NCBI GenBank assembly: GCA_020845895.1 | Contig: JADLEX010000057.1 | Span: forward strand, 1-64,000 | Reading direction: 5' to 3' | DNA: 64,000 nucleotides | Source of the DNA: Deltaproteobacteria bacterium | GTDB lineage: Bacteria > Lernaellota > Lernaellaia > JACKCT01 | Shown here: positions 1 to 64,000 of the stretch, piece after piece | How positions within the stretch are numbered: position 1 is the first letter of the stretch | Layout of the letters: each line of letters opens with the position of its first letter | Made by a program: the position numbers and the translations under genes | The notes under the pieces: generated by a model | What the model was told of the DNA's origin: nothing | The model's input: only the letters and a program-made list of their open reading frames with translations | The model's database searches: none

Positions 1-277
1 AGCACACTTTGACTGCGGTGATGGGAGTATCAGTGATCGGATCGAGCTGGACGAAAACGAGATTGAGTCCCGCGTCGGACGCACGACAGAAAGCCCTGTC
101 CGCGCTGTATTGAGTCGCCGGCTTCGGTTGCGCCCAGACGTTGACCGCGATGGCCGCAGATCCAGCGCGCGACGACTGGATCTCGTAGAGTGTTTCGGAG
201 CGTCGCACCATGGCGTCGCGCTGGGCTTGACCGCCGAATTTGGGCTTGTTCGGAGTGAATTGGGATTTGCGGCTCAT
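1..277 (-). CDS. Hypothetical protein, 3' end outside the window
   Basis: The minus strand is open from an ATG at 277 to the left edge without a stop (92 codons). The frame has the same GC-rich third-position codon use as neighbouring genes, and the ATG is preceded by a GAGGAAG ribosome binding site. The peptide starts MSRKSQFTPNKPKFGG and continues through a segment with YEIQSSRAGSAAIAVNVW and FVQLDPITDTPITAV. I recognise no family. The basic, glycine-containing N-terminus looks cytoplasmic, and no signal peptide is visible. It is divergent from pdxJ. The protein continues beyond position 1, so length and function cannot be judged. Confidence 0.6.
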   Translation of the reverse strand, partial: MSRKSQFTPNKPKFGGQAQRDAMVRRSETLYEIQSSRAGSAAIAVNVWAQPKPATQYSADRAFCRASDAGLNLVFVQLDPITDTPITAVKVC

Positions 278-388
278 CGGCTTCCTCAAGGAAGAATAGC
301 CGCAACTCGCGAGACGGTCCAGAGGGCCGGCAAAGTCGCCCGAACCGTTTTCGGCGCCCCCTGTGCCTTCTTTTACGCCCCTCCAACC

Positions 389-418
389 TTGACAACCTCC
401 GCGCGCGCGCGCCAGATT
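389..418 (+). promoter_or_regulatory. Putative sigma-70 promoter for the pdxJ operon
   Basis: A perfect TTGACA (389-394) is followed after 18 bp by CAGATT (413-418). Transcription would start near 425, about 70 bases before pdxJ. The -10 is weak (3 of 6 consensus positions) and the spacer is a GC run. The 278-493 gap contains nothing else I can assign. Confidence 0.4.
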
Positions 419-493
419 GTCGCCGCTTTTCGGGGGGCGGGCCGCGCGGCGTCGCAATCAGCGGCGGGCGCGGCGAGCGACGGGGGCATGACC

Positions 494-1225
494 ATGACCG
501 AACTGAATGTGAATATCGATCACGTGGCCACGGTGCGCGAGGCGCGCGGCGTCAAGAGCCCGGACCCGGTCGCGGCGGCGGCGCTGGCGGAATTCGCCGG
601 CGCGGACGGCATCACCTGCCACATCCGCATGGACCGGCGGCACATCCGCGAGCGCGACCTGCGTTTGCTGGCCCAGACGGTGAAGACCAAGCTCAACATC
701 GAGATGTGCACCGCGGAAGAGATGCTCGGCATCGCGATGGAGATCGGCCCGCAGATGGTGACGCTGGTGCCCGAGCGGCCCGAGGAAAAAACCACCGAGG
801 GCGGCCTGTCGGTGACGCACAACCGCGACGCCATCGCGGGGGCGCTGCGGCTCTTGGGCGAGCGCGACATCCGCGTAAGCGTCTTCATCGACCCGGACCT
901 CGACCAGATCAAAGCCGCGCACGAGGCGGGCGTGCGGATGATCGAGATCAACACGACGCGCTACTGCGACGCGCCGGACAGTGCGACGCGCAAGCGCGAA
1001 TACAACAACGCGCTCGACGCGATCCGCCTGGCCGACAAGCTGCGGATAACGGTCGCGGCCGGGCACGCGCTCGACTACAAGAACGTCGGCCCGATCGCGG
1101 CGATCCCCGCGGTGAAAGAACTGAACATCGGCCACGCGATCGTCGCGCGGGCGGTGCTGGTGGGCATGGAGCGCGCGGTGCGCGAGATGATCGAGGCGAT
1201 TCGCCAAGGCGAAGCGCTGGCTTGA
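494..1225 (+). CDS. pdxJ: Pyridoxine 5'-phosphate synthase PdxJ
   Basis: PdxJ condenses 1-deoxyxylulose-5-phosphate with 3-amino-2-oxopropyl phosphate to pyridoxine 5'-phosphate in the DXP-dependent vitamin B6 pathway; it is a cytoplasmic TIM barrel. The N-terminal signature NVNIDHVATVREARG, the HIRMDRRHI segment, GHALDYKNV and the C-terminal NIGHAIVARAVLVG are all present, and 243 residues is the usual length. ATG 494 is preferred because it lies 7 bases after a GGGGG ribosome binding site; ATG 488 (two residues longer) is possible. Its TGA overlaps the acpS start, so the two are translationally coupled. Followed by acpS, nnr, tsaE and lysC, an order also seen in Geobacter relatives (recalled, not searched). 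Confidence 0.97.
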   Translation: MTELNVNIDHVATVREARGVKSPDPVAAAALAEFAGADGITCHIRMDRRHIRERDLRLLAQTVKTKLNIEMCTAEEMLGIAMEIGPQMVTLVPERPEEKTTEGGLSVTHNRDAIAGALRLLGERDIRVSVFIDPDLDQIKAAHEAGVRMIEINTTRYCDAPDSATRKREYNNALDAIRLADKLRITVAAGHALDYKNVGPIAAIPAVKELNIGHAIVARAVLVGMERAVREMIEAIRQGEALA

Positions 1226-1596
1226 GCGTCGTCGGCATTGGGATCGATCTCGTCAAGATCGAGCGCGTCGAAGCGATCTGGTCAGTCCGACGCGCGCGGT
1301 TCGTCGCCCGCTTGCTGCACGCAAACGAACGTGCCGATTCCGCGACGGACGCCGCGTGCGCCTTCGCGCTGAAGGAAGCGACGGCCAAGGCGCTGGGGCA
1401 AGGGCTCTTCGCGTGGCCGTTGCATGATGTGCGTGCGCGGAGCGCGGGCGGGCGATGGTCGGTGGATCTCGCCGGTCGCGCGCGGGAAACGGCAGACTCG
1501 ATGGGCGTGACGAAATGGCACATCGACGTATGCGTGCATGAGGGATGGGCGACGGCGCTGGTGGTCGCCGAATGCAAAGACGGAGTGAACGCTTGA
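1222..1596 (+). CDS. acpS: Holo-[acyl-carrier-protein] synthase AcpS
   Basis: AcpS transfers 4'-phosphopantetheine from CoA to the acyl carrier protein, activating fatty acid synthesis. The N-terminus VVGIGIDLVKIERVE carries the Mg-binding Asp of the family GIDLV motif, and FALKEATAKALGQG carries the conserved FxxKEAxxKALG motif with its Glu. At 124 residues it is a normal group-I AcpS. The start is TTG 1222, whose last bases form the pdxJ stop (TTGA overlap); no ATG exists near the family N-terminus. The C-terminus overlaps nnr in the same TTGA way. The middle is a little divergent from textbook AcpS, but both catalytic motifs are intact. Confidence 0.93.
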   Translation: MSVVGIGIDLVKIERVEAIWSVRRARFVARLLHANERADSATDAACAFALKEATAKALGQGLFAWPLHDVRARSAGGRWSVDLAGRARETADSMGVTKWHIDVCVHEGWATALVVAECKDGVNA

Positions 1597-3221
1597 AACT
1601 CGCAACCGCGAGCCAGATGCGCGAGATCGATCGCCACGCGATCGAAGAAGTCGGAATTCCCGGCATCGTTCTCATGGAGAATGCCGGGGCCGGTTGCGCC
1701 CGCGTGCTGATGGAGCGGTACGAGGCCGAAGCCGACACGGGCGTGTGCGTGGTGTGCGGCACGGGCAACAACGGCGGCGACGGTTTCGTCATCGCGCGGC
1801 ACCTGTGGAACAACGGATTTCCCGTCGAGGTCTTCGTGCTCGGGCGCGCGGCGCAGATCAAGGGCGACGCGAAGACGAATTTCGAGATTCTCGAAAAGCT
1901 CGACGTGCCGGTCACGGAGGTCGTGAACGACGACGACGCCGAATTGATGGAAGCCGAGATCGACGGCGCGGGTGTGGTGGTGGACGCGATCTTCGGCACC
2001 GGCCTCGACCGCGAGGTGGCCGGCACGCACCGGCGCGCGATCGATGCGATCAACGCGTCGGGCGCGAAGGTCGTCGCGGTGGACATGCCCTCGGGGCTCG
2101 ATTCGGACAGCGGGCGGCTGTGGGGCGTGGCGGTTTTCGCCGAGATCACGTGTACCTTCGGCATCGCCAAGATCGGCCAGTACACGCACCCCGGCTACTT
2201 GCACTGCGGCGAGGTGATCGTCATCGACATCTCGCTGCCCGGTTACGCACCGCACGATTTCGGGCTGACGGCGAACGTGATCGAGCCGTTTCCCTTCCTG
2301 TCGATGTTCGCTGCGCGCCCCGACGACGCACACAAGGGCAGCTTCGGCCACGTGCTGGTGGTGGGCGGAAGCCCGGGGCTGACCGGCGCGCCGGCCATGT
2401 CGGCGCTCGCGGCGCTGCGCACGGGCGCCGGGCTGGCGTCGCTCGCCGTGCCGGGTGATCTGGCGCTGGCGATGGAAGCGAAGTTGCTGGAGGTGATGAC
2501 CTACGCGCTGGCGCAGGGCGCGTCGGGCACCGTGGCCGATGACGCGATCGAGAAGGTGCTCGCGCTGCTGGAGGGCAAGACCGTGCTCGCCCTCGGGCCC
2601 GGCATGGGCCAGTCGCCCGAGGCCGCGCGGTTCATCGCGAAGCTCCTTCCCAAACTCGCCGTGCCGGTGGTGATCGACGCCGACGCGCTCAACAACATCG
2701 CCACCGACACGAGCGTGCTGAAGCGCTGCCCCACCGACGTCGTCATCACCCTGCATCCGGGCGAGATGGCGCGGCTGATCGGGCGCGACACGGCGGCGGT
2801 AATTGCCGATCGTCTGGGCGTCGCGGCGTCGTTCGCGCAAAAACACGGCGTGACGGTGGTGCTCAAGGGCGCGCGCAGCGTGGTGGCTACGCCGAGCGGC
2901 GACACGTGGATCAACGTCACCGGCAATCCCGGGATGGCGACGGCGGGCGCGGGCGACGTGCTCACGGGCGTGATCGCGGGGCTCATCGCGCAGCACAAAA
3001 ACGTGCCCGACTGCACGCTGCTGGGCGTGTATCTGCACGGGCTCGCGGGGGATATCGCCAACGAGCACGTCGGCGAGCGGGGGATGATCGCGAGCGACAT
3101 CCTGATGTCGCTGCCCGAAGCGATCATGGAGCTCGAAGACCTGCACGACGAGCAGGGCGCGGACGGCGAGGACGATGCGAAGACGCCCGTCCCTCCCGAG
3201 GGTAACGGCAAGTCCTCATGA
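1593..3221 (+). CDS. nnr: Bifunctional NAD(P)H-hydrate epimerase / ADP-dependent dehydratase
   Basis: This enzyme repairs damaged NAD(P)H hydrates. The N-terminal YjeF epimerase domain (about residues 1-215) begins MKLATASQMREIDRHAIEE and shows GTGNNGGDGFVIARHL and the VDMPSGLDSDSG segment. The C-terminal ribokinase-like dehydratase (about 225-525) shows GHVLVVGGSPGLTGAP, LALGPGMG, TLHPGEMARL and the GNPGMATAGAGDVLTGVI signature. Length (542 residues) fits the fused enzyme. The start is TTG 1593, overlapping the acpS stop; this gives the typical MKLAT N-terminus. The tail after about residue 520 is acidic and probably disordered. The stop overlaps the tsaE ATG (ATGA). Confidence 0.96.
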   Translation: MKLATASQMREIDRHAIEEVGIPGIVLMENAGAGCARVLMERYEAEADTGVCVVCGTGNNGGDGFVIARHLWNNGFPVEVFVLGRAAQIKGDAKTNFEILEKLDVPVTEVVNDDDAELMEAEIDGAGVVVDAIFGTGLDREVAGTHRRAIDAINASGAKVVAVDMPSGLDSDSGRLWGVAVFAEITCTFGIAKIGQYTHPGYLHCGEVIVIDISLPGYAPHDFGLTANVIEPFPFLSMFAARPDDAHKGSFGHVLVVGGSPGLTGAPAMSALAALRTGAGLASLAVPGDLALAMEAKLLEVMTYALAQGASGTVADDAIEKVLALLEGKTVLALGPGMGQSPEAARFIAKLLPKLAVPVVIDADALNNIATDTSVLKRCPTDVVITLHPGEMARLIGRDTAAVIADRLGVAASFAQKHGVTVVLKGARSVVATPSGDTWINVTGNPGMATAGAGDVLTGVIAGLIAQHKNVPDCTLLGVYLHGLAGDIANEHVGERGMIASDILMSLPEAIMELEDLHDEQGADGEDDAKTPVPPEGNGKSS

Positions 3222-3715
3222 GCCCCGTGCGCGTGCGCTCCGTTTCCGAAGACATGACGCGCGAGATCGGCCGGCGGCTCGGCGAGGCGGCGCGGCCCGG
3301 CGACGTCTTCGCGCTCGCGGGCGAGCTGGGCAGCGGCAAGACGCGCTTCGTGCAGGGGCTCGCGCGGGGACTCGGCATCGACCCGGACGAGGTCGCGAGC
3401 CCGACATTTACGATGATCGCCGAGCACGCGGGACGCTTGACCTTGCACCACATGGACCTGTATCGAATGCGCACGCACGTCGACCTTTCGACCGTCGGCA
3501 TCGAGGAATACCTCGACGCGCGAGGACCGGACGCCGGCGTGTGCGCGGTGGAGTGGGCGGATCGCTTCGCGGACGTGATGCCGCCGGGCGCGATCCGCGT
3601 GGACTTCGCGATCGGGGACGGCGACGCGCGCGTTTTACTTTTCGCCGCTCCCGCCGAGCGCGAGGATGAAATCGAACGGCAGCTCGCGGGCTTCACGCCC
3701 GAAAGGATCGGATAA
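3218..3715 (+). CDS. tsaE: tRNA t6A biosynthesis ATPase TsaE
   Basis: TsaE is the ATPase of the TsaB/TsaD/TsaE complex that makes threonylcarbamoyladenosine at position 37 of ANN-decoding tRNAs. The Walker A GELGSGKT is at residues 35-42, followed by the family motifs SPTFTMI, HHMDLYRM (HxDxYR) and VEWADRF. At 165 residues it is of usual size (about 150-165). ATG 3218 overlaps the nnr stop, and the pairing with nnr (yjeF-yjeE) is common in bacteria. lysC follows after six bases. Confidence 0.95.
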   Translation: MSPVRVRSVSEDMTREIGRRLGEAARPGDVFALAGELGSGKTRFVQGLARGLGIDPDEVASPTFTMIAEHAGRLTLHHMDLYRMRTHVDLSTVGIEEYLDARGPDAGVCAVEWADRFADVMPPGAIRVDFAIGDGDARVLLFAAPAEREDEIERQLAGFTPERIG

Positions 3716-3721
3716 GAACGG

Positions 3722-4948
3722 ATGAGCGTCATCGTCCAGAAATACGGCGGCACCAGCGTCGGCACGCTGGAGCGCATCGGCAACGTGGCTCGGCGCGTCG
3801 TCGATCTCTACAACCGGGGCAACAAGGTCGTGGTGACGGTCTCCGCCATGTCGGGCGAAACGGACCGGCTCATCAATCTCGCGAAGGCGATCGTTGATCC
3901 CCCGCCGCGCCGCGAACTCGACGTGCTGCTCAACACGGGCGAACAGGTCAGCGTGGCGCTGCTCGCAATGGCGATCGAAAAGCTCGGGCCGCGCTCGCGC
4001 AGTTTTCTCGGACATCAAATCCGCATCACGACCGACTCGATGTTTTCGAACGCGAAGATCCTCGATATCGACACGTCGGAACTCATCCGCGCGCTCGACG
4101 AAGGCTGCATCGCCGTGGTCGCGGGTTTTCAGGGCATCGACGAAAAGGGCAACCTGACGACGCTCGGGCGCGGCGGATCGGACACGACCGCGGTCGCCAT
4201 CGCCGCGGCGATCAAGGCCGATCTGTGCGAGATCCTCACCGATGTGGACGGTGTGTACACGACCGACCCCAACATCTGCCCCGAGGCGCGCAAGCTCGAC
4301 GAAATCAGCGACGAGGAAATGCTCGAAATGGCGTCGCTGGGCGCAAAGGTGCTGCACCACCGCAGCGTGCTGTTCGCGTCGAAGTACAAGGTGAAAACGT
4401 GCGTGCGCAGCAGTTTTAACGACAATCCGGGCACGCTGATCGTGCCGTCGGAGGAAGTGATGGAACAGGTCGTCGTCCGCGGGATCACGTGCGAGAAAAA
4501 TGCGACGAAGGTGCGCCTGATCGGCGTGCCCGATCGGCCCGGCGTGGCGGCGGCGATTTTTTCGCCGATCTCCGACGCGGGCATCAACGTGGATCTCATC
4601 ATTCAGAACGCCAGCACGGACGGCTTCACCGATCTGACCTTCACGGTGCCGCGCGCCGACGCCCAACAGGCGATGGCGATCTGCCAAAAAGTCGCGGGCG
4701 ACCTCGGCGCGCTCGCCGTCGATTCCGATGCCGAGATCGCCAAGATCTCCATCGTGGGCCTCGGCATGCGCACGCATTCCGGCGTGGCGTCCACACTCTT
4801 TCAGGCGCTCTCGGGGGCGGGCATCAACATCCAGATGGTCTCGACGAGCGAAATCAAGGTCACGTGCGTCATTAATCTGAACGACGCCGACGAGGCCGTG
4901 CGCGTACTGCACCGCGCGTTTCGCCTCGATCAGCCGAACGGCGGTTGA
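3722..4948 (+). CDS. lysC: Aspartate kinase LysC
   Basis: This kinase phosphorylates aspartate, the first step to lysine, threonine, methionine and diaminopimelate. The amino-acid kinase domain starts VQKYGGTSVGT (residues 4-14) and contains TLGRGGSDTTAVAIA and ILTDVDGVYTTDP. Two ACT regulatory domains follow from about residue 265 (VRLIGVPDRPGVAAAIF and ISIVGLGMRTHSGVASTLF), so feedback inhibition by lysine and/or threonine is expected. The length of 408 residues is typical of monofunctional enzymes with paired ACT domains. It lies in the same operon as tsaE (gap of 6 bases), and its TGA overlaps the mutY TTG start. Confidence 0.96.
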   Translation: MSVIVQKYGGTSVGTLERIGNVARRVVDLYNRGNKVVVTVSAMSGETDRLINLAKAIVDPPPRRELDVLLNTGEQVSVALLAMAIEKLGPRSRSFLGHQIRITTDSMFSNAKILDIDTSELIRALDEGCIAVVAGFQGIDEKGNLTTLGRGGSDTTAVAIAAAIKADLCEILTDVDGVYTTDPNICPEARKLDEISDEEMLEMASLGAKVLHHRSVLFASKYKVKTCVRSSFNDNPGTLIVPSEEVMEQVVVRGITCEKNATKVRLIGVPDRPGVAAAIFSPISDAGINVDLIIQNASTDGFTDLTFTVPRADAQQAMAICQKVAGDLGALAVDSDAEIAKISIVGLGMRTHSGVASTLFQALSGAGINIQMVSTSEIKVTCVINLNDADEAVRVLHRAFRLDQPNGG

Positions 4949-6048
4949 CCCGGCGGATGAAATCCGCCCGGCGGCTGCTCGCGTGGTATGACCGCCACGC
5001 GCGGGATCTGCCCTGGCGCGGCGAGCGCGACCCGTATCGCATCTGGGTCAGTGAAATCATGCTCCAGCAGACGACCGTGGATGCGGTGCGAAATCGCTAC
5101 CGCGAATTCGTGCGTCGCTTCCCCACGCTGCGCGATCTGGCCGAAGCGCCTCCCGACGCCGTGATGAAGGCGTGGGAAGGCATGGGCTACTACAGCCGCG
5201 CGGTGAATCTGCACCGATCCGCGCGCATCGTGTGGTTGGGCGGGGGCGGCGCGTTTCCCGCGAGCGAGGCCGAGTGGCGCGCGCTGCCCGGTGTCGGGCC
5301 CTACACCGCCGCGGCGCTCGCGTGTCTCGTGAACAAGGAGCGCGTCGTCGCCGTCGACGCCCTTGTGCGCCGCGTGCTTTTTCGCGTTTTTCGCATCGAC
5401 GCGTTGCTCAGCACTCTCTCGATCGACCGCGAAATCCGCGAGCGCGGCATCGATCTGATCGACCCCGCGCGGCCGTACGACAGCCTTCAGGCGCTGATGG
5501 ATCTCGCGACAGCCCTTTGCCGCCCGCGCAGTCCCGACTGCCCGCCCTGCCCTTTGCGCGAAGATTGCGCGTCACATGCCGCGGGGGATGCCGACCGCCT
5601 GCCGAAAAAAGCGAACGCCGTTCGAAAGTCGGTGAACGTCGCCGTCGGGCTGTGGATTCGCGGCGACTCCGTTTTCTTGCAGCGACGACCCGAAGGCGGC
5701 CTCTTCGCGGGCCTGTGGGAACTGCCCGGCGGCAAGGTCGAGCCGGGCGAGAGCCCGGCGGAGGCGGTTGTCCGCGAGTTCGCCGAGGAGATCGGTCGCA
5801 CGGTGCGAGCGACCGAAACATTGCCCGTGGTGCGTCACGCGTACACGAGCTTCGACGTCACGCTGCATCCCTTTGTGGTGCGATCGTCAGCTCCCACGCC
5901 CGGCGGCGAACACCGGCGCTTCGTGCCGCTGGACCGCGTGACCGAATACGCGCAGCCGGCCGCCAACGGGAAGATCTGGAGGGCATGGTTCGCGAAAAAC
6001 GAAAAATCCGATAGAATTCTCGCAATCGAAATGCGGGGTCGCGAATGA
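4945..6048 (+). CDS. mutY: A/G-specific adenine DNA glycosylase MutY
   Basis: MutY removes adenine mispaired with 8-oxoguanine. The helix-hairpin-helix-GPD core is seen as LPGVGPYTAAALAC, with the catalytic Asp in VDALVRRV (the usual form is xDGNVxRV). The FeS loop has the exact C-x6-C-x2-C-x5-C spacing (CRPRSPDCPPCPLREDC). The C-terminal Nudix-like domain keeps an almost complete Nudix box, G-x5-E-x7-RE-x2-EE-x-G, beginning GGKVEPGESPAEAVV. Start: TTG 4945 overlaps the lysC stop (TTGA, as for acpS and nnr); ATG 4957, four codons later, is an equally possible start, since neither has a clear ribosome binding site. Length 367 residues is normal. The stop overlaps the next gene (ATGA). Confidence 0.95.
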   Translation: MTRRMKSARRLLAWYDRHARDLPWRGERDPYRIWVSEIMLQQTTVDAVRNRYREFVRRFPTLRDLAEAPPDAVMKAWEGMGYYSRAVNLHRSARIVWLGGGGAFPASEAEWRALPGVGPYTAAALACLVNKERVVAVDALVRRVLFRVFRIDALLSTLSIDREIRERGIDLIDPARPYDSLQALMDLATALCRPRSPDCPPCPLREDCASHAAGDADRLPKKANAVRKSVNVAVGLWIRGDSVFLQRRPEGGLFAGLWELPGGKVEPGESPAEAVVREFAEEIGRTVRATETLPVVRHAYTSFDVTLHPFVVRSSAPTPGGEHRRFVPLDRVTEYAQPAANGKIWRAWFAKNEKSDRILAIEMRGRE

Positions 6049-6791
6049 CGCGAGCGATGTGCGCCGCGGTTTTTTTGTGCGTGTTCGTCTCGTGCGCGAT
6101 CGGGTTCGCCGCGTGCGCGATCATTGCGCCGGTGGAAAGCGATCTGCCGGTCCTGCAAACCATGTCGGGACGGGCCGATTGGTCCTACGTGCTCGTGAAG
6201 CCGAAGGACCCGGGCAAACCCGCGCCGCTGCTCCTGGTGCTGCACGGATACGACGGCGACGCCCGCTCGATGGCGCACTTGTGGAGCGTGCAGCGCGAAA
6301 TGAATCGCGCCTACATCCTCGCGCCGCAAGCGCCGCCGAAGGAGCGCAACGGCAAAACGGTGAGCACCTGGGAAGCGGGAACCGACGACGCGTTTCTGCA
6401 CACGCTGCTCGATATGGTGAGTCGCGAAAACAAAACCATCGGAGCGCAGTCGGCGATCGCGGGTTACAGCGCGGGGGCGTCGATGGCCATGCACATGGCG
6501 ATGAAAAATCCGGGGCGTTTCGCGGCATGCGCGGCGATCGGCGGTGGCGTCGGCATGTCCGAGTCCGTCGATCCCGGGTTCACGCATTACCTGCTGCTGG
6601 CGGGCGAAAAGGACGTCGCATTCGATCCGAAAAAGGCGACACGTCTTCACGATCGCATCCACGAACTCGGCGGTCAGGCCGACGTGGAGATCGTCAAGGG
6701 CGTTGACCACACGACGCTCTACGGTCGTATCGAACAGGGCGCGAAATGGCTGGCCCAGGAGATGGGCTTGTTGTTTGTCATGGACGAATGA
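6045..6791 (+). CDS. Alpha/beta-hydrolase (esterase), probable lipoprotein
   Basis: A serine hydrolase of the phospholipase/carboxylesterase or PHB-depolymerase-like type. The N-terminus MTRAMCAAVFLCVFVSC then GFAAC looks like a signal peptide ending in a lipobox with Cys24 (weak, Phe at -3; Cys17 is an alternative). The fold signatures are LLLVLHGYDGDARSM (oxyanion HG), the nucleophile elbow GYSAG, an Asp in LLAGEKDVAF and a His in KGVDHTTLYGR, so the triad is complete. Substrate is unknown. ATG 6045 overlaps the mutY stop, so it is co-transcribed with the repair and amino-acid genes, but I see no functional link. Confidence 0.85.
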   Translation: MTRAMCAAVFLCVFVSCAIGFAACAIIAPVESDLPVLQTMSGRADWSYVLVKPKDPGKPAPLLLVLHGYDGDARSMAHLWSVQREMNRAYILAPQAPPKERNGKTVSTWEAGTDDAFLHTLLDMVSRENKTIGAQSAIAGYSAGASMAMHMAMKNPGRFAACAAIGGGVGMSESVDPGFTHYLLLAGEKDVAFDPKKATRLHDRIHELGGQADVEIVKGVDHTTLYGRIEQGAKWLAQEMGLLFVMDE

Positions 6792-6795
6792 TGCG

Positions 6796-7248
6796 TCAGC
6801 CGGTCGCGCGGGCGAGCGCCTGCATGACCTGATGAAATTTTTCGAGGAACTTCGAGCGGTCTTTCTTCTCGACCGGCGGAGGGCCGCCGCCCATCTCGCC
6901 CATCATGCGAAGCTGTTCCATCAGGCTGCGTGTCGCCATCTGCCCGCCGATGGAATCGGGCGTGAACTCGCGACCGCGTACGTCGAGCACGCGCGCGCCG
7001 CGCTTCAGGCATCGGTCCGCGAGCGGGATGTCCGATGTGACGACGAGGTCCCCCGCCTCTGCTCGCTCGGCGATCCAGTCGTCCGCGATGTCGGGACCCG
7101 CCTCGACCACGACGAGGCGAATGCGCGGATCGGACGGCACGTTCATGTAGCGGTTGCACACCACGAACACGACCGCGCCGTACTTTTCCGAAGCTCGGTA
7201 GATTTCATTCTTCACTGGGCATCCGTCGGCATCGACGTACACGTTCAT
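6796..7248 (-). CDS. UPF0178 (YaiI/YqxD) family protein
   Basis: The sequence opens MNVYVDADGCPVKNEIYR, the hallmark of the UPF0178 family, a PIN/NYN-like fold of unproven function. Conserved acidic positions appear in VDADGCP, in EAGPDIADDWI and in VTSDIPLADRCLKRG, followed by DVRGREFTPDSIG. The length (150 residues) is standard. The ATG overlaps the stop of the UDG-like gene upstream (ATGA), so the two form a minus-strand pair. It ends four bases from the esterase, which is convergent. A nuclease role is a guess from the fold. Confidence 0.92.
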   Translation of the reverse strand: MNVYVDADGCPVKNEIYRASEKYGAVVFVVCNRYMNVPSDPRIRLVVVEAGPDIADDWIAERAEAGDLVVTSDIPLADRCLKRGARVLDVRGREFTPDSIGGQMATRSLMEQLRMMGEMGGGPPPVEKKDRSKFLEKFHQVMQALARATG

Positions 7249-7847
7249 CGCGCGTCCTCACTCCCAAGAAGATCCGCGACGCGTTCGCGCAGCGCAGGGA
7301 CGACGTCGGCTTCGAACCACGGATTCGCCCGAAACCAGCCGATGTTGCGCGGCGACGGATGCGGTGTCGGCAGGTAACGCGGCCAGTGATCGCGCCAAGC
7401 GGCGACGGTTTCGGTCAACGTCGCGCGGGCTCGATTTCCGAGGTGATACGCCTGGGCGTAGGCGCCGCAAAGAATCGTGAACTCGATACGCCCCATCGCG
7501 CCGAGCAGGTCGTCGAACCACAGAACGCGGCACTCGGTGCGCGGCGGCAGATCGCCGCTCTTGCCGCACCCCGGATAGCAAAGCCCCATCGGCACGATCG
7601 CGATGCACGACTCGTCGTAAAACGTCTCGCGGTCCAGGCCCATCCACGCACGCAAGCGGTCGCCGCTGGGATCGTTCCACGGCAGGCCGGTTTCATGAAC
7701 GCGCGTCCCCGGCGCCTGCCCGACGATGAGAATCCGCGCCGAGAGCGACGCGCGCAGCACGGGCCGCGGGCCGAGCGGCAAGACGTCCGCGCAGTGCCGG
7801 CATGCGCGCACGCGTTCGAGCAGGGCGTGGAAGGCGTCACGATTCAC
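7245..7847 (-). CDS. Uracil-DNA glycosylase superfamily protein
   Basis: A member of the UDG superfamily (PF03167), which excises uracil or related bases or acts on unknown substrates. Motif A is VGQAPGTRVHETGLPWNDPSG, with Asn/Asp-rich residues positioned as in other members; the C-terminal motif is TPHPSPRN. Four cysteines (RACRHC near the N-terminus, then LCYPGCGKSGD) could hold an FeS cluster as in family 4/5 enzymes, but the spacing is not the classical one. I chose GTG 7847 because it gives the family N-terminus (LLERVRACRHC) and leaves space for the divergent gene; ATG 7910 would add 21 atypical residues. Operon with the UPF0178 gene. Confidence 0.85.
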   Translation of the reverse strand: MNRDAFHALLERVRACRHCADVLPLGPRPVLRASLSARILIVGQAPGTRVHETGLPWNDPSGDRLRAWMGLDRETFYDESCIAIVPMGLCYPGCGKSGDLPPRTECRVLWFDDLLGAMGRIEFTILCGAYAQAYHLGNRARATLTETVAAWRDHWPRYLPTPHPSPRNIGWFRANPWFEADVVPALRERVADLLGSEDAR

Positions 7848-7936
7848 GCGAATTCCACAGACGACGTTGTGTCGCAACTGGACAAGATCCGCCCCTTTGC
7901 TAAACTCCATCGCATCACATGGGAGAGGGAAAACGC

Positions 7937-8500
7937 ATGCTCGAACTCGAGGGTCTCGTTCCTCGCGAAGACGTCGCGGTGGTGGTGGTGGATATTCAGG
8001 AGAAGCTCTTCGGATTCATCCACGAGAAGGAACGGGTGCTGGAAAATTCGAAGAAGGTCATCGAGTTCTGCCAGCGCATCGGCCTGCAGACATTCGTCAC
8101 GGAGCAGTACCCGAAGGGCCTCGGGGTGACGTTGCCGGAGTTGCAGCAGACCCTTGGCGCGAACTATACGCCGATTCCCAAAACCGCGTTCTCCTGTCTG
8201 GGCGAACCCGCCTTCATGGAGGCGCTCGAAGGCACAGAGGCGTCGACGCTCGTGCTGCTCGGTATCGAGACCCATATCTGCGTCCTCCAGACCGCGATCA
8301 CCGCGCTCGCGTCGGGCAACTGGGACGTGATGATCCTCTCGGACGCCGTCGGCAGCCGAACCGTGGAAAATCACCGGCTCGGCCTCGACCGAGCGCGCGA
8401 CGAGGGCGCGATCATCGCGTCGTCCGAAATGTTCTTCTACGAAATCCTTCAGGAAGCCAAGACCGAGGACCACAAAAAGGTCTTCGATCTGTTGAAGTAG
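7937..8500 (+). CDS. Isochorismatase-family cysteine hydrolase
   Basis: A YcaC/nicotinamidase-like hydrolase. The catalytic triad of the family can be placed: Asp in VVVVDIQEKLF, Lys in PIPKTAFSCL and Cys in GIETHICVLQTA; the cis-peptide region and the GSRTVENH segment are also present. At 187 residues it is a typical single-domain enzyme. Start ATG 7937 follows GGGAGAGGGA by seven bases; ATG 7919 lacks a ribosome binding site. The substrate cannot be read from the sequence, and its neighbours (UDG-like and PanE-like genes) give no pathway clue. Confidence 0.9.
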   Translation: MLELEGLVPREDVAVVVVDIQEKLFGFIHEKERVLENSKKVIEFCQRIGLQTFVTEQYPKGLGVTLPELQQTLGANYTPIPKTAFSCLGEPAFMEALEGTEASTLVLLGIETHICVLQTAITALASGNWDVMILSDAVGSRTVENHRLGLDRARDEGAIIASSEMFFYEILQEAKTEDHKKVFDLLK

Positions 8501-8508
8501 CCCCACCG

Positions 8509-9429
8509 TCACGCATCGCGCCGCGCGTGTGCGACCGTCTTCGCGAGACGCACCAGTGTCTCGTGAATCGGCGCATCGACGCCGTGAACGCGCGCGAGGT
8601 CCACGATCGCTCCGTTGATCGAGTCGACCTCGATCGGCCGGTTGCGATACAAATCCTGAAGCATCGGGCACATGTGCCCGGCGGTCAGTTCCAGAATCCG
8701 TTCCACCTCCGCTGCCGGATGCGCGACGAGCAGCTCGATCCCCGCGGCCCGAGTCACGGCGAGCGCCTCGGCGACGGCAGCCTTCATCAACGCCCGCGTT
8801 TCGTCCAAGGCCATGATGCGTTCATTTGGAATCTGCGCGATCATCGCGATTGCCTGCCATCCCGACTGAATCACCGTGCGCGTCCAGACGAGTCGCGTAC
8901 AATCGGCCTCGGCGTGCGTCTTCAGTCCGAGCCGTGTGAGTCGCGCGGCGACGTTCGCGGCGGCTTCGCCGTGCTCCGCGGTGCACGGCGCGATTCGCGA
9001 ATCGCCCCAACTTGTGTGCAGCACGTGGCCCGCCTCCACGAGCGTCGCGCTCATGTTGGTCCACGCGGTGAACACGCGACCGCCACCGAGCGCATTCGTC
9101 AGCGGTTCGACCCGGCCGATGCCGTTCTGGAAACACACGGCCACGCCCGCGGTGCCCAGCGCGTGCGAAAGATCGGCCGCGATCGAGTCGGTGTCCGCGA
9201 CCCGAACGCACACCAGAGCGAGGTCCGCGTCGCCGTCGGCCGCGATCTCCTGAATCGGAACGGGGATGCGCTGCTCGCCGCCGGTGCCGTCGTAACGCAG
9301 GCCATGCGCCTCGATCGCGCGTCGCGCGCGCCGGTCGCGCTCGACGAGAACGACATCCTCGCCCGCTTTGGCGATCAGCGACGCGAGCAAACTCCCCATC
9401 GCTCCCGCGCCGAAAATTACGATGCTCAT
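8509..9429 (-). CDS. Ketopantoate reductase (PanE/ApbA) family protein
   Basis: The N-terminal Rossmann fold begins MSIVIFGAGAMGSLLASLIA with the GxGxxG NADP-binding motif, and the C-terminal helical domain contains the conserved GHMCPMLQDLYRNRPIEVDSI-type segment (here split over residues near 250-270), where PSMLQDxxxGRxTEID is usual. By position the catalytic Lys and Asn of E. coli PanE (W-x-K-x3-N) are replaced by Arg and Gln here (WTRTVIQ), so the assignment to pantothenate synthesis is uncertain and another 2-oxoacid may be the substrate. 306 residues is normal. ATG 9429 has the ribosome binding site GAGGGAGA; longer starts are unlikely. Confidence 0.85.
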   Translation of the reverse strand: MSIVIFGAGAMGSLLASLIAKAGEDVVLVERDRRARRAIEAHGLRYDGTGGEQRIPVPIQEIAADGDADLALVCVRVADTDSIAADLSHALGTAGVAVCFQNGIGRVEPLTNALGGGRVFTAWTNMSATLVEAGHVLHTSWGDSRIAPCTAEHGEAAANVAARLTRLGLKTHAEADCTRLVWTRTVIQSGWQAIAMIAQIPNERIMALDETRALMKAAVAEALAVTRAAGIELLVAHPAAEVERILELTAGHMCPMLQDLYRNRPIEVDSINGAIVDLARVHGVDAPIHETLVRLAKTVAHARRDA

Positions 9430-9511
9430 TCCGGACGTTCTCCCTCGCGAAATTCCCGCCGCGTTCATAGCCGAAATCGCGGCGCGGGGCCATCATGCGT
9501 TCGCTGGTCGG

Positions 9512-9540
9512 TTGCGCCGTGCCAAGGCGCCCGCTAAATT
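9512..9540 (+). promoter_or_regulatory. Putative sigma-70 promoter for the M23 peptidase gene
   Basis: TTGCGC (9512-9517), a 17-bp spacer, then TAAATT (9535-9540). The start of transcription would be near 9547, about 20 bases before the TTG start. Both boxes match consensus at four positions. Confidence 0.4.
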
Positions 9541-9566
9541 CGAAACGATCGTCACGGGAGTGCGTG

Positions 9567-10823
9567 TTGAGCTGGTTGTTCGAGCGTCGCGGATTCGCCG
9601 TCATCGTTCGCTGCGCGATCCTCGTCGCGATCGGCGCGGTGGCCGCGGGCGCGCAGTGGAAGTGGTTCGAGCACCACCACGACCGTGTGAATTCACATCT
9701 CGATGTCGTGGCACCGAACGCCGTGCGCACGTCGGTGCTGCGCGGCCGGATGCGCAAGGACGCCACCCTCGCCGACGCCCTGCGTACCGCGGGGCTCGGC
9801 GAGTCGGCGACATCCGAGGTCATGGCCGCCCTCGCCGCGGCGAAACTCGACTTCACGCGGCGCAAGCCCGGAGAACCGTTTGGCGCGCGGATCGACGCCG
9901 GGGGCCGCGTCGTCCGCTTCGCGATGGCCATCGATCAACTCACGACGATTCGGCTCGATCGCGACGACGCGGGCCGCCTGATCGGCGAAACGATCAAGCT
10001 GCCCACCGAGACGCAGACTGTTGTCTTCACCGGCACCATCAAGTCCTCCTTCTATCAGTCCATCATCGACGGCGGCGAGCAGCCCCAGCTCGCGGGCAAC
10101 GTGGTGCGCGTGTTCGAATACGATATCGACTTCGCCGAAGAGCTTCGCGAAGGCGACACCTATCGAATCCTGATGGACCGCATCACGTGCAAGGGCCGCG
10201 TCGTCGATTACGGGCGCATCCACGCCGCGGAGTACGTCGGACAGGTGACGGGCACCGTGCGCGGCTATTGGTTCGATCACGAGAACCGCGAAATCGAAGG
10301 CTACTACAACGATAAGGGAGTGAAACTGAAGAAGTTTTTCCTGCGCGCGCCGCTCGATGTGCTGCGCGTGACGAGCCGCTACGGGGTGCGTTTTCACCCC
10401 ACGCTGCGCGAACGTCGGATGCACACCGGAGTCGATTACGGCGCGCCCACGGGTACGCGGGTCTGGGCGGTGGCGGACGGCACGGTGAACCGCGCGGGAA
10501 ACGCCGGCGGATACGGCAAACTCATCGAGATCAGCCACCCGGGCGGACTGCGTTCACGGTACGCGCACTTGTCGGCCATCAACGTGCGAAGCGGCCAGCG
10601 CGTCGGCCAGAGACAGGTGATCGGCCGCGTCGGCAGTACGGGACGATCCACCGGCCCGCATCTTCACTTCGAACTTCTCTCGGGCGGGCGGCACATCAAT
10701 CCCGCGAAACAGAAGATCCAGTCGGCGACCACCCTGCCCGTCGCGCTGATGCCGCGCCTCAAGGAGTCGATCGCCGCCGCGAACGAGCGGATGGAAAAGA
10801 CGGCGGTACTGGCGAAAGAATGA
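9567..10823 (+). CDS. M23-family murein endopeptidase (MepM-like)
   Basis: A membrane-anchored peptidoglycan hydrolase. An uncleaved signal-anchor (about residues 9-30) is followed by a LysM/OapA-like N-terminal region (DATLADALRTAGL and on), a Csd3/MepM-like middle domain, and a C-terminal LytM domain with the Zn ligands HTGVDYG (HxxxD) and HLHFELL (HxH). These ligands are intact, so it is probably active and cleaves peptide cross-links during cell growth. The start TTG 9567 lies six bases after GGGAG; GTG 9564 is nearly as good. 418 residues. Convergent with the TMTC-like gene, which ends 13 bases away. Confidence 0.92.
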   Translation: MSWLFERRGFAVIVRCAILVAIGAVAAGAQWKWFEHHHDRVNSHLDVVAPNAVRTSVLRGRMRKDATLADALRTAGLGESATSEVMAALAAAKLDFTRRKPGEPFGARIDAGGRVVRFAMAIDQLTTIRLDRDDAGRLIGETIKLPTETQTVVFTGTIKSSFYQSIIDGGEQPQLAGNVVRVFEYDIDFAEELREGDTYRILMDRITCKGRVVDYGRIHAAEYVGQVTGTVRGYWFDHENREIEGYYNDKGVKLKKFFLRAPLDVLRVTSRYGVRFHPTLRERRMHTGVDYGAPTGTRVWAVADGTVNRAGNAGGYGKLIEISHPGGLRSRYAHLSAINVRSGQRVGQRQVIGRVGSTGRSTGPHLHFELLSGGRHINPAKQKIQSATTLPVALMPRLKESIAAANERMEKTAVLAKE

Positions 10824-10835
10824 GGGACGATTGCG

Positions 10836-12425
10836 TCACGACGCGAGACGGCTCAGTTCCTCGCGCGTCCCCGGCGCAATCGATGCATCGAGCAAACCGC
10901 GCGCGAGGCGCTTGAGCCGCTCGCTCGGGCGCTCGCGCAGCGCGTCGGCGACAATCGCCGCCGCCTCTTCGAATCGTCCCTGCTGCATTCTCACACGCAC
11001 GAGGTTTTCGATCACGGGGTCGTTCGCGGGATCCACGGACAGAATCCGGGTGAAGATCTCCGCCGCCTCGTCATAACGCTCCGCGCGCGCGAGCGTGGTG
11101 CCGAGGTTGTTGAGCGCTCCGGCGTGGTCGGGATCGACATCGAGGGCGCGGCGATAATGCTCCTCGGCGCGCGTCAGATCGGCGTCGGCGCTGTAGTAGA
11201 GTCCCAACTGATAGTGACCGAGCGCGAGGCGCGGTTGCTCTCGAACAGCATTCTCCCAGAACCGTTCGGGTGAACTCCAGATGTGCGTGCGCGCGAAGGT
11301 GAGCCCGGCGAAGAGGCATCCGATCGCAACGATCACCGGCGCGGCGACGTTGACGGATCGCTCACGCAACAGCGGTTCTGCGACGATCGCGAAAGCCCAG
11401 CACAGGCCGATCATCGGCAGGAAAAAATAGCGCTCCGCCGACGGCATGCCCGTTGGGATCAGGTTCGATGACGGCAAATACGTCAGCCACGCGAACGCGA
11501 GCGCGAACGACAGCGATGGCCGCGACGCGCGCATCCGCCACGCGGCGATCGGCACACCGATGAGAAACGCCGCACCGACGAGCGTGTTGAGCACGCCGGG
11601 GTCGGGCCAGTCGTCGAAGACGCGCAGATGCACGGGAAGTGCCGCACGCACGAGATAGCGCGGAACAATCGACGCGACGGCGGCCAGATGCTTTGCGAAG
11701 CCGTCTCCGTAGAGCGCGCTTTGCGCGACGGCGCCGGTGAGCGCGGTCCGGATCGCGACGTATGCGACGGCAACCGCGCCGACTGCGCCGATGACCGCGT
11801 AACGGTAGCGCGGCGATGCTCCGTCGACCCGGTGCGCGGCGACCACCAACGGCGCGACGACGCCGACTTCCTTGAAAAACATCGACGCCGCGAGCAGCAG
11901 CGCGGAACCCGCGAACCACCACCGCCGCACGCCGCCTGGCACGCCGGTCCCGAGGTCGTAGGCCGCGAGGCCGAGCAACAGGCACAGCGCGCACAGCAGC
12001 GTCGGTTGGGCGCTGACCCACGAGACCGTCTCGGACATGAGCGGGTGAAACGCCGCGAATGCGACGGCGACCAGGATGAGATCGTCGCGTTTTAGAAGCC
12101 GGCGCGAAAAGCTCGACATCGATCCGATGACGAGCAGGAACAGGCCGATCGACACGAGGTGCCACCGCCCGGGCCGATCCACGCCGAAGGCCGCGTATTC
12201 GAGCGCGAAAAACGTCGTGGCGAGCGGCCGATACACCATGTTCTGCTGAAGCGGATGGGCGACGGCGGTGGCGGGCTCGGTGAAAAAGTACGGCCAGTTC
12301 GCGAGTCGACGGATCGCGGGGTTGTCGCGCACAGTGAATTCGTCGTCGTACACGAACCCGCCCGGCACGGTGCGCGCGTACAGGAGCACGATCAGAAAAC
12401 CGATCAGGACGTGAGCGCTCTTCAT
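10836..12425 (-). CDS. Polytopic membrane protein with C-terminal TPRs (TMTC-like)
   Basis: About ten to twelve hydrophobic segments (residues 1-390) are followed by TPR units (about 400-520: RLALGHYQLGLYYSADADL, HAGALNNLGTTLARAERYD, NDPVIENLVRVRMQQGRFE). The luminal-loop start DDEFTVRDNP and the later AERYFFLPMIG resemble bacterial and eukaryotic TMTC/GT-C proteins, polyprenyl-phosphate-sugar glycosyltransferases in which the first loop acidic pair (here YDDEF) is catalytic. A glycosyltransferase role is therefore likely but unproven. ATG 12425 was chosen; TTG 12455 would add ten residues. No other glycosylation gene is adjacent. 529 residues. Confidence 0.8.
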   Translation of the reverse strand: MKSAHVLIGFLIVLLYARTVPGGFVYDDEFTVRDNPAIRRLANWPYFFTEPATAVAHPLQQNMVYRPLATTFFALEYAAFGVDRPGRWHLVSIGLFLLVIGSMSSFSRRLLKRDDLILVAVAFAAFHPLMSETVSWVSAQPTLLCALCLLLGLAAYDLGTGVPGGVRRWWFAGSALLLAASMFFKEVGVVAPLVVAAHRVDGASPRYRYAVIGAVGAVAVAYVAIRTALTGAVAQSALYGDGFAKHLAAVASIVPRYLVRAALPVHLRVFDDWPDPGVLNTLVGAAFLIGVPIAAWRMRASRPSLSFALAFAWLTYLPSSNLIPTGMPSAERYFFLPMIGLCWAFAIVAEPLLRERSVNVAAPVIVAIGCLFAGLTFARTHIWSSPERFWENAVREQPRLALGHYQLGLYYSADADLTRAEEHYRRALDVDPDHAGALNNLGTTLARAERYDEAAEIFTRILSVDPANDPVIENLVRVRMQQGRFEEAAAIVADALRERPSERLKRLARGLLDASIAPGTREELSRLAS

Positions 12426-12515
12426 GAGAAGAGCCGCGCCGTGCGGCCTATGCAACGCGCCCGCTCCCGTGATAGAGGACCGCGTGATCTTAACCCGACA
12501 GTTCGCCCCATCTCA

Positions 12516-12899
12516 ATGCCGGAAACGGTGGCGCGCGTCGTGATCGTCCACGCGCTGGCGATTATCGCCCTGAAAGTGGCGACACGCCTTCCGAAGGGCT
12601 GGGGGCTTTACCCCGCGGGCTTCTACGTCGGGCAGGCGCTCGCCGCGCTCAAAACCGACGACCTCGACCGCGCTATGGAGTTCTACCGGCTGGCTGTCGC
12701 CCGTGACTTCACCAACGACCGCGTGCGCGTGCTCGGTGAGATTCTCGCGAACGAAATCCGCTTTCGCAAATCCGCGCTCGCGAGACGGATGGCCGCGGGC
12801 GACGCGGCGGCCCAGGCCGGGATGGCGGTGCTGGACGGATTTCTGGCCGAACTCGGCGCGACGCCCGATCAGAATTCGACGCGGCCGGTCGGCTTGTAG
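12516..12899 (+). CDS. Small membrane-anchored protein, unknown
   Basis: A 127-residue protein with one N-terminal hydrophobic segment (VARVVIVHALAIIALKV) and a soluble part that resembles a TPR pair (AGFYVGQALAALKTDDLDRA, MEFYRLAVARDFTNDRVRV). No family is recognised. No good ribosome binding site precedes ATG 12516, and the last 31 bases overlap the end of the convergent epimerase-like gene. Codon use is typical of the genome, which supports a real gene. It is divergent from the TMTC-like gene and shares its TPR character; a functional link is speculation. Confidence 0.55.
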   Translation: MPETVARVVIVHALAIIALKVATRLPKGWGLYPAGFYVGQALAALKTDDLDRAMEFYRLAVARDFTNDRVRVLGEILANEIRFRKSALARRMAAGDAAAQAGMAVLDGFLAELGATPDQNSTRPVGL

Positions 12900-13831
12900 C
12901 CGAGTTCCCGTTCGGCCTTTCCGATGTCCATGAGCGCCGTGTATTTCTGGCGCTCGCGATCCACCGAATAGTAGTACGTGGTCATCCCCATTTTGCGCTG
13001 CACCCAGTTGACCAGCGGCAGCACGGGTTCGGGCAGGCTGACCACCCGCGAGCGCGCGAGTTCGGCGATCGTGGTGATCGGCGCGGTGTCCTGCCCCGCG
13101 ATGTTGAAAATGCCGTGGGCGCCGCGCTTGAAGACCGCGAGCCGGATCGCCTGGATCACGTCCTTCATGTGCAGCAGGTTGATGAGCGGATTGAACCCCA
13201 TCGGCTTGAAGATGACCGGCGAGTCGAAATAGGCGTTGAACTGACCGCCGACGCTGCGCCCGATGATGTTGCTCATCCGCAGAATCACGATGTTCATGTG
13301 TTTGTTGTCCATGAACGATCGGCAGATCATGTCCGCGTCCACGCGGTCCTTGATCCACTGGTCCACGTCGGTGTCGAAGTTCAGATCCGAGTTTTCGTCC
13401 ATGAACACCGGGTTGTGCGGGCGCAGCTTGTAGACCGTGTTCGAGCTTTTGAAGATGAACTTCTGGATTGTCTGCGTCGCGATGCAGCGTTCGAGCAGCG
13501 CCTTGGTGCCGTTGACGTTCAGCTCGTGCACGTCCTCGGCGTGCGAGATGCGCGTCTTGAACGCCAGGTGCACGACGGCGTTGATCTGCGCTTCCTTGAA
13601 CGTGCGCGACAAAAACAGGTTGTTAAGCTCGCGGTACTTGAGGATGTCGCACGCACGGTAGATGAACCGGTCGGAGGGCAGGTCGTTGAAGTAGTAGGGC
13701 TTCTCGTCGCGGGCGACGCCCAGCACCACGCCCACGCGCTTGTCGTCGCACAGGTGCGAAGCCAGATGGCGGCCGATCGACGTCGACACCCCGGTGATGA
13801 GCACGTTGAATTTCTGGTCGCGGTTTGGCAT
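12869..13831 (-). CDS. NAD-dependent epimerase/dehydratase-like protein (extended SDR)
   Basis: An extended short-chain dehydrogenase fold: N-terminal VLITGVSTSIGRHLASHL (altered TGxxGxxG), NAVVHLAFKT and IQKFIFKSSNTVYKL. At the place of the catalytic YxxxK there is WIKDR (in DTDVDQWIKDRVDAD), so both Tyr and Lys seem replaced; this argues against normal epimerase chemistry. ATG 13831 has a GGGGAG ribosome binding site. The gene begins five bases after the acyltransferase stop, so infA, acyltransferase and this gene may be one transcript; a role in lipid or envelope metabolism is inferred from that alone. 320 residues. Confidence 0.85.
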   Translation of the reverse strand: MPNRDQKFNVLITGVSTSIGRHLASHLCDDKRVGVVLGVARDEKPYYFNDLPSDRFIYRACDILKYRELNNLFLSRTFKEAQINAVVHLAFKTRISHAEDVHELNVNGTKALLERCIATQTIQKFIFKSSNTVYKLRPHNPVFMDENSDLNFDTDVDQWIKDRVDADMICRSFMDNKHMNIVILRMSNIIGRSVGGQFNAYFDSPVIFKPMGFNPLINLLHMKDVIQAIRLAVFKRGAHGIFNIAGQDTAPITTIAELARSRVVSLPEPVLPLVNWVQRKMGMTTYYYSVDRERQKYTALMDIGKAERELGYKPTGRVEF

Positions 13832-13836
13832 GGCGG

Positions 13837-14721
13837 CTACTCCCCGAAACCAAAGACGGATTTTCGCTGATCGAGTCCCTTGATAATCATGTCCTGCACG
13901 ACCATTTGAACGCGGTCGGCGAGCATGCGCACCTTCTCCAGATCGTCGAGCGTCTCCGGCCCGTATTCGTGGAACAGCTCGATCGGCGGTCCATAAAAAA
14001 TGTGGTACTTGACCGGCAACGGGATCGCCCCGAGCGGGCCGAGGAGCGGAAAAAACGGCGTGACCGGAAAATACGGGAAGCCGAGCATCCGCGCGATCGG
14101 CCGGATGTTGAACAGCAGCGGCGCCTGCTCCTCGGCTCCGATCACCGCCGTCGGGATGATCGGCGCGCGGTGCCGCAGGGCGAGTTCGATGAAGCCGACG
14201 TTGAAGCGAACGAGGTTATACCGCCGCGAAAACGGCTTGCCGACGCCCTTGGTGCCCTCGGGGAACACGACGACCAGTTCGTCCTGTTCCAACAGATCGG
14301 AGAAATTCCGCCGCGCGCCGATGACCGAACCGACGCGATTGAAGAACACATTCACGTAAGGCAGGAACCCCGCGAAGTTGTCCACCATCGCGCGGGCGAT
14401 GCGCGGTTTTTTCATCCGGTTCGCGAGATCGACCGCGATCATCACCCCGTCGATGGGCACGACTCCCGAGTGATTGGGCACGATCAGCGCGCGTCCCTTG
14501 GACGGCACGTGCTCCGCGCCGTGGCTTTCGACGCGGAACCAGTACTTGTACACGTAACGCAGCACCGCCAGCGCGAGAACGGTGGTTTCCTTTTCGAGGC
14601 CGAAGGCGTCGTAGCCGAATCCGGCGTCGTTCACCTCCATGCTCACCGCGCGTTCGAACTCGTCGGGCGGCAGGATTTTTCGCGCGAGCGCGAGCGCAGC
14701 CTGACGTTGCTGACGATTCAT
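13837..14721 (-). CDS. PlsC-type 1-acyl-glycerol-phosphate-like acyltransferase
   Basis: A glycerolipid acyltransferase. The sequence shows VPNHSGVVPIDG (motif I, of the NHSGxxPxD type) and VVVFPEGTKGVGKPF (motif III), followed by APIIPTAVIGAEE. Two hydrophobic stretches (around YVNVFF and the MLGFPYFPVTPFFPLLGPLG region) would associate it with the inner membrane. ATG 14721 follows AAAGGACG; 294 residues. It is directly followed by the SDR-like gene. Which acyl acceptor is used is not visible; members of this NHSG group occur next to SDR genes in other genomes (recalled, not checked). Confidence 0.9.
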   Translation of the reverse strand: MNRQQRQAALALARKILPPDEFERAVSMEVNDAGFGYDAFGLEKETTVLALAVLRYVYKYWFRVESHGAEHVPSKGRALIVPNHSGVVPIDGVMIAVDLANRMKKPRIARAMVDNFAGFLPYVNVFFNRVGSVIGARRNFSDLLEQDELVVVFPEGTKGVGKPFSRRYNLVRFNVGFIELALRHRAPIIPTAVIGAEEQAPLLFNIRPIARMLGFPYFPVTPFFPLLGPLGAIPLPVKYHIFYGPPIELFHEYGPETLDDLEKVRMLADRVQMVVQDMIIKGLDQRKSVFGFGE

Positions 14722-14880
14722 TCGTCGTCCTTTCGAACCCGATGCTCTCGAAAAGGCGGGAAGTCCCACCCCCAACCGGGCGATATTATGCAACAAACGA
14801 CGCGGACTTGACTATAGATTCGTGCCGCGGGTCGCACTCGAACGGCGGGCGGGCGAATCGGAGGGAACGGACGAAACGCG

Positions 14881-15099
14881 TCAGCGTTTGCGGAAGACGA
14901 TCCGGCCGCGACTCAGATCGTAGGGCGACAGCTCGACGGTCACCTCGTCGCCGGGAATGATCTTGATGCGAAACTTGCGCATCTTGCCGGTCAGGTGGAC
15001 CAGCGCGTTGTGTCCGTTCTCGAGTTGGACCCGAAACATCGCGTTCGGCAGGGCCTCGACGACCTTCGCGGGCACTTCAATGGCTTCTTCTTTCGACAT
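14881..15099 (-). CDS. infA: Translation initiation factor IF-1
   Basis: IF-1 binds the ribosomal A site during initiation. The 72-residue S1/OB-fold protein is complete: [19 protein letters not shown]-like strands, the highly conserved [19 protein letters not shown] and [17 protein letters not shown] at the end. It lies alone, not in a ribosomal-protein operon, upstream of the acyltransferase gene on the same strand (159-base gap with a weak CATAAT -10-like sequence in the middle). Confidence 0.98.
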
Positions 15100-15145
15100 C
15101 CGAACTCACGTTCATGGGCGTTGCCGACGTGGAAAATCCCAATGG

Positions 15146-15165
15146 GGCCCGGTCGGTCTCGGGCC
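15146..15165. other. Stem-loop in the infA leader
   Basis: GGCCCG (15146-15151) and CGGGCC (15160-15165) form a 6-bp perfect stem with an 8-base loop, about 50 bases upstream of infA. It could be a leader structure or a terminator remnant; there is no U-run on either strand. Confidence 0.3.
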
Positions 15166-15245
15166 GGTTGGCGCACTACACAAGCCCAAATCTCTGAATT
15201 TTTCAAGTGGTCGCCGGTTTTTCGGGAACCGCGCGAAGATTTGTT

Positions 15246-15274
15246 TTGACGCGTCGCACGCTTTTTGCCAGTAT
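15246..15274 (+). promoter_or_regulatory. Putative sigma-70 promoter for the GNAT gene
   Basis: TTGACG (15246-15251), 17-bp spacer, CAGTAT (15269-15274). Transcription would start near 15281, leaving about ten bases before ATG 15292, so the start could be slightly earlier or the leader very short. Confidence 0.4.
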
Positions 15275-15291
15275 CCGCGCGGAGACCTTCC

Positions 15292-16443
15292 ATGAAGATT
15301 CGTCCCGTTTCCCCCCTCGACAACGACGCATTGTGCCGCCTGTCCCGCGAAACGCCGATGGTCGGCGAGGTCTCCGTCGCCATCGATCGCTCCCCCGACT
15401 ATTTCGCGTTTTACCGGCTTTTCGGCGAAGGCGCGTTCGAGGTCGACGAAGCCCAGCACCGCGAATATCGCGGCGGCACGTGGGCGGCGATGGTCGCCGA
15501 GGACGACGAGACCGGGCGCGGTGTGGTCGGCGTGCTGATGATCGCCCGCGAGGAGGCTTGGTGCGGCGGCGCACGCGTCGTTGTGGCACGGCCCGAGGAC
15601 GGACGCGTGTACGGGGATTTTCAGCGGCGCGGTCTCGCCCAGAAGATGGCCGCGGAGTTTCTCGCGCGTTATCCAGCCAGCCCCGCCGACTTCACGATTT
15701 TCTACATTCTGCGCGGCAACGAAAAGGCCGAGGGCAGCGCGCGCAAGGGTGTGGAGTGGTTCACCGGCTTGCCGATCTGTGAGATCGAGCTGTCGCAGCT
15801 CTCGCCGTACGTCCCCTACCGCAAGTCGAAGCACCTGCGCGTCGAAACGGCGACGACCGCCGATCGCGACGAGATTGTCGGGCATCTCGCCGAGCATTAC
15901 TCGGGCATGAACCTCGCCCCCGTCCTCGATGGCGACACCTGGGATCGCATGCTCGCCGCGCACAAGGGGTACGGGTACGAACACATCCACGTGGTGCGTC
16001 TGTTCGGGCGGATCGTCGCGCTCGCCGGATTGTGGGATGACTGGAACGTACGCCGTTACGTGACGACGCGCTGGCCGCTCAAGGTGCGTCTCGGCATCGC
16101 GGCGGCGCACGTTATCAAGTCGATCGTTCCCGCCGCCGACCCGCCGCGCCTCAACGAGCCGATGCGTTCGGTGTTCCTCAAGCATCTCTGGTGCAGTCCG
16201 GGTTACGAAGACCACCTCGTCGCCATGCTGAAGATCCTGATGAACCGCGTGCGCCGCACGCGCCGCTATCACATGGTCTGGGGATCGTTCGCCGACAACG
16301 ATCCGTATCGGCGGCTGATGGAGCCGTTTGTGCGCACGTCGTCGGTGAGCCGTATGTATTACGTGCCCGGCAACACGGGCATGTATGTCACGCCCGCGCA
16401 GATGCGTTCGCGGCCGATCTTTGCGGATTTCTCGCGGGTTTAG
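15292..16443 (+). CDS. GNAT-like N-acyltransferase, probably two-domain
   Basis: The protein starts MKIRPVSPLDNDALCRLSRE, a typical GNAT beginning, and contains GDFQRRGLAQKMAAEFL (the RxxGxG/A acetyl-CoA loop) and FYILRGNEKAEGSARKG. A second GNAT-like half follows from about residue 188 (RVETATTADRDEIVGHLAEHY), ending MYYVPGNTGMYVTP. 383 residues fits two fused GNAT folds, of which only the first has a clear acetyl-CoA loop. ATG 15292 follows GGAGAC. It is followed one base after its stop by an ATP-grasp gene, so both probably act on the same, unknown, small molecule or peptide. Confidence 0.75.
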   Translation: MKIRPVSPLDNDALCRLSRETPMVGEVSVAIDRSPDYFAFYRLFGEGAFEVDEAQHREYRGGTWAAMVAEDDETGRGVVGVLMIAREEAWCGGARVVVARPEDGRVYGDFQRRGLAQKMAAEFLARYPASPADFTIFYILRGNEKAEGSARKGVEWFTGLPICEIELSQLSPYVPYRKSKHLRVETATTADRDEIVGHLAEHYSGMNLAPVLDGDTWDRMLAAHKGYGYEHIHVVRLFGRIVALAGLWDDWNVRRYVTTRWPLKVRLGIAAAHVIKSIVPAADPPRLNEPMRSVFLKHLWCSPGYEDHLVAMLKILMNRVRRTRRYHMVWGSFADNDPYRRLMEPFVRTSSVSRMYYVPGNTGMYVTPAQMRSRPIFADFSRV

Positions 16444-16444
16444 C

Positions 16445-17677
16445 TTGAAAGTCCTCATCACCAGCGCGCGCACGCCGCATGCGCTCAACGCGATCCGCCA
16501 GTTCGGCGAGAGCGGATGCACGGTCATCGCCGCCGACTGCACGCGGCTCGCCCCGGGACTCTACTCCCGTTTCGCCGCCGAACGCCGGATCACGCCCCCA
16601 ATGACCGAGCGCCCGCGCGAGTGGGCCGACTGGCTGCGTGCCGAGTTGCGTGGCGGCGGGTACGACCTCGTCTTTCCCTGCTTCGAGGAAATTTTCGTCG
16701 TCGCGGCGATCGCGGGCGAACTGCGCGAATTCACGTCGCTCGTCGTCCCCGATTTCGAGACGATGATGCGCGTTCACGACAAGACGCGCCTTGCCGACAC
16801 CATGCGCGCCCTCGCGATCGCGGTGCCCGAAACGGCCCAGCCGCAATCCGACGATGAGTTGCGCGAACTCGCCGGGGGACTTCCCTACCCCGCGATCATC
16901 AAAATGCCCGACGCGAACAACAGCCTTGGCCTCGCCGTCGTAAACGGCCCGGACGAACTGATCGAGACGTACGCCCGGACGATTCGTTTCCTGAACGTGC
17001 CGCCGCACCGCCGCCCGGTGGTGCAACCCAAGATCGAGGGGCGACTCGTCTATACGCTCGGTCTCGCGGATCGAGGCACGCTCGCGGCGTTTCTCGCTTA
17101 TCGCCCCCTCATGTCGTTTCCGGACACGGGAGGGACCGCGTTCTACCGCGAGACGACGATCGAGCCGGCGGCGGAGCGGCTCGCGGAACGTTTCGTGAGC
17201 GGGCTCGGCTGGCACGGATTCATCGGCATGGACGTCATCCTGGACCGGGATGAGAAGGCGTGGCTGATCGATGCGAATCCGCGACCGACGCCCGCGTACC
17301 AGACCGGCCGCGCGGCGGGGGTGGACTTTACCTCGATCTACCTGGACATCGCCGGGGGACGTCGAAGCGGTTCGCGCCCCGCGGCGCGGGCCGGCGTCCG
17401 GACGAAGACGCTCTTCGTCGAACTCATCTGGTTTTTCATGCTGCTGCTTCCCGGGCGAGGATGGCTCGCGCGGGCGCGGCGGGCGCTCACCTTTTTCACG
17501 CCGAAGCCGCACATCCCCGACATCCACCGCGCCGACGACCCGTGGCCGTCCGTCGCGATGTCGATCTTCGTACCTTGGTTCATGTTTATCATCACGCCCG
17601 TGAAAAAAGAGAACGCCGGATTCTGCTATTCGTGCAACTTCACGGGCGAAACGCGCCGCAAACTTCTGGGCGCGTGA
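16445..17677 (+). CDS. ATP-grasp family ligase
   Basis: An N-terminal Rossmann-like domain (MKVLITSARTPHALNAIRQF; GCTVIAADC) precedes an ATP-grasp core: the hinge-binding region PAIIKMPDANNSLGLAVV, VVQPKIEGRLVY, WHGFIGMDVILD and the Mg-binding DANPRPTPAYQTG (N-x-R of the family). This resembles carbamoyl-phosphate-synthase-like ligases that join a carboxylate to an amine. A C-terminal extension (about 330-410) has an amphipathic or membrane-touching segment (WFFMLLLPGRG) and ends with ENAGFCYSCNF. Start TTG 16445 follows the GNAT stop directly. Substrate unknown. Confidence 0.85.
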   Translation: MKVLITSARTPHALNAIRQFGESGCTVIAADCTRLAPGLYSRFAAERRITPPMTERPREWADWLRAELRGGGYDLVFPCFEEIFVVAAIAGELREFTSLVVPDFETMMRVHDKTRLADTMRALAIAVPETAQPQSDDELRELAGGLPYPAIIKMPDANNSLGLAVVNGPDELIETYARTIRFLNVPPHRRPVVQPKIEGRLVYTLGLADRGTLAAFLAYRPLMSFPDTGGTAFYRETTIEPAAERLAERFVSGLGWHGFIGMDVILDRDEKAWLIDANPRPTPAYQTGRAAGVDFTSIYLDIAGGRRSGSRPAARAGVRTKTLFVELIWFFMLLLPGRGWLARARRALTFFTPKPHIPDIHRADDPWPSVAMSIFVPWFMFIITPVKKENAGFCYSCNFTGETRRKLLGA

Positions 17678-17680
17678 GAT

Positions 17681-18433
17681 TCAGATCCCGCCGCCGTCGG
17701 CGACCTCGGTGAGTGACTCGTTGCCGCACACGATGTAGAGCGCTTCCTCGGCGACCACGTTGTCGGTCGGCGCCATGCGGCGATAACGCCCGCCGGCAAG
17801 CACGTAGCGGTCGAGCACATGAATCGCGTTGCCCGAGCAAAACTCCTCGAAATCGCGGATCGTGAGCACGCGGATATTCGGCGTGTCGTACCAGTGGTAC
17901 GGTAGCGTTTCGGTGACCGGAGTGCGCCCGTCGCGCAGGAGCTGCTCGCGCACGCGCCAGTGGCCAAAGTTGGGGAAGCTGACCACGCCCACACGCCCCA
18001 CGCGCAGCATTTCGAGCATGATGTCGCGCGGGTTTTTCACGGTCTGAAGCGTCATCTCGAGCACGACGTAGTCGAACGCGTCGCGGGGGAACGTGGCCAG
18101 AAGCCCCGCGTCGAGATCTCCCTGGATCACGGGGACGCCGCGTGCGACGCACTCGATGAGCTTTTCAGGGTCCTTCTCCACCCCCTGCCCGCGCACGTCC
18201 TTCTTGACGCGCAGCGCGTGAAGCAGGCTGCCGCGGCCGCAACCCAAATCGAGCACGCTGGTGCCCGACGCGACGATCCGCTCGATCAGTTCGTGGTCCC
18301 ATCGGTCGGCCGGTACGCGCCCCGTCACCATTTCCACCGTGTCCGACGGCTCGGCGGGCGGCAGACGCAGCGCTCCGGCGGGGTGGTGTATCCGCCCGAG
18401 CTCGGCGAGCGCTTTGTCTTCGCGGTCGATCAT
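17681..18433 (-). CDS. metW: Methionine biosynthesis protein MetW
   Basis: MetW is a class-I methyltransferase-fold partner of MetX homoserine acyltransferase. The SAM-binding glycine loop is GTSVLDLGCGRGSLL; the MetW signatures IQGDLDAGL, FDYVVLEMTLQTVKNP, VVSFPNFGHWRVREQLL and LPYHWYDTPNI are all there. The protein is 250 residues; an N-terminal extension of about 35 residues precedes the usual ~200-residue core. The ATG overlaps the metX stop (ATGA). It ends three bases from the convergent ATP-grasp gene. Confidence 0.95.
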   Translation of the reverse strand: MIDREDKALAELGRIHHPAGALRLPPAEPSDTVEMVTGRVPADRWDHELIERIVASGTSVLDLGCGRGSLLHALRVKKDVRGQGVEKDPEKLIECVARGVPVIQGDLDAGLLATFPRDAFDYVVLEMTLQTVKNPRDIMLEMLRVGRVGVVSFPNFGHWRVREQLLRDGRTPVTETLPYHWYDTPNIRVLTIRDFEEFCSGNAIHVLDRYVLAGGRYRRMAPTDNVVAEEALYIVCGNESLTEVADGGGI

Positions 18434-19656
18434 TCGCCGCCACCGTTCAGGTTGGCGAGAAATCCCGTGACGAGCCGCGAGAGCCGCTCGGTTTCGAGCA
18501 GAAAGGCGTCGTGGCCGTACTGCGACGCGAGGTTGGCATAGGTCACAAGGCGGCGGTTTTGCGCCAGCGCCGTCGCGATCGCCATGCTGCCCGACGGCGG
18601 GTAGAGCCAGTCGCTCGAAAAGCTCACGATCATCCACGCGCATCGGGCCTTGGACATCGCGCGCGTCAGATCGCCGCCGCCGTGCTCGGCCGCGTCGAAG
18701 TAGTCCATCGCCCGCGTGATGTACAAAAACGAGTTGCCGTCGAAACGCTCGACGAACGCCGCTCCCTGATGACGCAGATAGCTCTCGACCTCGTACTCGA
18801 CTTCGATCTGAAATCCGGGAACATCCTTTTCGCGAAGCCGCCGGCCGAACTTGCTCGTCATCGACGTGTCGGACAGATAGGTGATGTGCCCGATCATGCG
18901 CGCGACCGCGAGACCGCGATCGGGGCCTTCCGGCTCGCCGTAATAATCGCCGCCGCGAAAGTTCGGATCGGAGATTACGGCGTTGCGCGCGGCGAAGTTG
19001 AACGCCACGCCCTGCGCCATCAGGTGCGGCGTCGCCGCGAGCACCATCACCGAGCGCACGCGGTCGGGATAGGCCAGCGCCCACTCGATGGCCTGTTGCC
19101 CGCCAAGGCTTCCGCCGCACACGGTCACGAGCCGATCGATGCCGAGGTGCGTGACGAGACGCTCCTGAAGCCGCACCCAATCCTCGACGGTGACGACGGG
19201 AAACCGCATGCCGTAGGGCTTGCCGGTGCGCGGATCGATCGACGACGGACCGGTCGTGCCGTAGCAACTGCCGAGCACGTTGGAACAGATGACGAAGTAG
19301 CGGCTCGTGTCGAAGGGCTTGCCGGGGCCGATCATCGCGTCCCACCAGCCGGGGCGTTTTGCGCGCCAGGGCCGGTCGTCAGCCTGCCAATTCGCGCACC
19401 ATCCGGCGGCGTGTGCGTCGCCGGAAAGCGCGTGCGTGATCAGGATCGCGTTGTCGCGCGCGGGCGAGAGTGTGCCGTAGGTTTCATACTCGACATCGAC
19501 GGGATAAAGCGACTCGCCGCACTCGAGGGGCAGCGGTCGGGTTTCATCCGCGAGGCGCACCCGCAACGGCTGCGTCCACCCCACCGAGCCCGGGGAATCG
19601 GGCCCGTCGGGACGGACGGCAATGTGATCGGGCAGCGCGTTGACGGAATCGCTCAT
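18430..19656 (-). CDS. metX: Homoserine O-acetyltransferase MetX
   Basis: MetX acylates homoserine for methionine synthesis. The alpha/beta-hydrolase fold shows the nucleophile elbow VCGGSLGGQQAIEWAL, the Asp in VSFSSDWLYPP and the His in QYGHDAFLLE, giving a full Ser-Asp-His triad. The family segments ITHALSGDAHAAG and GKPYGMRFPVVTVEDWV are present. 408 residues is somewhat long because of an N-terminal extension. The metX-metW pair is a common operon. A sigma-70-like promoter lies about 40 bases upstream; I looked for a SAM riboswitch and found no room for one. Confidence 0.96.
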   Translation of the reverse strand: MSDSVNALPDHIAVRPDGPDSPGSVGWTQPLRVRLADETRPLPLECGESLYPVDVEYETYGTLSPARDNAILITHALSGDAHAAGWCANWQADDRPWRAKRPGWWDAMIGPGKPFDTSRYFVICSNVLGSCYGTTGPSSIDPRTGKPYGMRFPVVTVEDWVRLQERLVTHLGIDRLVTVCGGSLGGQQAIEWALAYPDRVRSVMVLAATPHLMAQGVAFNFAARNAVISDPNFRGGDYYGEPEGPDRGLAVARMIGHITYLSDTSMTSKFGRRLREKDVPGFQIEVEYEVESYLRHQGAAFVERFDGNSFLYITRAMDYFDAAEHGGGDLTRAMSKARCAWMIVSFSSDWLYPPSGSMAIATALAQNRRLVTYANLASQYGHDAFLLETERLSRLVTGFLANLNGGGE

Positions 19657-19688
19657 CGACCGTTTCTACCGGGTGTTTCGGGCGATAG

Positions 19689-19717
19689 AGCATGCTCATC
19701 GCGTCCGACGCTGTCAA
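19689..19717 (-). promoter_or_regulatory. Putative sigma-70 promoter for metX-metW
   Basis: On the minus strand a perfect TTGACA (19712-19717) is followed after 17 bp by CATGCT (19689-19694). The transcript would begin near 19682, about 26 bases before the metX ATG. Confidence 0.5.
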
Positions 19718-19760
19718 CGACGCGGGCGCGGATTTCGGGATGTTCGGTGCGTTCAGTCCG

Positions 19761-22085
19761 TCACAGAACGCACGAAATGACATCCGCCTCCGGCGTGAAA
19801 TCGCCCGGGTCCGTCGTGTCGCCGAAGCTCAGGTCGCTGGGATCCCGCGACCACACCGCCGCGCGCCACGTGACGGGTTCGCCGATTTCGAGCGCCGATT
19901 CCGCTTGATCGATCGTCATTGTCAGCACATTGCCGTCGATCGCGAATGTGGCGGTCGTCGCCGTTGCGCTCCACGCGCCGAGCGAGCGATCGAATCGGAA
20001 CATGCCGTACGAGCCGTACTGGTAGCTGACGATGTAGACGACATCGCCGCCGTAGGTGGGACTGTCGGCGGTTTCGTTGGTCCAATCCGTGCTGGCGTCG
20101 AAGACGGCATAGTACTCGATGAATTCGTCGCTTTCGCCTTCTTCGTTCAGGTCCTCGGCATACGTGATCTCGACTTCGTAGCCGGTCTCCGTCTGCCGGA
20201 TGCCGTAAAAGTCGATATCCATATAGCCCTTGTAGGGCGGCTCGGCCTTGTCCTCGTAGTAACGCAGATCCCACAGCGGATCGGCCCACAGCCAGCCGCG
20301 CTGCTCGCAGTGGCAGTTGCAATTCGCGCCCTTGGAGTAGTTCGAGCCGCTCGCGGGGCCGCCGTATTTCGTCGCGGCGTGGTTCATGGCTTCGTCGGGC
20401 GATACGTGGCCGTCGGCGTTGCCGCCGTTCGCAATCTTGTCCGCCTCGTTTTCGAAGAAGCCGTTCCAGAACATGTTGCTGACTTCGCTTCCGTCGCCGT
20501 CCGTCGTTCCGTACGACGTTTTGTCCTTGCTCGCGGAGGTCAGCATGTTCACGCCCCAACGGCGAAGCCCGTTCTCGCCGGTGTTTTCGCGCCACCATCC
20601 CGAATAGCAGGATTGGACGATCATGTTGAGGTCGCAGTATCCCGCCTGCCGGCACTGGTTCTGGCTGTACTCCATCACCTTGGGGCAGTTGACGTGCGCG
20701 TTGAGCTTTTGCGCCACACGCCAGGCTTCGAGCCAGCCATCACCGTTCGCGACGTGAATCGCGCCCTGCGATTCCTCGCCGTGACCCGTGATGTAAATCC
20801 ACAACTCGTCCATGCATTTCATGCCCGCGAGAAAGTTCTCGATGGCCGTGAGCGCTTCGGCCGACGTCGGACGGTCGAGCAGCGTCGCCGCGCCGTCGTC
20901 CATGATGAGGTCGAAGCCCATCTTCGCGCGCATCCCATTGCGCTGCATCCAGCTCTTGCCCGGCGCGTCGCCGAGATTGATGACCAAGGCCTTTCGCTCG
21001 ATGGGGATGCTCGCTCCATCCGGCGAGCAGGTCGTCACGCCCGCCACCTTGGGCGGGATCGAAGACATTTCGATGGGCGACATGGCGGGTTCATCGGGAC
21101 CGAGCACCGAAGTCGGATCTTCGTCCTCGCCGTACCCGGGTCCGCCCCACGGCAGGAAATTGAAGTAGGAGTCGCCCGCGGCGGCGTGGTCGCCCGAGCC
21201 ATCCCATGACGATCCGGTTTCCGACGAATCCAGCGCGATGCGCGTCCAGTTCTCGAATCCGAATTTGTTGTCCGCATCCAGTCCGAGCGTCGCGGCGTCG
21301 GTCCAGACCCAGCCCTCAGCGGCCGACGCGGTGTCGATCGCGGCATTCTGCGCGATCCACTCGCTGCCTCGCCCGCCCTCGCCCCAGCTTCCGCTCCGGT
21401 CGTTATCGACGACGGCGTTGAGCACCGTGGCGCCCGAGGGAACGGAGGAACTCTCCACACCAAAACGCACCGAGACCGTATTGGCCGAGTGATCGAGTGA
21501 CAGCATCGCGAGGACGCGTCCGAACGATTCCTTCGCATCCGCGGGTGCGGGCATCGACTCCGCCGCCGGGTTCGCCGGCGCGTACACACGCAGCACCGGT
21601 TTGTCGCTCAGATAAATCGACGTGCCGTTGACATTCGGCCACCAACTCTGCTCCTCGACCGTGACCTCACCGCTCGCGGGATCGGCCGAAACGTAAAGAA
21701 CGGGATGCGCGAACTGCGCGAAGGGATCGAGATCGACGAACGCGAACCACCGATCGCCATCGGCCTTGGCCGACTTGGCGGACTCCGACGGCGGCGCGTC
21801 GGGATTGTCGTCGTCGCCGGGCGACGCCTCCGGCTCGGCGGTGACGGCCGGCGCGACCTCGTCATCCGCGCCGAGCGGTTCTTCGAAGATCATCGCCTGC
21901 CAACCCGAATCCACGCCATGCTCAGCCACCGCGTTCGCGACGAGGCCGACGAAGGAATCCACGGCCTCGACGGGGCCGCCGTCATCGTCGCCGCTCGACG
22001 AATCGTCATCGTCGTCGCCGCAAGAGCATCCTGCGAACAAACCCAGGGCCAGAAGGAGCAGGGCAAACAGAAGGCATCGGCGCAT
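19761..22085 (-). CDS. Clan-CD (caspase/legumain-like) cysteine peptidase lipoprotein
   Basis: A 774-residue exported protein. The signal peptide MRRCLLFALLLLALGLFAGC ends in a lipobox; the Cys is followed by an Asp/Ser-rich tether (GDDDDDSSSGDDDGG). In the centre, WIYITGHGEES supplies His435 and MIVQSCYSGWW supplies Cys493, the H-G...x-C-x-S-G dyad of clan CD peptidases (legumain, caspase, gingipain types); hydrophobic strands precede both. NADGHVSPDEA resembles a Ca-binding loop. N- and C-terminal regions look like beta-rich domains without clear assignment. ATG 22085 follows GGAGA. Probably outer-membrane or periplasm attached; substrate unknown. No pro-peptide or partner gene is obvious nearby. 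Confidence 0.8.
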   Translation of the reverse strand: MRRCLLFALLLLALGLFAGCSCGDDDDDSSSGDDDGGPVEAVDSFVGLVANAVAEHGVDSGWQAMIFEEPLGADDEVAPAVTAEPEASPGDDDNPDAPPSESAKSAKADGDRWFAFVDLDPFAQFAHPVLYVSADPASGEVTVEEQSWWPNVNGTSIYLSDKPVLRVYAPANPAAESMPAPADAKESFGRVLAMLSLDHSANTVSVRFGVESSSVPSGATVLNAVVDNDRSGSWGEGGRGSEWIAQNAAIDTASAAEGWVWTDAATLGLDADNKFGFENWTRIALDSSETGSSWDGSGDHAAAGDSYFNFLPWGGPGYGEDEDPTSVLGPDEPAMSPIEMSSIPPKVAGVTTCSPDGASIPIERKALVINLGDAPGKSWMQRNGMRAKMGFDLIMDDGAATLLDRPTSAEALTAIENFLAGMKCMDELWIYITGHGEESQGAIHVANGDGWLEAWRVAQKLNAHVNCPKVMEYSQNQCRQAGYCDLNMIVQSCYSGWWRENTGENGLRRWGVNMLTSASKDKTSYGTTDGDGSEVSNMFWNGFFENEADKIANGGNADGHVSPDEAMNHAATKYGGPASGSNYSKGANCNCHCEQRGWLWADPLWDLRYYEDKAEPPYKGYMDIDFYGIRQTETGYEVEITYAEDLNEEGESDEFIEYYAVFDASTDWTNETADSPTYGGDVVYIVSYQYGSYGMFRFDRSLGAWSATATTATFAIDGNVLTMTIDQAESALEIGEPVTWRAAVWSRDPSDLSFGDTTDPGDFTPEADVISCVL

Positions 22086-22179
22086 GGCGGTTCTCCGTTG
22101 GGCGCGAGTGTCGAACGAATCGCTGATGTTGTTGGGATGATCGTCGGCCAAATGCGGGCAACGTGTCAATAACCGCTCG

Positions 22180-22902
22180 TTAGTTCACGGTCGACGCTCT
22201 TCCGAAAATCCACTGCGGCTGATCGAAAACGAGTGCGTCGAGGGGAATGCGCAGGTCCGGGTGGTCGCCGAATTTGTGCGCGACGTAGGCGAGAGCGGCG
22301 AATGTCATGGCTATCATGAAAACATGCCAGATCGGACCGGCGAGGGGGCCGAGAAGCAACGAGTCCCAGATCAAAATCCAGCACCACATGAGCGACGCGC
22401 GAAAGGCGCGTCGGCGAAGGACGGGAACCGGAAGCAGGCGGCTGAACAGGAGCGGAAACGCCAGCGCCGGGCGCCAGTACCACATGCCCAGGTAGCCGAG
22501 GACGTTCCCGCGATACTGGAGCGTCCACCATTTAAGCGACGAGTTGAGCGTCTCGAGGCAGACACCGAACGCCACGAACACGACAACGCACGCGGCGAGC
22601 AGCCGTCCGAAGGACACGTCGGATTCACCGGGACGTCGTACGAGGGACAGCCCGATGGTCAGGGCCAAATAGAACGTGAAAAAGAATCCAAACAGCGAGA
22701 AAAGCGGGACATTTCCGCCGTGCCAGACGTCGAGCAGGTCCGCTTCGGCGGCGCGATTGAAGACGTAAACTGAGGGGTCGTACACCGCGGCCGGCGGGAT
22801 GGTGAAGGCGAGAAAAAGCAGTGTCGTTCGATGGGGCCGAAAGTAGATGGCGTGCGTCAGAAGATGAATCACGACGAGATTCTGTGCTACCAGAAGGACC
22901 AC
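22180..22902 (-). CDS. Seven-TM-like integral membrane protein, unknown family, copy 2
   Basis: A 240-residue polytopic protein (about six to seven hydrophobic segments) with no family I recognise. It is a paralogue of the gene at 23022-23774: shared are IYFRPHRTTLLFL, AVYDPSVYVFNR, GVCLETLNSSLKWW and GMWYWRPALAFPLLF, at the same spacing. The acidic Glu in GVCLETLN and the His-Arg in YFRPHRT, inside or next to membrane segments, are candidates for functional residues. Start is GTG 22902 after a GGGGCG; no ATG fits. Same strand and order as copy 1, gap 119 bases. Confidence 0.75.
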   Translation of the reverse strand: MVLLVAQNLVVIHLLTHAIYFRPHRTTLLFLAFTIPPAAVYDPSVYVFNRAAEADLLDVWHGGNVPLFSLFGFFFTFYLALTIGLSLVRRPGESDVSFGRLLAACVVVFVAFGVCLETLNSSLKWWTLQYRGNVLGYLGMWYWRPALAFPLLFSRLLPVPVLRRRAFRASLMWCWILIWDSLLLGPLAGPIWHVFMIAMTFAALAYVAHKFGDHPDLRIPLDALVFDQPQWIFGRASTVN

Positions 22903-23021
22903 TCGCGCCCCATGATATCCGTTGGACCGGACAAAGGTTCACAGAAACTTCGCGCCTTGTCCATGGGCGTTGTCCATGGGGCCTGGGTCGACGAAGGACG
23001 GGGTCGAACCAGCTCCACCGA

Positions 23022-23774
23022 TCAGGCGTGCTCGGCGCGAAAGGGGTCGGTACGACGAAAAACGAATTGCGGACCGGGATACTGCAACCGCGCGATGGCG
23101 ATGTCCCCGCGAATCCACCCGAGACGCCCGCCGATCCAAACGGAGAGCGGTGTGAGGAAGATGATCGCGGTGCAGATCATTTCGTAAACCTGCGGCAGGC
23201 CCATCGCCCGAACGACCTGGATGGACGCCATCCATCCCACGGCGAGCAGGAGGGTGAGCGCCGTCATGCGCCGGCGAATCCGGACGTCTTCGATCATCGC
23301 GGCGAAAAAAATCGGGAACGAAATCGCCGGGCGCCAGATCCACATGCCGACATACGCAAAGGCGTTCGGGTCCGGATCCTTGAGCGCCCACCACCCGAGG
23401 CTCTCGTTCAGAATCTCCATGCAGACACCGATCAGGACGAACACGATGATCGATGTGTTGACGAACTCGGAATACCGGGCTGTTCTTTCGTGGAGCATTC
23501 GAACGAAGCTCGTCGCGATGGAAAGCGACACGTAATAGACGAAAAGAAAGCCGAGCAGGTTGACGATGGGGCACCAGGCATCGAAGACCCCGATCGTCAT
23601 CCCGGGGTTTCGATGGAACTCGTAGATCGTCGGGTCGTACATGACCGCGAACGGGAGCGTCGCGCCAAGAAACCATAGAGACGTGCGGTGTGGACGAAAG
23701 TAGAGCATGTGCGCGAGGAGAAGGACCACGACGATCTGCTGGGCGAAGGCGAAGATCACGAGCGCCTCCGCCAT
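23022..23774 (-). CDS. Seven-TM-like integral membrane protein, unknown family, copy 1
   Basis: A 250-residue polytopic protein related along its length to the neighbour at 22180-22902 (MLYFRPHRTSLWFL, AVMYDPTIYEFHRN, GVCMEILNESLGWW, GMWIWRPAISFPIFF). About seven hydrophobic segments; the C-terminal tail is soluble and basic. Neither copy has an enzyme motif I know. The ATG overlaps the end of the small membrane protein gene upstream by 19 bases, suggesting that three genes (23756, 23022, 22180) form one unit driven from a promoter near 24050. Confidence 0.8.
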   Translation of the reverse strand: MAEALVIFAFAQQIVVVLLLAHMLYFRPHRTSLWFLGATLPFAVMYDPTIYEFHRNPGMTIGVFDAWCPIVNLLGFLFVYYVSLSIATSFVRMLHERTARYSEFVNTSIIVFVLIGVCMEILNESLGWWALKDPDPNAFAYVGMWIWRPAISFPIFFAAMIEDVRIRRRMTALTLLLAVGWMASIQVVRAMGLPQVYEMICTAIIFLTPLSVWIGGRLGWIRGDIAIARLQYPGPQFVFRRTDPFRAEHA

Positions 23775-23965
23775 TCACGCCGGATGCTCCAAATGGACAG
23801 AATGAGAAACGGAGTCACTCCCAGATACTTCGTCCATGCCGCGTTGTGGGAGCAGAGCTGAACCACCACCACGCCCACGAGAGCGAATACGCTAAGCTGC
23901 GGTAGTATCATGAAGATCCGCACGACTGTCGACCGTGCGGTTTGCTCTGGGCTGTTCGATTTCAT
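23756..23965 (-). CDS. Small two-TM protein
   Basis: A 69-residue protein with two hydrophobic segments (RIFMILPQLSVFALVGVVVV and LGVTPFLILSIWSI) and a basic C-terminus (RREWRRRS), so the tail is probably cytoplasmic. It overlaps the start of the first paralogous membrane protein by 19 bases and is the first gene after the minus-strand promoter at 24050-24078. ATG 23965 is preferred, with GTG 23989 as alternative. Function unknown; the overlap suggests it works with the membrane proteins that follow. Confidence 0.6.
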   Translation of the reverse strand: MKSNSPEQTARSTVVRIFMILPQLSVFALVGVVVVQLCSHNAAWTKYLGVTPFLILSIWSIRREWRRRS

Positions 23966-24049
23966 CACGATGCCGCTCAATCCCGTCACATCCCCGGACG
24001 AGGCGGAATGACCGCTAAAACGCGGATTGACCGCCAGAACACGATGGTC

Positions 24050-24078
24050 ATTTTAGTTATCTTAGGTCGAAAAGGCAA
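24050..24078 (-). promoter_or_regulatory. Putative sigma-70 promoter for the unknown membrane protein operon
   Basis: On the minus strand TTGCCT (24073-24078), 17-bp spacer, TAAAAT (24050-24055; five of six consensus positions). It lies in a locally AT-rich patch of the 23990-24252 gap, about 80 bases before the first gene. Confidence 0.5.
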
Positions 24079-24181
24079 GAAGTATCGACCGGACGTCCGG
24101 ATTTTTCCCGGGCGATGCCAAGTCGCCCCGTCCTCGTCACGTTCTTTCGGAGAAGCTCAGCCGTGGCTGGGCGCGCGTGCC

Positions 24182-24210
24182 TTGATCTCGACTTGGGCAC
24201 CGGCGATGAT
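24182..24210 (+). promoter_or_regulatory. Putative sigma-70 promoter for the SDR gene
   Basis: TTGATC (24182-24187), 17-bp spacer, GATGAT (24205-24210), four matches in each box; 43 bases before ATG 24253. Confidence 0.35.
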
Positions 24211-24252
24211 GAGCGCGATCCGCCGCCCATCCACGACGAAACGAGGAAACGC

Positions 24253-25137
24253 ATGTCCGCCGCGAACAACGAACACACCGCCCACAAGGGTTTTGTATTG
24301 GTCACGGGATCTTCGACCGGCATCGGGCGCGCCACTGCGCGACTTCTCGCCCGCCTCGGTTTTTTCGTCTTCGCCGCCGTGCGAAAGGACGCCGACTCCG
24401 AAAGCTGGCGCGCCGAGGGACAGGATCGGATCGAGCCCGTGATTCTCGACGTCACGAGACCCGAGACCATTTCCGCCACCATGACGCACATCGAAACCCG
24501 AGTTGGAAACGCGGGCCTTTTCGGGCTGGTGAACAACGCCGGCATCGGCCTCGGCGGTCCCGTCGAATTCCTCCCCATGGACGATCTTCGCCGCCAATTC
24601 GAGGTCAATTTCTTCGGCCTCGTCGCCGTCACGCAGGCCGCGATGCCGCTGATCCGCCGCGCGCGTGGGCGCGTTGTCCACGTCAGCAGCGCCTCGGGCC
24701 TCGTCTCCCAGCCCTTCGCCGGACCCTACTGCGCGAGCAAGTTCGCCCTCGAGGCGATGGCCGACGCCATGCGCATGGAGCTTCGCTCGGCCGGAATCCA
24801 AGTGTCGATTGTGGAACCCGGGCGCATCAAGACGCCAATCTGGGACCGCACGCTGGCGGAGGCCGATCGGCTTCGTGCAAACATGTCCCCAAAGGCGGAG
24901 GAGTACTACGGAGCCGAGCTCGACCAGATCACGTCCATCGTGAAAAAGGCCGAGGCGTCGGGAATTCCCGCGGAGCACGTCGCGGAAGCGATTTTGCACG
25001 CGCTCAGTTCGCCGTTTCCGCGAATCCGTTACCTCGTGGGCATGGACGCCAGGATTCAAGTGCTCGCAGCGAAACTCCTGCCCACGCGGGCCTTCGATGC
25101 GCTGGCGATGTTCCTGATGAAAAAGGGCTGGGTTTAG
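24253..25137 (+). CDS. Short-chain dehydrogenase/reductase
   Basis: A classical SDR: cofactor motif VTGSSTGIGRATARLLA, LVNNAGIGLGG, the catalytic Ser in VVHVSSASGLVS and YxxxK as PYCASKFALEAMADAM (here the active Tyr is in GPYCASK). After it comes EPGRIKTPIWDRT. The architecture (294 residues) fits retinol or 11-beta-hydroxysteroid dehydrogenase-like SDRs; the substrate cannot be told. ATG 24253 follows GAGGAAAC. It is followed after 19 bases by the NYN nuclease gene. Confidence 0.92.
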   Translation: MSAANNEHTAHKGFVLVTGSSTGIGRATARLLARLGFFVFAAVRKDADSESWRAEGQDRIEPVILDVTRPETISATMTHIETRVGNAGLFGLVNNAGIGLGGPVEFLPMDDLRRQFEVNFFGLVAVTQAAMPLIRRARGRVVHVSSASGLVSQPFAGPYCASKFALEAMADAMRMELRSAGIQVSIVEPGRIKTPIWDRTLAEADRLRANMSPKAEEYYGAELDQITSIVKKAEASGIPAEHVAEAILHALSSPFPRIRYLVGMDARIQVLAAKLLPTRAFDALAMFLMKKGWV

Positions 25138-25156
25138 GCCGGACGAGGGAACGGCC

Positions 25157-25846
25157 ATGGCCGCGATCATTCTCATCGATGCGTGGAATCTGATCCGCAC
25201 TACGCCGAGCCTTGCGAAAACGGAGGAGCGCGACGGAAACGCCGCCGCGCGGCGAAGACTGATCGAGCAGGTGCGCGAGGCGGCCGAGCGCGAGTCGCCG
25301 GATGTCGCGTGGGAACTGGTTTTCGACGGCGCTTCGGACCACGCCGGTTCGATCGAACGCGTCGGGCGCGTGACCGTCATCTGGTGCGCGCCGCGCAGCG
25401 CGGACGAGGTGATCGTCGAGCGCGCGAAGGACAGCGTCGCTCTCGGTCGGAAGACGCTGATCGTCTCGAACGACCGCGAGGTGCGCGCGGAAGGCGCGGA
25501 CGCGATGTGGACGGTCGATTTCCACGAGCACCTGTTGCAGCGGGAACCGATCTTTGAGTCCGTTCCGGCGGCCGGAAAGCCGCCGAAAAGCCGGACGCCC
25601 ACCGGCGGCGCGCTGGCCACGTTTCTCGTCGAACGCGGGCACCTGAAGCGAGCCGACCGAACGGCGAAACTCGAGGAGGATCTGAAGCACTGGATCGATT
25701 ACGTGAAAATCGGGGCGAACGCGCCGAACAAACTTGCGAAGCGGATCGAGATCCAGCTTCGTGGATCGCTGCAACTTCATCCCGACCCCGATCCCGAGAA
25801 AACCGTGTATCGATCGCTCAAGGAGTTTTTCGGGCGAATCGGATAG
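25157..25846 (+). CDS. NYN-domain (YacP/Rae1-like) ribonuclease
   Basis: The N-terminus IILIDAWNLIRTTPS matches the D-x-x-N-x-I start of YacP/DUF901 NYN domains, with further acidic sites in WELVFDGASDH, SADEVIVERAKDS and VSNDREVRAEG, the metal site of a PIN-like nuclease. In Bacillus the family member Rae1 cleaves mRNA on the ribosome. The C-terminal third (about 140-229) is an extra basic, helical region not needed for the fold. ATG 25157 follows GAGGGA. 229 residues. Confidence 0.85.
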   Translation: MAAIILIDAWNLIRTTPSLAKTEERDGNAAARRRLIEQVREAAERESPDVAWELVFDGASDHAGSIERVGRVTVIWCAPRSADEVIVERAKDSVALGRKTLIVSNDREVRAEGADAMWTVDFHEHLLQREPIFESVPAAGKPPKSRTPTGGALATFLVERGHLKRADRTAKLEEDLKHWIDYVKIGANAPNKLAKRIEIQLRGSLQLHPDPDPEKTVYRSLKEFFGRIG

Positions 25847-25871
25847 ACTTCCGTTCGCAGGAGGATCGAAC

Positions 25872-26384
25872 ATGGACGCCGACGACCTCGTTTTCGAAGC
25901 AGAGCTCTCCGCGTCCATCCGCGTAGTGACCATTCTCGTCTGGGCGGTTGTCATGGGCATGGGCGCCTGGCTCACCTGGCAGGGACTCACGCATGGGCCG
26001 CGAGGGATGATCGCCCTCGGAGTGCTCATCCCGGCAGTCCTCGCGGTCACGTGGGCGTTTCACCCCCGCGAGTATCGCATCACGCGCGAAGGAGTCGTGA
26101 TCGACCGCCCGATCGGGTCGGTGACGATCGCCTGCTCTCAGATCGCGGGCGTCTCGCCCGACTCAAGCCTCATGCGGTTTCCCACGATTCGCATCATGGG
26201 ATCGGGCGGCTTTCACGGCGTATATGGCCGATTCTGGCGAAAGGGCGTCGGCTCTTTCTCGTCTTACGTCACCAACCCCGCGACGACGGTGCGCATCGAC
26301 CGCCGCGCCGGCGTCCCCGTCGCCGTTTCGCCGGCAACCCCGGATGCGTTCATCGAGGCGCTGCGCGCGCGATGCACGCCGTGA
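25872..26384 (+). CDS. Membrane protein with PH-like domain
   Basis: A 170-residue protein with a short N-terminal cytoplasmic part, two hydrophobic segments (VVTILVWAVVMGMGAWLTW and MIALGVLIPAVLAVTWAF) and a C-terminal beta-rich part (YRITREGVVIDRPIGSVTI, NPATTVRIDRRAGVPVAVS, ending PDAFIEALRAR). This layout matches bacterial PH-domain (bPH2-like or DUF1648-type) proteins. The perfect AGGAGGA ribosome binding site fixes ATG 25872. Function unknown; directly downstream of the nuclease gene (gap 25 bases). Confidence 0.75.
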   Translation: MDADDLVFEAELSASIRVVTILVWAVVMGMGAWLTWQGLTHGPRGMIALGVLIPAVLAVTWAFHPREYRITREGVVIDRPIGSVTIACSQIAGVSPDSSLMRFPTIRIMGSGGFHGVYGRFWRKGVGSFSSYVTNPATTVRIDRRAGVPVAVSPATPDAFIEALRARCTP

Positions 26385-26452
26385 CGCGACGCGTCCAAGG
26401 GCATCCCGAAGCGCGGAAACGCGGCGAAATCCCATGGAAAACAGGGCGTCGG

Positions 26453-26469
26453 CCCTTGACTTTCAAGGG
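26453..26469. other. Short hairpin between the PH-like and TPR genes
   Basis: CCCTTGA (26453-26459) and TCAAGGG (26463-26469) form a perfect 7-bp stem with a 3-base loop. It lacks a following U-run, so intrinsic termination is doubtful; it may stabilise an mRNA end. The rest of 26385-26526 shows nothing. Confidence 0.35.
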
Positions 26470-26526
26470 TCCTCATGATGATGTGCCGCCTCACGTTTTC
26501 GCTCTCGCGCACGGGGATTCCCACAG

Positions 26527-27558
26527 GTGACCGCCGATCTGCAAAGCCAGATCGAACACTTCAATGCGCTCATCGCCGAGGGCGCCCCGGCTCACGTGTA
26601 TTCGAAGCTCGCCGAGGCGTATCGCCGCAGCGGACGGCACGAGGACGCGGCCCAGACCGCCCGCACCGGCCTCGAACGTCATCCCGGGTCCCTCGCGATC
26701 CAGGAAGCTCTGGGACTGACGCTGCTCGACATGGGTCAAGCTGAGCCGGCTGTGCGCGCGCTGGCCCCCGTCGTCGAAAAACTCCCCGACAACTCGGTCG
26801 CGTCGATCTCTCTCGCAATCGCGCTTTCGCGGATCGGTCGCGTCGACGACGCGATGTCCGTGCTGCGACGGCGACTCGACAAGGATCCGCTCGACCGACC
26901 GGCGATGAACCTGCTGCGTCGCCTGGAAACGAAGGGCGCTTCCGAATCCATCGAGGTCCCCGCCCCGCCCGTCGGCCCGGTCCTTGCCGCTGCCCCAAAA
27001 CCGGCTCAGTCCGTACCGGCGGCCACGGGCGCACCGCAGCCCACGGCGAGCGCACCGTCGCTCGCGCCGACGACACCGACGGACGAATCGGCCGCATCAA
27101 AGACACCGCCGCCCGGTCCCGCGCCGGAACCCGAGATCGAGTTGCCGATCCCCGATGCGCCGGTGCGACCCGAAATGGAGTTCGTCGTCCGTCCGCTCGC
27201 CGAGGTGTTCCGCGGGCTCGCGGCCGACGACACGGCCGTGGAAACCCCCGAAGGGCTCGATGGTTTTTTCGACGAAGCGCCGAGACCGCTCCAACCCATC
27301 CCGATCCTCGATCAGAATGAGACATCGACGACGTGGACCATGTCGGCGACCAACGGACATACGCAGATCGCGACCGAACCCCCGGCATCGCCGGTGCCGG
27401 AAGCCCGCGCAAGCGACACTCCCCTGGAGCCGCCGGCGAATGCCGCGTCCGCCGCCGTTCAGGTGGCCGTCAACGTCCCGGGCGACGAGACGGCCGTCGT
27501 GAAAAAGCGTGGATGGTGGTCCCGGTTCTGGCGATGGCTCTTTCGAAGGGGAACGTGA
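26527..27558 (+). CDS. TPR protein with Pro-rich linker and Trp/Arg-rich tail
   Basis: The N-terminal part (about 1-140) is TPR units (AHVYSKLAEAYRRSGRHEDA, LAIQEALGLTLLDMGQAEPA, ASISLAIALSRIGRVDDAMS). The middle (140-300) is Pro/Ala/Glu-rich and probably disordered. The last residues KKRGWWSRFWRWLFRRGT form a cationic, aromatic amphipathic helix that could bind membranes. 343 residues. Start GTG 26527; no better start nearby. It overlaps aroQ by one base (TGATG). A TPR scaffold at the membrane is the likely role; no partner is visible. Confidence 0.8.
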   Translation: MTADLQSQIEHFNALIAEGAPAHVYSKLAEAYRRSGRHEDAAQTARTGLERHPGSLAIQEALGLTLLDMGQAEPAVRALAPVVEKLPDNSVASISLAIALSRIGRVDDAMSVLRRRLDKDPLDRPAMNLLRRLETKGASESIEVPAPPVGPVLAAAPKPAQSVPAATGAPQPTASAPSLAPTTPTDESAASKTPPPGPAPEPEIELPIPDAPVRPEMEFVVRPLAEVFRGLAADDTAVETPEGLDGFFDEAPRPLQPIPILDQNETSTTWTMSATNGHTQIATEPPASPVPEARASDTPLEPPANAASAAVQVAVNVPGDETAVVKKRGWWSRFWRWLFRRGT

Positions 27559-28004
27559 TGGCCCGAGTGGACGTGATTCACGGACCGAACCTGAATCTGT
27601 TGGGGACGCGCGAACCGCACATCTACGGCTCGCGCACGCTCGACGAGATCAATCACGGGCTCGTCGCGCTCGGCGATCATCTCGGGCTCACCGTCCGCAC
27701 CGCGCAGAGCAACCACGAGGGCGAGATCATCGATCTGGTCCATCGCGCCGGGCGCGAGGCCGACGGACTCATCATCAATCCGGGCGGCTACACGCACACC
27801 TCCATCGCGCTTCGCGACGCCATCTCAGCAATCGGCATCGTGACGGTCGAGGTGCACCTGTCGAACATCCACGCCCGCGAGGAATTCCGGCGGCACTCGT
27901 ACATCGCCGGAGTCGTGCGCGGACGGGTCGAGGGACTCGGGGCCGAGGGTTATTCGCTCGCACTGCGCTGGCTCGCCGGCGTTCTGAACGCGGCCACCGC
28001 ATGA
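27558..28004 (+). CDS. aroQ: 3-dehydroquinate dehydratase, type II
   Basis: AroQ dehydrates 3-dehydroquinate in the shikimate pathway. Family motifs in order: IHGPNLNLLGTREPHIYG (with the catalytic Tyr), SNHEGEIIDLVHRA, GLIINPGGYTHTSIALRDA (His/Asn substrate contacts), VEVHLSNIHAREEFRRHSY. 148 residues is normal. The ATG 27558 follows AAGGGGAACGTG. The TGA overlaps the next ATG (ATGA), and the aroQ-pepQ pairing is frequent in Gram-positives and some proteobacteria. Confidence 0.97.
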   Translation: MARVDVIHGPNLNLLGTREPHIYGSRTLDEINHGLVALGDHLGLTVRTAQSNHEGEIIDLVHRAGREADGLIINPGGYTHTSIALRDAISAIGIVTVEVHLSNIHAREEFRRHSYIAGVVRGRVEGLGAEGYSLALRWLAGVLNAATA

Positions 28005-29098
28005 CGACGCGCGTCGCGAATGCCCGGCGAATCCTGGATGATCAGGCGCTCGATGCCCTGGTCGTCTGGAACATGGTGAACGTGCGCTATCTGTCGGGGT
28101 TCACGGGCACTGAAGGCGCGCTCGTCATCACGCGTGATCGCGCGCAGTTCCTGACCGACTCGCGGTACGCGACGCAGATTCGCGACGAGGCGCCGGCGTT
28201 CGAACATCGGATAGCCCCGGCAAAAATCGCCAACATCGCGGCGGCTCTCACCGACATCAAGGCCGAACACGTCGGATACGAGGACGAAATCCTGCCGGTC
28301 GCGCGCGCGGTCGCGCTGCGCGACTCAACGCCGGGAGTCGAGTGGATCGGATTGGGGACACGTCTCGACGCCCTGCGTCTGCGCAAGGACCCGGCCGAGA
28401 TCGGCCTGATGCGCCGCGCGGCGCGGATCGCGGAAACCGGTCTCGACCGGGCGCTCGGGATGCTGCGGCCCGGTGTGACCGAGCGGCAGGTGGCGCTGGC
28501 GTTGGAATTCGCGATGCGCGAGGCCGGCGCGAGCGGCACGAGCTTCGACACGATCGTGGCGTCGGGTCCGCGCGGCGCGCTTCCGCACGGCGTCGCATCG
28601 GATCGCACCATCGGCGCGGGCGAGATGGTGACCATCGACTTCGGGTGCGTGGCCAACGGGTACTGTTCGGATCAGACCGTCACCATCGGCGTCGGACACG
28701 TGAACGGAGAGATGCGCCGGGTGTATGATATTGTCCTTGAAGCGCAGCATCGCGCCATCGACGCATTGCGTCCCGGCGTTTCGCTGCGCGAGGTGGACGC
28801 CCTCGCGCGCGGCGTGATCGCCGACGCGGGGTTCGACGAATTCTTCGGACACGGCCTGGGACACGGCGTGGGCATGGAGATTCATGAAAGTCCGCGAGTG
28901 TCCGGTTCGTCGGAATACACCGCGGAGGAGGGGCACGTCGTCACGATCGAGCCGGGGATCTATATTCCGGGTCGGTTCGGCGTGCGAATCGAGGATACGT
29001 TGGTGGTGACGCAGTCCGGTTGCGATCGCATCACCTCGATCGACAAGTCCTGGCGGGCGGTCGACGGGGTTACGGATGTTGTTGGGGGGCGGTCTTGA
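28001..29098 (+). CDS. M24 aminopeptidase (Xaa-Pro type)
   Basis: A creatinase-fold metallopeptidase that removes N-terminal residues before proline or splits X-Pro dipeptides. The N-terminal creatinase domain is MTTRVANARRILDDQALDAL onwards; the catalytic domain has metal ligands in VTIDFGC (Asp), YCSDQTVT (Asp), FGHGLGHGVG (His), TIEPGIYI (Glu) and VRIEDTLVV (Glu). All five are present. 365 residues. ATG 28001 overlaps the aroQ stop. Its TGA overlaps the TTG start of the giant TPR gene. Confidence 0.93.
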   Translation: MTTRVANARRILDDQALDALVVWNMVNVRYLSGFTGTEGALVITRDRAQFLTDSRYATQIRDEAPAFEHRIAPAKIANIAAALTDIKAEHVGYEDEILPVARAVALRDSTPGVEWIGLGTRLDALRLRKDPAEIGLMRRAARIAETGLDRALGMLRPGVTERQVALALEFAMREAGASGTSFDTIVASGPRGALPHGVASDRTIGAGEMVTIDFGCVANGYCSDQTVTIGVGHVNGEMRRVYDIVLEAQHRAIDALRPGVSLREVDALARGVIADAGFDEFFGHGLGHGVGMEIHESPRVSGSSEYTAEEGHVVTIEPGIYIPGRFGVRIEDTLVVTQSGCDRITSIDKSWRAVDGVTDVVGGRS

Positions 29099-32000
29099 GC
29101 AAAGGCAAGAACAAGGGTTCCTTCCTGTCGAAAATCCGGCAGAAGCCCAAGGAGAAAATCGATCCTGAACTCCAGGCCCTGCTCGAATCCGTGCAGGACG
29201 ACCCGGAGGACATGCGCGCTCGGCTGAAGCTCGCCGACGGCTACCTCAAGCGCGAGGACAAACTGCGCGCCCTCGACCAGTACCTCACGGTCGCCGAGAC
29301 GTACGCCCAGAAGGGCTTTTATCCCAAGGCCGTCGCCGTCTACAAACAGGCCCTCGCGATCGATCCCGACATGATCGAGGTCTATCTCAAGCTCGCGGGT
29401 CAGTACGAAAAATTGGGGCTCATGGGCGAGGTCGTCGCCCAGTACACCAAGGCCGCCGCGATTCACGAAAAGGCGGGCCGGAAAAAAGAGGCGATCGACA
29501 TCTTCCGCTCGCTGATCGACATGTCGCCCGACAACGCGGTCGGCCGCCTCAAGCTCGGCCAGCGCTATCTGAAGGAAGGTTTTGCCAACGAGGCGATCGC
29601 GGAATTTCTCAAAGCCGCCCGCGTCTTCGAGAAGCAGGGCGAGACGGGCGACGTCCGCCGCCTCTACGAAAGCCTGCTCGAAAAGGGTATCGAGGACATG
29701 CGCGTCGTGCATCCGCTGCTCGAGATCTACCGGGCGGCGGACGAGCACGAACTGATCCTCCAGCGGCTGTCCGCGCTCAAGACCGACGTCGCCGGATCGG
29801 CGAGCGTGCTGGAAATTCTCGCAGGGTCGAGCGCGGCGCTCGGCCGCAAGGCATCGGCGATCGCGGCGTACCAGCAGCTCATCGCGCTCTACGAACAGGC
29901 GCGCCGTCCGGACAAGGTCCACGATATCTGTATCGAGATTCTGCGGGTCGACGAGACGCACGTCGCCGCGCTCGCCAATGTCGCCGCGTGGCGCGAAAAA
30001 ATCGCCGAGCAGGAGCGTGAACGCGCCCGCCGCGCCGAGGAAGAAAAGGCCCGCCGGGCCGAGGCCGAGCAGGAGGCGGAAGTCGATATCGAACTCGAGG
30101 GCGAGGAAGACCTCGATCTCGACCTCGCGGACCGCGAAGAAGCAGCTCGGATCGCCGCCGAGGGTCTGGACGTGGACGAGGCGCGCGTCGATCGCAGCGT
30201 GCCCGATGCCGTCGAAGAGGACGTGTGGGAAGTCGCCGAGGGCGAGTCGCCGCCCACCGAGGCCGTGGACGTATTCGAAGACTCCAAGGCGCACGAGGCC
30301 GAAGACCACATCCCGATGATGGATGTGGTCGAACACGGATACGTGGCCGAGGAAAAGGACGCGCACCGCGTCGATCGCGCCGAGCCCGAAGACCACGAGG
30401 TCGAATTCGAAGATCACGCCGAGCCGGTCGCAGCGAAATCCGATGAAGACCTGGACCTGTTTGCTCCCGAGGTTGGCGAGGCCCAAGACGCCGAGGTCGA
30501 TCTGTTCTCCGAAGGCGCCGAGGCCGGGACGGACGACGTCGACCTGTTCGCGGCGGCCGAGCCAGAAGCGGCCGAAGCGGCCCGCGTGGACGTCACACCC
30601 AAGACCGAGCCGGAACCCGAGCCGGAACCCGAGCCCGAGCCCGAAATTCCGGTCGTCGATTGGGATTCGCTTTCGCCCGAGGGCGCGCGCGATCAACTCC
30701 ATCTCGCGCGCATGGCCTGCGAAGATATCGGAAAACTCGAGCGCTTCGACACCTATCTCGATGACCTCGCGGTCGAGCACCCCGAGGACCTCGTCGTGCT
30801 CCAGGCGCAGCACGACCGCGCGCTCGAAACGGGCGACGACGACGCGCGATTGGCGCATCTGTATGACCTCGTCGCCGCAGCGCGAAAGTCCGATTCTGAG
30901 GACTTTGACCGCTGGCTCGAAGTGTTGGTCGAAGCCGCACCCGACGATCTCGATGCCGCCGGTCAGCTCGCCGACCGCCTGCACGCGACGAATCCCGACC
31001 GCGCCATCGTGATGCACACGTCGCTCGCGCGACGCGCCGCTGAACGTGGTGACACCGGCGAGGCGGAACATCGCCTCGGACGCGTACTCGACATCCATCC
31101 CGAAAATCCGGGGGCGCTGGGCGACCTGCTCGATCTGCACCGGCGCACCGGCGACGAAAACAAGACCTTCGCGACGTTGATGCGCCTCGCGCCCGTCGTG
31201 GAGAATTCCGGCGATGGCGCCCGCGCCCGCGCGTTGCTCGACGAAGCCCTGCGCCTGCGTCCGGAGTCGGACGAGGCGGCCGACGCGCTGCTGGGTTTGT
31301 ACGATCGCGGGAAAGACGTCGGCGGAGCCACGGCGCTCCTGTGGAAACTCGGCCGCGACGCCGAAGACGCCAACCGCACCGACGAAGCCGAACGGCATTT
31401 CGATGCGCTGCTCACCCGCGACCCCGATCACGCCAAGGCGCGCGAGCACCTCAAGGATCTCTACATCCTGACCGATCGGCCCGCCGAGGCAATCGCGCAG
31501 TTGATTTCGCTCGCGAACGTCGCCGCCGAAGCGCGGCGATATCGCGACGCCGAGTCCGCGTTGCGCGAGGCGCTCGGCCTCGACCCGGCCTCCGACTCGG
31601 TGCGTCTCGCGCTCGCCGACCTGCTGGAGCGCGCCGATCGCCCGGTCGATGCGGCCAACGAACTGGCCGCTCTGGCCGACGCGTGGACCGCGAGCCATCC
31701 CGAAAAGGCGTCCGAAGCTTACGAGCGGGCGCTCGCGCTGGCGCCCTCGTCCGCCGCGCTCATCCGCCGGCACGCCGAGTTCCTGCGCAAGACCGGCAAG
31801 GGCGAGCAGGCCCTCGCGCGGCTGTACCAACTCGCCGATCTCGCCTCGCGTCAGGGGCGAACGGAAGAAGCCGAGTCCGCGTACCAAGAGATCCTGGTGC
31901 TGGATTCCGCCGCGGATCGCGCCCACTTGGCGCTCAAGGATCTGTACGTCACGACCGGACGCACCGATCAGGCCGTCGCCCAGCTCCTCGCCCTCGCCGA

Positions 32001-35000
32001 GTCCACCCGCAAGAGCGGCGACGACTCGACCTCCCTGGCTTACCTCGGCGAAATCGTCGGTCTCGCGCCCGAAAACCTCGCGGCGCACCGGGCGATCCTC
32101 GAACTGCATGAAGCGAGCGGCAACGTGGACGCGGCGGTGGGCGAGATGATCGCCATCGCGCGGATCCAGGCGGCCGCCGGAAACACCGCCGACGCCGCGA
32201 CGGCCCTGCGCAAGGTCCTGAAGCTCCGTCCCGAGGACACCGAGGCGTTCGAGCGCCTCAAGTCGATCTACATCGAATCGGGCGACGAAAAACGCGCGCT
32301 CGAATTGCTGCTCGGACGCGCCGAGCGCATGGAAAAGGCCGGCCGACTCGAAAACGCCCTCGCCGCGATCGACGAGGTGCTCGTTCTCGTTCCCGGACGC
32401 ATCGACGCCCTCGAGGCGCGCAAGGCGTTGCTCCTCGCCCTCGGCAACACCGACGGCGCGGTGTCGACGCTGCGTCTGATGGCGGCCGTGCACCGCGGCG
32501 CGGATCGGTCGGCCGATGCCGAAAACACACTGCGCGAGATCGTGCGTCTGGCCCCCTCGGACATGGCCGCGCGCGAGGAACTCGCCGAACTCTATCTCGC
32601 CTCGAATCGCGCCGAGCGAGCCGTCGCTCCCTACGAAGAACTCATTGACCTCGCCGAAGCGTCGGGCGACGTGGACGCGATCGAGCGCTATGCCCGGGCC
32701 GTTTTGCAAATCGCGCCCGATCGCACGCGGGCTCTCGAGGCACTGGCCGAACTCTACGAGCATCAGGAGCGGGGCTCGGACGCCGCGAAGATCTTTGAGA
32801 CCCTCGCGGATCTCGCCGTCGCCGGAAACGATGTCACCGCCGCGCGCGATTGGCTCGGACGGGCGTCGATGCTGCTTCCCGATGATCCGGGACCGCTCAC
32901 TCACCTGCTCGAAATCGCCCGATCTCAGGGCGACGCGGCGGTCCAGGTGCGCGCGCACATCGATCTCGCCACGCTCTTTTCACGTCTCGGTCAAAACGAC
33001 CACGCCGAAACGCAGCTCAACTTCGCGCTTTCGGTCGAACCCGGCGCGGATGCCGCGCTCGACGCCCTCGTCGCCCTCTACCGGGCGACCGACCGCGACG
33101 CGCTCACTATTCCGCACCTTGTCGCACTGGCCGAGATCGAGATCGAACGTCAGAACACATTCGCCGCCGAGGAGCGCCTGAATGCGGTTCTCGAGATCGA
33201 CGACGGCCACGCGGGCGCGCTCGAATTGCTGTCGGACCTGCACCTGCGTTCGGGCGATACCGACCGGGCCGTGCGCGAACTCTTCCGCCTCGTCGCCGCC
33301 GCGCAGACGCGCGGGGACATCGAGAGCGCCTTGGCGACGCTGGCGCGCGTCGAATCCGCCGACCCGACAAACATCGAGGCGATCCGCCGTCGCGCCGATC
33401 TGCTCGAAGAGGCGGGACGCCCCGACGAGGCCGTCGACGAGCTCACTCGCCTCGCAAACGCGCTGCGTCGCGCGGGCGATACCGACGAAGCGGGGAAGAC
33501 CCTGCGACGAATCCTCGCGGCCGACCCGCGCCACGAGGCGGCGCACGTCGAGCTCGTCTCGCTGTGCCGCGAATCGGGCGACACCGACGGGGCGATCGAC
33601 GAACTCTTCCGCCGCGCCGATATCCTCACCGCCGACGGCGAAACCGCCGCCGCGGCCGCGGCGCTCGGCGAAATTCTGGAAACGGCGCCCGGCAACGATC
33701 GCGCCCTGTGGGATCTGGCGGATCTGCACGAACTCACCGGCGAAATCCCCGAAGCGATCGACCGGCTCATGTCGCTCGCCCGTTACGCCCACGACGCGGG
33801 TCGTCCCGAACGCCGCGAGGAAGCGCTGCGCCGCGTGATCGCCCTCGATCCGGTGCACGGCGAAGCACAAATCCAGCTCCGCGCCCATTACGCCGAATCG
33901 GGCCGAACCGAGCAGGCGATCGAATTCGCTTACGATTATGCCGCGCGGCTGATTGCCGGCAGGCAGAGCGACCGTGCCGAGGCCGTCTATCGCGACATCC
34001 TGCGTCTCGACGCGACCTCCGACCGCGCGGCCGAGCAGCTCGTGGATCTCGCGATCGGCCGAGGCGACACCGCTCGTGCCATCGAAGTCCTGCGGGGACG
34101 GGCCGACGCCGCCGAAGCAGCGGGCGACACCGACCGGCTCGTGTCCGTTCTGCGCCGGTGCGTCGCGATCGACGCCTACAATCCCGATGAATGGGACCGG
34201 CTCAAGGACGTTTATGTCGCAGCAGGTCGCCGCGCCGAGGCGATCGAAACGATCTTCGAATCGCTCGAAACCCTCTCCGAAGCGATGTCCCCGGACGAGA
34301 TCGAGGGCCGCCTCCTCGAAGTGCTCGCGCTCGACGACGGAAACACGCGCGCGCTGCGCCGGCTCGGCGATCACTATCGACGCCAGGGCGCTGCCGATCG
34401 CGCCGCCGACGCGCTCATGCGCCTGGGCGAAAGCTGCGCCGAAGCCGGCGAATCCGCGGCGGCCCGCGCCGCATTCGCCGAGGTCGCGATGATCGATCCC
34501 AACCATGCCCCGGCGCTGGTCCGGCTCGCCGATCTCGCGCTCGCCGCGGGCGATGGCGACGAGGCCGCGAGCGCATACCTGCGGGCCGCAGGAACGCTCG
34601 TTGGGCAAGGCGATCACGACGGCGCAATCCGCGCGGCGAACGCCCTGCTCGAAATGGGCCGTCACGAGGAACGCGCGCTCGCCATCGCGCGCGACGCGTA
34701 CTCGGCGAAGGGCGACGCCGTCGCCGTGGCGGAGATCGAGCGTCGTCTCGCCGACCTCGCCGAATCGACCGGCGATCTTTACGCCGCGGAAGGCGCGCTG
34801 CGCGCCATCGCCCAGAGGGACGTGGAAGACTTCACGATTCGCGGCCGACTCGCCGACGTGCTGGCCCGCGAGGGCAAGACCACCGAGGCACTCGCCGAAC
34901 TCTACGCCGTCGCCGATCTCGCGGCGAAGGCGGGGGACGTCGCCACGCAGGCATCGGCGCTCACGCGCGCGGTCGAGATCGATCCCGACAACGCGAAGGC

Positions 35001-37170
35001 GCATCGGCGCCTGCTGCGCCTGCACGAAGCCGCCGGCGACACCGAGGCCGTGCGCGCCCGCATCGACGAGCTCATCCGCATCCATTCCGGGCTTCGCGAA
35101 AACGAAGAGGTCGAGGCGCTCTACCTGCAACGGTTGCAGCTCGATCCGACCGACGCCCCAGCGCGCGAAGCGCTCTCGGAGCTTTATGTCGCGTCGGGCG
35201 AGACCGACAAAGCGCAGCTCTTCCTCTTCGACGAAGCCGAGACCGCGGAGCACGAGGGCCGCGAGGAAGACGCACTGGCGCTCTACGAACGCATTGTCGC
35301 GCTCGACGGCGCGAACGAGGCCGCGCGGCTGCGCGTTCACGAACTGCACAGGGCCGCGGGGAACATGGCGGCCGCGGCCGGCGCGCTGATCGGTCTCGTC
35401 GATCAGTGCATGGCGGCCCGGCGATACCACTCGGCCGAGAAGCATCTGCATGCGATTCTGTCGATGGACCCGACGAACGGCGCGGCCAAGGAGCGCATCG
35501 CCGATCTGTTCATGCGCTCGGCGCAGGAGAAAGCGCAGGTCGAGAGCCTCTTGCGACTCGCTGAAAAAGCGCTGGGCGCGGGGCAATACGAAGAGGCGCG
35601 CGCCCGGCTCGACGACGTGCTCGCGCTCGATCCGGAGAATCCCGAGGGACGCAACCTCGTCAACGCGATCCACTTCCGCCAGCCGGCGGTGGCCCGGCGC
35701 GAAGCCGGAGCGATCTTCGAGGATGTCGAAGTCGAGTATCAGGACCAGGGAGACGTGGCGATCTCGTGGAGCGACGAGGATCGCGGACGGCAGCCCGCGA
35801 TGGAGGAACCGCACGCCGCCGCGTCGTCCGCGTTCGCGGACACGTCGGCCGAAATCGATCTCTTCTCCGAGGGCGGCGAGCCGCGTGACGTCGAGTCGGG
35901 CTTCGACATCGATACCGGTGAAGGCGACGTCGCTGACGCCGTCGAGTCGCCGGTGGTGGACATCTTCGCCGCGCCGTCCGCCCCCGCGGACGAGACTCTG
36001 GACGGTGAAGAGGGCGAACTTGCCGCAGCCGCCGAGGCCGCGGACTTCAGCGTGGACGCTTTCGCGGTGCGCGAAGACGAGGCCCGTACGACCGAGATCG
36101 TCGCCGAGCCGGTGGATCTGTTCGGATCGGTGACCGAGGAACCGCGCCTGCCCGAGCCCATGCCCCAGGCCGAGCCCGCGGACGTGGATCTCTTCGGCGA
36201 CGGGGACGATTCCGCGCCCGAACCCGAGGTCGACCTGTTCGGCGAGTCGGCGAAGCCCGAATCCGCGCCGCCGTCGGAGTGGCCGGATGTCGAATTGCGC
36301 CCGGGCGGCGATCTCGAATCGACGACGGGCCCCGCGGAACCGTCGTTTGAGATCGTACACGAAGACGGTCTCGCGACGGACGAGGTGGATCTGTTCGACC
36401 GGCCGGACGCGGGATCGGACGACGTCGATCTGTTCGCGCCGACCGAGGAGACGCTCGAAGAAGCCACTGCCGGAGACGACCTCGTTGAGGAATTGCTCGA
36501 ACTCGAGGAACGCAAACCGGCGCGCGACGAGGCAAAGGGCATCGGAGAACTGCTGCTCGACAGCCTGATCGGTCCGGAGAAAACACCGGCGCCGATTCCC
36601 GAGCGCCGCGCCGTCGAGACCGACATGCTCGACGACTTCATCAGCGCGCTCGGCGGCGAGTCGGCCGGCGCGCCTTCCGCGGCGCCCGGCGACTTCCTCG
36701 CGGACCTCGCCTCCGAATTCCGCAACATGCTCGGCGGCGAAGCGCCGCAGGACGCGCAGGCGCATTACGCGCTCGGCATCGCATTCCGCGAGATGGAGCA
36801 GACGAACGACGCCATCACCGAATTCGAAAAAGCGCTCGCGCTCGGCGACGAGGCGATGGAATCGCAGATCGCGCACCAGCTCGCTCAGTGCTACATCGAG
36901 GCCGAGACTTGGGACCAGGCGGCGGAGTACCTGTCGCAGACGCTCGACGCCACGGAGCGCGGCGGCGGCGACATCGATCCGGTGGACGTGCGCATGGATC
37001 TGGGGCTCGCGTACAAGGCGATGGGTAAGCTCAAGCGGGCGTTGGCGACCTTCCAGGAAGTCGATGCGCAAAACGCCAACTACCGGGGCGTGAAAGCCGA
37101 AATCCAGAGCCTGAAGAAGCAGCTCGGCGAGGGCGGCGACGAACCGCCCGACAACATCAGCTTCGTGTGA
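29095..37170 (+). CDS. Giant TPR protein (2,691 residues) with two acidic VDLF-repeat linkers
   Basis: Start TTG 29095 overlaps the M24 peptidase stop (TTGA) after a G-rich ribosome binding site. Residues 1-300 form the basic N-terminus SKGKNKGSFLSKIRQKPKEK and TPRs (GFYPKAVAVYKQALAIDPDM). Residues about 300-520 are an acidic linker with a PE run. Residues about 520-2190 are an array of TPR-like units, by length roughly 45-50. A second acidic linker spans about 2200-2535, and a final TPR domain about 2540-2685. Both linkers repeat the motif (D/E)-(V/I/L)-D-L-F, nine exact copies (first at 30448-30462) plus variants. No enzyme motif, signal peptide or TM segment. A cytoplasmic scaffold is inferred; the N-terminal module resembles TPR proteins of other Deltaproteobacteria. 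Confidence 0.92.
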   Translation: MSKGKNKGSFLSKIRQKPKEKIDPELQALLESVQDDPEDMRARLKLADGYLKREDKLRALDQYLTVAETYAQKGFYPKAVAVYKQALAIDPDMIEVYLKLAGQYEKLGLMGEVVAQYTKAAAIHEKAGRKKEAIDIFRSLIDMSPDNAVGRLKLGQRYLKEGFANEAIAEFLKAARVFEKQGETGDVRRLYESLLEKGIEDMRVVHPLLEIYRAADEHELILQRLSALKTDVAGSASVLEILAGSSAALGRKASAIAAYQQLIALYEQARRPDKVHDICIEILRVDETHVAALANVAAWREKIAEQERERARRAEEEKARRAEAEQEAEVDIELEGEEDLDLDLADREEAARIAAEGLDVDEARVDRSVPDAVEEDVWEVAEGESPPTEAVDVFEDSKAHEAEDHIPMMDVVEHGYVAEEKDAHRVDRAEPEDHEVEFEDHAEPVAAKSDEDLDLFAPEVGEAQDAEVDLFSEGAEAGTDDVDLFAAAEPEAAEAARVDVTPKTEPEPEPEPEPEPEIPVVDWDSLSPEGARDQLHLARMACEDIGKLERFDTYLDDLAVEHPEDLVVLQAQHDRALETGDDDARLAHLYDLVAAARKSDSEDFDRWLEVLVEAAPDDLDAAGQLADRLHATNPDRAIVMHTSLARRAAERGDTGEAEHRLGRVLDIHPENPGALGDLLDLHRRTGDENKTFATLMRLAPVVENSGDGARARALLDEALRLRPESDEAADALLGLYDRGKDVGGATALLWKLGRDAEDANRTDEAERHFDALLTRDPDHAKAREHLKDLYILTDRPAEAIAQLISLANVAAEARRYRDAESALREALGLDPASDSVRLALADLLERADRPVDAANELAALADAWTASHPEKASEAYERALALAPSSAALIRRHAEFLRKTGKGEQALARLYQLADLASRQGRTEEAESAYQEILVLDSAADRAHLALKDLYVTTGRTDQAVAQLLALAESTRKSGDDSTSLAYLGEIVGLAPENLAAHRAILELHEASGNVDAAVGEMIAIARIQAAAGNTADAATALRKVLKLRPEDTEAFERLKSIYIESGDEKRALELLLGRAERMEKAGRLENALAAIDEVLVLVPGRIDALEARKALLLALGNTDGAVSTLRLMAAVHRGADRSADAENTLREIVRLAPSDMAAREELAELYLASNRAERAVAPYEELIDLAEASGDVDAIERYARAVLQIAPDRTRALEALAELYEHQERGSDAAKIFETLADLAVAGNDVTAARDWLGRASMLLPDDPGPLTHLLEIARSQGDAAVQVRAHIDLATLFSRLGQNDHAETQLNFALSVEPGADAALDALVALYRATDRDALTIPHLVALAEIEIERQNTFAAEERLNAVLEIDDGHAGALELLSDLHLRSGDTDRAVRELFRLVAAAQTRGDIESALATLARVESADPTNIEAIRRRADLLEEAGRPDEAVDELTRLANALRRAGDTDEAGKTLRRILAADPRHEAAHVELVSLCRESGDTDGAIDELFRRADILTADGETAAAAAALGEILETAPGNDRALWDLADLHELTGEIPEAIDRLMSLARYAHDAGRPERREEALRRVIALDPVHGEAQIQLRAHYAESGRTEQAIEFAYDYAARLIAGRQSDRAEAVYRDILRLDATSDRAAEQLVDLAIGRGDTARAIEVLRGRADAAEAAGDTDRLVSVLRRCVAIDAYNPDEWDRLKDVYVAAGRRAEAIETIFESLETLSEAMSPDEIEGRLLEVLALDDGNTRALRRLGDHYRRQGAADRAADALMRLGESCAEAGESAAARAAFAEVAMIDPNHAPALVRLADLALAAGDGDEAASAYLRAAGTLVGQGDHDGAIRAANALLEMGRHEERALAIARDAYSAKGDAVAVAEIERRLADLAESTGDLYAAEGALRAIAQRDVEDFTIRGRLADVLAREGKTTEALAELYAVADLAAKAGDVATQASALTRAVEIDPDNAKAHRRLLRLHEAAGDTEAVRARIDELIRIHSGLRENEEVEALYLQRLQLDPTDAPAREALSELYVASGETDKAQLFLFDEAETAEHEGREEDALALYERIVALDGANEAARLRVHELHRAAGNMAAAAGALIGLVDQCMAARRYHSAEKHLHAILSMDPTNGAAKERIADLFMRSAQEKAQVESLLRLAEKALGAGQYEEARARLDDVLALDPENPEGRNLVNAIHFRQPAVARREAGAIFEDVEVEYQDQGDVAISWSDEDRGRQPAMEEPHAAASSAFADTSAEIDLFSEGGEPRDVESGFDIDTGEGDVADAVESPVVDIFAAPSAPADETLDGEEGELAAAAEAADFSVDAFAVREDEARTTEIVAEPVDLFGSVTEEPRLPEPMPQAEPADVDLFGDGDDSAPEPEVDLFGESAKPESAPPSEWPDVELRPGGDLESTTGPAEPSFEIVHEDGLATDEVDLFDRPDAGSDDVDLFAPTEETLEEATAGDDLVEELLELEERKPARDEAKGIGELLLDSLIGPEKTPAPIPERRAVETDMLDDFISALGGESAGAPSAAPGDFLADLASEFRNMLGGEAPQDAQAHYALGIAFREMEQTNDAITEFEKALALGDEAMESQIAHQLAQCYIEAETWDQAAEYLSQTLDATERGGGDIDPVDVRMDLGLAYKAMGKLKRALATFQEVDAQNANYRGVKAEIQSLKKQLGEGGDEPPDNISFV

Positions 37171-37198
37171 CCACGGCGCGTTGTCGCCGGCGAAACGT

Positions 37199-37226
37199 CG
37201 AAGGGCGGGGAGTTCCCCGCCCTTCG
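37199..37226. terminator. Bidirectional terminator hairpin
   Basis: A perfect 12-bp inverted repeat (CGAAGGGCGGGG, 37199-37210, and its complement 37215-37226) with a 4-base loop separates the giant TPR gene from the convergent DUF5610 gene. On the plus strand it is followed by CTTGTCATCGTTT, a loose T-rich tail. Confidence 0.8.
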
Positions 37227-37245
37227 CTTGTCATCGTTTCGGAAC

Positions 37246-37803
37246 TTAGACGATCGATGTGGGCGCCGCCGGGCCGACGGCGGTCGGGTTGCCCGAACGC
37301 AGGTCGACGAGGCGCGTCTCGATGAACTTGTTGAACCTGTCGTGCGCCATTTGGATCGTGTTCGCGGCGGTGTCGAGAATGCCTTTGTCGTTCACGCCGA
37401 GATTCGACAGAATTCCCAGCGCCTCGCTGTAGCCCTGGTCGATCGCGCCGTTGATGAGCGCCTGATAGCTCACCAGCGCATGTTCCTCGCTCATGTCGGG
37501 ATTCTGCTGCTGGTAGAGACCGAAGAGCCCGATCGCGAAATCCGCGATTCGCCCGCTGACAGCCTGGGGCGACGTGTCCACGGTGGACAGATCGTAGCCG
37601 AGTTCCTTCGCCGCGAGCTGCGTCATCTCCAGAATCTTCTGGAGCGACCTGTCGGCGACCACCTGGAGGGAGCGCGCGCGATCGACCGACCCGATGCGGA
37701 CCTGATCCGCGATGCCGGGTTTCGACTTCTTCTCGATGCGTTGCGCGTCCTTGGATCCGGCCGCGACCGCGGCCTGCGAGCCGGTCAATCCGTTGACGTT
37801 CAT
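37246..37803 (-). CDS. DUF5610 protein
   Basis: A 185-residue protein whose centre matches my memory of DUF5610: ELGYDLSTVDTSPQAVSGR, IADFAIGLFGLYQQQNPDM, VSYQALINGAIDQGYSEA and GILDTAANTIQMAHDRFNKF. It is mostly helical with no signal peptide or TM. ATG 37803 follows GGAGGGCGAGG; an upstream start is unlikely. The role of DUF5610 is not known to me; in other genomes it is often fused to or near flagellar or surface proteins, but there are none here. It lies downstream of the double radical-SAM gene (gap 127 bases, same strand). Confidence 0.8.
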   Translation of the reverse strand: MNVNGLTGSQAAVAAGSKDAQRIEKKSKPGIADQVRIGSVDRARSLQVVADRSLQKILEMTQLAAKELGYDLSTVDTSPQAVSGRIADFAIGLFGLYQQQNPDMSEEHALVSYQALINGAIDQGYSEALGILSNLGVNDKGILDTAANTIQMAHDRFNKFIETRLVDLRSGNPTAVGPAAPTSIV

Positions 37804-37930
37804 CCTCGCCCTCCGGTGGCGTGCCAAGGGAATCCGCCGCGTCCGCTTCGGACCCTCGTCATGGTATCGGAAACGATCTTATGAAACTTGAGCGACGCCG
37901 CGCAATCGCCTTCGTAGCGCGGGGCGAACC

Positions 37931-40915
37931 CTACAGCCAGGCGTCGAGGCCGGTTTCGCGCAGCACCTCGCGCAGCCGCTCCACGCCTTCATAATTGGGG
38001 CAGCGCGTGCAGATCGGATCGAAGAGCGGCTTGTCGTTGGCGAAGCGGTAGTCGCGGTGCGTCGCCATGTACTTGCCGGCCACGCGGGCGCGGTCGTAGT
38101 CGTCGCCCGTCCAGATGTCGCGGAATCGCGCGGTGTTGACGTCGTGCACGACCTTCGGGCTGCAACAGTAGCTCACGCGCCCGTCGGCCCAGACGCGGGA
38201 GAACGCCCATCCCACGAGGCAGCCGTCGTCGAGATACCGCGTGCCGCTCCAGTTCTGCGCGCTCTCGGCGAGCTGCACGTCGATGTTCTCGACGACCCGA
38301 ATTCCCGCCGTTTCCGCGACCTTTTTCGCGTCCACGATGTGACTTCGCACGCGGGCCAGTTCTTCGTCCGACAGGGCCAGCTCGCGATTGTACGGCTCGA
38401 TCGCCGTGAGCTGGTAACGCAAGTGATCGACGCCGAGACGTGCGCCGAGTTTCGCGAACGACACAATGTCGTCCACGTTCCGATTGCCGATCACGCACAC
38501 CAGCACAACCTCGGGCTTGTCCGACACGTCTCGCCCCTTGATGCGCATGAGCGTTTCCAGATTCGCAATCACGCGGTCGAACTCGTCGTCGGGCGCACCC
38601 GGGTGCGTGCGTCGGTACACCTCGCGGTCCGAGGCCATGAGGCTCACGTACAGCAGGTCGCACCCCGCCTCGACGAGCGTGGTGGCCAGCTCGGGCGTCA
38701 GTCGAATGCCGTTCGTGAAGAGCGTCGTGAAGAGCTTTCGATCCTTCAGATAACGCACCATGTCGGCGATGCGCGGGTGCGTGGTCGGCTCGCCCTTGCC
38801 CGAAAGCACGACGTCCTCTCCCGCATGCAAATCGGCGAGGTCGTCGGCGAGACGCGTGAACACGTCCCAGTCGAGCATGGACTTCTTCCAGTTCGGCCCC
38901 AGATCCTCGCGGCCCTTCGCGAGCGGCGAGTGGAACCAGCACGGCACACAGTCGGTGTTGCACGAGTTCGTCACGTCGAGGTGAAACGTGCGCGGGCCGA
39001 CGAGGGCCATGTTTGCGACGACGCCCAGCGCGCGCAGCCGCTCCGACTCGCGGATGTCGCCGCTCGCCGCCCGGGCGAAACACTCCTGAAGGCTTCGCGT
39101 CGCGGGATCGAGATCGACGCCGATCTTGCCCAGCACCATGCGCGCGCCCGCTAGAAAGTTTTCGACGCGGCCCGAAAGGGTTTCGAGCGGCGTAACCGAC
39201 AGGGCGAGCATTTCGGCGTTTGGCGCGCGTCGCCCCGTGGTCTCCTCGATCAGCGCGGCGATCTTCGGCAGGCGAAAGATGTTGTCCGGCAGCAGCGGAA
39301 CGCGGATTCGATCGCCCGGTGCGGACGCACGTAGCGCCTCGATGGTCCGCGAAAAGCGCCGCCCCTCGCCCAGGATATGGTCGTGCAGCAGGTCGATGTC
39401 CGCCGCGAGGCTGACGAACGGCATGCCGACGCGGATGGGACTCACGGCGTCGGGAAGCACGGCGGAGATCGGCGCGGCTTGCGACGCGGTAGGCCGTGGC
39501 GGCTTCAAGCCCGATGGCGCGGGCGCGACCTGCGGCGACGTCGCGACGAACGCAACCGGGGTGTAACCTTCCGGCGCTCCCGGGGGCTTGGGTGCATTCG
39601 GTCTCGGCCCGCCGTTCGCGCGCGGCGGCTCGGGGCGAGGGCGTTCGTGCGTGATGACGGTCGCGGCGACGGCGGGGAGAGCCGTCGCATCACCAACGAG
39701 CCCGCCGTGACTCGCGGCGATGAGCGCGTCGCGGGAGGCGCCTGCCTTCGCCATGTCGACGAGGCGATCCACCAGCGCGGCATCCTCGGGAGTCAGCCCG
39801 CCGCGGATGCGCATGACCTCCTGATTATGCCCGAGGTTGTCGCAGATGCGAAAACACCCGGGAAGCGGGAAGTTCACGTCGTGGCCGATCTGCATGAGCC
39901 ACGGGTCGTTCTGATCGATCTTGATCGTGTGGCGGCGGAATTCGTCGTGCCGGTCGCCGAACCAGACGTTGTCGAAGCCGTCCTTTGCCTGCCCCGACGG
40001 GATTCGGTGCGATTTGAGACACGCATTCACGAGCCCGGTGGTGGTGATGCGCGTGAAGAACCACCCGGCCGCGCAGGGAATCGTCGCGACGATGCCGTTG
40101 TCGAAGACGCCCTTGAGGGCATCGACGTTGTGCAGGCGGCGCATCATGAGCTCGGTGTGGACGAAAGGCTTGTTGTCCTGCCGGAACTCGGCGTGCCACC
40201 GATCGATCCACGCGATGTGCGACTCGTTGAGGTTGAATATCGACGTGCGGCCGGGGATCGGGTCCATCACCGACAGCTCGACCTCCTCGACGCCGAGATC
40301 GCGCCCGTAGGCGATCATGCCCGGAATCTCGCGGTAGTTGAGGCTGCACACGACGTTGTAGATTTTCACGCGCGGGACGCGCAGACCGGCGGCGCGCCGC
40401 GCGGTAAGCCTTGCCAGCAGATCGGTCACGATGCGAAAGGTCTTTTCGCTTTTGTTCGGATGCAGCTTCGCGTACGTCTCCCCGGTCGCGGCCCAGACGG
40501 AGACGATGAGGTTGTCGAGCCCCACGTCGCACAGCGCGTCGAGCTGCACCTCGTTCGTGCACACGAAGCTCGTGTTCACGGTACAGCGCATCCCGGCGTC
40601 CTTGATCCAACGCACCACGTCGATCAGGTATTTGTAGCAGCTCGGGTCGCCGCCGCCGCCCAGAAACACTTCGGCGACGCGCAGGTCCTTGAGGCGCGGG
40701 ATGAGGTCGAAGACGAACCGCGGCGAATGCTCATCCAGTTCCAGCGTATCGTAGTGATCGCCGTCCCGCAAAAACGGCGAGCGCGCCCAGCACCCGACGC
40801 AGTTGTTGGGGCAGGTGTCCGTCAGGTCGAGATGCACCATCTCGGGCCCGATGAGCGCCCGGTCGCCCAGTTTCATGCCCGCGAGTCGTAGTGCGGTGTC
40901 GCCGTCGATGGCCAA
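37931..40915 (-). CDS. Tandem double radical-SAM/SPASM-like protein
   Basis: 994 residues with two complete radical-SAM modules. Module 1 (about 20-415) has the cluster motif CPNNCVGCW (Cys35, 39, 42) and later CAAGWFFTRITTTGLVNAC and PGCFRIC, a SPASM/twitch-like Cys set. A Pro-rich linker (about 425-480) follows. Module 2 (about 615-994) has CNTDCVPCW (Cys652, 656, 659), VVLSGKGEPTTH, then CLVGWAFSRVWADGRVSYC and CTRCPNYEG. Both CX3CX2C motifs are intact, so each half should make a 5'-deoxyadenosyl radical. Start TTG 40915 follows AGAGGAC. No RiPP-like precursor peptide is evident; substrate unknown. Radical-SAM with SPASM usually modifies peptides or proteins. Confidence 0.92.
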   Translation of the reverse strand: MAIDGDTALRLAGMKLGDRALIGPEMVHLDLTDTCPNNCVGCWARSPFLRDGDHYDTLELDEHSPRFVFDLIPRLKDLRVAEVFLGGGGDPSCYKYLIDVVRWIKDAGMRCTVNTSFVCTNEVQLDALCDVGLDNLIVSVWAATGETYAKLHPNKSEKTFRIVTDLLARLTARRAAGLRVPRVKIYNVVCSLNYREIPGMIAYGRDLGVEEVELSVMDPIPGRTSIFNLNESHIAWIDRWHAEFRQDNKPFVHTELMMRRLHNVDALKGVFDNGIVATIPCAAGWFFTRITTTGLVNACLKSHRIPSGQAKDGFDNVWFGDRHDEFRRHTIKIDQNDPWLMQIGHDVNFPLPGCFRICDNLGHNQEVMRIRGGLTPEDAALVDRLVDMAKAGASRDALIAASHGGLVGDATALPAVAATVITHERPRPEPPRANGGPRPNAPKPPGAPEGYTPVAFVATSPQVAPAPSGLKPPRPTASQAAPISAVLPDAVSPIRVGMPFVSLAADIDLLHDHILGEGRRFSRTIEALRASAPGDRIRVPLLPDNIFRLPKIAALIEETTGRRAPNAEMLALSVTPLETLSGRVENFLAGARMVLGKIGVDLDPATRSLQECFARAASGDIRESERLRALGVVANMALVGPRTFHLDVTNSCNTDCVPCWFHSPLAKGREDLGPNWKKSMLDWDVFTRLADDLADLHAGEDVVLSGKGEPTTHPRIADMVRYLKDRKLFTTLFTNGIRLTPELATTLVEAGCDLLYVSLMASDREVYRRTHPGAPDDEFDRVIANLETLMRIKGRDVSDKPEVVLVCVIGNRNVDDIVSFAKLGARLGVDHLRYQLTAIEPYNRELALSDEELARVRSHIVDAKKVAETAGIRVVENIDVQLAESAQNWSGTRYLDDGCLVGWAFSRVWADGRVSYCCSPKVVHDVNTARFRDIWTGDDYDRARVAGKYMATHRDYRFANDKPLFDPICTRCPNYEGVERLREVLRETGLDAWL

Positions 40916-41034
40916 ATCGTCCTCTCGAAAATCCGATCGTGCATCGCCCGACCGGGTATCGCGTGTTGTCCGATCAAGCTTTGTAGCACACGTCGGAGGC
41001 GTTGGGGATGAATTGCGTCAAAGCCGTGTTTTCC

Positions 41035-41062
41035 TTGACAAAAGCGAAGCCCCCGGCATAAC
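41035..41062 (+). promoter_or_regulatory. Putative sigma-70 promoter for the lipoprotein gene
   Basis: A perfect TTGACA (41035-41040) and, after 16 bp, CATAAC (41057-41062, four matches). The start of transcription would be near 41069, 22 bases before ATG 41091. Confidence 0.6.
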
Positions 41063-41090
41063 GTCGAGGCGGTTCTCCAGAGGTGATGGA

Positions 41091-41489
41091 ATGCGTTTTC
41101 GCGCCGTGTTCGTCGTGACGTTGTGCCTCGCGGGCATTGCCCTCGCCGCGTGTTCGCGCGAACCGGTCGTCTTCGGCGATCCGGGCACGGCCAAATTCTC
41201 GAAGATCAGCACCGCCATGCTGCGACAAAGCGCGGTCGATATGATGGGCCGCCCGATCACAATCGGCGAAAAGTTCCTCATGTCACTCGGGACGGAGTTC
41301 GCCGAAGGGTACGAGGCGTTCCTGTGCAAGGGCGATTTCGGAGAGATCGTGATCCTGTGCCCCTTGGGCAAGTACAGCGACCAGATCAAGTCCCTGCGAA
41401 AGGGCCGCCCGATTGTCGCGTATGGATTCGTCACGACGATCGTTCCACCCGGCAAGCAGCGCGCCCTCATTGCGGTCTCCGTCGAATAG
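41091..41489 (+). CDS. Small lipoprotein, unknown
   Basis: A 132-residue protein with a signal peptide (MRFRAVFVVTLCLAGIALAAC, lipobox LAAC, mature Cys about residue 21). The mature part contains TIGEKFLMSLGTEFAEGYE and IVILCPLGKYSDQIKSLRKG, with two Cys that may pair. It appears to be a compact beta-rich domain (an OB-fold-like single-strand binding or periplasmic folate-binding shape is possible), but no family is recognised. SD AGAGGTGA. It precedes the RlmI-type gene by 12 bases and could be co-transcribed with it. Confidence 0.75.
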   Translation: MRFRAVFVVTLCLAGIALAACSREPVVFGDPGTAKFSKISTAMLRQSAVDMMGRPITIGEKFLMSLGTEFAEGYEAFLCKGDFGEIVILCPLGKYSDQIKSLRKGRPIVAYGFVTTIVPPGKQRALIAVSVE

Positions 41490-41501
41490 GGCTTCCATCT
41501 C

Positions 41502-42698
41502 ATGACCATTCCCGCGTGCGTCCTCAAGTTCGGCCGCGAAAAGAGCCTTCTGGCGAGGCATCCCTGGGTGTTTTCCGGGGCGCTGCAACGTGAACCTGAC
41601 GTCGACCGCGGCGAGACGGTGGATGTCGTCACCGCCGACGGGCATTTCGTCGCGCGCGGCGCGTATAACCCCGACAGCCAGATCCGCGTTCGCGTCTACA
41701 CGTTTGAACCCGAGGCGATCGACGAGTCCTTTTTCGAACGGCGTATCCGCGAGGCGCTTACGTGGCGGCGCGCCCTGCTGCCCGCGGATACGAACGCATT
41801 CCGCGTGTGTTTCGCCGAAGGCGACGAACTCCCCGGCGTGATCGTCGATCACTACGACGGGTTTGTCGCGCTCCAGTTGCAGACCGCCGGCGCCGATGCG
41901 CGGCGCGAGGACATCGTCGAGGCCGTCCGCCGTGTGCTCGCGCCCAAGGGCATCTACGAGCGCAGCGACAGCGGTTTCCGCCGCGAGGAAGGGCTCGACA
42001 CGCGCACAGGTCCGTTGTTCGGCGACGTGCCGCCCGCGACGCTGCCGGTGAAGGAATCGGGTGTCACGCACCTCGTGGACATCGCGAACGGCCAGAAGAC
42101 CGGCATGTTCCTCGACCAGCGCGATTCGCGCGCCGTCGCGCGGCGGCTCGCAAACGGCAAAACCGTTCTCAACGTGTTTTCCTACACCGGCGGATTCGCG
42201 CTCGCCGCACTCGCGGGCGGAGCCACGCGCGCGGTGAACATCGATACCAGCGGCGCGGCCCTGGCCATCGCGCGCGAGGCGTACCGGGCGAACGGATTCG
42301 CGGTGAATGACGCCGACTTCATCGAGGACGACGCATTTGCGCGACTGCGTGTCATGGACGAGCGATTCGATGTCGTGATTCTCGATCCGCCCGCGTTCTG
42401 CAAGAGCCAGTCGCACGTCAAGACCGCCCTGCGCGGTTACAAGGACGTTATCATGCAGGGTCTACGGCGCACCAAGCCGGGCGGCCTGTTGCTCGCGTTT
42501 TCGTGCTCGGGGCACGTGGACGCGACGCTCTTCCAAAAGGTCATCTTCGGCGCGGCGCTCGACGTCGGCCGCCAGGCGCAAATCCTCGCCCGGCTCGGCC
42601 ACTCGTTCGACCACCCGATCAACATCTATCATCCCGAAGGCGAATACCTGTCCGGCTACGTCGTCCGGGCGGGACGCGAGGAGGCTCACGCGCGATGA
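41502..42698 (+). CDS. Class-I rRNA large-subunit methyltransferase (RlmI-like)
   Basis: RlmI methylates C5 of cytosine 1962 in 23S rRNA. An N-terminal PUA-like domain (KFGREKSLLARHPWVFSGAL) is followed by a central EEHEE-like region and a Rossmann methyltransferase core: DQRDSR, VLNVFSYTGGFALAAL (SAM loop), VILDPPAFCKS and LLAFSCSGHVD with the catalytic Cys in FSCSGH. 398 residues is normal. The stop overlaps the following ATG (ATGA). rlmI assignment is at family level. Confidence 0.93.
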   Translation: MTIPACVLKFGREKSLLARHPWVFSGALQREPDVDRGETVDVVTADGHFVARGAYNPDSQIRVRVYTFEPEAIDESFFERRIREALTWRRALLPADTNAFRVCFAEGDELPGVIVDHYDGFVALQLQTAGADARREDIVEAVRRVLAPKGIYERSDSGFRREEGLDTRTGPLFGDVPPATLPVKESGVTHLVDIANGQKTGMFLDQRDSRAVARRLANGKTVLNVFSYTGGFALAALAGGATRAVNIDTSGAALAIAREAYRANGFAVNDADFIEDDAFARLRVMDERFDVVILDPPAFCKSQSHVKTALRGYKDVIMQGLRRTKPGGLLLAFSCSGHVDATLFQKVIFGAALDVGRQAQILARLGHSFDHPINIYHPEGEYLSGYVVRAGREEAHAR

Positions 42699-43099
42699 GA
42701 AAGATCGAGATGGTGCGGTGCGCCGTAAGTTCGCCGAACGACCCCGGGCACAGCGACGATGCGAAGTCCCTGCGTTTCGTGCCGTCGGAGATTTTCCGGC
42801 TCTGGCAGTACCTGATGGTCAACGTCAAGGGATTCACGCTCTTCGACACGGTGACCGGGGTGTGGATGGACGAGGAAATGTACTCCCGCGAACGGCAGGC
42901 GATGCCGAACGCCGCGCCCGATCACGTCGTCGAGGTGTCTTTTACCTACGTGCGCGAGACCGACGTCGGCCGACCGGTCATCCGCTATTTCCCGCAGGAC
43001 CACCTCGAAAATATCATGTCGGTGTTCCTCAAGCACTTCAGCAAGGAACACATCCACGGACACACGCGCAAGATTCCGGGATTTTTCGTCGGAACCTGA
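42695..43099 (+). CDS. Conserved protein of an unknown paralogous family, copy A
   Basis: 134 residues. A paralogue of the gene at 59636-60049: shared are LRFVPSEIFRLWQYLM, VWMD(E/V)xEMYSR-like, VVEVSFTYV and RYFPQDHLENIMSVFLKHFSKEHI. Both begin with an uncharged stretch and end with a GFFVG/QYLGG-type tail. No known fold or motif. ATG 42695 overlaps the RlmI-like stop and follows GAGGAGG. Both copies sit beside two-component genes (here, convergent with the NtrC-type regulator, 10 bases away). Function unknown; cytoplasmic, no signal peptide or TM. Confidence 0.85.
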   Translation: MRKIEMVRCAVSSPNDPGHSDDAKSLRFVPSEIFRLWQYLMVNVKGFTLFDTVTGVWMDEEMYSRERQAMPNAAPDHVVEVSFTYVRETDVGRPVIRYFPQDHLENIMSVFLKHFSKEHIHGHTRKIPGFFVGT

Positions 43100-43108
43100 C
43101 CGCGCCGC

Positions 43109-44527
<1,419 letters not shown>

Positions 44528-44560
44528 GTCGAATCCCCAAATCGGGCCGCCCGACGCGCG

Positions 44561-46543
44561 TCAGGCGAACGAGACCGCCTGACTCTCGATCGCCATGAGG
44601 GGCAGCGTGACGACGAGCGTCGTCCCCTCCCCCACGGCGCTTTGCACCTGGATCATGCCGTTGTGTTTCTTGATGATGCCGAGCGACACGGAAAGACCGA
44701 GCCCCGTACCCTTGCTCTTGCCTTTGGTCGTGTAGAACGGTTCGAAGATCTTCTTCAGGTCGTGCTCGGGAATGCCGGTGCCGGTGTCTTTCACGACGAC
44801 CTCGGCGAACGCGCCGCTGGAATCGTCGTCCACCGAGATCTCGATGCGCGCGGGGGCGTCGGGCAGCGCGGCGCGCCGGTCGCGGATCGCCTCCGCGGCA
44901 TTGAGCACGACGTTGGTGAAGACCTGCTGCAACTGCCGGGCGTCGGCGTGGACGAACAGGTGCCCGGGGAAATATCGCGGCTCGACCGTCACCATGTTCA
45001 TCGCGCCGTAGTTGCGGATGAGCCCCAACGTGTCGCGCACGACTTGATTCAGGTCGATCACCTTTTTTGCGATCGGGCGCTCGCGCGCGAAATCGAGCAG
45101 GCCGGCGACGATCTCCCGGCAACGTGTCGTTTCGGCGACGATGATCTCCAGGTCTTCGCGCTCGGGAGCGCCCTCCTTTGCATGCCGCAGCATCAGGCTC
45201 GACAGGCTGAGAATCGACGTCAGCGGATTGTTGATCTCGTGCGCGACGCCGGCGGCGAGACGGCCGATGGAGATCTGCTTTTCGACTTCCGACAGCCGAT
45301 GCTCCGTCGCCTCGCGCAGCATCTGGTCGCGCTCCTTCACCGCCTGAATCATGCGGTTGAATGCTTTCGACAGACGCCCGAGTTCGTCGGAGCTGTGCAG
45401 CCGGACCTTGTGGTCGAGGTCGCCCGCGGCGACCCGGCTCATGCCCTCGGCCAAGTCGGCCAGCGGACGGCCCAGCCACGCGGCGAACAGGTACGACATG
45501 ACGATGCCGAAGAGCATGCCCGCGCCGATGAGGCTGGAGAACAGCGCGATCGTCTTCTCCTGCGCGGCACGGTATTCGCCGACCGTCGTGCCGATGCCGA
45601 GCATGCCGATGATGCGCTCGTTCGCGTCGCGAATCGGGCGGTACGCCGTGTAATATTGGACCTTGGCGACCTCGGCCACGCCGATGTACCGCCCGCCCTC
45701 GCCGATCACCTTTTCCGCGACCCTGGCGTCGGCGGCCGAAAGAATCGGGATCTGGTATTCCTCGGCGGTCGCGTTGCCGGTGTGGACGTTGGCGGTCGTG
45801 ATGCGCCGGTCACCCTGAAACACGGTGGCCGCGACCCCGACGGCGTCGGGCGCGTCGTCGCTCGGGCGCATCGCGCGAATCATCCGCTCCACGGGCGACG
45901 AGCGTCCGTTCACGATCGACGCCGCGAACGCGACGCCGATGAGATTGCGCCGGCGATCGTATACCGGCGCGGCGCACGCGATCGCGAGCATGTGTCCATC
46001 GACACCGAACTCGCGCATGCGCTCCGACAGCGCGACGGACGGGGCGACCAGCGCGACATCGCGAATGGGCAGCAGTAGCGGCGACGCAATGGCGCGCCGC
46101 TGCCGGGCCGCGTCGCGGATGATGTTCCACTCGGCTCCGAGACCATTCAGATCGACGTTGCCCGCGTCGTCGGACTGCGTGACGGAGAGGATGTCGAACT
46201 GCTCGCGGCCGGGAGATAGACGAAGGACCGTTTCGTCCGCGGCCTGGATGTCGGGGTGCGGACCGGCCGCGACCGACTCGAGCATCGTGCTCATGAAGTC
46301 GAGCTCGTTCTGCCACACCTGCCAGGCGATCATGAGGTCGGAGTCGGCCTTCGACTTGGCGAGCGAGAGGATCTGGCTACCGAGCACCGCGTTGCCGATC
46401 GCGATGGTGGCGGTCGCGGAGCTGAAGATCAGCACGACGAACGCGAGCGTCAGGCGGGTTCTCCACGTGATGCGGGCGATCCGCCGCGTCACGGTCTTCA
46501 GGAAGGGCTCGGGTTCGGGGCTTTCGTCGTCGGTGGGCAGCAC
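44561..46543 (-). CDS. Membrane sensor histidine kinase (cache-HAMP-HisKA)
   Basis: The sensor partner of the sigma-54 activator. TM1 at about 28-52 and TM2 at about 325-350 flank a large periplasmic domain of about 270 residues, of the double/single cache type (GNVDLNGLGAEW, GIGTTVGEY near its end). Then HAMP (ADLAEGMSRVAAGDLDHKVR), HisKA (GVAHEINNPLTSILSLS with the phosphorylated His) and HATPase (NVVLNAAEAIRD, DTGTGIPEHD, GTGLGLSVSLG). 660 residues. Start GTG 46543 follows GAGTGGGGA. Cache domains typically bind small organic acids or amines; the ligand is not identifiable. Confidence 0.95.
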   Translation of the reverse strand: MLPTDDESPEPEPFLKTVTRRIARITWRTRLTLAFVVLIFSSATATIAIGNAVLGSQILSLAKSKADSDLMIAWQVWQNELDFMSTMLESVAAGPHPDIQAADETVLRLSPGREQFDILSVTQSDDAGNVDLNGLGAEWNIIRDAARQRRAIASPLLLPIRDVALVAPSVALSERMREFGVDGHMLAIACAAPVYDRRRNLIGVAFAASIVNGRSSPVERMIRAMRPSDDAPDAVGVAATVFQGDRRITTANVHTGNATAEEYQIPILSAADARVAEKVIGEGGRYIGVAEVAKVQYYTAYRPIRDANERIIGMLGIGTTVGEYRAAQEKTIALFSSLIGAGMLFGIVMSYLFAAWLGRPLADLAEGMSRVAAGDLDHKVRLHSSDELGRLSKAFNRMIQAVKERDQMLREATEHRLSEVEKQISIGRLAAGVAHEINNPLTSILSLSSLMLRHAKEGAPEREDLEIIVAETTRCREIVAGLLDFARERPIAKKVIDLNQVVRDTLGLIRNYGAMNMVTVEPRYFPGHLFVHADARQLQQVFTNVVLNAAEAIRDRRAALPDAPARIEISVDDDSSGAFAEVVVKDTGTGIPEHDLKKIFEPFYTTKGKSKGTGLGLSVSLGIIKKHNGMIQVQSAVGEGTTLVVTLPLMAIESQAVSFA

Positions 46544-46570
46544 GTCCCCACTCCACGCGAGTGTATAGAA

Positions 46571-46599
46571 TATATATCACCTTTTCGCGGGGATTTCAA
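46571..46599 (-). promoter_or_regulatory. Sigma-70 promoter for the kinase-regulator operon
   Basis: On the minus strand TTGAAA (46594-46599), 17-bp spacer, TATATA (46571-46576). Transcription would begin near 46564, 20 bases before the GTG start. Confidence 0.65.
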
Positions 46600-46686
46600 G
46601 CCCTTTTTGACGCGTCGTGCCAAAGCGCGGCGATTTTTCCCCATTCTTTTGCAAGTTTGTTCACGAATAACCGCCGATTACCGAAC

Positions 46687-46702
46687 AGTATACGAACATA
46701 CT
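46687..46702. promoter_or_regulatory. Palindromic site AGTAT-N6-ATACT
   Basis: A perfect 5-bp dyad in the AT-rich divergent region, about 280 bases upstream of the sigma-54 start. It could be an upstream activator site or bind another factor. Short dyads occur by chance, so weight is low. Confidence 0.35.
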
Positions 46703-46879
46703 AAGCCGCATCAGGCGCGATTTCTTTTCGATCCGCGTATAGCAAATCCATACGGTTCGCCATTTCCTTCAGCGCCCGCACAAAAACAGGCATATCTATT
46801 TGAATTTATAGCTTTAATTCTCGTATTCCGGCATTTCTCCCGACCTCACGACATGTATGCAAATTTTGTCCATTCCGGA

Positions 46880-46907
46880 CCTGAGCCGGGAACCCGCTCG
46901 ACTCAGG
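46880..46907. promoter_or_regulatory. Dyad CCTGAG-N16-CTCAGG, candidate enhancer of the sigma-54 promoter
   Basis: Perfect 6-bp arms (46880-46885 and 46902-46907) centred about 90 bases upstream of the predicted sigma-54 start, the usual place for the binding site of an NtrC-type activator dimer. The Fis-HTH regulator encoded at 43109-44527 is the expected binder (inference). Confidence 0.5.
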
Positions 46908-46956
46908 AGCCGAGATTCTCCTTGTTATTCAACGGTTTACCAATGCTCAGGCGGTT

Positions 46957-46971
46957 TGGCACGCGTGTTGC
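46957..46971 (+). promoter_or_regulatory. Sigma-54 promoter (-24/-12)
   Basis: TGGCACG (46957-46963), four bases (CGTG), then TTGC (46968-46971), an exact match to the TGGCACG-N4-TTGC consensus of sigma-54 promoters. Transcription would start near 46983, about 100 bases before the gene at 47084. The adjacent NtrC-type activator supports function. Confidence 0.85.
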
Positions 46972-47083
46972 GTAAGCCTCATGACGGAAAGCGGGCCCAA
47001 AGGCCCCAAGGGAAGCCGAGAGGAACCATGAACACCACGGGACAGCGCCCAGCAGCGAACCCGAACCGAATTGGGAGTTAGCC

Positions 47084-47560
47084 ATGAAACGCGCCATCGC
47101 CTACGTCAGCGACATCATCCTTGGACGCACCGGAGAGGTCATCAGCCGCGAAGAGCAGCGGGACCGGATCACCAAGTACGCCGCCGAGAAGGGCGTCGAG
47201 ATCGTCCGCTGGTTCGAGGACCGCATGTACAACGAGGAACTCATGGAGCGCGCCGGCGTGCAGGCCCTGCTCGCGTGCGACGAACCGGTCGACATGATCC
47301 TCGTCGAGCGCGTGTGGAGCTTCTCGCGTTCGTGGCCGCGCCTCGAGGACCTCTTCAAGACCATCGACCGTAAGGGCCTCACCCTGGCCGCGGCGACCAC
47401 GATGTGGGATTGCATCTCCCAGATGGCGCGCCGCCGCTACGACCTCACGATCCCGGGTCCCGGCCGGCACCCGGTCGTGCGTCGCGAAGAAGTCGAGATG
47501 CCGGCCATTCGCCGTCCGCGCAAGCTCCAGTTCACGCACCTCTATCAGCAGGCCCGGTGA
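47084..47560 (+). CDS. Serine-recombinase-like protein, active site degraded (copy 1)
   Basis: 158 residues with the layout of a resolvase N-terminal domain: start AIAYVSDIILGR, then QRDRITKYAAEKGVEIVRWF, a lost G/RPGxxxxL (ERAGVQALLACDEPVDMIL), and VERVWSFSRSWPRLEDLF where resolvases have VxxxDRLxR. The catalytic YxRVSTxxQ loop is altered (YVSDIILG) and the D-R of DRLxR is replaced by WSFSR, so recombinase activity is unlikely. There is no C-terminal HTH or zinc-ribbon. GGGAG precedes ATG 47084. First gene of the sigma-54 operon. A regulatory, not DNA-cutting, role is inferred. Confidence 0.75.
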   Translation: MKRAIAYVSDIILGRTGEVISREEQRDRITKYAAEKGVEIVRWFEDRMYNEELMERAGVQALLACDEPVDMILVERVWSFSRSWPRLEDLFKTIDRKGLTLAAATTMWDCISQMARRRYDLTIPGPGRHPVVRREEVEMPAIRRPRKLQFTHLYQQAR

Positions 47561-47588
47561 GCGGACGCGGAAGGAAAGGGAGAACGCC

Positions 47589-48038
47589 ATGAGAACCGCC
47601 ATCGCCTACGTCACCGACACGCTGCTGTGCCCCGCCAAGGGGGTCTCGCGGCGAGAGGAACAAAAAGAGCGCCTGCGCGCTTACGCCGCCGAGCACGGCA
47701 TCATGATCGCCGCCTGGTTCGAGGACGAGATGTGCGTTCCCGAGCCGCTGGAGCGCTCGGGCGTGCGCGAGCTGCTCAACTACCGCGACGCGTGCGATGT
47801 CGTCCTCGTCGACCATGCGTGGTGCCTGTCACGCGAGTGGGCGAAGACCAAGCGCGTGGCCGAGGCCCTCGTGTGCAGGGGCCGCGCGCTCGAAGCCGCG
47901 CAGACCGGTTGGGACGGCTGCTCGCAGATGCTGCGCCACTTCTTCGACCCCGACCGCTGGCGTCCCGCGGCCCCGAAGCGCCCCAAGATCGAGAAGGATC
48001 GGAATGTGCCCGTGGCGGCCTATCAGCCCCACGCTTGA
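47589..48038 (+). CDS. Serine-recombinase-like protein, active site degraded (copy 2)
   Basis: 149 residues, paralogous to copy 1 (AIAYVTDTLLCP, EQKERLRAYAAEHGIMIAAWF, VLVDHAWCLSREWAKTKR, WDGCSQMLRHFF against WDCISQMARRRY). The catalytic Ser position is Thr (YVTDTLL) and the arginine motif is again degraded. The C-terminal basic tail (RPAAPKRPKIEK) differs from that of copy 1. AGGGAG precedes ATG 47589. Both copies lie in front of the FeS oxidoreductase, so they may act together, perhaps as a heterodimer. Confidence 0.75.
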   Translation: MRTAIAYVTDTLLCPAKGVSRREEQKERLRAYAAEHGIMIAAWFEDEMCVPEPLERSGVRELLNYRDACDVVLVDHAWCLSREWAKTKRVAEALVCRGRALEAAQTGWDGCSQMLRHFFDPDRWRPAAPKRPKIEKDRNVPVAAYQPHA

Positions 48039-48060
48039 TATTTTATCGGTGTCCAACTCG

Positions 48061-48101
48061 CCCCGCCCCGTCGGATCCGGCCGGACCGACAGGGCGCGGG
48101 G
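48061..48101 (+). other. Intercistronic hairpin before the oxidoreductase gene
   Basis: CCCCGCCC and GTCGG (48061-48074) pair with CCGAC and GGGCG-C-GGGG (48086-48101), a 13-bp stem with a small bulge and an internal mismatch and an 11-base loop. It ends 22 bases before ATG 48124 and has no U-run. It might limit read-through or protect the mRNA, so the oxidoreductase would be expressed differently from the two upstream genes. Confidence 0.55.
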
Positions 48102-48123
48102 CCCGGTGTGAAGGAGAAACATC

Positions 48124-50241
48124 ATGTCCTGGACCGAAGCGACCCGAGAGGTCATGTGGAACATCTCGGCTGCCTGGCTCATGTACGTGCTCGCCCTCGT
48201 CGCGGCGGGCATTTTCGCGTACGGAGCTTGGCAGCGCGTCAAATTCTGGATGGCGGGCAAGGCCGACAAGGAGCGTCTCGCCGATTTGGGCAAGCGTTTC
48301 GTCTTCCTCGTCAAGGAACTCCTGATCCAGCGCAAGGCGCGCGAGGAACGCTATCCCGGCATCTTCCATAGCCTGATCTTCTACTCGTTCCTCGTGCTCG
48401 TCGTGACGACCTCCGTTGTCGCGCTCGACTACGACTTCGGCACGCACTTCTTCAAGGGCCCCGTCTATCTGCTCCTGTCGCTGGGCGCGGATTTCGCCGG
48501 CGTGCTGATTCTCATCGGCGTCGGCATGGCCGTGTGGCGACGCTATTTCGTGCGTCCCAAGACGCTGCACACCGAGAGCGGCGACGCGTGGGCGCTCGGC
48601 CTGATCGGCGCGATGGTCGTCACGGGCTTTCTCGTCGAGGGCCTGCGAATCGCTATCGTCGGTGACCCGTGGAAGATCGTCTCACCAGTGGGCACGGTGT
48701 TTTCGTGGCTGTTCACGGGCATCTCGCCCGAAGGCGGGAAGACCGCTCACGCCATGCTCTGGTGGACGCACACCGTCTTCGCCATGGGCTGGATCGCCAC
48801 GCTGCCCTTCACCAAATTCGTCCACCTGCTCGCGATGCCCACCAACATCTTCTTCGCGAAGATGAAGCCGCGCGGCGAGCTGGTGCGTCAGGATCTCGAG
48901 GCGATGTTCGCCGACGAGAACTTCAACGAGGAGACCTTCAGCTACGGCGTGATGACCACGGGCGACCTGACGTGGAAGCAGCGCCTCGAAGCCGACGCGT
49001 GCATCTCGTGCGGACGCTGCGAAGAGATCTGCCCGTCGTTCCAGGCGGGGCAGCCGTTTTCACCGCGCATGTTCATCCAGGGTCTCAAGACGCAGCTCGA
49101 CAAAGAGCAGGAAGCCGCTCGCGCGAAATCCAAAGCCGCCAAGGCGAACGGCGGCGACACGCGCATCGGCGACGCCGCGGCCGCGCCCGAAGCCGGCAAC
49201 GGGCACGCGAATATCGTCGGCGATATCTTCGACGAGGAATTCCTGTGGTATTGCCGCACGTGCATGGCGTGCATGGAGGTCTGCCCGGCGATGATCGACC
49301 ACGTGGACGACATCGTCGACGTGCGCCGTAACGAGGCCGTCATGCAGGGCCGCATGCCGGGCGACGCCGCCCGCGCGATGCGCATGCTCGAAAACCAGGG
49401 CAACCCCTTCGGCCCCGAAACCATGCGCACCGACTGGGTTCAGGAGATGGGCGTTCGCGTGGTGGGCCCGGGCGAAAAAGTGGACGTGCTCTATTGGATC
49501 GGCTGCTGCACCACGTTCGACCCGATCAAGCAGAAGATCGCCTCCGACCTCATCCAGCTCATGACGAAGGCGGGCGTGGACTTCGGCGTGCTCGGCGGCG
49601 ACGAAAAATGCTGCGGCGACCCCGCACGGCTGATGGGACAGGAGATGCTGTTCCAGACGCTCGCCAAACAGCAGGTCGAGATCCTCAACCAGCGCGAGTT
49701 CCGCGTGCTGATGGTTTCGTGCCCGCACTGCTACAACGTGCTCGCGCACGAATATCCGCAGTTCGGCGGCCACTACAACGTGATGCACCACAGCGAATTC
49801 CTGCACGAGATGGTGTGGAGCAACACGATCGTTCCGCAAAAAGGCAAGCGCCACAACGTCGTCTATCACGACCCGTGCTACCTGGGCCGCTACCAGAAAA
49901 TCTACGATTCGCCGCGCGAAACCCTGAAGTCCGTGCCCGGCATCGAGATCAAGGAGATGAAGAATCACATGGACCGCAGCATGTGCTGCGGCGGCGGCGG
50001 CGGAAACTATTTCTTCGACAACGACAAGGGCGAGCGGCTCAACAACCGTCGCGTGAAACAGGCCGACGAGGTCGGCGCGGACATGATCGTCACCGGCTGC
50101 GCGTATTGCATGCAGATGCTCGTCGACTCCGTGAAACTCATGGATCTCGACGAACGCATCCGCGTCGCCGACATCGCGACCGTCATGCTCGAAAGCCTGG
50201 ACGAAAAACCCAAATCGACTTCCGCGGGCGCGGCTCTTTAG
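48124..50241 (+). CDS. Membrane FeS/CCG oxidoreductase (ETF:menaquinone oxidoreductase-like)
   Basis: 705 residues. Residues 1-240 have about five TM segments (NarI-like cytochrome-b part with several His, e.g. HAMLWWTHTVF, FTKFVHLLAM). Two 4Fe-4S motifs follow: CISCGRCEEICP (from Cys293) and CRTCMACMEVCP (from Cys377). The C-terminal half has two CCG domains (CCTTFDP...DEKCCGDPARLMG; SCPHCYNVL; HDPCYLGRY...MCCGGGGGNYFFD), as in HdrD/GlpC. The layout matches bacterial EMO enzymes, which pass electrons from electron-transferring flavoprotein to menaquinone in fatty-acid and aromatic-acid degraders. No etfAB in the window. Sigma-54 controlled with the two genes upstream. SD GAAGGAG. Confidence 0.88.
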   Translation: MSWTEATREVMWNISAAWLMYVLALVAAGIFAYGAWQRVKFWMAGKADKERLADLGKRFVFLVKELLIQRKAREERYPGIFHSLIFYSFLVLVVTTSVVALDYDFGTHFFKGPVYLLLSLGADFAGVLILIGVGMAVWRRYFVRPKTLHTESGDAWALGLIGAMVVTGFLVEGLRIAIVGDPWKIVSPVGTVFSWLFTGISPEGGKTAHAMLWWTHTVFAMGWIATLPFTKFVHLLAMPTNIFFAKMKPRGELVRQDLEAMFADENFNEETFSYGVMTTGDLTWKQRLEADACISCGRCEEICPSFQAGQPFSPRMFIQGLKTQLDKEQEAARAKSKAAKANGGDTRIGDAAAAPEAGNGHANIVGDIFDEEFLWYCRTCMACMEVCPAMIDHVDDIVDVRRNEAVMQGRMPGDAARAMRMLENQGNPFGPETMRTDWVQEMGVRVVGPGEKVDVLYWIGCCTTFDPIKQKIASDLIQLMTKAGVDFGVLGGDEKCCGDPARLMGQEMLFQTLAKQQVEILNQREFRVLMVSCPHCYNVLAHEYPQFGGHYNVMHHSEFLHEMVWSNTIVPQKGKRHNVVYHDPCYLGRYQKIYDSPRETLKSVPGIEIKEMKNHMDRSMCCGGGGGNYFFDNDKGERLNNRRVKQADEVGADMIVTGCAYCMQMLVDSVKLMDLDERIRVADIATVMLESLDEKPKSTSAGAAL

Positions 50242-50262
50242 CGCCCGACCTTCACACCGATT

Positions 50263-50297
50263 GGGCCGGGGGGTGACCCCGGCCCGTTCTTTTTCTT
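50263..50297 (+). terminator. Intrinsic terminator of the sigma-54 operon
   Basis: GGGCCGGGG (50263-50271) and CCCCGGCCC (50277-50285), 9-bp perfect stem with 5-base loop, followed by GTTCTTTTTCTT. A textbook Rho-independent terminator, 20 bases after the oxidoreductase stop. Confidence 0.92.
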
Positions 50298-50324
50298 GCA
50301 AGAGCCAGAAAGAGGTGTTACTGT
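50296..50324 (+). promoter_or_regulatory. Putative sigma-70 promoter for the exported-protein operon
   Basis: TTGCAA (50296-50301), 17-bp spacer, TACTGT (50319-50324), immediately after the terminator and about 70 bases before ATG 50399. Both boxes are weak. Confidence 0.35.
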
Positions 50325-50398
50325 TGCCGCAAGTGGACGCCAAAGGTGAAGCGGCGGGACCGGGACCAGGGTGTCTCGCGAACGGCGGAGTATCTCAC

Positions 50399-51133
50399 AT
50401 GAAACGAACGGAATTTCGTGTTTTCTTGGTCGTGTTCGCGCTTTCGATCGCTTCGCTCGCTCTCGCGTTTTCCTTGCAGTCTGAAGAGGACGTCGCCCCA
50501 TCCGCGGCGGTGGTGCCGCCTGAAGTCGTCTCGCTTGACGAGGACGAGGTCGAGGAGTACCTTGGCGGTGGCGCGATCGCCTACTGGCAAACCTCCGAAA
50601 CGCGGCCCGTGAACGGCGATGGCTTTTCCGAGACCTCCACGCTGGTAATCCACGGTGCTGACGTGGGGGATATCCGCGCGACCGTGCGCCTCAGCGCCAG
50701 AATCGGCCCGCTGAACAGGAATATTTTCGACGACGTGATCGACATTCCCGCCCGGGCCGACGTCACGATTCCCGTCAATCTGGGTGCTGGTCTTGAACTG
50801 CATCCCAAGCAGTTGGAATACACCACCAAGATTCTCGGCAACGTGCGCGCTCTTCATGCCGACACCGAGGTCCGTCACACGCAATTGCTCCCAGTTCGCT
50901 TTGTGGCCTTCGACCGCAACACCGCCGCGTGGCAGGTGATGGACGCCGACACTCGCGACGCGCGATATCCTTACGGTTTCACGACACCGGAGGGTCAGGA
51001 ATTGGTTCGCCAAGTTCTCGCGCGAACCCCCGCCGGAGAGCTGGTAGACGACATCGGACCCGATATCTCTCCTCCTGTAGAAGAAGAACCGATCATCGCC
51101 GACCTTTCCAATCTCGATGGAGTCGATCAGTGA
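50399..51133 (+). CDS. Exported protein of unknown family
   Basis: 244 residues. N-terminal hydrophobic stretch FRVFLVVFALSIASLALAF is a signal peptide or membrane anchor; then an acidic start (QSEEDVAPSAAVVPPE, DEDEVEEYLGGG) and a beta-rich middle (ETSTLVIHGADVGDIRATVR) that looks like an immunoglobulin-like or C2-like sandwich. The C-terminus is acidic and probably disordered. No family recognised. GGAG precedes ATG 50399. Its TGA overlaps the GTG start of the metalloprotease gene, so it is likely a partner, possibly a binding or chaperone-like protein for the protease. Confidence 0.75.
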   Translation: MKRTEFRVFLVVFALSIASLALAFSLQSEEDVAPSAAVVPPEVVSLDEDEVEEYLGGGAIAYWQTSETRPVNGDGFSETSTLVIHGADVGDIRATVRLSARIGPLNRNIFDDVIDIPARADVTIPVNLGAGLELHPKQLEYTTKILGNVRALHADTEVRHTQLLPVRFVAFDRNTAAWQVMDADTRDARYPYGFTTPEGQELVRQVLARTPAGELVDDIGPDISPPVEEEPIIADLSNLDGVDQ

Positions 51134-52296
51134 ACCCGCGAAACCAACGGACGATTTGCATCGCTTCGATCATTGTGACGTTCTTCGCCGCTGCGGGACC
51201 TTCGTCGGCCACCGACGACGTGAAAGTCTGCATCAAATATGAGACCCATTTCTCCGATTGGGAGATGGGCGATTTCTACGCCTACTCATCTCCACATGAT
51301 TATGTGGCGATTCAGCCCAAGGTTCGCGTTTGGGACAACAATACCAGTACCGCCATATACAACGACTTCACAAACGTTGTCAACTGCACGCCCACGCTGG
51401 CGCTGAATTCGACGCACAATTTTGAAATCAAGGTGTACGCCATCGCGTTGCTCGTCGACAACAACGAAATCCGTGTGTACGACGACTACAACAATCCCGC
51501 ACTTCACGCTCAGGTCATCAACGCTACCTGGAACCCCAGCGCCGACGGCACCTACACGTTCGTACACCAATACAATTCCACGTACAAGGTGTCGAATGTC
51601 TTGGCTGCGGCGGGTTGGGCCGTCAACCGACGTCCTGCCGGGCTGTCGAATCTCGACATCACCTACTTCACCGATCCGTGTCCCTCAACCGGGACATCCT
51701 GCTTTCAGGAAAACGGAGGCAATCACAGAATCATGCTATCGTCGGATGGCCTTGACAATAAATCTACTATCGCCCACGAAACCGGACATGAGATATCCTT
51801 CCAAAAAAACGACAACGACGGACATACGAATGATTGCTCTTACTATGTGACAGGAAATCTCGACTGCAGCGACGGCGGAACCGGCACTTCACAACACTGC
51901 AACAAATGCATAGAATATCAAAGCTGTGCGGCATGGGAAGGCTTCGCCGATTTCTATATGATAGCGGCATGGAATTATGAAGGAGAGTCGAATTGCGATT
52001 ATAACAAAGACGGTGATTCGTGCGAAAATGATGGCGCATGGATGGAAAATCATTTGTGCTGTTTGACATGCAACGGATATGGAATGGAATGGGACTGGGC
52101 CCACTTTTGGTGGGACATGTATACCGACGCAGGTTTATCCGTCGGCGACATTGCCGAAATTTACAATCTTTCAGATCCGGAAGATTGGAATGCCGGGATT
52201 GGCGTGTACGATGCCATCCATGACGCCGCCATGAACTTCGGCGTGAATTCGTCGGTCTGGAATAATGTCGAGATGATCAACGGAGTCGATCATTAG
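51130..52296 (+). CDS. Secreted gluzincin-type metalloprotease
   Basis: 388 residues with a signal peptide (ICIASIIVTFFAAAGPSSA). Zn motif HETGHE (His216, Glu217, His220) and a downstream Glu270 in AWEGFADFYM, a gluzincin-like third ligand 53 residues after the first Glu. About fifteen Cys (CSYY, CSDGG, CNKCIEYQSC, CCLTCNG) suggest disulfides. Start GTG 51130 overlaps the stop of the upstream gene. The coding sequence from about 51700 to 52250 is distinctly richer in A/T at third positions than its neighbours, which hints at horizontal acquisition. Not assigned to a MEROPS family. Confidence 0.8.
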   Translation: MNPRNQRTICIASIIVTFFAAAGPSSATDDVKVCIKYETHFSDWEMGDFYAYSSPHDYVAIQPKVRVWDNNTSTAIYNDFTNVVNCTPTLALNSTHNFEIKVYAIALLVDNNEIRVYDDYNNPALHAQVINATWNPSADGTYTFVHQYNSTYKVSNVLAAAGWAVNRRPAGLSNLDITYFTDPCPSTGTSCFQENGGNHRIMLSSDGLDNKSTIAHETGHEISFQKNDNDGHTNDCSYYVTGNLDCSDGGTGTSQHCNKCIEYQSCAAWEGFADFYMIAAWNYEGESNCDYNKDGDSCENDGAWMENHLCCLTCNGYGMEWDWAHFWWDMYTDAGLSVGDIAEIYNLSDPEDWNAGIGVYDAIHDAAMNFGVNSSVWNNVEMINGVDH

Positions 52297-52308
52297 GAGG
52301 TATTTCCC

Positions 52309-52989
52309 GTGAAAAACTTTGCACTAGCCCTCGCGCTCGCGGTTATGGCGGCTCTGACGCTTCCCTTTGCCTGCGGTTCGGACGACGACTCCGATGACGA
52401 GCAGACCGACGATGGCGACGGTGAAATCGACGACGATGGGAGCGATCGGGTCCTTGATCTGCGAAATGACGACATCGGCGAAGACGAGTGCCAGTATGGA
52501 CCGAACGACGGCGAGGCATGGGTGGATTCGTCCTCGGGACTGATGTGGCAGACCGGCTATTCCTGCGACAATCGCACAGTCGACGAAGTGGTCGACTACT
52601 GTGCGAATTTGACCGTCGGCGGACACATCGATTGGCACGTGCCGTCGATTTCCGATCTCCGCACTCTGATCAGAGGTTGTTTTAGCACAGCGACCGCTGG
52701 GGAGTGTATGATAACGGATGACTGCTTTGATTTCGCTGTGTGCGAAGACGTATCTTGTAAAGGATGCAGCTATGGTGATGGACCAACTGACGGTTGTTTC
52801 GGGCCGTCCGGGTTGGACAACCCTTGCGGGTGGTATTGGTCGTCGACCCAGCGATGGGATGATGCATCGGCAAGTTTTTGGACGGTTGCGTTCGTCGAAG
52901 GAAGAATTACCAGCAGTGAAATCGGCGACGACAACGAGGGAGATTCCGGCTTCCTCGTACGTTGCGTGCGGAATGGAGAATCGAGCTAA
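52309..52989 (+). CDS. Lcl/DUF1566 lipoprotein with Asp-rich tether, copy 1
   Basis: 226 residues: signal peptide MKNFALALALAVMAALTLPFAC, lipobox PFAC, then a tether dominated by Asp (GSDDDSDDEQTDDGDGEIDDD). The domain (about 60-225) matches PF07603 (Lcl/DUF1566 C-terminal, C-type-lectin-like fold): WVDSSSGLMWQTG, WHVPSISDLRTLIRGC, GWYWSSTQRWDDASASFW and FLVRCVRNG, with several Cys. It starts 12 bases after the metalloprotease. Surface lipoproteins of this family bind carbohydrates or are uncharacterised. A near-copy follows. Confidence 0.88.
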   Translation: MKNFALALALAVMAALTLPFACGSDDDSDDEQTDDGDGEIDDDGSDRVLDLRNDDIGEDECQYGPNDGEAWVDSSSGLMWQTGYSCDNRTVDEVVDYCANLTVGGHIDWHVPSISDLRTLIRGCFSTATAGECMITDDCFDFAVCEDVSCKGCSYGDGPTDGCFGPSGLDNPCGWYWSSTQRWDDASASFWTVAFVEGRITSSEIGDDNEGDSGFLVRCVRNGESS

Positions 52990-53294
52990 GTTGGTGGCGC
53001 TGCTTTTTGCTCTCGGCATGGTTCTGACACTTCCCTTCGCCTGCAGTTCGGACGACGACACCGACGACGAGCAGACCGGCAATGGCGACGGTGAAACCGA
53101 CGACGACGATGGGAGCGATCAGGTCCTTGAGCTGAGAAATGACGACATCGGCGAAGACGAGTGCCAGTATGGACCGAACGACGGCGAGGCTTGGGTGGAT
53201 TCGTCCTCGGGACTGATGTGGCAGACGGGCTATTCCTGCGACAATCGCACAGGCGACGAAGTGACGGACTACTGCGCGAATTTGACCGTCGGCG
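52459..53294 (+). repeat. Tandem DNA duplication within two lipoprotein genes
   Basis: Bases 52459-52621 and 53132-53294 (offset 673) are almost identical over 163 bases, while flanking parts of the two genes differ clearly at the protein level. A recent duplication or gene conversion limited to this part is indicated. The copies cover the WVDSSSGLMWQTG region of the domain. Confidence 0.85.
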
Positions 53295-53653
53295 GGTTTT
53301 CCGATTGGCGCGTGGCGACGATTTCGGAGCTTCGAACACTGATCCGAGGTTGTTTTCTCACAGGTCCCGGCGGCGAGTGCGGTATCACCGATGTTTGCTA
53401 CGACTACTCCACTTGCGTGAATGATGCGTGCAACGGCTGCGGCAACGGCGGGGGGCCAACCGACGGTTGCTTTGGTCAAAGCGTACTGGATAATCCTTGC
53501 GGCTGGTTTTGGTCGTCTACCCCAATGTCGGCCGATCCGTCGGCAAGCGATTGGATTATTTCATTTGGCTCAGGAAGAGTCATGAGCAGCGAAATCGGCG
53601 ACGACAACGAGGGGGATGCCGGGTTTCTTGTTCGCTGCGTGCGGAATGGCTGA
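52973..53653 (+). CDS. Lcl/DUF1566 lipoprotein with Asp-rich tether, copy 2
   Basis: 226 residues, overlapping the end of copy 1 by 17 bases. Signal peptide MENRAKLVALLFALGMVLTL, lipobox PFAC, Asp tether SSDDDTDDEQTGNGD. The domain is collinear with copy 1 (GLMWQTGYSCDNRTGDE, WRVATISELRTLIRGC, GWFWSSTPMSADPSASDW, GFLVRCVRNG). Conserved Cys support a disulfide-bonded extracytoplasmic fold. It is the last gene of the exported-protein operon. Confidence 0.88.
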   Translation: MENRAKLVALLFALGMVLTLPFACSSDDDTDDEQTGNGDGETDDDDGSDQVLELRNDDIGEDECQYGPNDGEAWVDSSSGLMWQTGYSCDNRTGDEVTDYCANLTVGGFSDWRVATISELRTLIRGCFLTGPGGECGITDVCYDYSTCVNDACNGCGNGGGPTDGCFGQSVLDNPCGWFWSSTPMSADPSASDWIISFGSGRVMSSEIGDDNEGDAGFLVRCVRNG

Positions 53654-53666
53654 AGGTAATCAGGTA

Positions 53667-54083
53667 ATGACCGCCGGCTATTCGGGCAAACCGGTCTGGC
53701 AAAAACTCGGGCTCAAACCCGGCAGCCGCTTCGCCGTGGTGGACGGCCCCTCCGACTACGAAATGACGATCGGCGGATTGCCGCCGGATGTGCGTCGCGT
53801 TGATGGGTCGAAGACGGATCTCGACGTGATCCACGTTTTCGTCATCGAACGTGCGCGGCTCGCGCGGATTCTCCCCTCCTTGCGTGAACGCATCGCGCCC
53901 GCCGGCGCCATCTGGGTGTCGTGGCCGAAGAAGTCCGCGAAGATCCCCGGCGACCTGACGGAGAACGTGGTTCGCGAACTCGCGCTCGCCGCCGGGCTCG
54001 TGGACGTGAAGGTCTGCGCCGTCAGCGAAATCTGGTCGGGGCTGAAGCTCGTGATCCGCGTGAAGGATCGCCCGGCAAAGTGA
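53667..54083 (+). CDS. DUF3052 family protein
   Basis: 138 residues, TAGYSGKPVWQKLGLKPGSRFAV at the start and PAGAIWVSWPKKSAK, DLTENVVRELALAAGLVDVKVCA, SEIWSGLKLVIRV: the DUF3052 pattern known from actinobacteria and many others. It is cytoplasmic and of unknown function. ATG 53667 gives the family start TAGYSG; ATG 53646 would add seven residues and overlap the upstream gene. It ends 31 bases before the convergent permease. Confidence 0.9.
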   Translation: MTAGYSGKPVWQKLGLKPGSRFAVVDGPSDYEMTIGGLPPDVRRVDGSKTDLDVIHVFVIERARLARILPSLRERIAPAGAIWVSWPKKSAKIPGDLTENVVRELALAAGLVDVKVCAVSEIWSGLKLVIRVKDRPAK

Positions 54084-54114
54084 AGTGCCGATGGCGCTTC
54101 GAGGTAACTCGCCG

Positions 54115-55164
54115 TCACCGCTTCGCTGGCTTCACCGCCGGGCCGAGCAGGATCGCGATCGGACGCGTTTCCTCGTTGTGCTCCAGCAGGATTTTCACGA
54201 CCACGGTCAGTGGTACGGACAGGAGCATCCCCGCGGGGCCCCAGATCCACCCCCAGAACACCAACGACAGAAAAACGACGAGCGACGACAGCCCGAGGCT
54301 CTGGCCCATCATCTTCGTCTCGATGATGTTGCCGATGACGAAATTGACCACGATGAATCCGACCGCCACCAGAATCGCCGCCACCGGACCGAGCTGCACG
54401 AGGGCGAGCAGGATCGGCGGGATCGCCGCGATGATCGAGCCGATGTTGGGCACGTAGTTGAGGGCGAACGTGAGCAGGCCCCACAGCAGCGCGAAGTCGA
54501 GGCCGAGAATCCACATCCACACGAGCAGCAACAGGCCCGTCGCCGCGCTGGCCACCGTCTTGAGCACCAAATAGCGCTGCACCGCCTCGATGCCGCCCGC
54601 GATGCGCGCCATGCGTTCGCGCCCGCCGCCGAACGCCTTCTGGAATTTGTCCGAGAACTCGCTGACCTCGAAGAGCATGAAGGCGACGGTGAGGATGACG
54701 AGTGTCGTCTGCGAGAGGATCGACGTGAGCGAGTCGAGCGTCTTGCCGACGAGCTTCATCGCCGTCGCGGGGTTGAGGGTCTCGCCGACATTCACGGCGC
54801 CCGTGTCGATGCCCAGGCGCGCGAGCAGCGCCTGGCCGTTCGTGAAGAGCCCGCCGAGTTTCGTTTGATACTCGGGCATGGCCGCCGAGAACTGCGCCGC
54901 GATCGCCGCGGTCATGCCCGCCGCCGCCACCAGCGCCACCGCGATCACGCCCACGACGATGAGCACGGCGACGAGCGTGGGAATCTTTTTGCGGCGAAAC
55001 CACGTGACCACGGGATGCACGACTACCGTGAGGATGACGGAGAAGATGAACGGCAGAATCAGATCGCCCGCCGCCTTGAGACCCGCGATGACAACGATGA
55101 TCGCCGCCAGCGTGACGACCACGCGCACCGCCGACGCGCGTTCCGTTTTGGGCTGCGTGGACAT
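54115..55164 (-). CDS. AI-2E family transporter (permease)
   Basis: 349 residues, about eight TM segments; typical features: VVHPVVTWFRRKKIPTLVAV near the N-terminus, FGGGRERMARIAGGIEAVQRYLVLKT in the middle, NYVPNIGSIIAAIPP and SLVFWGWIWGPAGMLLSVPL near the C-terminus. The family has been proposed to export autoinducer-2 or to be Na+/H+ antiporters; substrate cannot be assigned. ATG 55164 lies after GAGAGGAGC; GTG 55167 is also possible. Confidence 0.92.
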   Translation of the reverse strand: MSTQPKTERASAVRVVVTLAAIIVVIAGLKAAGDLILPFIFSVILTVVVHPVVTWFRRKKIPTLVAVLIVVGVIAVALVAAAGMTAAIAAQFSAAMPEYQTKLGGLFTNGQALLARLGIDTGAVNVGETLNPATAMKLVGKTLDSLTSILSQTTLVILTVAFMLFEVSEFSDKFQKAFGGGRERMARIAGGIEAVQRYLVLKTVASAATGLLLLVWMWILGLDFALLWGLLTFALNYVPNIGSIIAAIPPILLALVQLGPVAAILVAVGFIVVNFVIGNIIETKMMGQSLGLSSLVVFLSLVFWGWIWGPAGMLLSVPLTVVVKILLEHNEETRPIAILLGPAVKPAKR

Positions 55165-55196
55165 CACCGGGCTCCTCTCGATCCTCGGGTCTGCGT

Positions 55197-57086
55197 TCAG
55201 GCCGCCGGTTTCAGGGCTTCATCCGCACCTTTCGCGGGAGCGTTCGTCATGTTTTTCCAGTCGGTGAGCGCGTGAAACAGGCCGATCAGCGCGCTCGTCG
55301 AGTGCTGCACGTAGTCGATCTGAATCTCGGGATTCCAATAGCCGGTCTGATACCCGCCCATCGCCCGGGCGGGATTCTCGAAGAAGATCGTGTTCACGTC
55401 GGTGTACTGGTTGCGCATCAGGAACGTCGACCCGAGCTTCACGGCGCTCAGGATCCGCGCGGTCATGGCCGGGTCGTTGCGGCGCAGCGACATCTGGTAC
55501 TGCGCGCCCATCGCCTCGATGCGGCAGGCCACGGGGGTCGTCTTGGGCTTCTTGTAGAATCCGCCGACAAAATCCGGGTGCTCGTCTTCGAGGATGAACT
55601 TGTCGAACATCGCCTGCATGACGCGGTCGGCGTGCGCGGTGCGGTTCGCCGCCGGACGCAGTTTGTCGACCTCGTTGATGGCGTAGAGCAGCCAGTGGTC
55701 GTGCTCCAGCTTTTCCGTCGGCTTCGCGCCGTCGCGCACGTCGGCGATGAAGTCAATGCCCTTCGCCGCTACGTCGAGCCAGCGCGGATTGCCGTCGATG
55801 GCGTGCAGCGTCATCAGACCGAAGAACGCCTCACCCGGATAGTAGAGCACGGGCTGGTAGGTTTTGTTCTTGTCTTCGGGCTTGTGGTAGTAGCGCTGCA
55901 CCATGTCGCCGTCGGGTTTTTGCATGAACTCGATGAAGCGCGCGTAAGCCTGCATCAGATCGAGGTGGCTTTTGTCGCCCGTCACGCGCGTGTAGTTGCC
56001 GAAGGCCAGCAGCGCGAGCCCGCACCCGCCCAGCTTCGCCTCCAGGATTCCGGGCTGCGTGATCGCTTTCCAGTCGTGCTTCTTCGCGTCGTTGGCGTCG
56101 GGGCCCATCGACACGGTCTGCAAGTAGCCGAGCGCGCGCTTCACCGCCTCCAGAATCTCCGGGTCCTTGTTCAGTTCGTAGATCTGCATCATCGAAAACG
56201 TCGTGCCCGCGTGACGAAGCAGGTTGTACGACGTGGCCGACTTGTCCCGGGCGGGGTCGTAGTTGTAGTCGAACTTGCCCTTGTCATCGACGGCGCGCTT
56301 CAGGTAGTTGCCCGCCTCGTTGATCGCGGTGAGGAGTCGCTCGGGCGCGGGCTCGAACCCGTCCAGCACGTTGCCGCGATAGAGCGTTTTCACAGTGCCG
56401 TCGGGCTCCTGCAGGAACGACGCGAGCTCGCCGCGCACGAGATTCACCTTGGCGTCTTTTTGCAGCAGCGGACTGCCGTCGGTGGCGAGACCGCGCCGGT
56501 TCATCAGGCGGCGCAGGCCCTCGATCGAAAACTTGTCCTTGTGGCCGCCGATCGCGCCGGTGTCGCGCATCTCCTGACCCAAAAACGCGACCGGGGGCTT
56601 GGTGTCGAAGAGCACCGCGTCGAGCGTGACGTCGGCCTTCCACTTCTTGCCGACCTCGTAAGTCTTCTTCTCGTCGGCCTTCACGATCACGTCGACGCGC
56701 ACGCGACCGACGCGATCGGCGGGGATCTTCGCGCGGGTCGCGTCCTTCGCCGCGGCGATGGTCGCCTCGGCCGCGTTCTCCCGAAACGCAAGACCGGTGA
56801 CGGCCGCCTTACCCTCGCGTGGGACCGTCACGAAGACACCTCGCGTGGACTTGCCGTGCATTTTCGCGTGCGCCCCGGCGTCGGTCGAGGGAGTCTCGCC
56901 CTTCAGCACAGCCCGGGCGATTGCCGCCAGATACGCCTTGTCGGTGTCGGTGAGTTCGATTTTTTCGATGGAGGCGATGTCCACCACGGGAGCCTCGCCC
57001 TGCGCGCATCCGAGCGCGAACACGACAAAGAGCAGCGCCGCCCCCAGCGAGGGGCGATTCGGCGCGAAAATTCGGGCGATGGTCAT
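55197..57086 (-). CDS. Lipoprotein with AMMECR1-like and alpha/alpha-toroid domains
   Basis: 629 residues. Signal peptide with lipobox (FVVFALGC, mature Cys about residue 27). Residues about 30-190 include LTDTDKAYLAAIARAVLKGE, TRGVFVTVPREGKAAV, resembling AMMECR1 (weak). Residues about 250-560 have repeated helical hairpins, with NEAGNYLKRAVDDKGKFDYN, TSYNLLRHAGTTFSMMQIYE and LALLAFGNYTRVTGDKSHLD, as in six-hairpin glycosidase/epimerase-like toroids. No catalytic acid pair could be assigned with confidence. GGAG precedes ATG 57086. Exported, anchored; a role in polysaccharide handling is inferred from fold only. Confidence 0.65.
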   Translation of the reverse strand: MTIARIFAPNRPSLGAALLFVVFALGCAQGEAPVVDIASIEKIELTDTDKAYLAAIARAVLKGETPSTDAGAHAKMHGKSTRGVFVTVPREGKAAVTGLAFRENAAEATIAAAKDATRAKIPADRVGRVRVDVIVKADEKKTYEVGKKWKADVTLDAVLFDTKPPVAFLGQEMRDTGAIGGHKDKFSIEGLRRLMNRRGLATDGSPLLQKDAKVNLVRGELASFLQEPDGTVKTLYRGNVLDGFEPAPERLLTAINEAGNYLKRAVDDKGKFDYNYDPARDKSATSYNLLRHAGTTFSMMQIYELNKDPEILEAVKRALGYLQTVSMGPDANDAKKHDWKAITQPGILEAKLGGCGLALLAFGNYTRVTGDKSHLDLMQAYARFIEFMQKPDGDMVQRYYHKPEDKNKTYQPVLYYPGEAFFGLMTLHAIDGNPRWLDVAAKGIDFIADVRDGAKPTEKLEHDHWLLYAINEVDKLRPAANRTAHADRVMQAMFDKFILEDEHPDFVGGFYKKPKTTPVACRIEAMGAQYQMSLRRNDPAMTARILSAVKLGSTFLMRNQYTDVNTIFFENPARAMGGYQTGYWNPEIQIDYVQHSTSALIGLFHALTDWKNMTNAPAKGADEALKPAA

Positions 57087-57239
57087 TCGAATTACTCCAA
57101 CAGGGATGACGAAGAGAGGGCAAACTAGCAAATCGGGCGAATACCTGTCTACGAAAGCGCGGTTTTCGCGCGGGGGCCGTTGATTTTCGATTCGGGGCCG
57201 CTTATTTAAGAGAATCCATTCCAGCGGCGGGCACCGGAT

Positions 57240-57557
57240 ATGAGCATCCTCAAGATCTTTGCGGTCACGGCGGACAAGGTGACGAAGTGGACGGCCGATC
57301 GCAACGTCGACAAACTCGTCGCTGCGCTCGTGGACAAGGACCCGGTGATTCGGCGCCTCGCCGCCGAGGGCATGGCGCAGATCCGTTCGCGCGAGGTGCT
57401 CGACTACTGTCGCGGCAACGCGCAGAGCATGGATCAGAATATCCGCTGGGGCATCACGCAGATCCTCGGCCTGATCGGCAGCACCGAGGCGATGAGCATC
57501 CTGTCGACGGTGCGCGATCCGATGACGGCGAAATCCAAATCCAATAAGAACGTGTGA
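57240..57557 (+). CDS. Small HEAT-repeat protein
   Basis: 105 residues: NVDKLVAALVDKDPVIRRLAAEGMAQI and IRWGITQILGLIGSTEAMSIL are HEAT-like helical pairs. It is soluble, with a basic Lys/Ser-rich tail. It lies 28 bases before the lone receiver gene, so both probably form one transcript. A weak TTGATT (57180-57185)-N17-TATTTA (57203-57208) could be the promoter. Function likely protein binding in signalling. Confidence 0.8.
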   Translation: MSILKIFAVTADKVTKWTADRNVDKLVAALVDKDPVIRRLAAEGMAQIRSREVLDYCRGNAQSMDQNIRWGITQILGLIGSTEAMSILSTVRDPMTAKSKSNKNV

Positions 57558-57585
57558 CGCGACCTCGAGATTCGGAGAGAACCCG

Positions 57586-57975
57586 ATGGCCAGCATGCTC
57601 GTGATCGACGACGACCAGATCATCCGAAAAATGATGCAGGCGTTTTTCACCGCCAAGGGCTTCAACGTGACCGTGGCCAAGGACGGTCGCGAGGGCATCG
57701 AGAAGTTCAAGGTCGGGACGTACGACGTGGTCGTCACCGACCTGATGATGCCCGACGTGCACGGTTATCAGGTGATCGACTTCATCAAGGGCAGCAAAAA
57801 GGGCAAGACCACGCCCGTGGTGCTGCTGACCGCCGACCGCAACGAACCCGAGCTCGACCAGTACGACCGCTCGGGTTTCGAGGACGACTACCTCGCCAAG
57901 CCCTTCGACATGCCGATTCTGGAAGGCAAGGTGAAGTCGGTGATTCGCGAATTCAGGGAACGCGGCGAAGACTGA
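57586..57975 (+). CDS. Single-domain response regulator
   Basis: 129 residues, only a receiver. Acidic pair VIDDDQI, phosphoacceptor Asp in VVVTDLMMPD, Thr in VLLTADR and Lys in YLAKPFDMP. There is no output domain, so it must act through phosphotransfer or binding, as CheY-like proteins do. It is convergent with the FHA histidine kinase (12 bases apart), which may be its kinase. GGAGAG precedes ATG 57586. Confidence 0.93.
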   Translation: MASMLVIDDDQIIRKMMQAFFTAKGFNVTVAKDGREGIEKFKVGTYDVVVTDLMMPDVHGYQVIDFIKGSKKGKTTPVVLLTADRNEPELDQYDRSGFEDDYLAKPFDMPILEGKVKSVIREFRERGED

Positions 57976-57987
57976 CCCGCGTTCGCG

Positions 57988-59598
57988 CTACGACGTCGCC
58001 GCCGGTCCGACCGGCCGCTTTCTCGGCAGCGCGATCGTGAACATCGTCCCTTGGCCCGGCGAGCTCTTCACTGTGATGTCGCCCCGATGCTCGCGCGCAA
58101 TCTTGTGCGAAACCGCGAGGCCGAGCCCCGTGCCCTTCGCGCCCTTGGTGCTCGTGAACGCCTGAAAGAGCGTCGGCAGGATCTCGGCCGGAATGCCCGG
58201 GCCGTTGTCGATCACGTCGATGTATAGGCGCCGGGCGTCGTGCGCGTCCGGCCGCGTGCGCAGCAGGATCTTTCCATCCTGCCGGTCTTCCATCGCGTCC
58301 ACCGCGTTGCCCGCGAGATTGAGCAGGCACCGGTGGATGCTCACGCCCTCGGCCTCGACCTCGCGCGCTTGGGGATGCACCTCGACCTTGACGCCCACGC
58401 CGTAGTCCACGCCGCGCAACACCACGAGATTCCGGACCTCGGACATCAGGTCCTCGAGGTTCACCGTCTCGTACTTCGGTTCACGGTCCTTGCTGTAGTC
58501 GAGCATGTTGAGCATGAGCTGATGGATACGGTCCTGGCTCACCTTCACGAGATCCCAGCCGGCCGCCATCGTCGTCACGTCGGAGCGCGAAATCGCGTCG
58601 TCCACCAGATACGCGCCGGCCTTGATGCCCGAGAGGATGTTTTTAATGTCGTGCGCGAGGCCCGCCATCGACTGACCGATCGCCGCGAGGCGTTCCGAAC
58701 GCAGTTTCTCCTCGCGCAGCCGCGAATTGACGATCGCCGTGCCGGCGATGTTGCCCAGGATCATGAGCATGCGAAGGTCATTTGCCGAGAAAACGCCGGT
58801 GCCCGGCGCTTCGACGTTCAGAGCCCCGACGATCCCGGACTCGTGACACAGCGGCACGCACATCGCCGATCGGATTCCGAGCCGGTAGATGCTGTCGGAG
58901 ATCTCCATCTCCGCGCCGGAACGCGCATCGCTGACAAGCAGCGACTCCCCGCTCGCGACGACGCGATCGACAATCGTTCTCGAGTAGGTGGATTCCGGGC
59001 CCGTGGATGTCCCCCGCGACGCCGCGACATCGAGCGCGCCGGTTTTTTCGTTTTTCAGCAGAATCATGGCACTGCGTGCGCCCAGGACGGAGATCGTCTT
59101 GTCGAGCAGCCGCCCGAAGAGATCTCCGAGATCGAGCGCGGAATTGAGCAGGCCCGAGACTTCGAGGGCGATGGCGAGGCGCTGTTTGATGCGCGCGGGC
59201 CCTGTCGCGTCGCGTTCGTCGTCCGCCTCCGCATCGCCGATCGCGTGCATGACCGTGTATTCGAGGCTGGAGTCGGGCGATTCGGGCAGCGGCACGCGCC
59301 CGTCGGCTCCGCCGCCATCGAGAAACTCGAAGACGGTCTGCCCGATTTTGACCTCCTGACCGGAACGCAGGTCGGACTCGATGATCGGGTTTCCGTCGAT
59401 GTAGGTGCCGTAGGACGATCCCTCGTCCTTCAGGATGAATCGCTCGCCCGCCCGCCGGATCGAAGCGTGCGTGCGGGAGACGCTCGTATCACGAAGCTGG
59501 ATGTCGCAGGACTTGCCGCGGCCGATCGTTTGGAGTTCGGCGGGCAACTCGAAGATCTGGCCCTTGTGATCGCCGGATTTTCCGACCAGACGCGCCAT
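57988..59598 (-). CDS. FHA-GAF histidine kinase
   Basis: 536 residues. FHA domain at about 1-95 (TIGRGKSCDIQLRD, SVSRTHASIRR, SSYGTYIDGN) for binding phosphothreonine peptides; GAF at about 140-290 (MILLKNEKTGAL, RSAMCVPLCHESGIVGALNV); HisKA with MAGLAHDIKNILSG; HATPase with NLAGNAVDAMED, DVIDNGPGIP and KGTGLGLAVS. No TM, so cytoplasmic. ATG 59598 has GGGAG and gives the FHA start; ATG 59682 would overlap the upstream gene. The FHA links it to Ser/Thr kinases, one of which lies 160 bases beyond the neighbouring gene. Confidence 0.93.
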   Translation of the reverse strand: MARLVGKSGDHKGQIFELPAELQTIGRGKSCDIQLRDTSVSRTHASIRRAGERFILKDEGSSYGTYIDGNPIIESDLRSGQEVKIGQTVFEFLDGGGADGRVPLPESPDSSLEYTVMHAIGDAEADDERDATGPARIKQRLAIALEVSGLLNSALDLGDLFGRLLDKTISVLGARSAMILLKNEKTGALDVAASRGTSTGPESTYSRTIVDRVVASGESLLVSDARSGAEMEISDSIYRLGIRSAMCVPLCHESGIVGALNVEAPGTGVFSANDLRMLMILGNIAGTAIVNSRLREEKLRSERLAAIGQSMAGLAHDIKNILSGIKAGAYLVDDAISRSDVTTMAAGWDLVKVSQDRIHQLMLNMLDYSKDREPKYETVNLEDLMSEVRNLVVLRGVDYGVGVKVEVHPQAREVEAEGVSIHRCLLNLAGNAVDAMEDRQDGKILLRTRPDAHDARRLYIDVIDNGPGIPAEILPTLFQAFTSTKGAKGTGLGLAVSHKIAREHRGDITVKSSPGQGTMFTIALPRKRPVGPAATS

Positions 59599-59635
59599 CG
59601 AAACTCCCGTGCGCCCCTCTTCGGGGCGACGCGGT

Positions 59636-60049
59636 TCATCCGATATAGGGGACCGCGGCGGGGCCGCCGAGATATTGGCCATGCAGGCGACGCACGTCTT
59701 CCATGATGTGCTCGTCCGAGAAATGGTGCCGGAAATAGCCGTAGATCACGTCGAAATTGTCCTCGGGGAAGTACCGCACGACCGGGTGCGTGACGCCCCC
59801 GCTCTCGACGTAATCGAATCGGACCTGGATCACCGGCTCGGGGCTGTGCTCGGCGAGTTCGCCGCCTCGCGACCGGTACTCGTCCACGTCCATCCAGCTC
59901 GACACCTCGGCCGAAACGACGACGAGATGGTGGACGCGTTCCATCAGGAACCGCCACATCTTGAAAATCTCGAGCGGAACATACCGCACGTCGCCTTCTT
60001 CGTCCGATTTGCGGGTCAGATAGCACTTGACCATCTGGATTGCGCTCAT
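59636..60049 (-). CDS. Conserved protein of an unknown paralogous family, copy B
   Basis: 137 residues, paralogue of 42695-43099: VRYVPLEIFKMWRFLM, SWMDVDEYRS, VIQVRFDYV and RYFPEDNFDVIYGYFRHHFSDEHI, with collinear layout. GAGGGGAG precedes ATG 60049. It lies 37 bases upstream of the FHA histidine kinase on the same strand, so is probably in its operon. No known fold or motif; soluble. Confidence 0.85.
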   Translation of the reverse strand: MSAIQMVKCYLTRKSDEEGDVRYVPLEIFKMWRFLMERVHHLVVVSAEVSSWMDVDEYRSRGGELAEHSPEPVIQVRFDYVESGGVTHPVVRYFPEDNFDVIYGYFRHHFSDEHIMEDVRRLHGQYLGGPAAVPYIG

Positions 60050-60209
60050 GGCTCCCCTCGCAAGGCTCGTGCGGCGCGACGGCGGCGCCGATGAAGCGAA
60101 AACTGCCGACCGATGGTGTCGCTCAAGATAGAGAGAAACGCCGCCGATCGTCAACGACTCGTTGCCGAGAGGCCGGAAAACCTCTAAGGACAATGGACAC
60201 GAGGCGACA

Positions 60210-61658
60210 TTGAGCGTTCTGAACTTCGACAATCGTTATCGAATTGTGCAGGAACTCGGCCGCGGCGGGATGGGCGTCGTCTACAAGGCCGAGTACACGG
60301 TGCTGGGGCTATTCGTGGCGATCAAGCGGCTGCTCATGCGCGGGCGCGCGTCGCTGGTCGAGCGGTTCATGGCCGAGGCGCGCTCGGCGGCCCAGCTTCG
60401 CCATCCCCACGTCGTCACCATCTACGATTTCAACAAGGACGCGGAAGGGCTCTACATCGTCTCGGAGTTCATCGACGGGACCGATCTGCACAAGCTGCTG
60501 CGCGCCAAGGGCGCGCTGCCGCCCGCGGTCGCGTGCGAGCTGCTGCTGCCCGTGCTCGACGCCATGCGCACCGCGCACGACATGAAAATCATCCATCGGG
60601 ACATCAAGCCGGCCAACATCCTGATCGAGTTGGTGCCCAACTCCAAGGAACCGCGCAAGCCGAAACTGGTGCCCAAGGTGGCCGACTTCGGCCTCGCACG
60701 GCTGGAGACCGACAAGGAGCTCGAGCTGACCGGCATGGTCATGGGCACGCAGAACTACGCATCGCCCGAGCAGTTCCGCGACTCGAAACACGTCGATCAC
60801 CGCACCGACATCTATTCGCTCGGCGCGATGTTTTTCGAGATGCTGACGAATCAGAAGCCGCAGTACCTGCGCGAGCCGAACATTCCACCCGCGTTTCGCA
60901 AGATCATCCTGAAAGCGACCGAGACCGACGTGGCGAAGCGGTACCAGAACCTGATGGAGATGATCCGCGACGTTCAGTCGGTCATGGAGATCGCGAAGCG
61001 CCGCACGGCCGAACCCGCGCCGCCACCGCCGCCGCGTGGCCAGCAGCCGCCCGAGGAACCGATGCCTTCGGACGTCGCCGCGCTCTCCAACATGATCCTG
61101 ATCGCATCGGGATCCTTTCCCTTCGGTCCCGAGAGCGTCCCCGTCGATCTGCCTGCGTGCTACGTCGATCGCTATCCGGTGACCAACGCGCAGTTCGCCC
61201 GTTTCAAGCCGTCCCACCATTTCGCCGCCGAGGAAGGCGAGCACCCCGCGACACGCATGTCGTATGTCGAGGCAGCGGCGTATGCCCAGTCTCAGGGCAA
61301 GCGCCTACCGACCGAGGAGGAGTGGGAGAAAGCGGCCGCCGGTCCGCAGGGACTCACGTTCCCCTGGGGGCGGCAGTTCGAGCTCGGTCGCTGCAACACC
61401 GTCGAGGCGGGCTTCGGCGGAACGACACCGGTGCACGCGTTCCCTGAAGGTCGCAGCGTTTACGGCGTGATGGACATGTCGGGCAATGTTTGGGAGTGGA
61501 CCTCCACCTGGCTCGACGAACGGAAAAACGCGCGCGTGCTCAAGGGTGGTGCGTTCAACGGCGAGGCGAAATTCGCGACGTGCCAGGCGCGCTTCGCGTA
61601 CCCCGAACGCGGACTGACGCCGCATTTTGGATTCCGCTGCGTCAAGCCCGCGCGCTGA
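60210..61658 (+). CDS. Ser/Thr protein kinase fused to FGE-sulfatase domain
   Basis: 482 residues. Hanks-type kinase (about 8-270): GRGGMGVVYKAEY (17-29), Lys in FVAIKRLL, HRDIKPANILI, ADFGLARLE, YASPEQFRD. A Pro-rich linker (about 265-285) follows, then an FGE-sulfatase (C-type-lectin-like) domain: MILIASGSFPFGPESV, YVDRYPVTNAQFARF, RLPTEEEWEKAA, MDMSGNVWEWT and HFGFRCV. The Cys pair of active formylglycine enzymes is not visible, so the domain is probably structural. No TM. TTG 60210 is preceded by GAGG; ATG 60192 is out of frame. Confidence 0.92.
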   Translation: MSVLNFDNRYRIVQELGRGGMGVVYKAEYTVLGLFVAIKRLLMRGRASLVERFMAEARSAAQLRHPHVVTIYDFNKDAEGLYIVSEFIDGTDLHKLLRAKGALPPAVACELLLPVLDAMRTAHDMKIIHRDIKPANILIELVPNSKEPRKPKLVPKVADFGLARLETDKELELTGMVMGTQNYASPEQFRDSKHVDHRTDIYSLGAMFFEMLTNQKPQYLREPNIPPAFRKIILKATETDVAKRYQNLMEMIRDVQSVMEIAKRRTAEPAPPPPPRGQQPPEEPMPSDVAALSNMILIASGSFPFGPESVPVDLPACYVDRYPVTNAQFARFKPSHHFAAEEGEHPATRMSYVEAAAYAQSQGKRLPTEEEWEKAAAGPQGLTFPWGRQFELGRCNTVEAGFGGTTPVHAFPEGRSVYGVMDMSGNVWEWTSTWLDERKNARVLKGGAFNGEAKFATCQARFAYPERGLTPHFGFRCVKPAR

Positions 61659-61685
61659 CGCTCCGGCGTCCCCGTTCCCGAACAC

Positions 61686-63995
61686 TCAGAAGTTGAAGAT
61701 ATCCTGGAGATCGATCGGAATTTCGGTGTCGCCGCTTTCCACGACGATGTTCTTCTTCACGGAAAATGCTTGATCGTCGAGCAGAATTTCGTAACGGCCC
61801 GGGGCGAGTTCGAATTCCGCGACCCCTCGCGGGTCGGTGCGCGACTCCAGGGCGGCGAATGGGACCCGAACTCGGATATTCGGCACGACGTGCGGACCGA
61901 CCGTGACGATGAGCTTGATGCGGCTCGCACTGACGCCGAGGCTTGACGCGAAGTCGGACGGCGCTTCGGCCGGCGGCGGGGCTTCGGCGTCGAAATCCGG
62001 AAATCCGGCATCCGCCTCGTCGACGGACTCGAAGGTGTACTCGGTCGTCGGAGCCGGCGGTTCCACCGAACCCGTCATGTCGACGGTGATCGAGGAGGGA
62101 ACGGCGGGAACGGATTCCTCCGCGGGGTGCGGGATGAATTCTGAACGCGTCGATTCCGCGACCGTTTCGTCTCGGGGCACGGGTGTCACGCGCGTCGGCG
62201 CGGTCGATGGCGTCGCTCCTTCGGCCGGGCGCACGGATTTTGCGAGCGCCTGCAATCCCAGTTTCGCCGCTCCCTGCACGGCGGGCGACTTCGACTTCAC
62301 CGCTTTTTCCAGCACGTCTTTCGCGGCGGGATCGCCCATTTTGCCGAGCGCCGCGCAAGCGGCGACCTGCACGGGGTCCTTGCTTTTTGATCCGCCGAAG
62401 ATGCCGAACAGGCCCGATTTGCCCGACAGAAGCTGCGAGAGCGCGGCGAGGGCTTCCGGACCGCCGATGCCGCCGAGGGCGGTCGCGGCCGCGGCCTCGA
62501 CCTCGGGGGTCGCGTATTTCGCCAGCACACCCTTGCCGGCGAGCAATTCGATCAGGACGGGCGCGAGCCCCTTGTTGCGAAACGTCCCGAAATCCTTGAT
62601 CCGCGCCTCGACAAATTTCGCGTCGGCGGAACCCTTGCCGATTTCCTCGAGCATCTTGTTTTCGGCCGCGGGCCCGCCGATGCGCGACAGGGCGCGAAAT
62701 GCGGCCGCGCGAACGTCCGGGTTGTAGTGCGAGGCCATCGGCGCGAGCTTGACGACGCTCTTGACGTTGCCGACCTCGCCGATCACGTCGATGAACGCGA
62801 CGCGGTAGCGGTCGTCCATGTTTTCGCCGAGTTCGGCGTAGAGCTCGGGCAACGCGGCCGCGCCGATGCCCTTGAGCGTGGCCACCGCGCGCTCGAGCGC
62901 CACGGGGCTGTCCGTCGTGTAAATGAAATCGACCAGCGCGGGCACCGACTTGTCGCCCATGCCGGAAAGAGCGGTGATCGGCGCGCCCTCGGCGCCTCGC
63001 GGCGCTTCCTCGAGATTTTGAATCAGCTTCGCCACCGACTGCGGCGACGCGATCTTGGTGAGCGCGAATTCCGCGCGCTTCTTCACCGGGGCCGACGCCG
63101 CGGCGGATTCGGCGGTGGCGTCGAACCCCGCGATGATCTTCATCGCCGCTTCGTAATCGCCCTTGGCGATGTGCACCTCGGCGGCTTTTTCGAGCCCGGT
63201 CGCCAGCGCCGAATACACCTCGGGATCGTCCTCGCGGGCGATGCCCTTCGACATGACGGACCCGACGCTGTTATGCAGGCCGTAGAGCGTGTAATCGACG
63301 GCCTTTTCGGCGATCTGCGAAAACGCCTTCGCCGACTGCAGGCGGCTGTTGCGGTCGTGGCTCGTCAGCGAGTCGGCGAGCCGGTCGATGATGCGTTGCG
63401 AGGCGGCGTCCTGCTTCGCGTAGCTCAGGTTCGTCACCACCGACGCGATCTCGCCGACCTTCGAGAGCGTGTTCACGTCGATCTGCGAGAGGATGTTCGC
63501 CTTTTCGAGCAGCTCCTCGACGTTGAGCTTGGCGAGTTGCCGCGACAGTTCGTCGCTGATCTTCGTCTTGATGATGACGTTGTCGAGCACCAGCTCCGAG
63601 GAGATGTTGATGTGCTTGATGCCCATGCGCTTGAGCGAACGCGGCAGGTTCTTTTTCGCCACGATCTCCTTGGCCGGTTTGCCGAAATACTCGAAGAAGC
63701 GCTGGATCTCGTCTTTGTCCGCGCCCACGCGCAGGTCGAGCGTGCGCACGTTGCGTTCGGTCAGGTAGAACAGAAACGCCTGGGCGAAGTCCTTTTTCGT
63801 GGACGCCATCGACAAGACGGACTTGTTGACCTGAAGGTTGCCGTGAAACGCCTCGAAGGTCAGCGTCTTGTGCGTGCGAAGCCACGTCAGGATCTGACGA
63901 CCGGCCTCGTCGATCGCCTCGAACACGATCTCGTTGAGCGTCGGGTACTGCTGCACCTTTCCGAGCGCGGCCATGGTCGCGTTCAGGATGTCCAT
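61686..63995 (-). CDS. Large HEAT-repeat protein, 5' end possibly outside the window
   Basis: 769 residues from ATG 63995, five bases from the right edge; an earlier start may exist. N-terminal helical module (about 1-115, LNEIVFEAIDEAGRQILTWL, KPAKEIVAKKNL) like those in other deltaproteobacterial signalling proteins; a helical region 120-320; HEAT repeats about 320-600 (VRAAAFRALSRIGGPAAENK, VQVAACAALGKMGDPAAKDV); a Pro/Glu-rich linker about 600-670; and a C-terminal beta-sandwich (VPNIRVRVPFAALESRTDP, EFELAPGRYEILLDD) of the carboxypeptidase-regulatory type. No signal peptide. Likely a scaffold beside the kinase gene, which is convergent. Confidence 0.85.
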   Translation of the reverse strand: MDILNATMAALGKVQQYPTLNEIVFEAIDEAGRQILTWLRTHKTLTFEAFHGNLQVNKSVLSMASTKKDFAQAFLFYLTERNVRTLDLRVGADKDEIQRFFEYFGKPAKEIVAKKNLPRSLKRMGIKHINISSELVLDNVIIKTKISDELSRQLAKLNVEELLEKANILSQIDVNTLSKVGEIASVVTNLSYAKQDAASQRIIDRLADSLTSHDRNSRLQSAKAFSQIAEKAVDYTLYGLHNSVGSVMSKGIAREDDPEVYSALATGLEKAAEVHIAKGDYEAAMKIIAGFDATAESAAASAPVKKRAEFALTKIASPQSVAKLIQNLEEAPRGAEGAPITALSGMGDKSVPALVDFIYTTDSPVALERAVATLKGIGAAALPELYAELGENMDDRYRVAFIDVIGEVGNVKSVVKLAPMASHYNPDVRAAAFRALSRIGGPAAENKMLEEIGKGSADAKFVEARIKDFGTFRNKGLAPVLIELLAGKGVLAKYATPEVEAAAATALGGIGGPEALAALSQLLSGKSGLFGIFGGSKSKDPVQVAACAALGKMGDPAAKDVLEKAVKSKSPAVQGAAKLGLQALAKSVRPAEGATPSTAPTRVTPVPRDETVAESTRSEFIPHPAEESVPAVPSSITVDMTGSVEPPAPTTEYTFESVDEADAGFPDFDAEAPPPAEAPSDFASSLGVSASRIKLIVTVGPHVVPNIRVRVPFAALESRTDPRGVAEFELAPGRYEILLDDQAFSVKKNIVVESGDTEIPIDLQDIFNF

Positions 63996-64000
63996 GACCT

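Follow-up and report, generated by a model that had tools for sequence, protein, structure and literature searches.

A class-wide fusion of two putative twitch-type radical SAM modules of different ancestry, with relatives among glycan genes

The 64,000-nucleotide stretch of DNA analysed here (the window) contains, on the minus strand at positions 37931..40915, a gene for a protein of 994 aa that Pfam and its orthologues identify as a fused double radical SAM (rSAM) enzyme, probably of the twitch type. The open reading frame runs from 40915 to 37931, stop codon included, and begins with a TTG codon. The bases upstream of the TTG read GAGAGGACGATTTG, with GAGAGG a few bases 5′ of it, and the start codon is therefore preceded by a Shine-Dalgarno-like sequence; the other orthologues start at about the same place. 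Across the gene, GC3 is 0.86 and GC2 0.46, a contrast characteristic of genuine coding sequence in this genome. Pfam detects Radical_SAM in two stretches (8.9e-30 over the whole protein) and SPASM once (2.5e-08). Both halves belong to the Radical_SAM family (104.5 bits against a cut-off of 29.5) and contain CX3CX2C.

The first module is an N-type rSAM/twitch module (the N-half; residues 1-395, 39731..40915, minus strand), supported by alignment, tree and fold match to BlsE. It is followed by a Pro-rich linker (residues ~396-504, 39404..39730, minus strand), an accessory domain (residues ~505-635, 39011..39403, minus strand) and the rSAM/twitch core of the C-half (residues 636-994, 37934..39010, minus strand), the last being supported by Pfam, alignment and fold. 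The linker, already described as Pro-rich in the original prediction, is real (~400-510), but it is far shorter in the remaining fused orthologues than in the window genome (G000) and G001, the only ones in which it is long. It is the least conserved part of the protein, varies between orthologues and is modelled with low confidence (pLDDT <50 over residues 405-519 in the model of the whole protein). The accessory domain of ~130 aa, which the original prediction had missed, lies N-terminal to the C-half core and is also present in unfused C-type paralogues. VIA-align gave no identity for residues 505-635, its rows spanning the rSAM part only, and neither the accessory domain nor the linker matches Wzt_C (hhalign probability 0.09). 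A search of a viral fold library with the protein returned only generic rSAM proteins. The AlphaFold model of the whole protein reaches a pLDDT of 73.9 and a pTM of 0.52, and because of this pTM the relative orientation of the two halves is not readable from it; the C-half and its accessory domain modelled alone reach 91.6 and 0.90, respectively.

Both modules carry a complete set of cluster motifs. The SAM-cluster motif of the N-half is CPNNCVGCW (residues 35-43, 40787..40813, minus strand), with cysteines invariant in 16/16 N-type rows, and that of the C-half is CNTDCVPCW (residues 652-660, 38936..38962, minus strand), with three cysteines invariant in 19/19 C-type rows. According to the alignments, the auxiliary-cluster region of the N-half contains the invariant residues C281, C299, C354 and C358 (39842..40075, minus strand), and that of the C-half the equally invariant C899, C917, C918, C969 and C972 (38000..38221, minus strand). 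The distal motifs read C-AAGWFFTRITTTGLVNA-C in the N-half and C-LVGWAFSRVWADGRVSY-CC in the C-half, so that the combination of CX3CX2CW and a shared distal pattern initially noticed in the two modules fits both halves exactly. All 15 cluster cysteines, seven in the N-half (three SAM-cluster and four auxiliary) and eight in the C-half (three and five), are invariant in the six fused orthologues described below, and the wider alignments retain the seven in 16/16 and the eight in 19/19 rows. The SAM-cluster cysteines, the Trp following them and a glycine-rich GGE-like motif are likewise kept in both halves of all six fused orthologues. As far as can be judged from sequence, the clusters of both halves thus appear competent, in line with the original prediction.

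SPASM domains harbor two auxiliary clusters and twitch domains one, as described in two papers (PMC10470005; PMC9012708), the second of which reports that the auxiliary cluster of BtrN is ligated by four cysteines. Cysteines for two auxiliary clusters were not found in either half: because only four and five C-terminal cysteines are invariant, the pattern fits one auxiliary cluster per half and hence a twitch domain rather than a full SPASM domain, so that the label SPASM-like used earlier is better read as twitch. In both halves and in BtrN, the alignment shows that the auxiliary motif opens with C-x17-C. The Pfam SPASM model, which also covers twitch-like ends, matches the C-half.

The conservation of the fusion was followed in a phylum sample of seven genomes (G000-G006), all from one class. 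Each of the seven contains a match to the protein, and both halves lie in one open frame in six of them; these fused orthologues share 42-56% identity with the window protein along its entire length. Because six independent assemblies share the two-module frame, the fusion is not an accident of chance or assembly, and the protein can be regarded as a genuine tandem enzyme, as first proposed. The exception is G002, in which a single frameshift breaks the N-half and the C-half is absent; the gene that follows codes for a P_proprotein-domain protein. The frameshift may be an assembly error; split frames occur elsewhere in this assembly too. The missing C-half is not a contig-end effect, since the locus lies inside a 109-kb contig. 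A scan of genome contigs found one locus among eight candidate stretches, namely that on the G002 contig. Because the N-half of G002 stands without a C-half, the two halves are not strictly inseparable.

Beyond the phylum, domain-wide samples searched at E <= 1e-25 gave an N-type match in 22/290 and a C-type match in 49/290 genomes, and outside the class these matches were mostly weak and restricted to a single module. A profile of the fused protein (E <= 1e-40) matched 10 and 11 genomes in two overlapping samples of 386 genomes, and in both samples a match spanning the two halves was obtained only for the class members G001, G003 and G004. In the 290- and 386-genome searches, two to six candidates were scored per genome, and absence from them is weak evidence. 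Among the genomes sampled, the exact fusion of an N-type and a C-type module was seen only in this class. The view that tandem enzymes of this kind are rare calls for qualification: FbiC is a known double-rSAM fusion (PMC11917521), and several other multi-rSAM fusions were encountered in this analysis. Among the open-licence papers searched, we found no description of the proteins studied here.

A comparison of the halves by phylogeny, proposed earlier with regard to a possible duplication, separated them. In a tree of 56 rows, the N-halves group with N-type proteins (22 rows, 98/99) and the C-halves with C-type proteins (24 rows, 100/97). A tree in which all 12 fused halves are constrained to a single clade is worse by 165 log-likelihood units (p-AU 0.00016), so that an internal duplication of one module is rejected. 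The same separation into N and C clades was recovered in a second tree that gained six rows and lost four. Here, the fused N-halves are sister to an N-type protein encoded in an operon of G193, a genome of another phylum (98/93; long branch), and a stand-alone C-type protein of G193 (L123) lies within the fused C-half group, grouping with the window and G001 at 95/70, its exact place being weak. The nesting in both trees and the rejection of a single clade argue for a single joining of two subfamilies that preceded the divergence of the class, and against any recent internal duplication. According to the original prediction, it would count against the idea if the halves came from different subfamilies and were joined in this assembly alone; the subfamilies do differ, but the join is class-wide.

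The immediate surroundings of the fused gene are poorly conserved. The gene 103 bases downstream (37246..37827, minus strand) encodes a DUF5610 protein according to Pfam. DUF5610, whose co-conservation had been put forward as a check, is present in 4/7 genomes and adjoins the fused gene only in the window, and was rejected as a functional partner. A giant TPR protein of 2716 aa (29020-37170 of the window) was also rejected; it is not conserved next to the orthologues. Divergent from the fused gene lie a small lipoprotein-like gene without a Pfam family (41052..41489, plus strand, start approximate) and an rRNA methyltransferase-like gene with PUA and Methyltrans_SAM domains (41502..42698, plus strand). 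These two are the only conserved neighbours in the window, and they are kept only in one family of loci (f1: the window, L041 and L042); the rRNA methyltransferase-like gene is not thought to be functionally linked to the fused gene. Three genomes of a further family (f3) have a few other small genes in common around the fused gene, and in two of them (G004 and G006) a third rSAM/SPASM gene lies directly downstream of it. Among the neighbours scanned, none of the seven orthologous loci adjoins a glycan gene. The genome to which the window belongs contains 35 GT1 matches, none of them on contig C57, which carries the fused gene.

Fold comparisons with VIA-align relate both halves to sugar-acting enzymes. 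The best row for the N-half is BlsE (7vob; Z 25.1, rmsd 2.9, 302 aligned). For the C-half, DesII (8hzv; Z 26.0, rmsd 4.4, 333 aligned) is tied with BlsE (Z 25.9, rmsd 3.3, 301 aligned), and the RiPP maturases SkfB (Z 24.4), SuiB (23.6) and PqqE (21.9) follow. Because the RiPP maturases score close behind the sugar-acting enzymes, the fold does not settle the substrate. At the sequence level, the N profile matches PqqE best (4.3e-10), then BlsE and BtrN, and the C profile SkfB (1e-12), then BlsE. The cytosylglucuronate decarboxylase BlsE resembles each half in combining an rSAM core with a C-terminal domain and acts on a sugar moiety, but it is a single module from a natural-product pathway with 17-18% identity. 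The 2-deoxy-scyllo-inosamine dehydrogenase BtrN shares with the halves the C-x17-C start and, to judge from sequence, the twitch type of domain, which in BtrN holds one auxiliary cluster on four cysteines (PMC9012708); unlike the fused protein, it is a single short module of an aminoglycoside pathway without any fusion. DesII, a TDP-sugar radical deaminase and the top Foldseek row, has an extra N-terminal domain ahead of its rSAM core (PMC11434129), as does the C-half, but only a single [4Fe-4S] cluster and no auxiliary one. Its aligned range starts at the rSAM core, leaving the accessory domain outside.

The genomic context of relatives was compared as well. On contig C17 of the window's own genome, adjacent genes encode N-type modules fused to a GT4 glycosyltransferase and to a partial carbamoyltransferase, and the same locus contains genes for an MsbA-like ABC protein, PMT_2, a Kdo transferase, a DUF885 protein and a complete carbamoyltransferase. 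Homologues of this pair were found in 6/6 other loci of the class that were examined; in G002 and G006, the frames of the pair are broken or cut by the contig. At L047 in this genome, the N-type module of the GT4-rSAM and carbamoyltransferase-rSAM paralogues is 32% identical to the N-half of the window protein and has the same cluster cysteines, but it is joined on its N-terminal side to a glycosyltransferase or carbamoyltransferase domain and not to another rSAM module. C-type proteins of G004 are clustered with Wzm, Wzt, an O-antigen ligase and a flippase. Wzt homologues also adjoin C-type genes in L052, L054 and L055 (with G004, 4/4 such clusters), and a related C-type gene of G002 adjoins Wzt.

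Similar associations occur outside the phylum. In G193, an overlapping operon encodes an N-type protein of 411 aa, the sister of the fused N-halves named above, and C-type proteins of 919 and 521 aa. At its C-terminus, the 919-aa protein carries a Wzt_C-like domain (hhalign probability 93.7; 20 shuffles <=1.12), and a second G193 protein consists of a C-type rSAM module, a Wzt_C-like domain and a further rSAM module (hhalign probability 97.8; 30 shuffles <=0.74). Pfam scores the Wzt_C-like domain of this three-part protein at 18.9 bits against a cut-off of 30.4 and misses that of the 919-aa protein. In G386, a B12-rSAM module and two N-type modules form one protein of 1531 aa, whose gene adjoins a GT1 gene and lies ~4 kb from LpxK, and in G390 a C-type, a GT4-N-type and an N-type gene form an overlapping operon. 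The partners of these relatives' modules are glycan enzymes, and in at least three phylum-level groups the same modules recur in fusions, both with one another and with glycan domains. Their occurrence as fusions and overlapping genes in varied orders suggests that the modules work together.

Based on these observations, our preferred reading, which we advance tentatively and rate at slightly under an even chance, is that the fused protein is a two-site twitch rSAM enzyme that modifies an envelope (surface) glycan. Each half would bind one SAM-cleaving and one auxiliary [4Fe-4S] cluster and would generate its own 5′-deoxyadenosyl radical. The two halves would then work one after the other, or at two positions, on a single substrate, which is presumably the reason for their joining. 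This substrate would most likely be a sugar in a glycan of the cell envelope (LPS core or O-antigen, either lipid-linked or polymeric), and a carbon of that sugar would be oxidised, decarboxylated, epimerised or deoxygenated by radical chemistry. By analogy with the proposal made for BtrN, the fully Cys-ligated auxiliary cluster would take up the electron. The main weakness of the glycan reading is the lack of an adjoining glycan gene: paralogues and unfused relatives are located in glycan loci; the fused gene itself, judged by its scanned neighbours, is not.

Alternatively, catalysis could be confined to one half, with the other acting in electron relay or docking and retaining its clusters for a redox or structural purpose. 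In favour of this, the reactivation of PapB, a multi-cluster rSAM enzyme, can require intermolecular electron transfer (PMC10470005), and G002 retains the N-half only. We nevertheless consider a division of labor of this kind improbable, given that SAM-cluster cysteines, Trp and GGE-like motif are kept in both halves of all six fused orthologues.

A similarly low probability is assigned to a logic like that of the FO synthase FbiC, in which two 5′-deoxyadenosyl radicals, one per half, would serve to assemble a single small molecule or cofactor in two stages. According to PMC11917521, FbiC contains two rSAM domains in one bacterial protein, which in archaea are two proteins, CofG and CofH. The N- and C-type modules show a parallel: one phylum has them fused, whereas in others they are separate. 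FbiC, however, belongs to different rSAM families and is not known to contain twitch or SPASM domains, and at E <= 1e-12 neither half matched any of the CofG, CofH and FbiC models, which we take to be included in the NCBIfam library. The paralogue context, moreover, is one of glycan export.

It is quite unlikely that the protein is a tandem RiPP maturase in which each half introduces a single cross-link or other modification into a shared precursor peptide, although the original prediction had pointed to a peptide substrate with one site per half. Most characterised SPASM/twitch enzymes do act on peptides, and PqqE and SkfB are among the best matches in sequence and fold. But none of the 421 short ORFs tested within 4 kb of the seven orthologous loci qualified as a conserved precursor peptide gene: six pairs match between loci, of which five are antisense to the rRNA methyltransferase or the third rSAM gene, and the sixth is a gene of 123-130 aa common to G004 and G005 only. 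In addition, the relatives have glycan genes rather than precursor genes next to them. A maturase of a metalloenzyme or tungsten cofactor is the least plausible of these explanations: of the NCBIfam models, TIGR04317 (W_rSAM_matur) fits both halves best, as it does most of the unfused relatives scanned, but scores of 66.5 bits (N-half), 109 bits (C-half) and 170.9 bits (whole protein) fall far below its cut-off of 380, and no W/Mo oxidoreductase is found among the window genes scanned.

Returning to the envelope glycan as substrate, characterised sugar-acting rSAM enzymes come mostly from antibiotic pathways, and radical editing of LPS or O-antigen sugars, if true, would represent a new layer of envelope chemistry. 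On a broader and more doubtful view, the fused protein could belong to a family of multi-engine radical enzymes, with two to four rSAM modules per chain, that make successive edits on one lipid-linked or exported LPS/O-antigen glycan. Such a family, which we think rather less probable than not, would be so far undescribed, its modules being joined in varying orders with glycosyltransferase, carbamoyltransferase, Wzt_C and B12 domains, and might amount to something like an assembly line of radical steps on sugars of the cell surface. With both clusters conserved, the fused pair offers a tractable test of two radical sites working sequentially on one substrate, and this question is accessible to domain deletion because the same modules recur in fusions across at least three phylum-level groups.

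In G002, a genome of the same class as the source genome, the N-half of the fused enzyme is encoded as a solitary gene interrupted by one frameshift (locus L042, 9524-10733, plus strand), and no C-half was found at this locus, which lies in the interior of a 109-kb contig. A third rSAM/SPASM gene is located immediately downstream of the fused gene (L044, 9086-10216, minus strand; L046, about 6054, plus strand), at a position where it occurs in the class members G004 and G006 only.

The window's own genome also encodes a 2063-aa protein (contig C158, locus L048, 4583-10774, plus strand) in which the CX3CX2C rSAM motif occurs four times; the protein also has two B12-binding stretches, and its C-terminus is formed by one twitch module of the N-type, the subfamily of the fused enzyme's N-half. 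This N-type module is likewise present in long frames of five other class genomes. Genome G386 encodes a 1531-aa protein (contig C59, L169, 758-5353, minus strand) that combines a B12-rSAM part and two N-type twitch modules in a single chain; a GT1 gene adjoins it, with LpxK close by.

A double rSAM protein from another phylum (G193, contig C280, L159, 2-3325, plus strand), whose frame is open at the contig end, carries a Wzt_C-like carbohydrate-binding domain between its two rSAM modules. In the source genome, a chimera joins part of Carbam_trans_N to an N-type rSAM module (contig C17, L047, 11038-14139, plus strand), and a complete carbamoyltransferase is encoded 1.1 kb downstream.

Elsewhere in the window, a 2716-aa TPR protein (29020-37170, plus strand) shows, as read from its sequence, many repeats of a short DVDLF-like motif in its acidic N- and C-terminal regions. 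Two neighbouring, mutually similar lipoprotein-like genes are located at 52309-53653 (plus strand); the first contains an Lcl_C domain (E 4.1e-14), the second reads much like it, and similar copies are found in G002 and G004 loci.

Follow-up and report, generated by a model that had tools for sequence, protein, structure and literature searches.

Tandem pseudo-resolvases that precede an ETF:menaquinone oxidoreductase-like gene and may act as protein-protein modules in its control

Introduction

Among serine recombinases, dead copies that are retained for another job appear to be rare, and the libraries and papers searched yielded no earlier family of this kind. Two neighbouring genes in a 64,000-nucleotide stretch of DNA from a genome titled Deltaproteobacteria bacterium (hereafter the window) raise the question of whether they are such copies and, if so, what they might do. 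A first-pass annotation had described their products as tandem proteins with a resolvase-like layout that had lost the catalytic residues and were under selection for a new role.

Predicted fold of the two proteins

The two tandem open reading frames were confirmed at 47084-48038, both on the forward strand. Copy A (P0001, 158 aa) occupies 47084..47560 and copy B (P0002, 149 aa) occupies 47589..48038. Both exceeded the Pfam gathering score for the Resolvase domain PF00239 (E=1.3e-9 for P0001 and E=6.2e-6 for P0002), no further Pfam domain passed its cut-off in either protein in the Pfam scan, and these two proteins were the only PF00239 matches in the whole 5.0-Mb genome. The copies are 43% identical to each other over 120 aa without a gap. 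AlphaFold models made from family alignments (pLDDT 74.7 and 80.1, pTM 0.67 and 0.72 for copy A and copy B, respectively) were used to search the PDB, and both retrieved serine-recombinase catalytic domains (Bxb1, TP901-1, ISC1926 TnpA and Sin) with a probability of 1.00. The proposed resolvase-like layout thus held both in the domain search and in the structure prediction of each copy; judging from the models, the two proteins are homologous to serine recombinases and share their fold. In both models the confident fold stops near residue 119 and the remainder is of low confidence, indicating that both proteins lack helix E and the DNA-binding domain. The first-pass annotation had noted the absence of a DNA-binding tail, and the long helix E region proved to be gone as well.

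Catalytic residues and their replacements

In serine recombinases, S10 is the nucleophile and the arginines R8, R68 and R71 bind phosphate (PMC4499144). We aligned 22 pseudo-resolvase domains with 17 active serine recombinases from the same searches, which served as the outgroup. Arg8, the nucleophile Ser10 and Arg68 were present in 17/17 active enzymes and in 0/22 pseudo-resolvase domains, and Asp67 in 14/17 and 0/22, respectively. P0001 and P0002 themselves lack all four residues, as had been claimed, and searches for a family with the same substitutions did find one, with intact Arg8, Ser10, Asp67 and Arg68 in none of the 22 homologues. The supposed loss of the DRLxR motif was correct for Asp67 and Arg68; its last arginine (Arg71) remains, kept in 18/22 domains, as does Arg45, kept in 20/22. 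Among the features of an active enzyme (Ser10, the three phosphate-binding arginines, helix E and the DNA-binding domain), Arg71 alone is mostly kept.

Other residues have become fixed or nearly so in the family. In copy A numbering, Gln113 occurs in 22/22 pseudo-resolvase domains and 0/17 active enzymes, Ser112 in 22/22 and 6/17, Arg116 in 22/22 and 5/17, and Trp78, a tryptophan at the position of Asp67, in 18/22 and 0/17. The motifs quoted earlier for the two copies (YVSD/YVTD, WSFSRSW/WCLSREW and WDCISQM/WDGCSQM) were found as described; across the family the SQ and the first W are widespread, whereas the second W, like YV[ST]D, is limited to close relatives. Compared with serine recombinases (PF00239; resolvase/invertase, large serine integrases and IS607 TnpA), the pseudo-resolvases therefore share the fold and the layout of the first ~119 residues and keep the equivalents of Tyr6, Gln25 (window numbering), Arg45 and Arg71. 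They differ in lacking Ser10, Arg8, Asp67, Arg68, helix E and the DNA-binding domain, in having gained Gln113 and Trp78, and in being tied to a metabolic operon, not a mobile element.

The replacement of the catalytic residues by a new invariant or near-invariant set could mean that the dead active-site face, with the new Trp78, Ser112, Gln113 and Arg116 and the retained Arg82, binds a ligand, for instance a CoA ester or redox cofactor, and reports it to a two-component system as a small-molecule sensor. Genes judged by eye to be acyl-CoA-synthetase-like lie near three of the receiver-fusion loci described below and near the G783 oxidoreductase locus, which is in keeping with this idea; all the same, we regard it as improbable.

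Distribution and phylogeny of the family

We searched 896 genomes and additionally scanned one genome collection twice with peptide patterns; the scan of that collection based on P0001 alone gave no match, while the alignment-based scan led to the G060 loci. This small, hitherto unnamed family was carried by 10 genomes from about four lineages, counted as the following groups: the window genome (G000) and G002, which belong to different genera of the same family; G060, a metagenome-assembled genome titled Deltaproteobacteria; G586 and G718, from one genus of a phylum represented by three genomes in the search set; and G521, G783, G784, G785 and G786, from a phylum represented by seven. No relative was found in the viral contigs, plasmids or phages searched, and a PADLOC search of P0001, P0002 and the triplet described below returned no match to a defence system. 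Several other matches were inspected and set aside. Those in G001, G006, G002:C6 and G521:C99, and those inspected in the phylum of G060 outside G060 itself, are active or differently degenerate serine recombinases, and L049 and L051 represent a different group of short, degenerate, resolvase-like ORFs (131-133 aa open frame, YIKA..GDR[IV]TRRW) and are not family members. In the literature searched, neither such a family nor a receiver-resolvase fusion is described, which is weak evidence of novelty, as few subscription journals were covered.

In the phylogenetic tree, the pseudo-resolvase family is monophyletic, separated from the active enzymes by a branch with 100/99 support; the long branch of one active sequence, L045, leaves the exact point of attachment unsure. 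The domain occurs as a tandem pair in G000, G002, G586 and G718 and as stand-alone copies in G783, G784, G785 and G786. G060 possesses a single copy, an in-frame doublet (L026:6318-7403, reverse strand) and an in-frame triplet (L018:3711-5219, forward strand); the doublet and the triplet each have their own sigma-54-type site, and the upstream motif TTTTATACATGTATA...TCTATACA is common to both loci. The G586/G718 pair formed a clade of its own, as did the copies of G060, both apart from the G000/G002 copies; a tandem arrangement has therefore probably originated on more than one occasion.

Selective constraints

The values of dN and dS were obtained by a simple Nei-Gojobori count, in which comparisons involving G060 include partly fused ORFs and distant dS values are near saturation. 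The strongest purifying selection was seen among the stand-alone copies of G784-G786 (dN 0.003-0.006, dS 0.26-0.27, dN/dS about 0.01-0.02), and the G718/G586 pair gave dN/dS values of 0.197/1.10 and 0.166/0.49. Between the window and G002, which carries an orthologue of copy B in another genus, dN was 0.40 and dS 0.87 for copy A (ratio about 0.46), and dN was 0.62 and dS 1.08 for copy B (ratio about 0.57). These ratios are only moderately low, illustrating that copy B evolves fast.

The absence of the catalytic residues and of the DNA-binding domain would also be expected if the genes were decaying remnants of a mobile-element resolvase operon. However, the tandem and its synteny are conserved across genera and lineages, dN is below dS, new invariant residues have appeared, the family is monophyletic, and the plasmids and phages searched yielded no match. 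The decay reading is already contradicted, and we give it almost no weight. Since the tandem is kept in another genus, dN lies well below dS in several pairs and synteny is conserved, the earlier claim of selection for a new role rather than decay is upheld: the comparisons of sequences support the view that the pseudo-resolvase pair has been kept by selection.

Promoter and two-component system

A sigma-54 (-24/-12) type promoter element, TTGGCACGCGTGTTGC, lies on the forward strand at 46956..46971 with a consensus score of 24/25, equalled by 0/1000 shuffles (throughout, shuffles preserve base composition only). In the form TTGGCACG-N4-TTGC at 46956, it is among the 4 exact TTGGCACGNNNNTTGC matches in the 5.0-Mb genome. 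Two further exact consensus sites of that genome, C141:58701 and C147:22376 (L059 and L060), precede small ORFs of 146 and 180 aa with signal-peptide-like starts. Across the loci examined, eight have a sigma-54-type element whose distance upstream of the first copy is 64-189 bases and whose score was equalled by no more than 2/1000 shuffles, and the three near-identical G784-G786 loci showed weaker matches (40-47/1000 shuffles equal). In the two receiver-fusion systems tested, the upstream match was weak (58/1000) or at chance level (930/1000; G783 locus). Each of the ten carrier genomes has an rpoN gene, as does G001, a genome with no family member; thus, rpoN alone is not diagnostic. A search for an activator site (UAS) found no inverted repeat upstream in the window, while the upstream regions of the G060 and G784-G786 loci do contain recurrent inverted repeats.

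Divergent from this promoter, on the reverse strand, the window encodes a sensor histidine kinase at 44561..46543 (sCache_3, HAMP, HisKA and HATPase domains in Pfam) and an NtrC-type response regulator at 43109..44527, in which Pfam identified a receiver, a sigma-54 activator domain with a GAFTGA loop and a Fis-type HTH; this regulator is the predicted activator of the 46956 promoter. With a -24/-12 element, an NtrC-type activator and rpoN all present, the sequence marks this as a candidate promoter of a sigma-54-dependent operon. The arrangement resembles NtrC-type sigma-54 systems of the AtoSC/ZraSR type in its kinase with HAMP, its GAFTGA- and Fis-containing regulator and its divergent promoter, but differs in that the output operon starts with pseudo-resolvases and in that one phylum fuses a receiver to the pseudo-resolvase. 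Serine recombinases bind DNA and the genes adjoin the promoter, which might suggest that the pseudo-resolvases are non-catalytic DNA-binding transcription regulators; with helix E and a helix-turn-helix domain both missing and the tail past about residue 119 of low confidence in both models, we consider this very improbable.

A kinase gene is likewise divergently placed in G002, G586 and G718 and at the G060 locus that has a single copy. The window regulator is 63% identical to that of G002 and 60% to that of G060, and regulators across the loci of the lineages are 44-63% identical, with 72% between G521 and G783. The five-gene order of kinase and regulator on the reverse strand, followed by the two pseudo-resolvases and an oxidoreductase gene on the forward strand, is shared by G000, G002 and G586; in G718 the kinase, the pair and the start of the oxidoreductase gene are visible before the contig ends. 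Farther upstream in the window, a 2716-aa protein made up largely of tetratricopeptide repeats is encoded at 29020-37170, and a 994-aa protein combining a SPASM domain with two radical SAM stretches at 37931-40915.

In one phylum, the pseudo-resolvase is fused behind a receiver domain (G521, G783, G784 and G785; L086:8945-9844, L103:5031-5984, L104:7437-8333 and L105:5370-6269). The fusion loci adjoin a histidine kinase and an NtrC-type regulator, and in the two fusions tested both the receiver and the resolvase Pfam domains were above cut-off. Two kinases of this phylum, L086:5902-7479 and L103:1810-3390, have a CxxCH motif at residue 113 that may mark a heme c sensor.

The downstream oxidoreductase gene

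The gene at 48124..50241 on the forward strand, probably the last of the pseudo-resolvase operon, encodes a 705-aa membrane Fe-S oxidoreductase-like protein in which Pfam identified a NarI-like membrane domain (Nitrate_red_gam), a 4Fe-4S domain and two CCG stretches. This is the domain make-up of the membrane oxidoreductase that, in Syntrophomonas and Geobacter, is proposed to hand electrons of the electron transfer flavoprotein (ETF) to menaquinone (PMC3582634, PMC4324140, PMC10818641). The product shares the membrane cytochrome-like, 4Fe-4S and double CCG layout of this ETF:menaquinone oxidoreductase (EMO, DUF224); it differs from known EMOs in that the EMO genes of its clade follow pseudo-resolvase genes behind a sigma-54-type promoter, an arrangement not found in the literature searched.

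A pseudo-resolvase lies directly upstream of an EMO gene on the same strand in eight genomes, the stand-alone copies of G783-G786 being so placed; no EMO was seen beside two of the three G060 loci (the single copy and the doublet). In the EMO tree, the EMOs adjoining pseudo-resolvases came together as a single clade (100/100) and fell into the groups also seen in the pseudo-resolvase tree, and the window EMO grouped with those of other lineages, not with other EMOs of its own class. This clade points to inheritance as a cassette, although the tree is a limited test because 4/9 EMOs are partial and all control EMOs come from the class of the window. Within that class, both genomes with this EMO type carry pseudo-resolvases, and the five without it have none.

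No ETF gene was recognised directly beside the window EMO; EMO paralogues of its class lie directly behind genes judged by eye to be EtfA-like in four cases (L108, L111, L114 and L115). The constant same-strand position before EMO in eight genomes, together with the single clade of EMOs that have no directly adjoining ETF genes where seen, would fit a purely enzymatic part for the pseudo-resolvases, as accessory subunits or assembly or tethering partners that, for example, dock ETF or acyl-CoA dehydrogenase to the cytosolic Fe-S part and have no role in signalling. Receiver fusions beside a kinase make no obvious sense for an enzyme subunit, however, and no EMO was seen adjacent to two of the G060 loci; we judge this explanation unlikely, yet clearly ahead of the sensor idea.

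Possible role of the pseudo-resolvases

The promoter match and the operon order do not reveal the binding partner of the pseudo-resolvases. The receiver fusion speaks for signalling, the constant position ahead of EMO for partnership with an enzyme, and the neighbourhood of a sensor system and a quinone-reducing membrane enzyme suggests that a recombination fold has been reused for signalling or electron-transfer control. We tentatively prefer, with confidence just short of even, the reading that P0001 and P0002 are domesticated, non-catalytic resolvase domains that serve as protein-protein modules in the circuit controlling this EMO, their molecular function being deduced from sequence. Under this protein-protein module reading, the kinase/NtrC pair would sense a redox or metabolite signal and turn on the operon via sigma-54, and the resolvase-fold proteins, which would not recombine DNA, would pair with each other; we propose that such pairing accounts for the tandem, doublet and triplet forms. 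As adaptors or feedback components, the pseudo-resolvases may then connect the output of EMO with the sensing system, and in the phylum where a receiver is fused beside a kinase, the pseudo-resolvase could be addressed by phosphorylation directly. Somewhat more tentative still is the broader picture of a serine-recombinase fold turned into a receiver-addressable protein-protein signalling module linking a two-component system with the state of an ETF:menaquinone oxidoreductase, within a regulator-adaptor-enzyme cassette that spread between phyla.

Most of what is known about how electrons from fatty acids reach the quinone pool comes from syntrophs, for example Syntrophomonas (PMC3582634, PMC4324140). 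Should the proposed working of the cassette be correct, the pseudo-resolvases would represent a new regulatory domain and would offer a handle on how little-studied anaerobes control this step.
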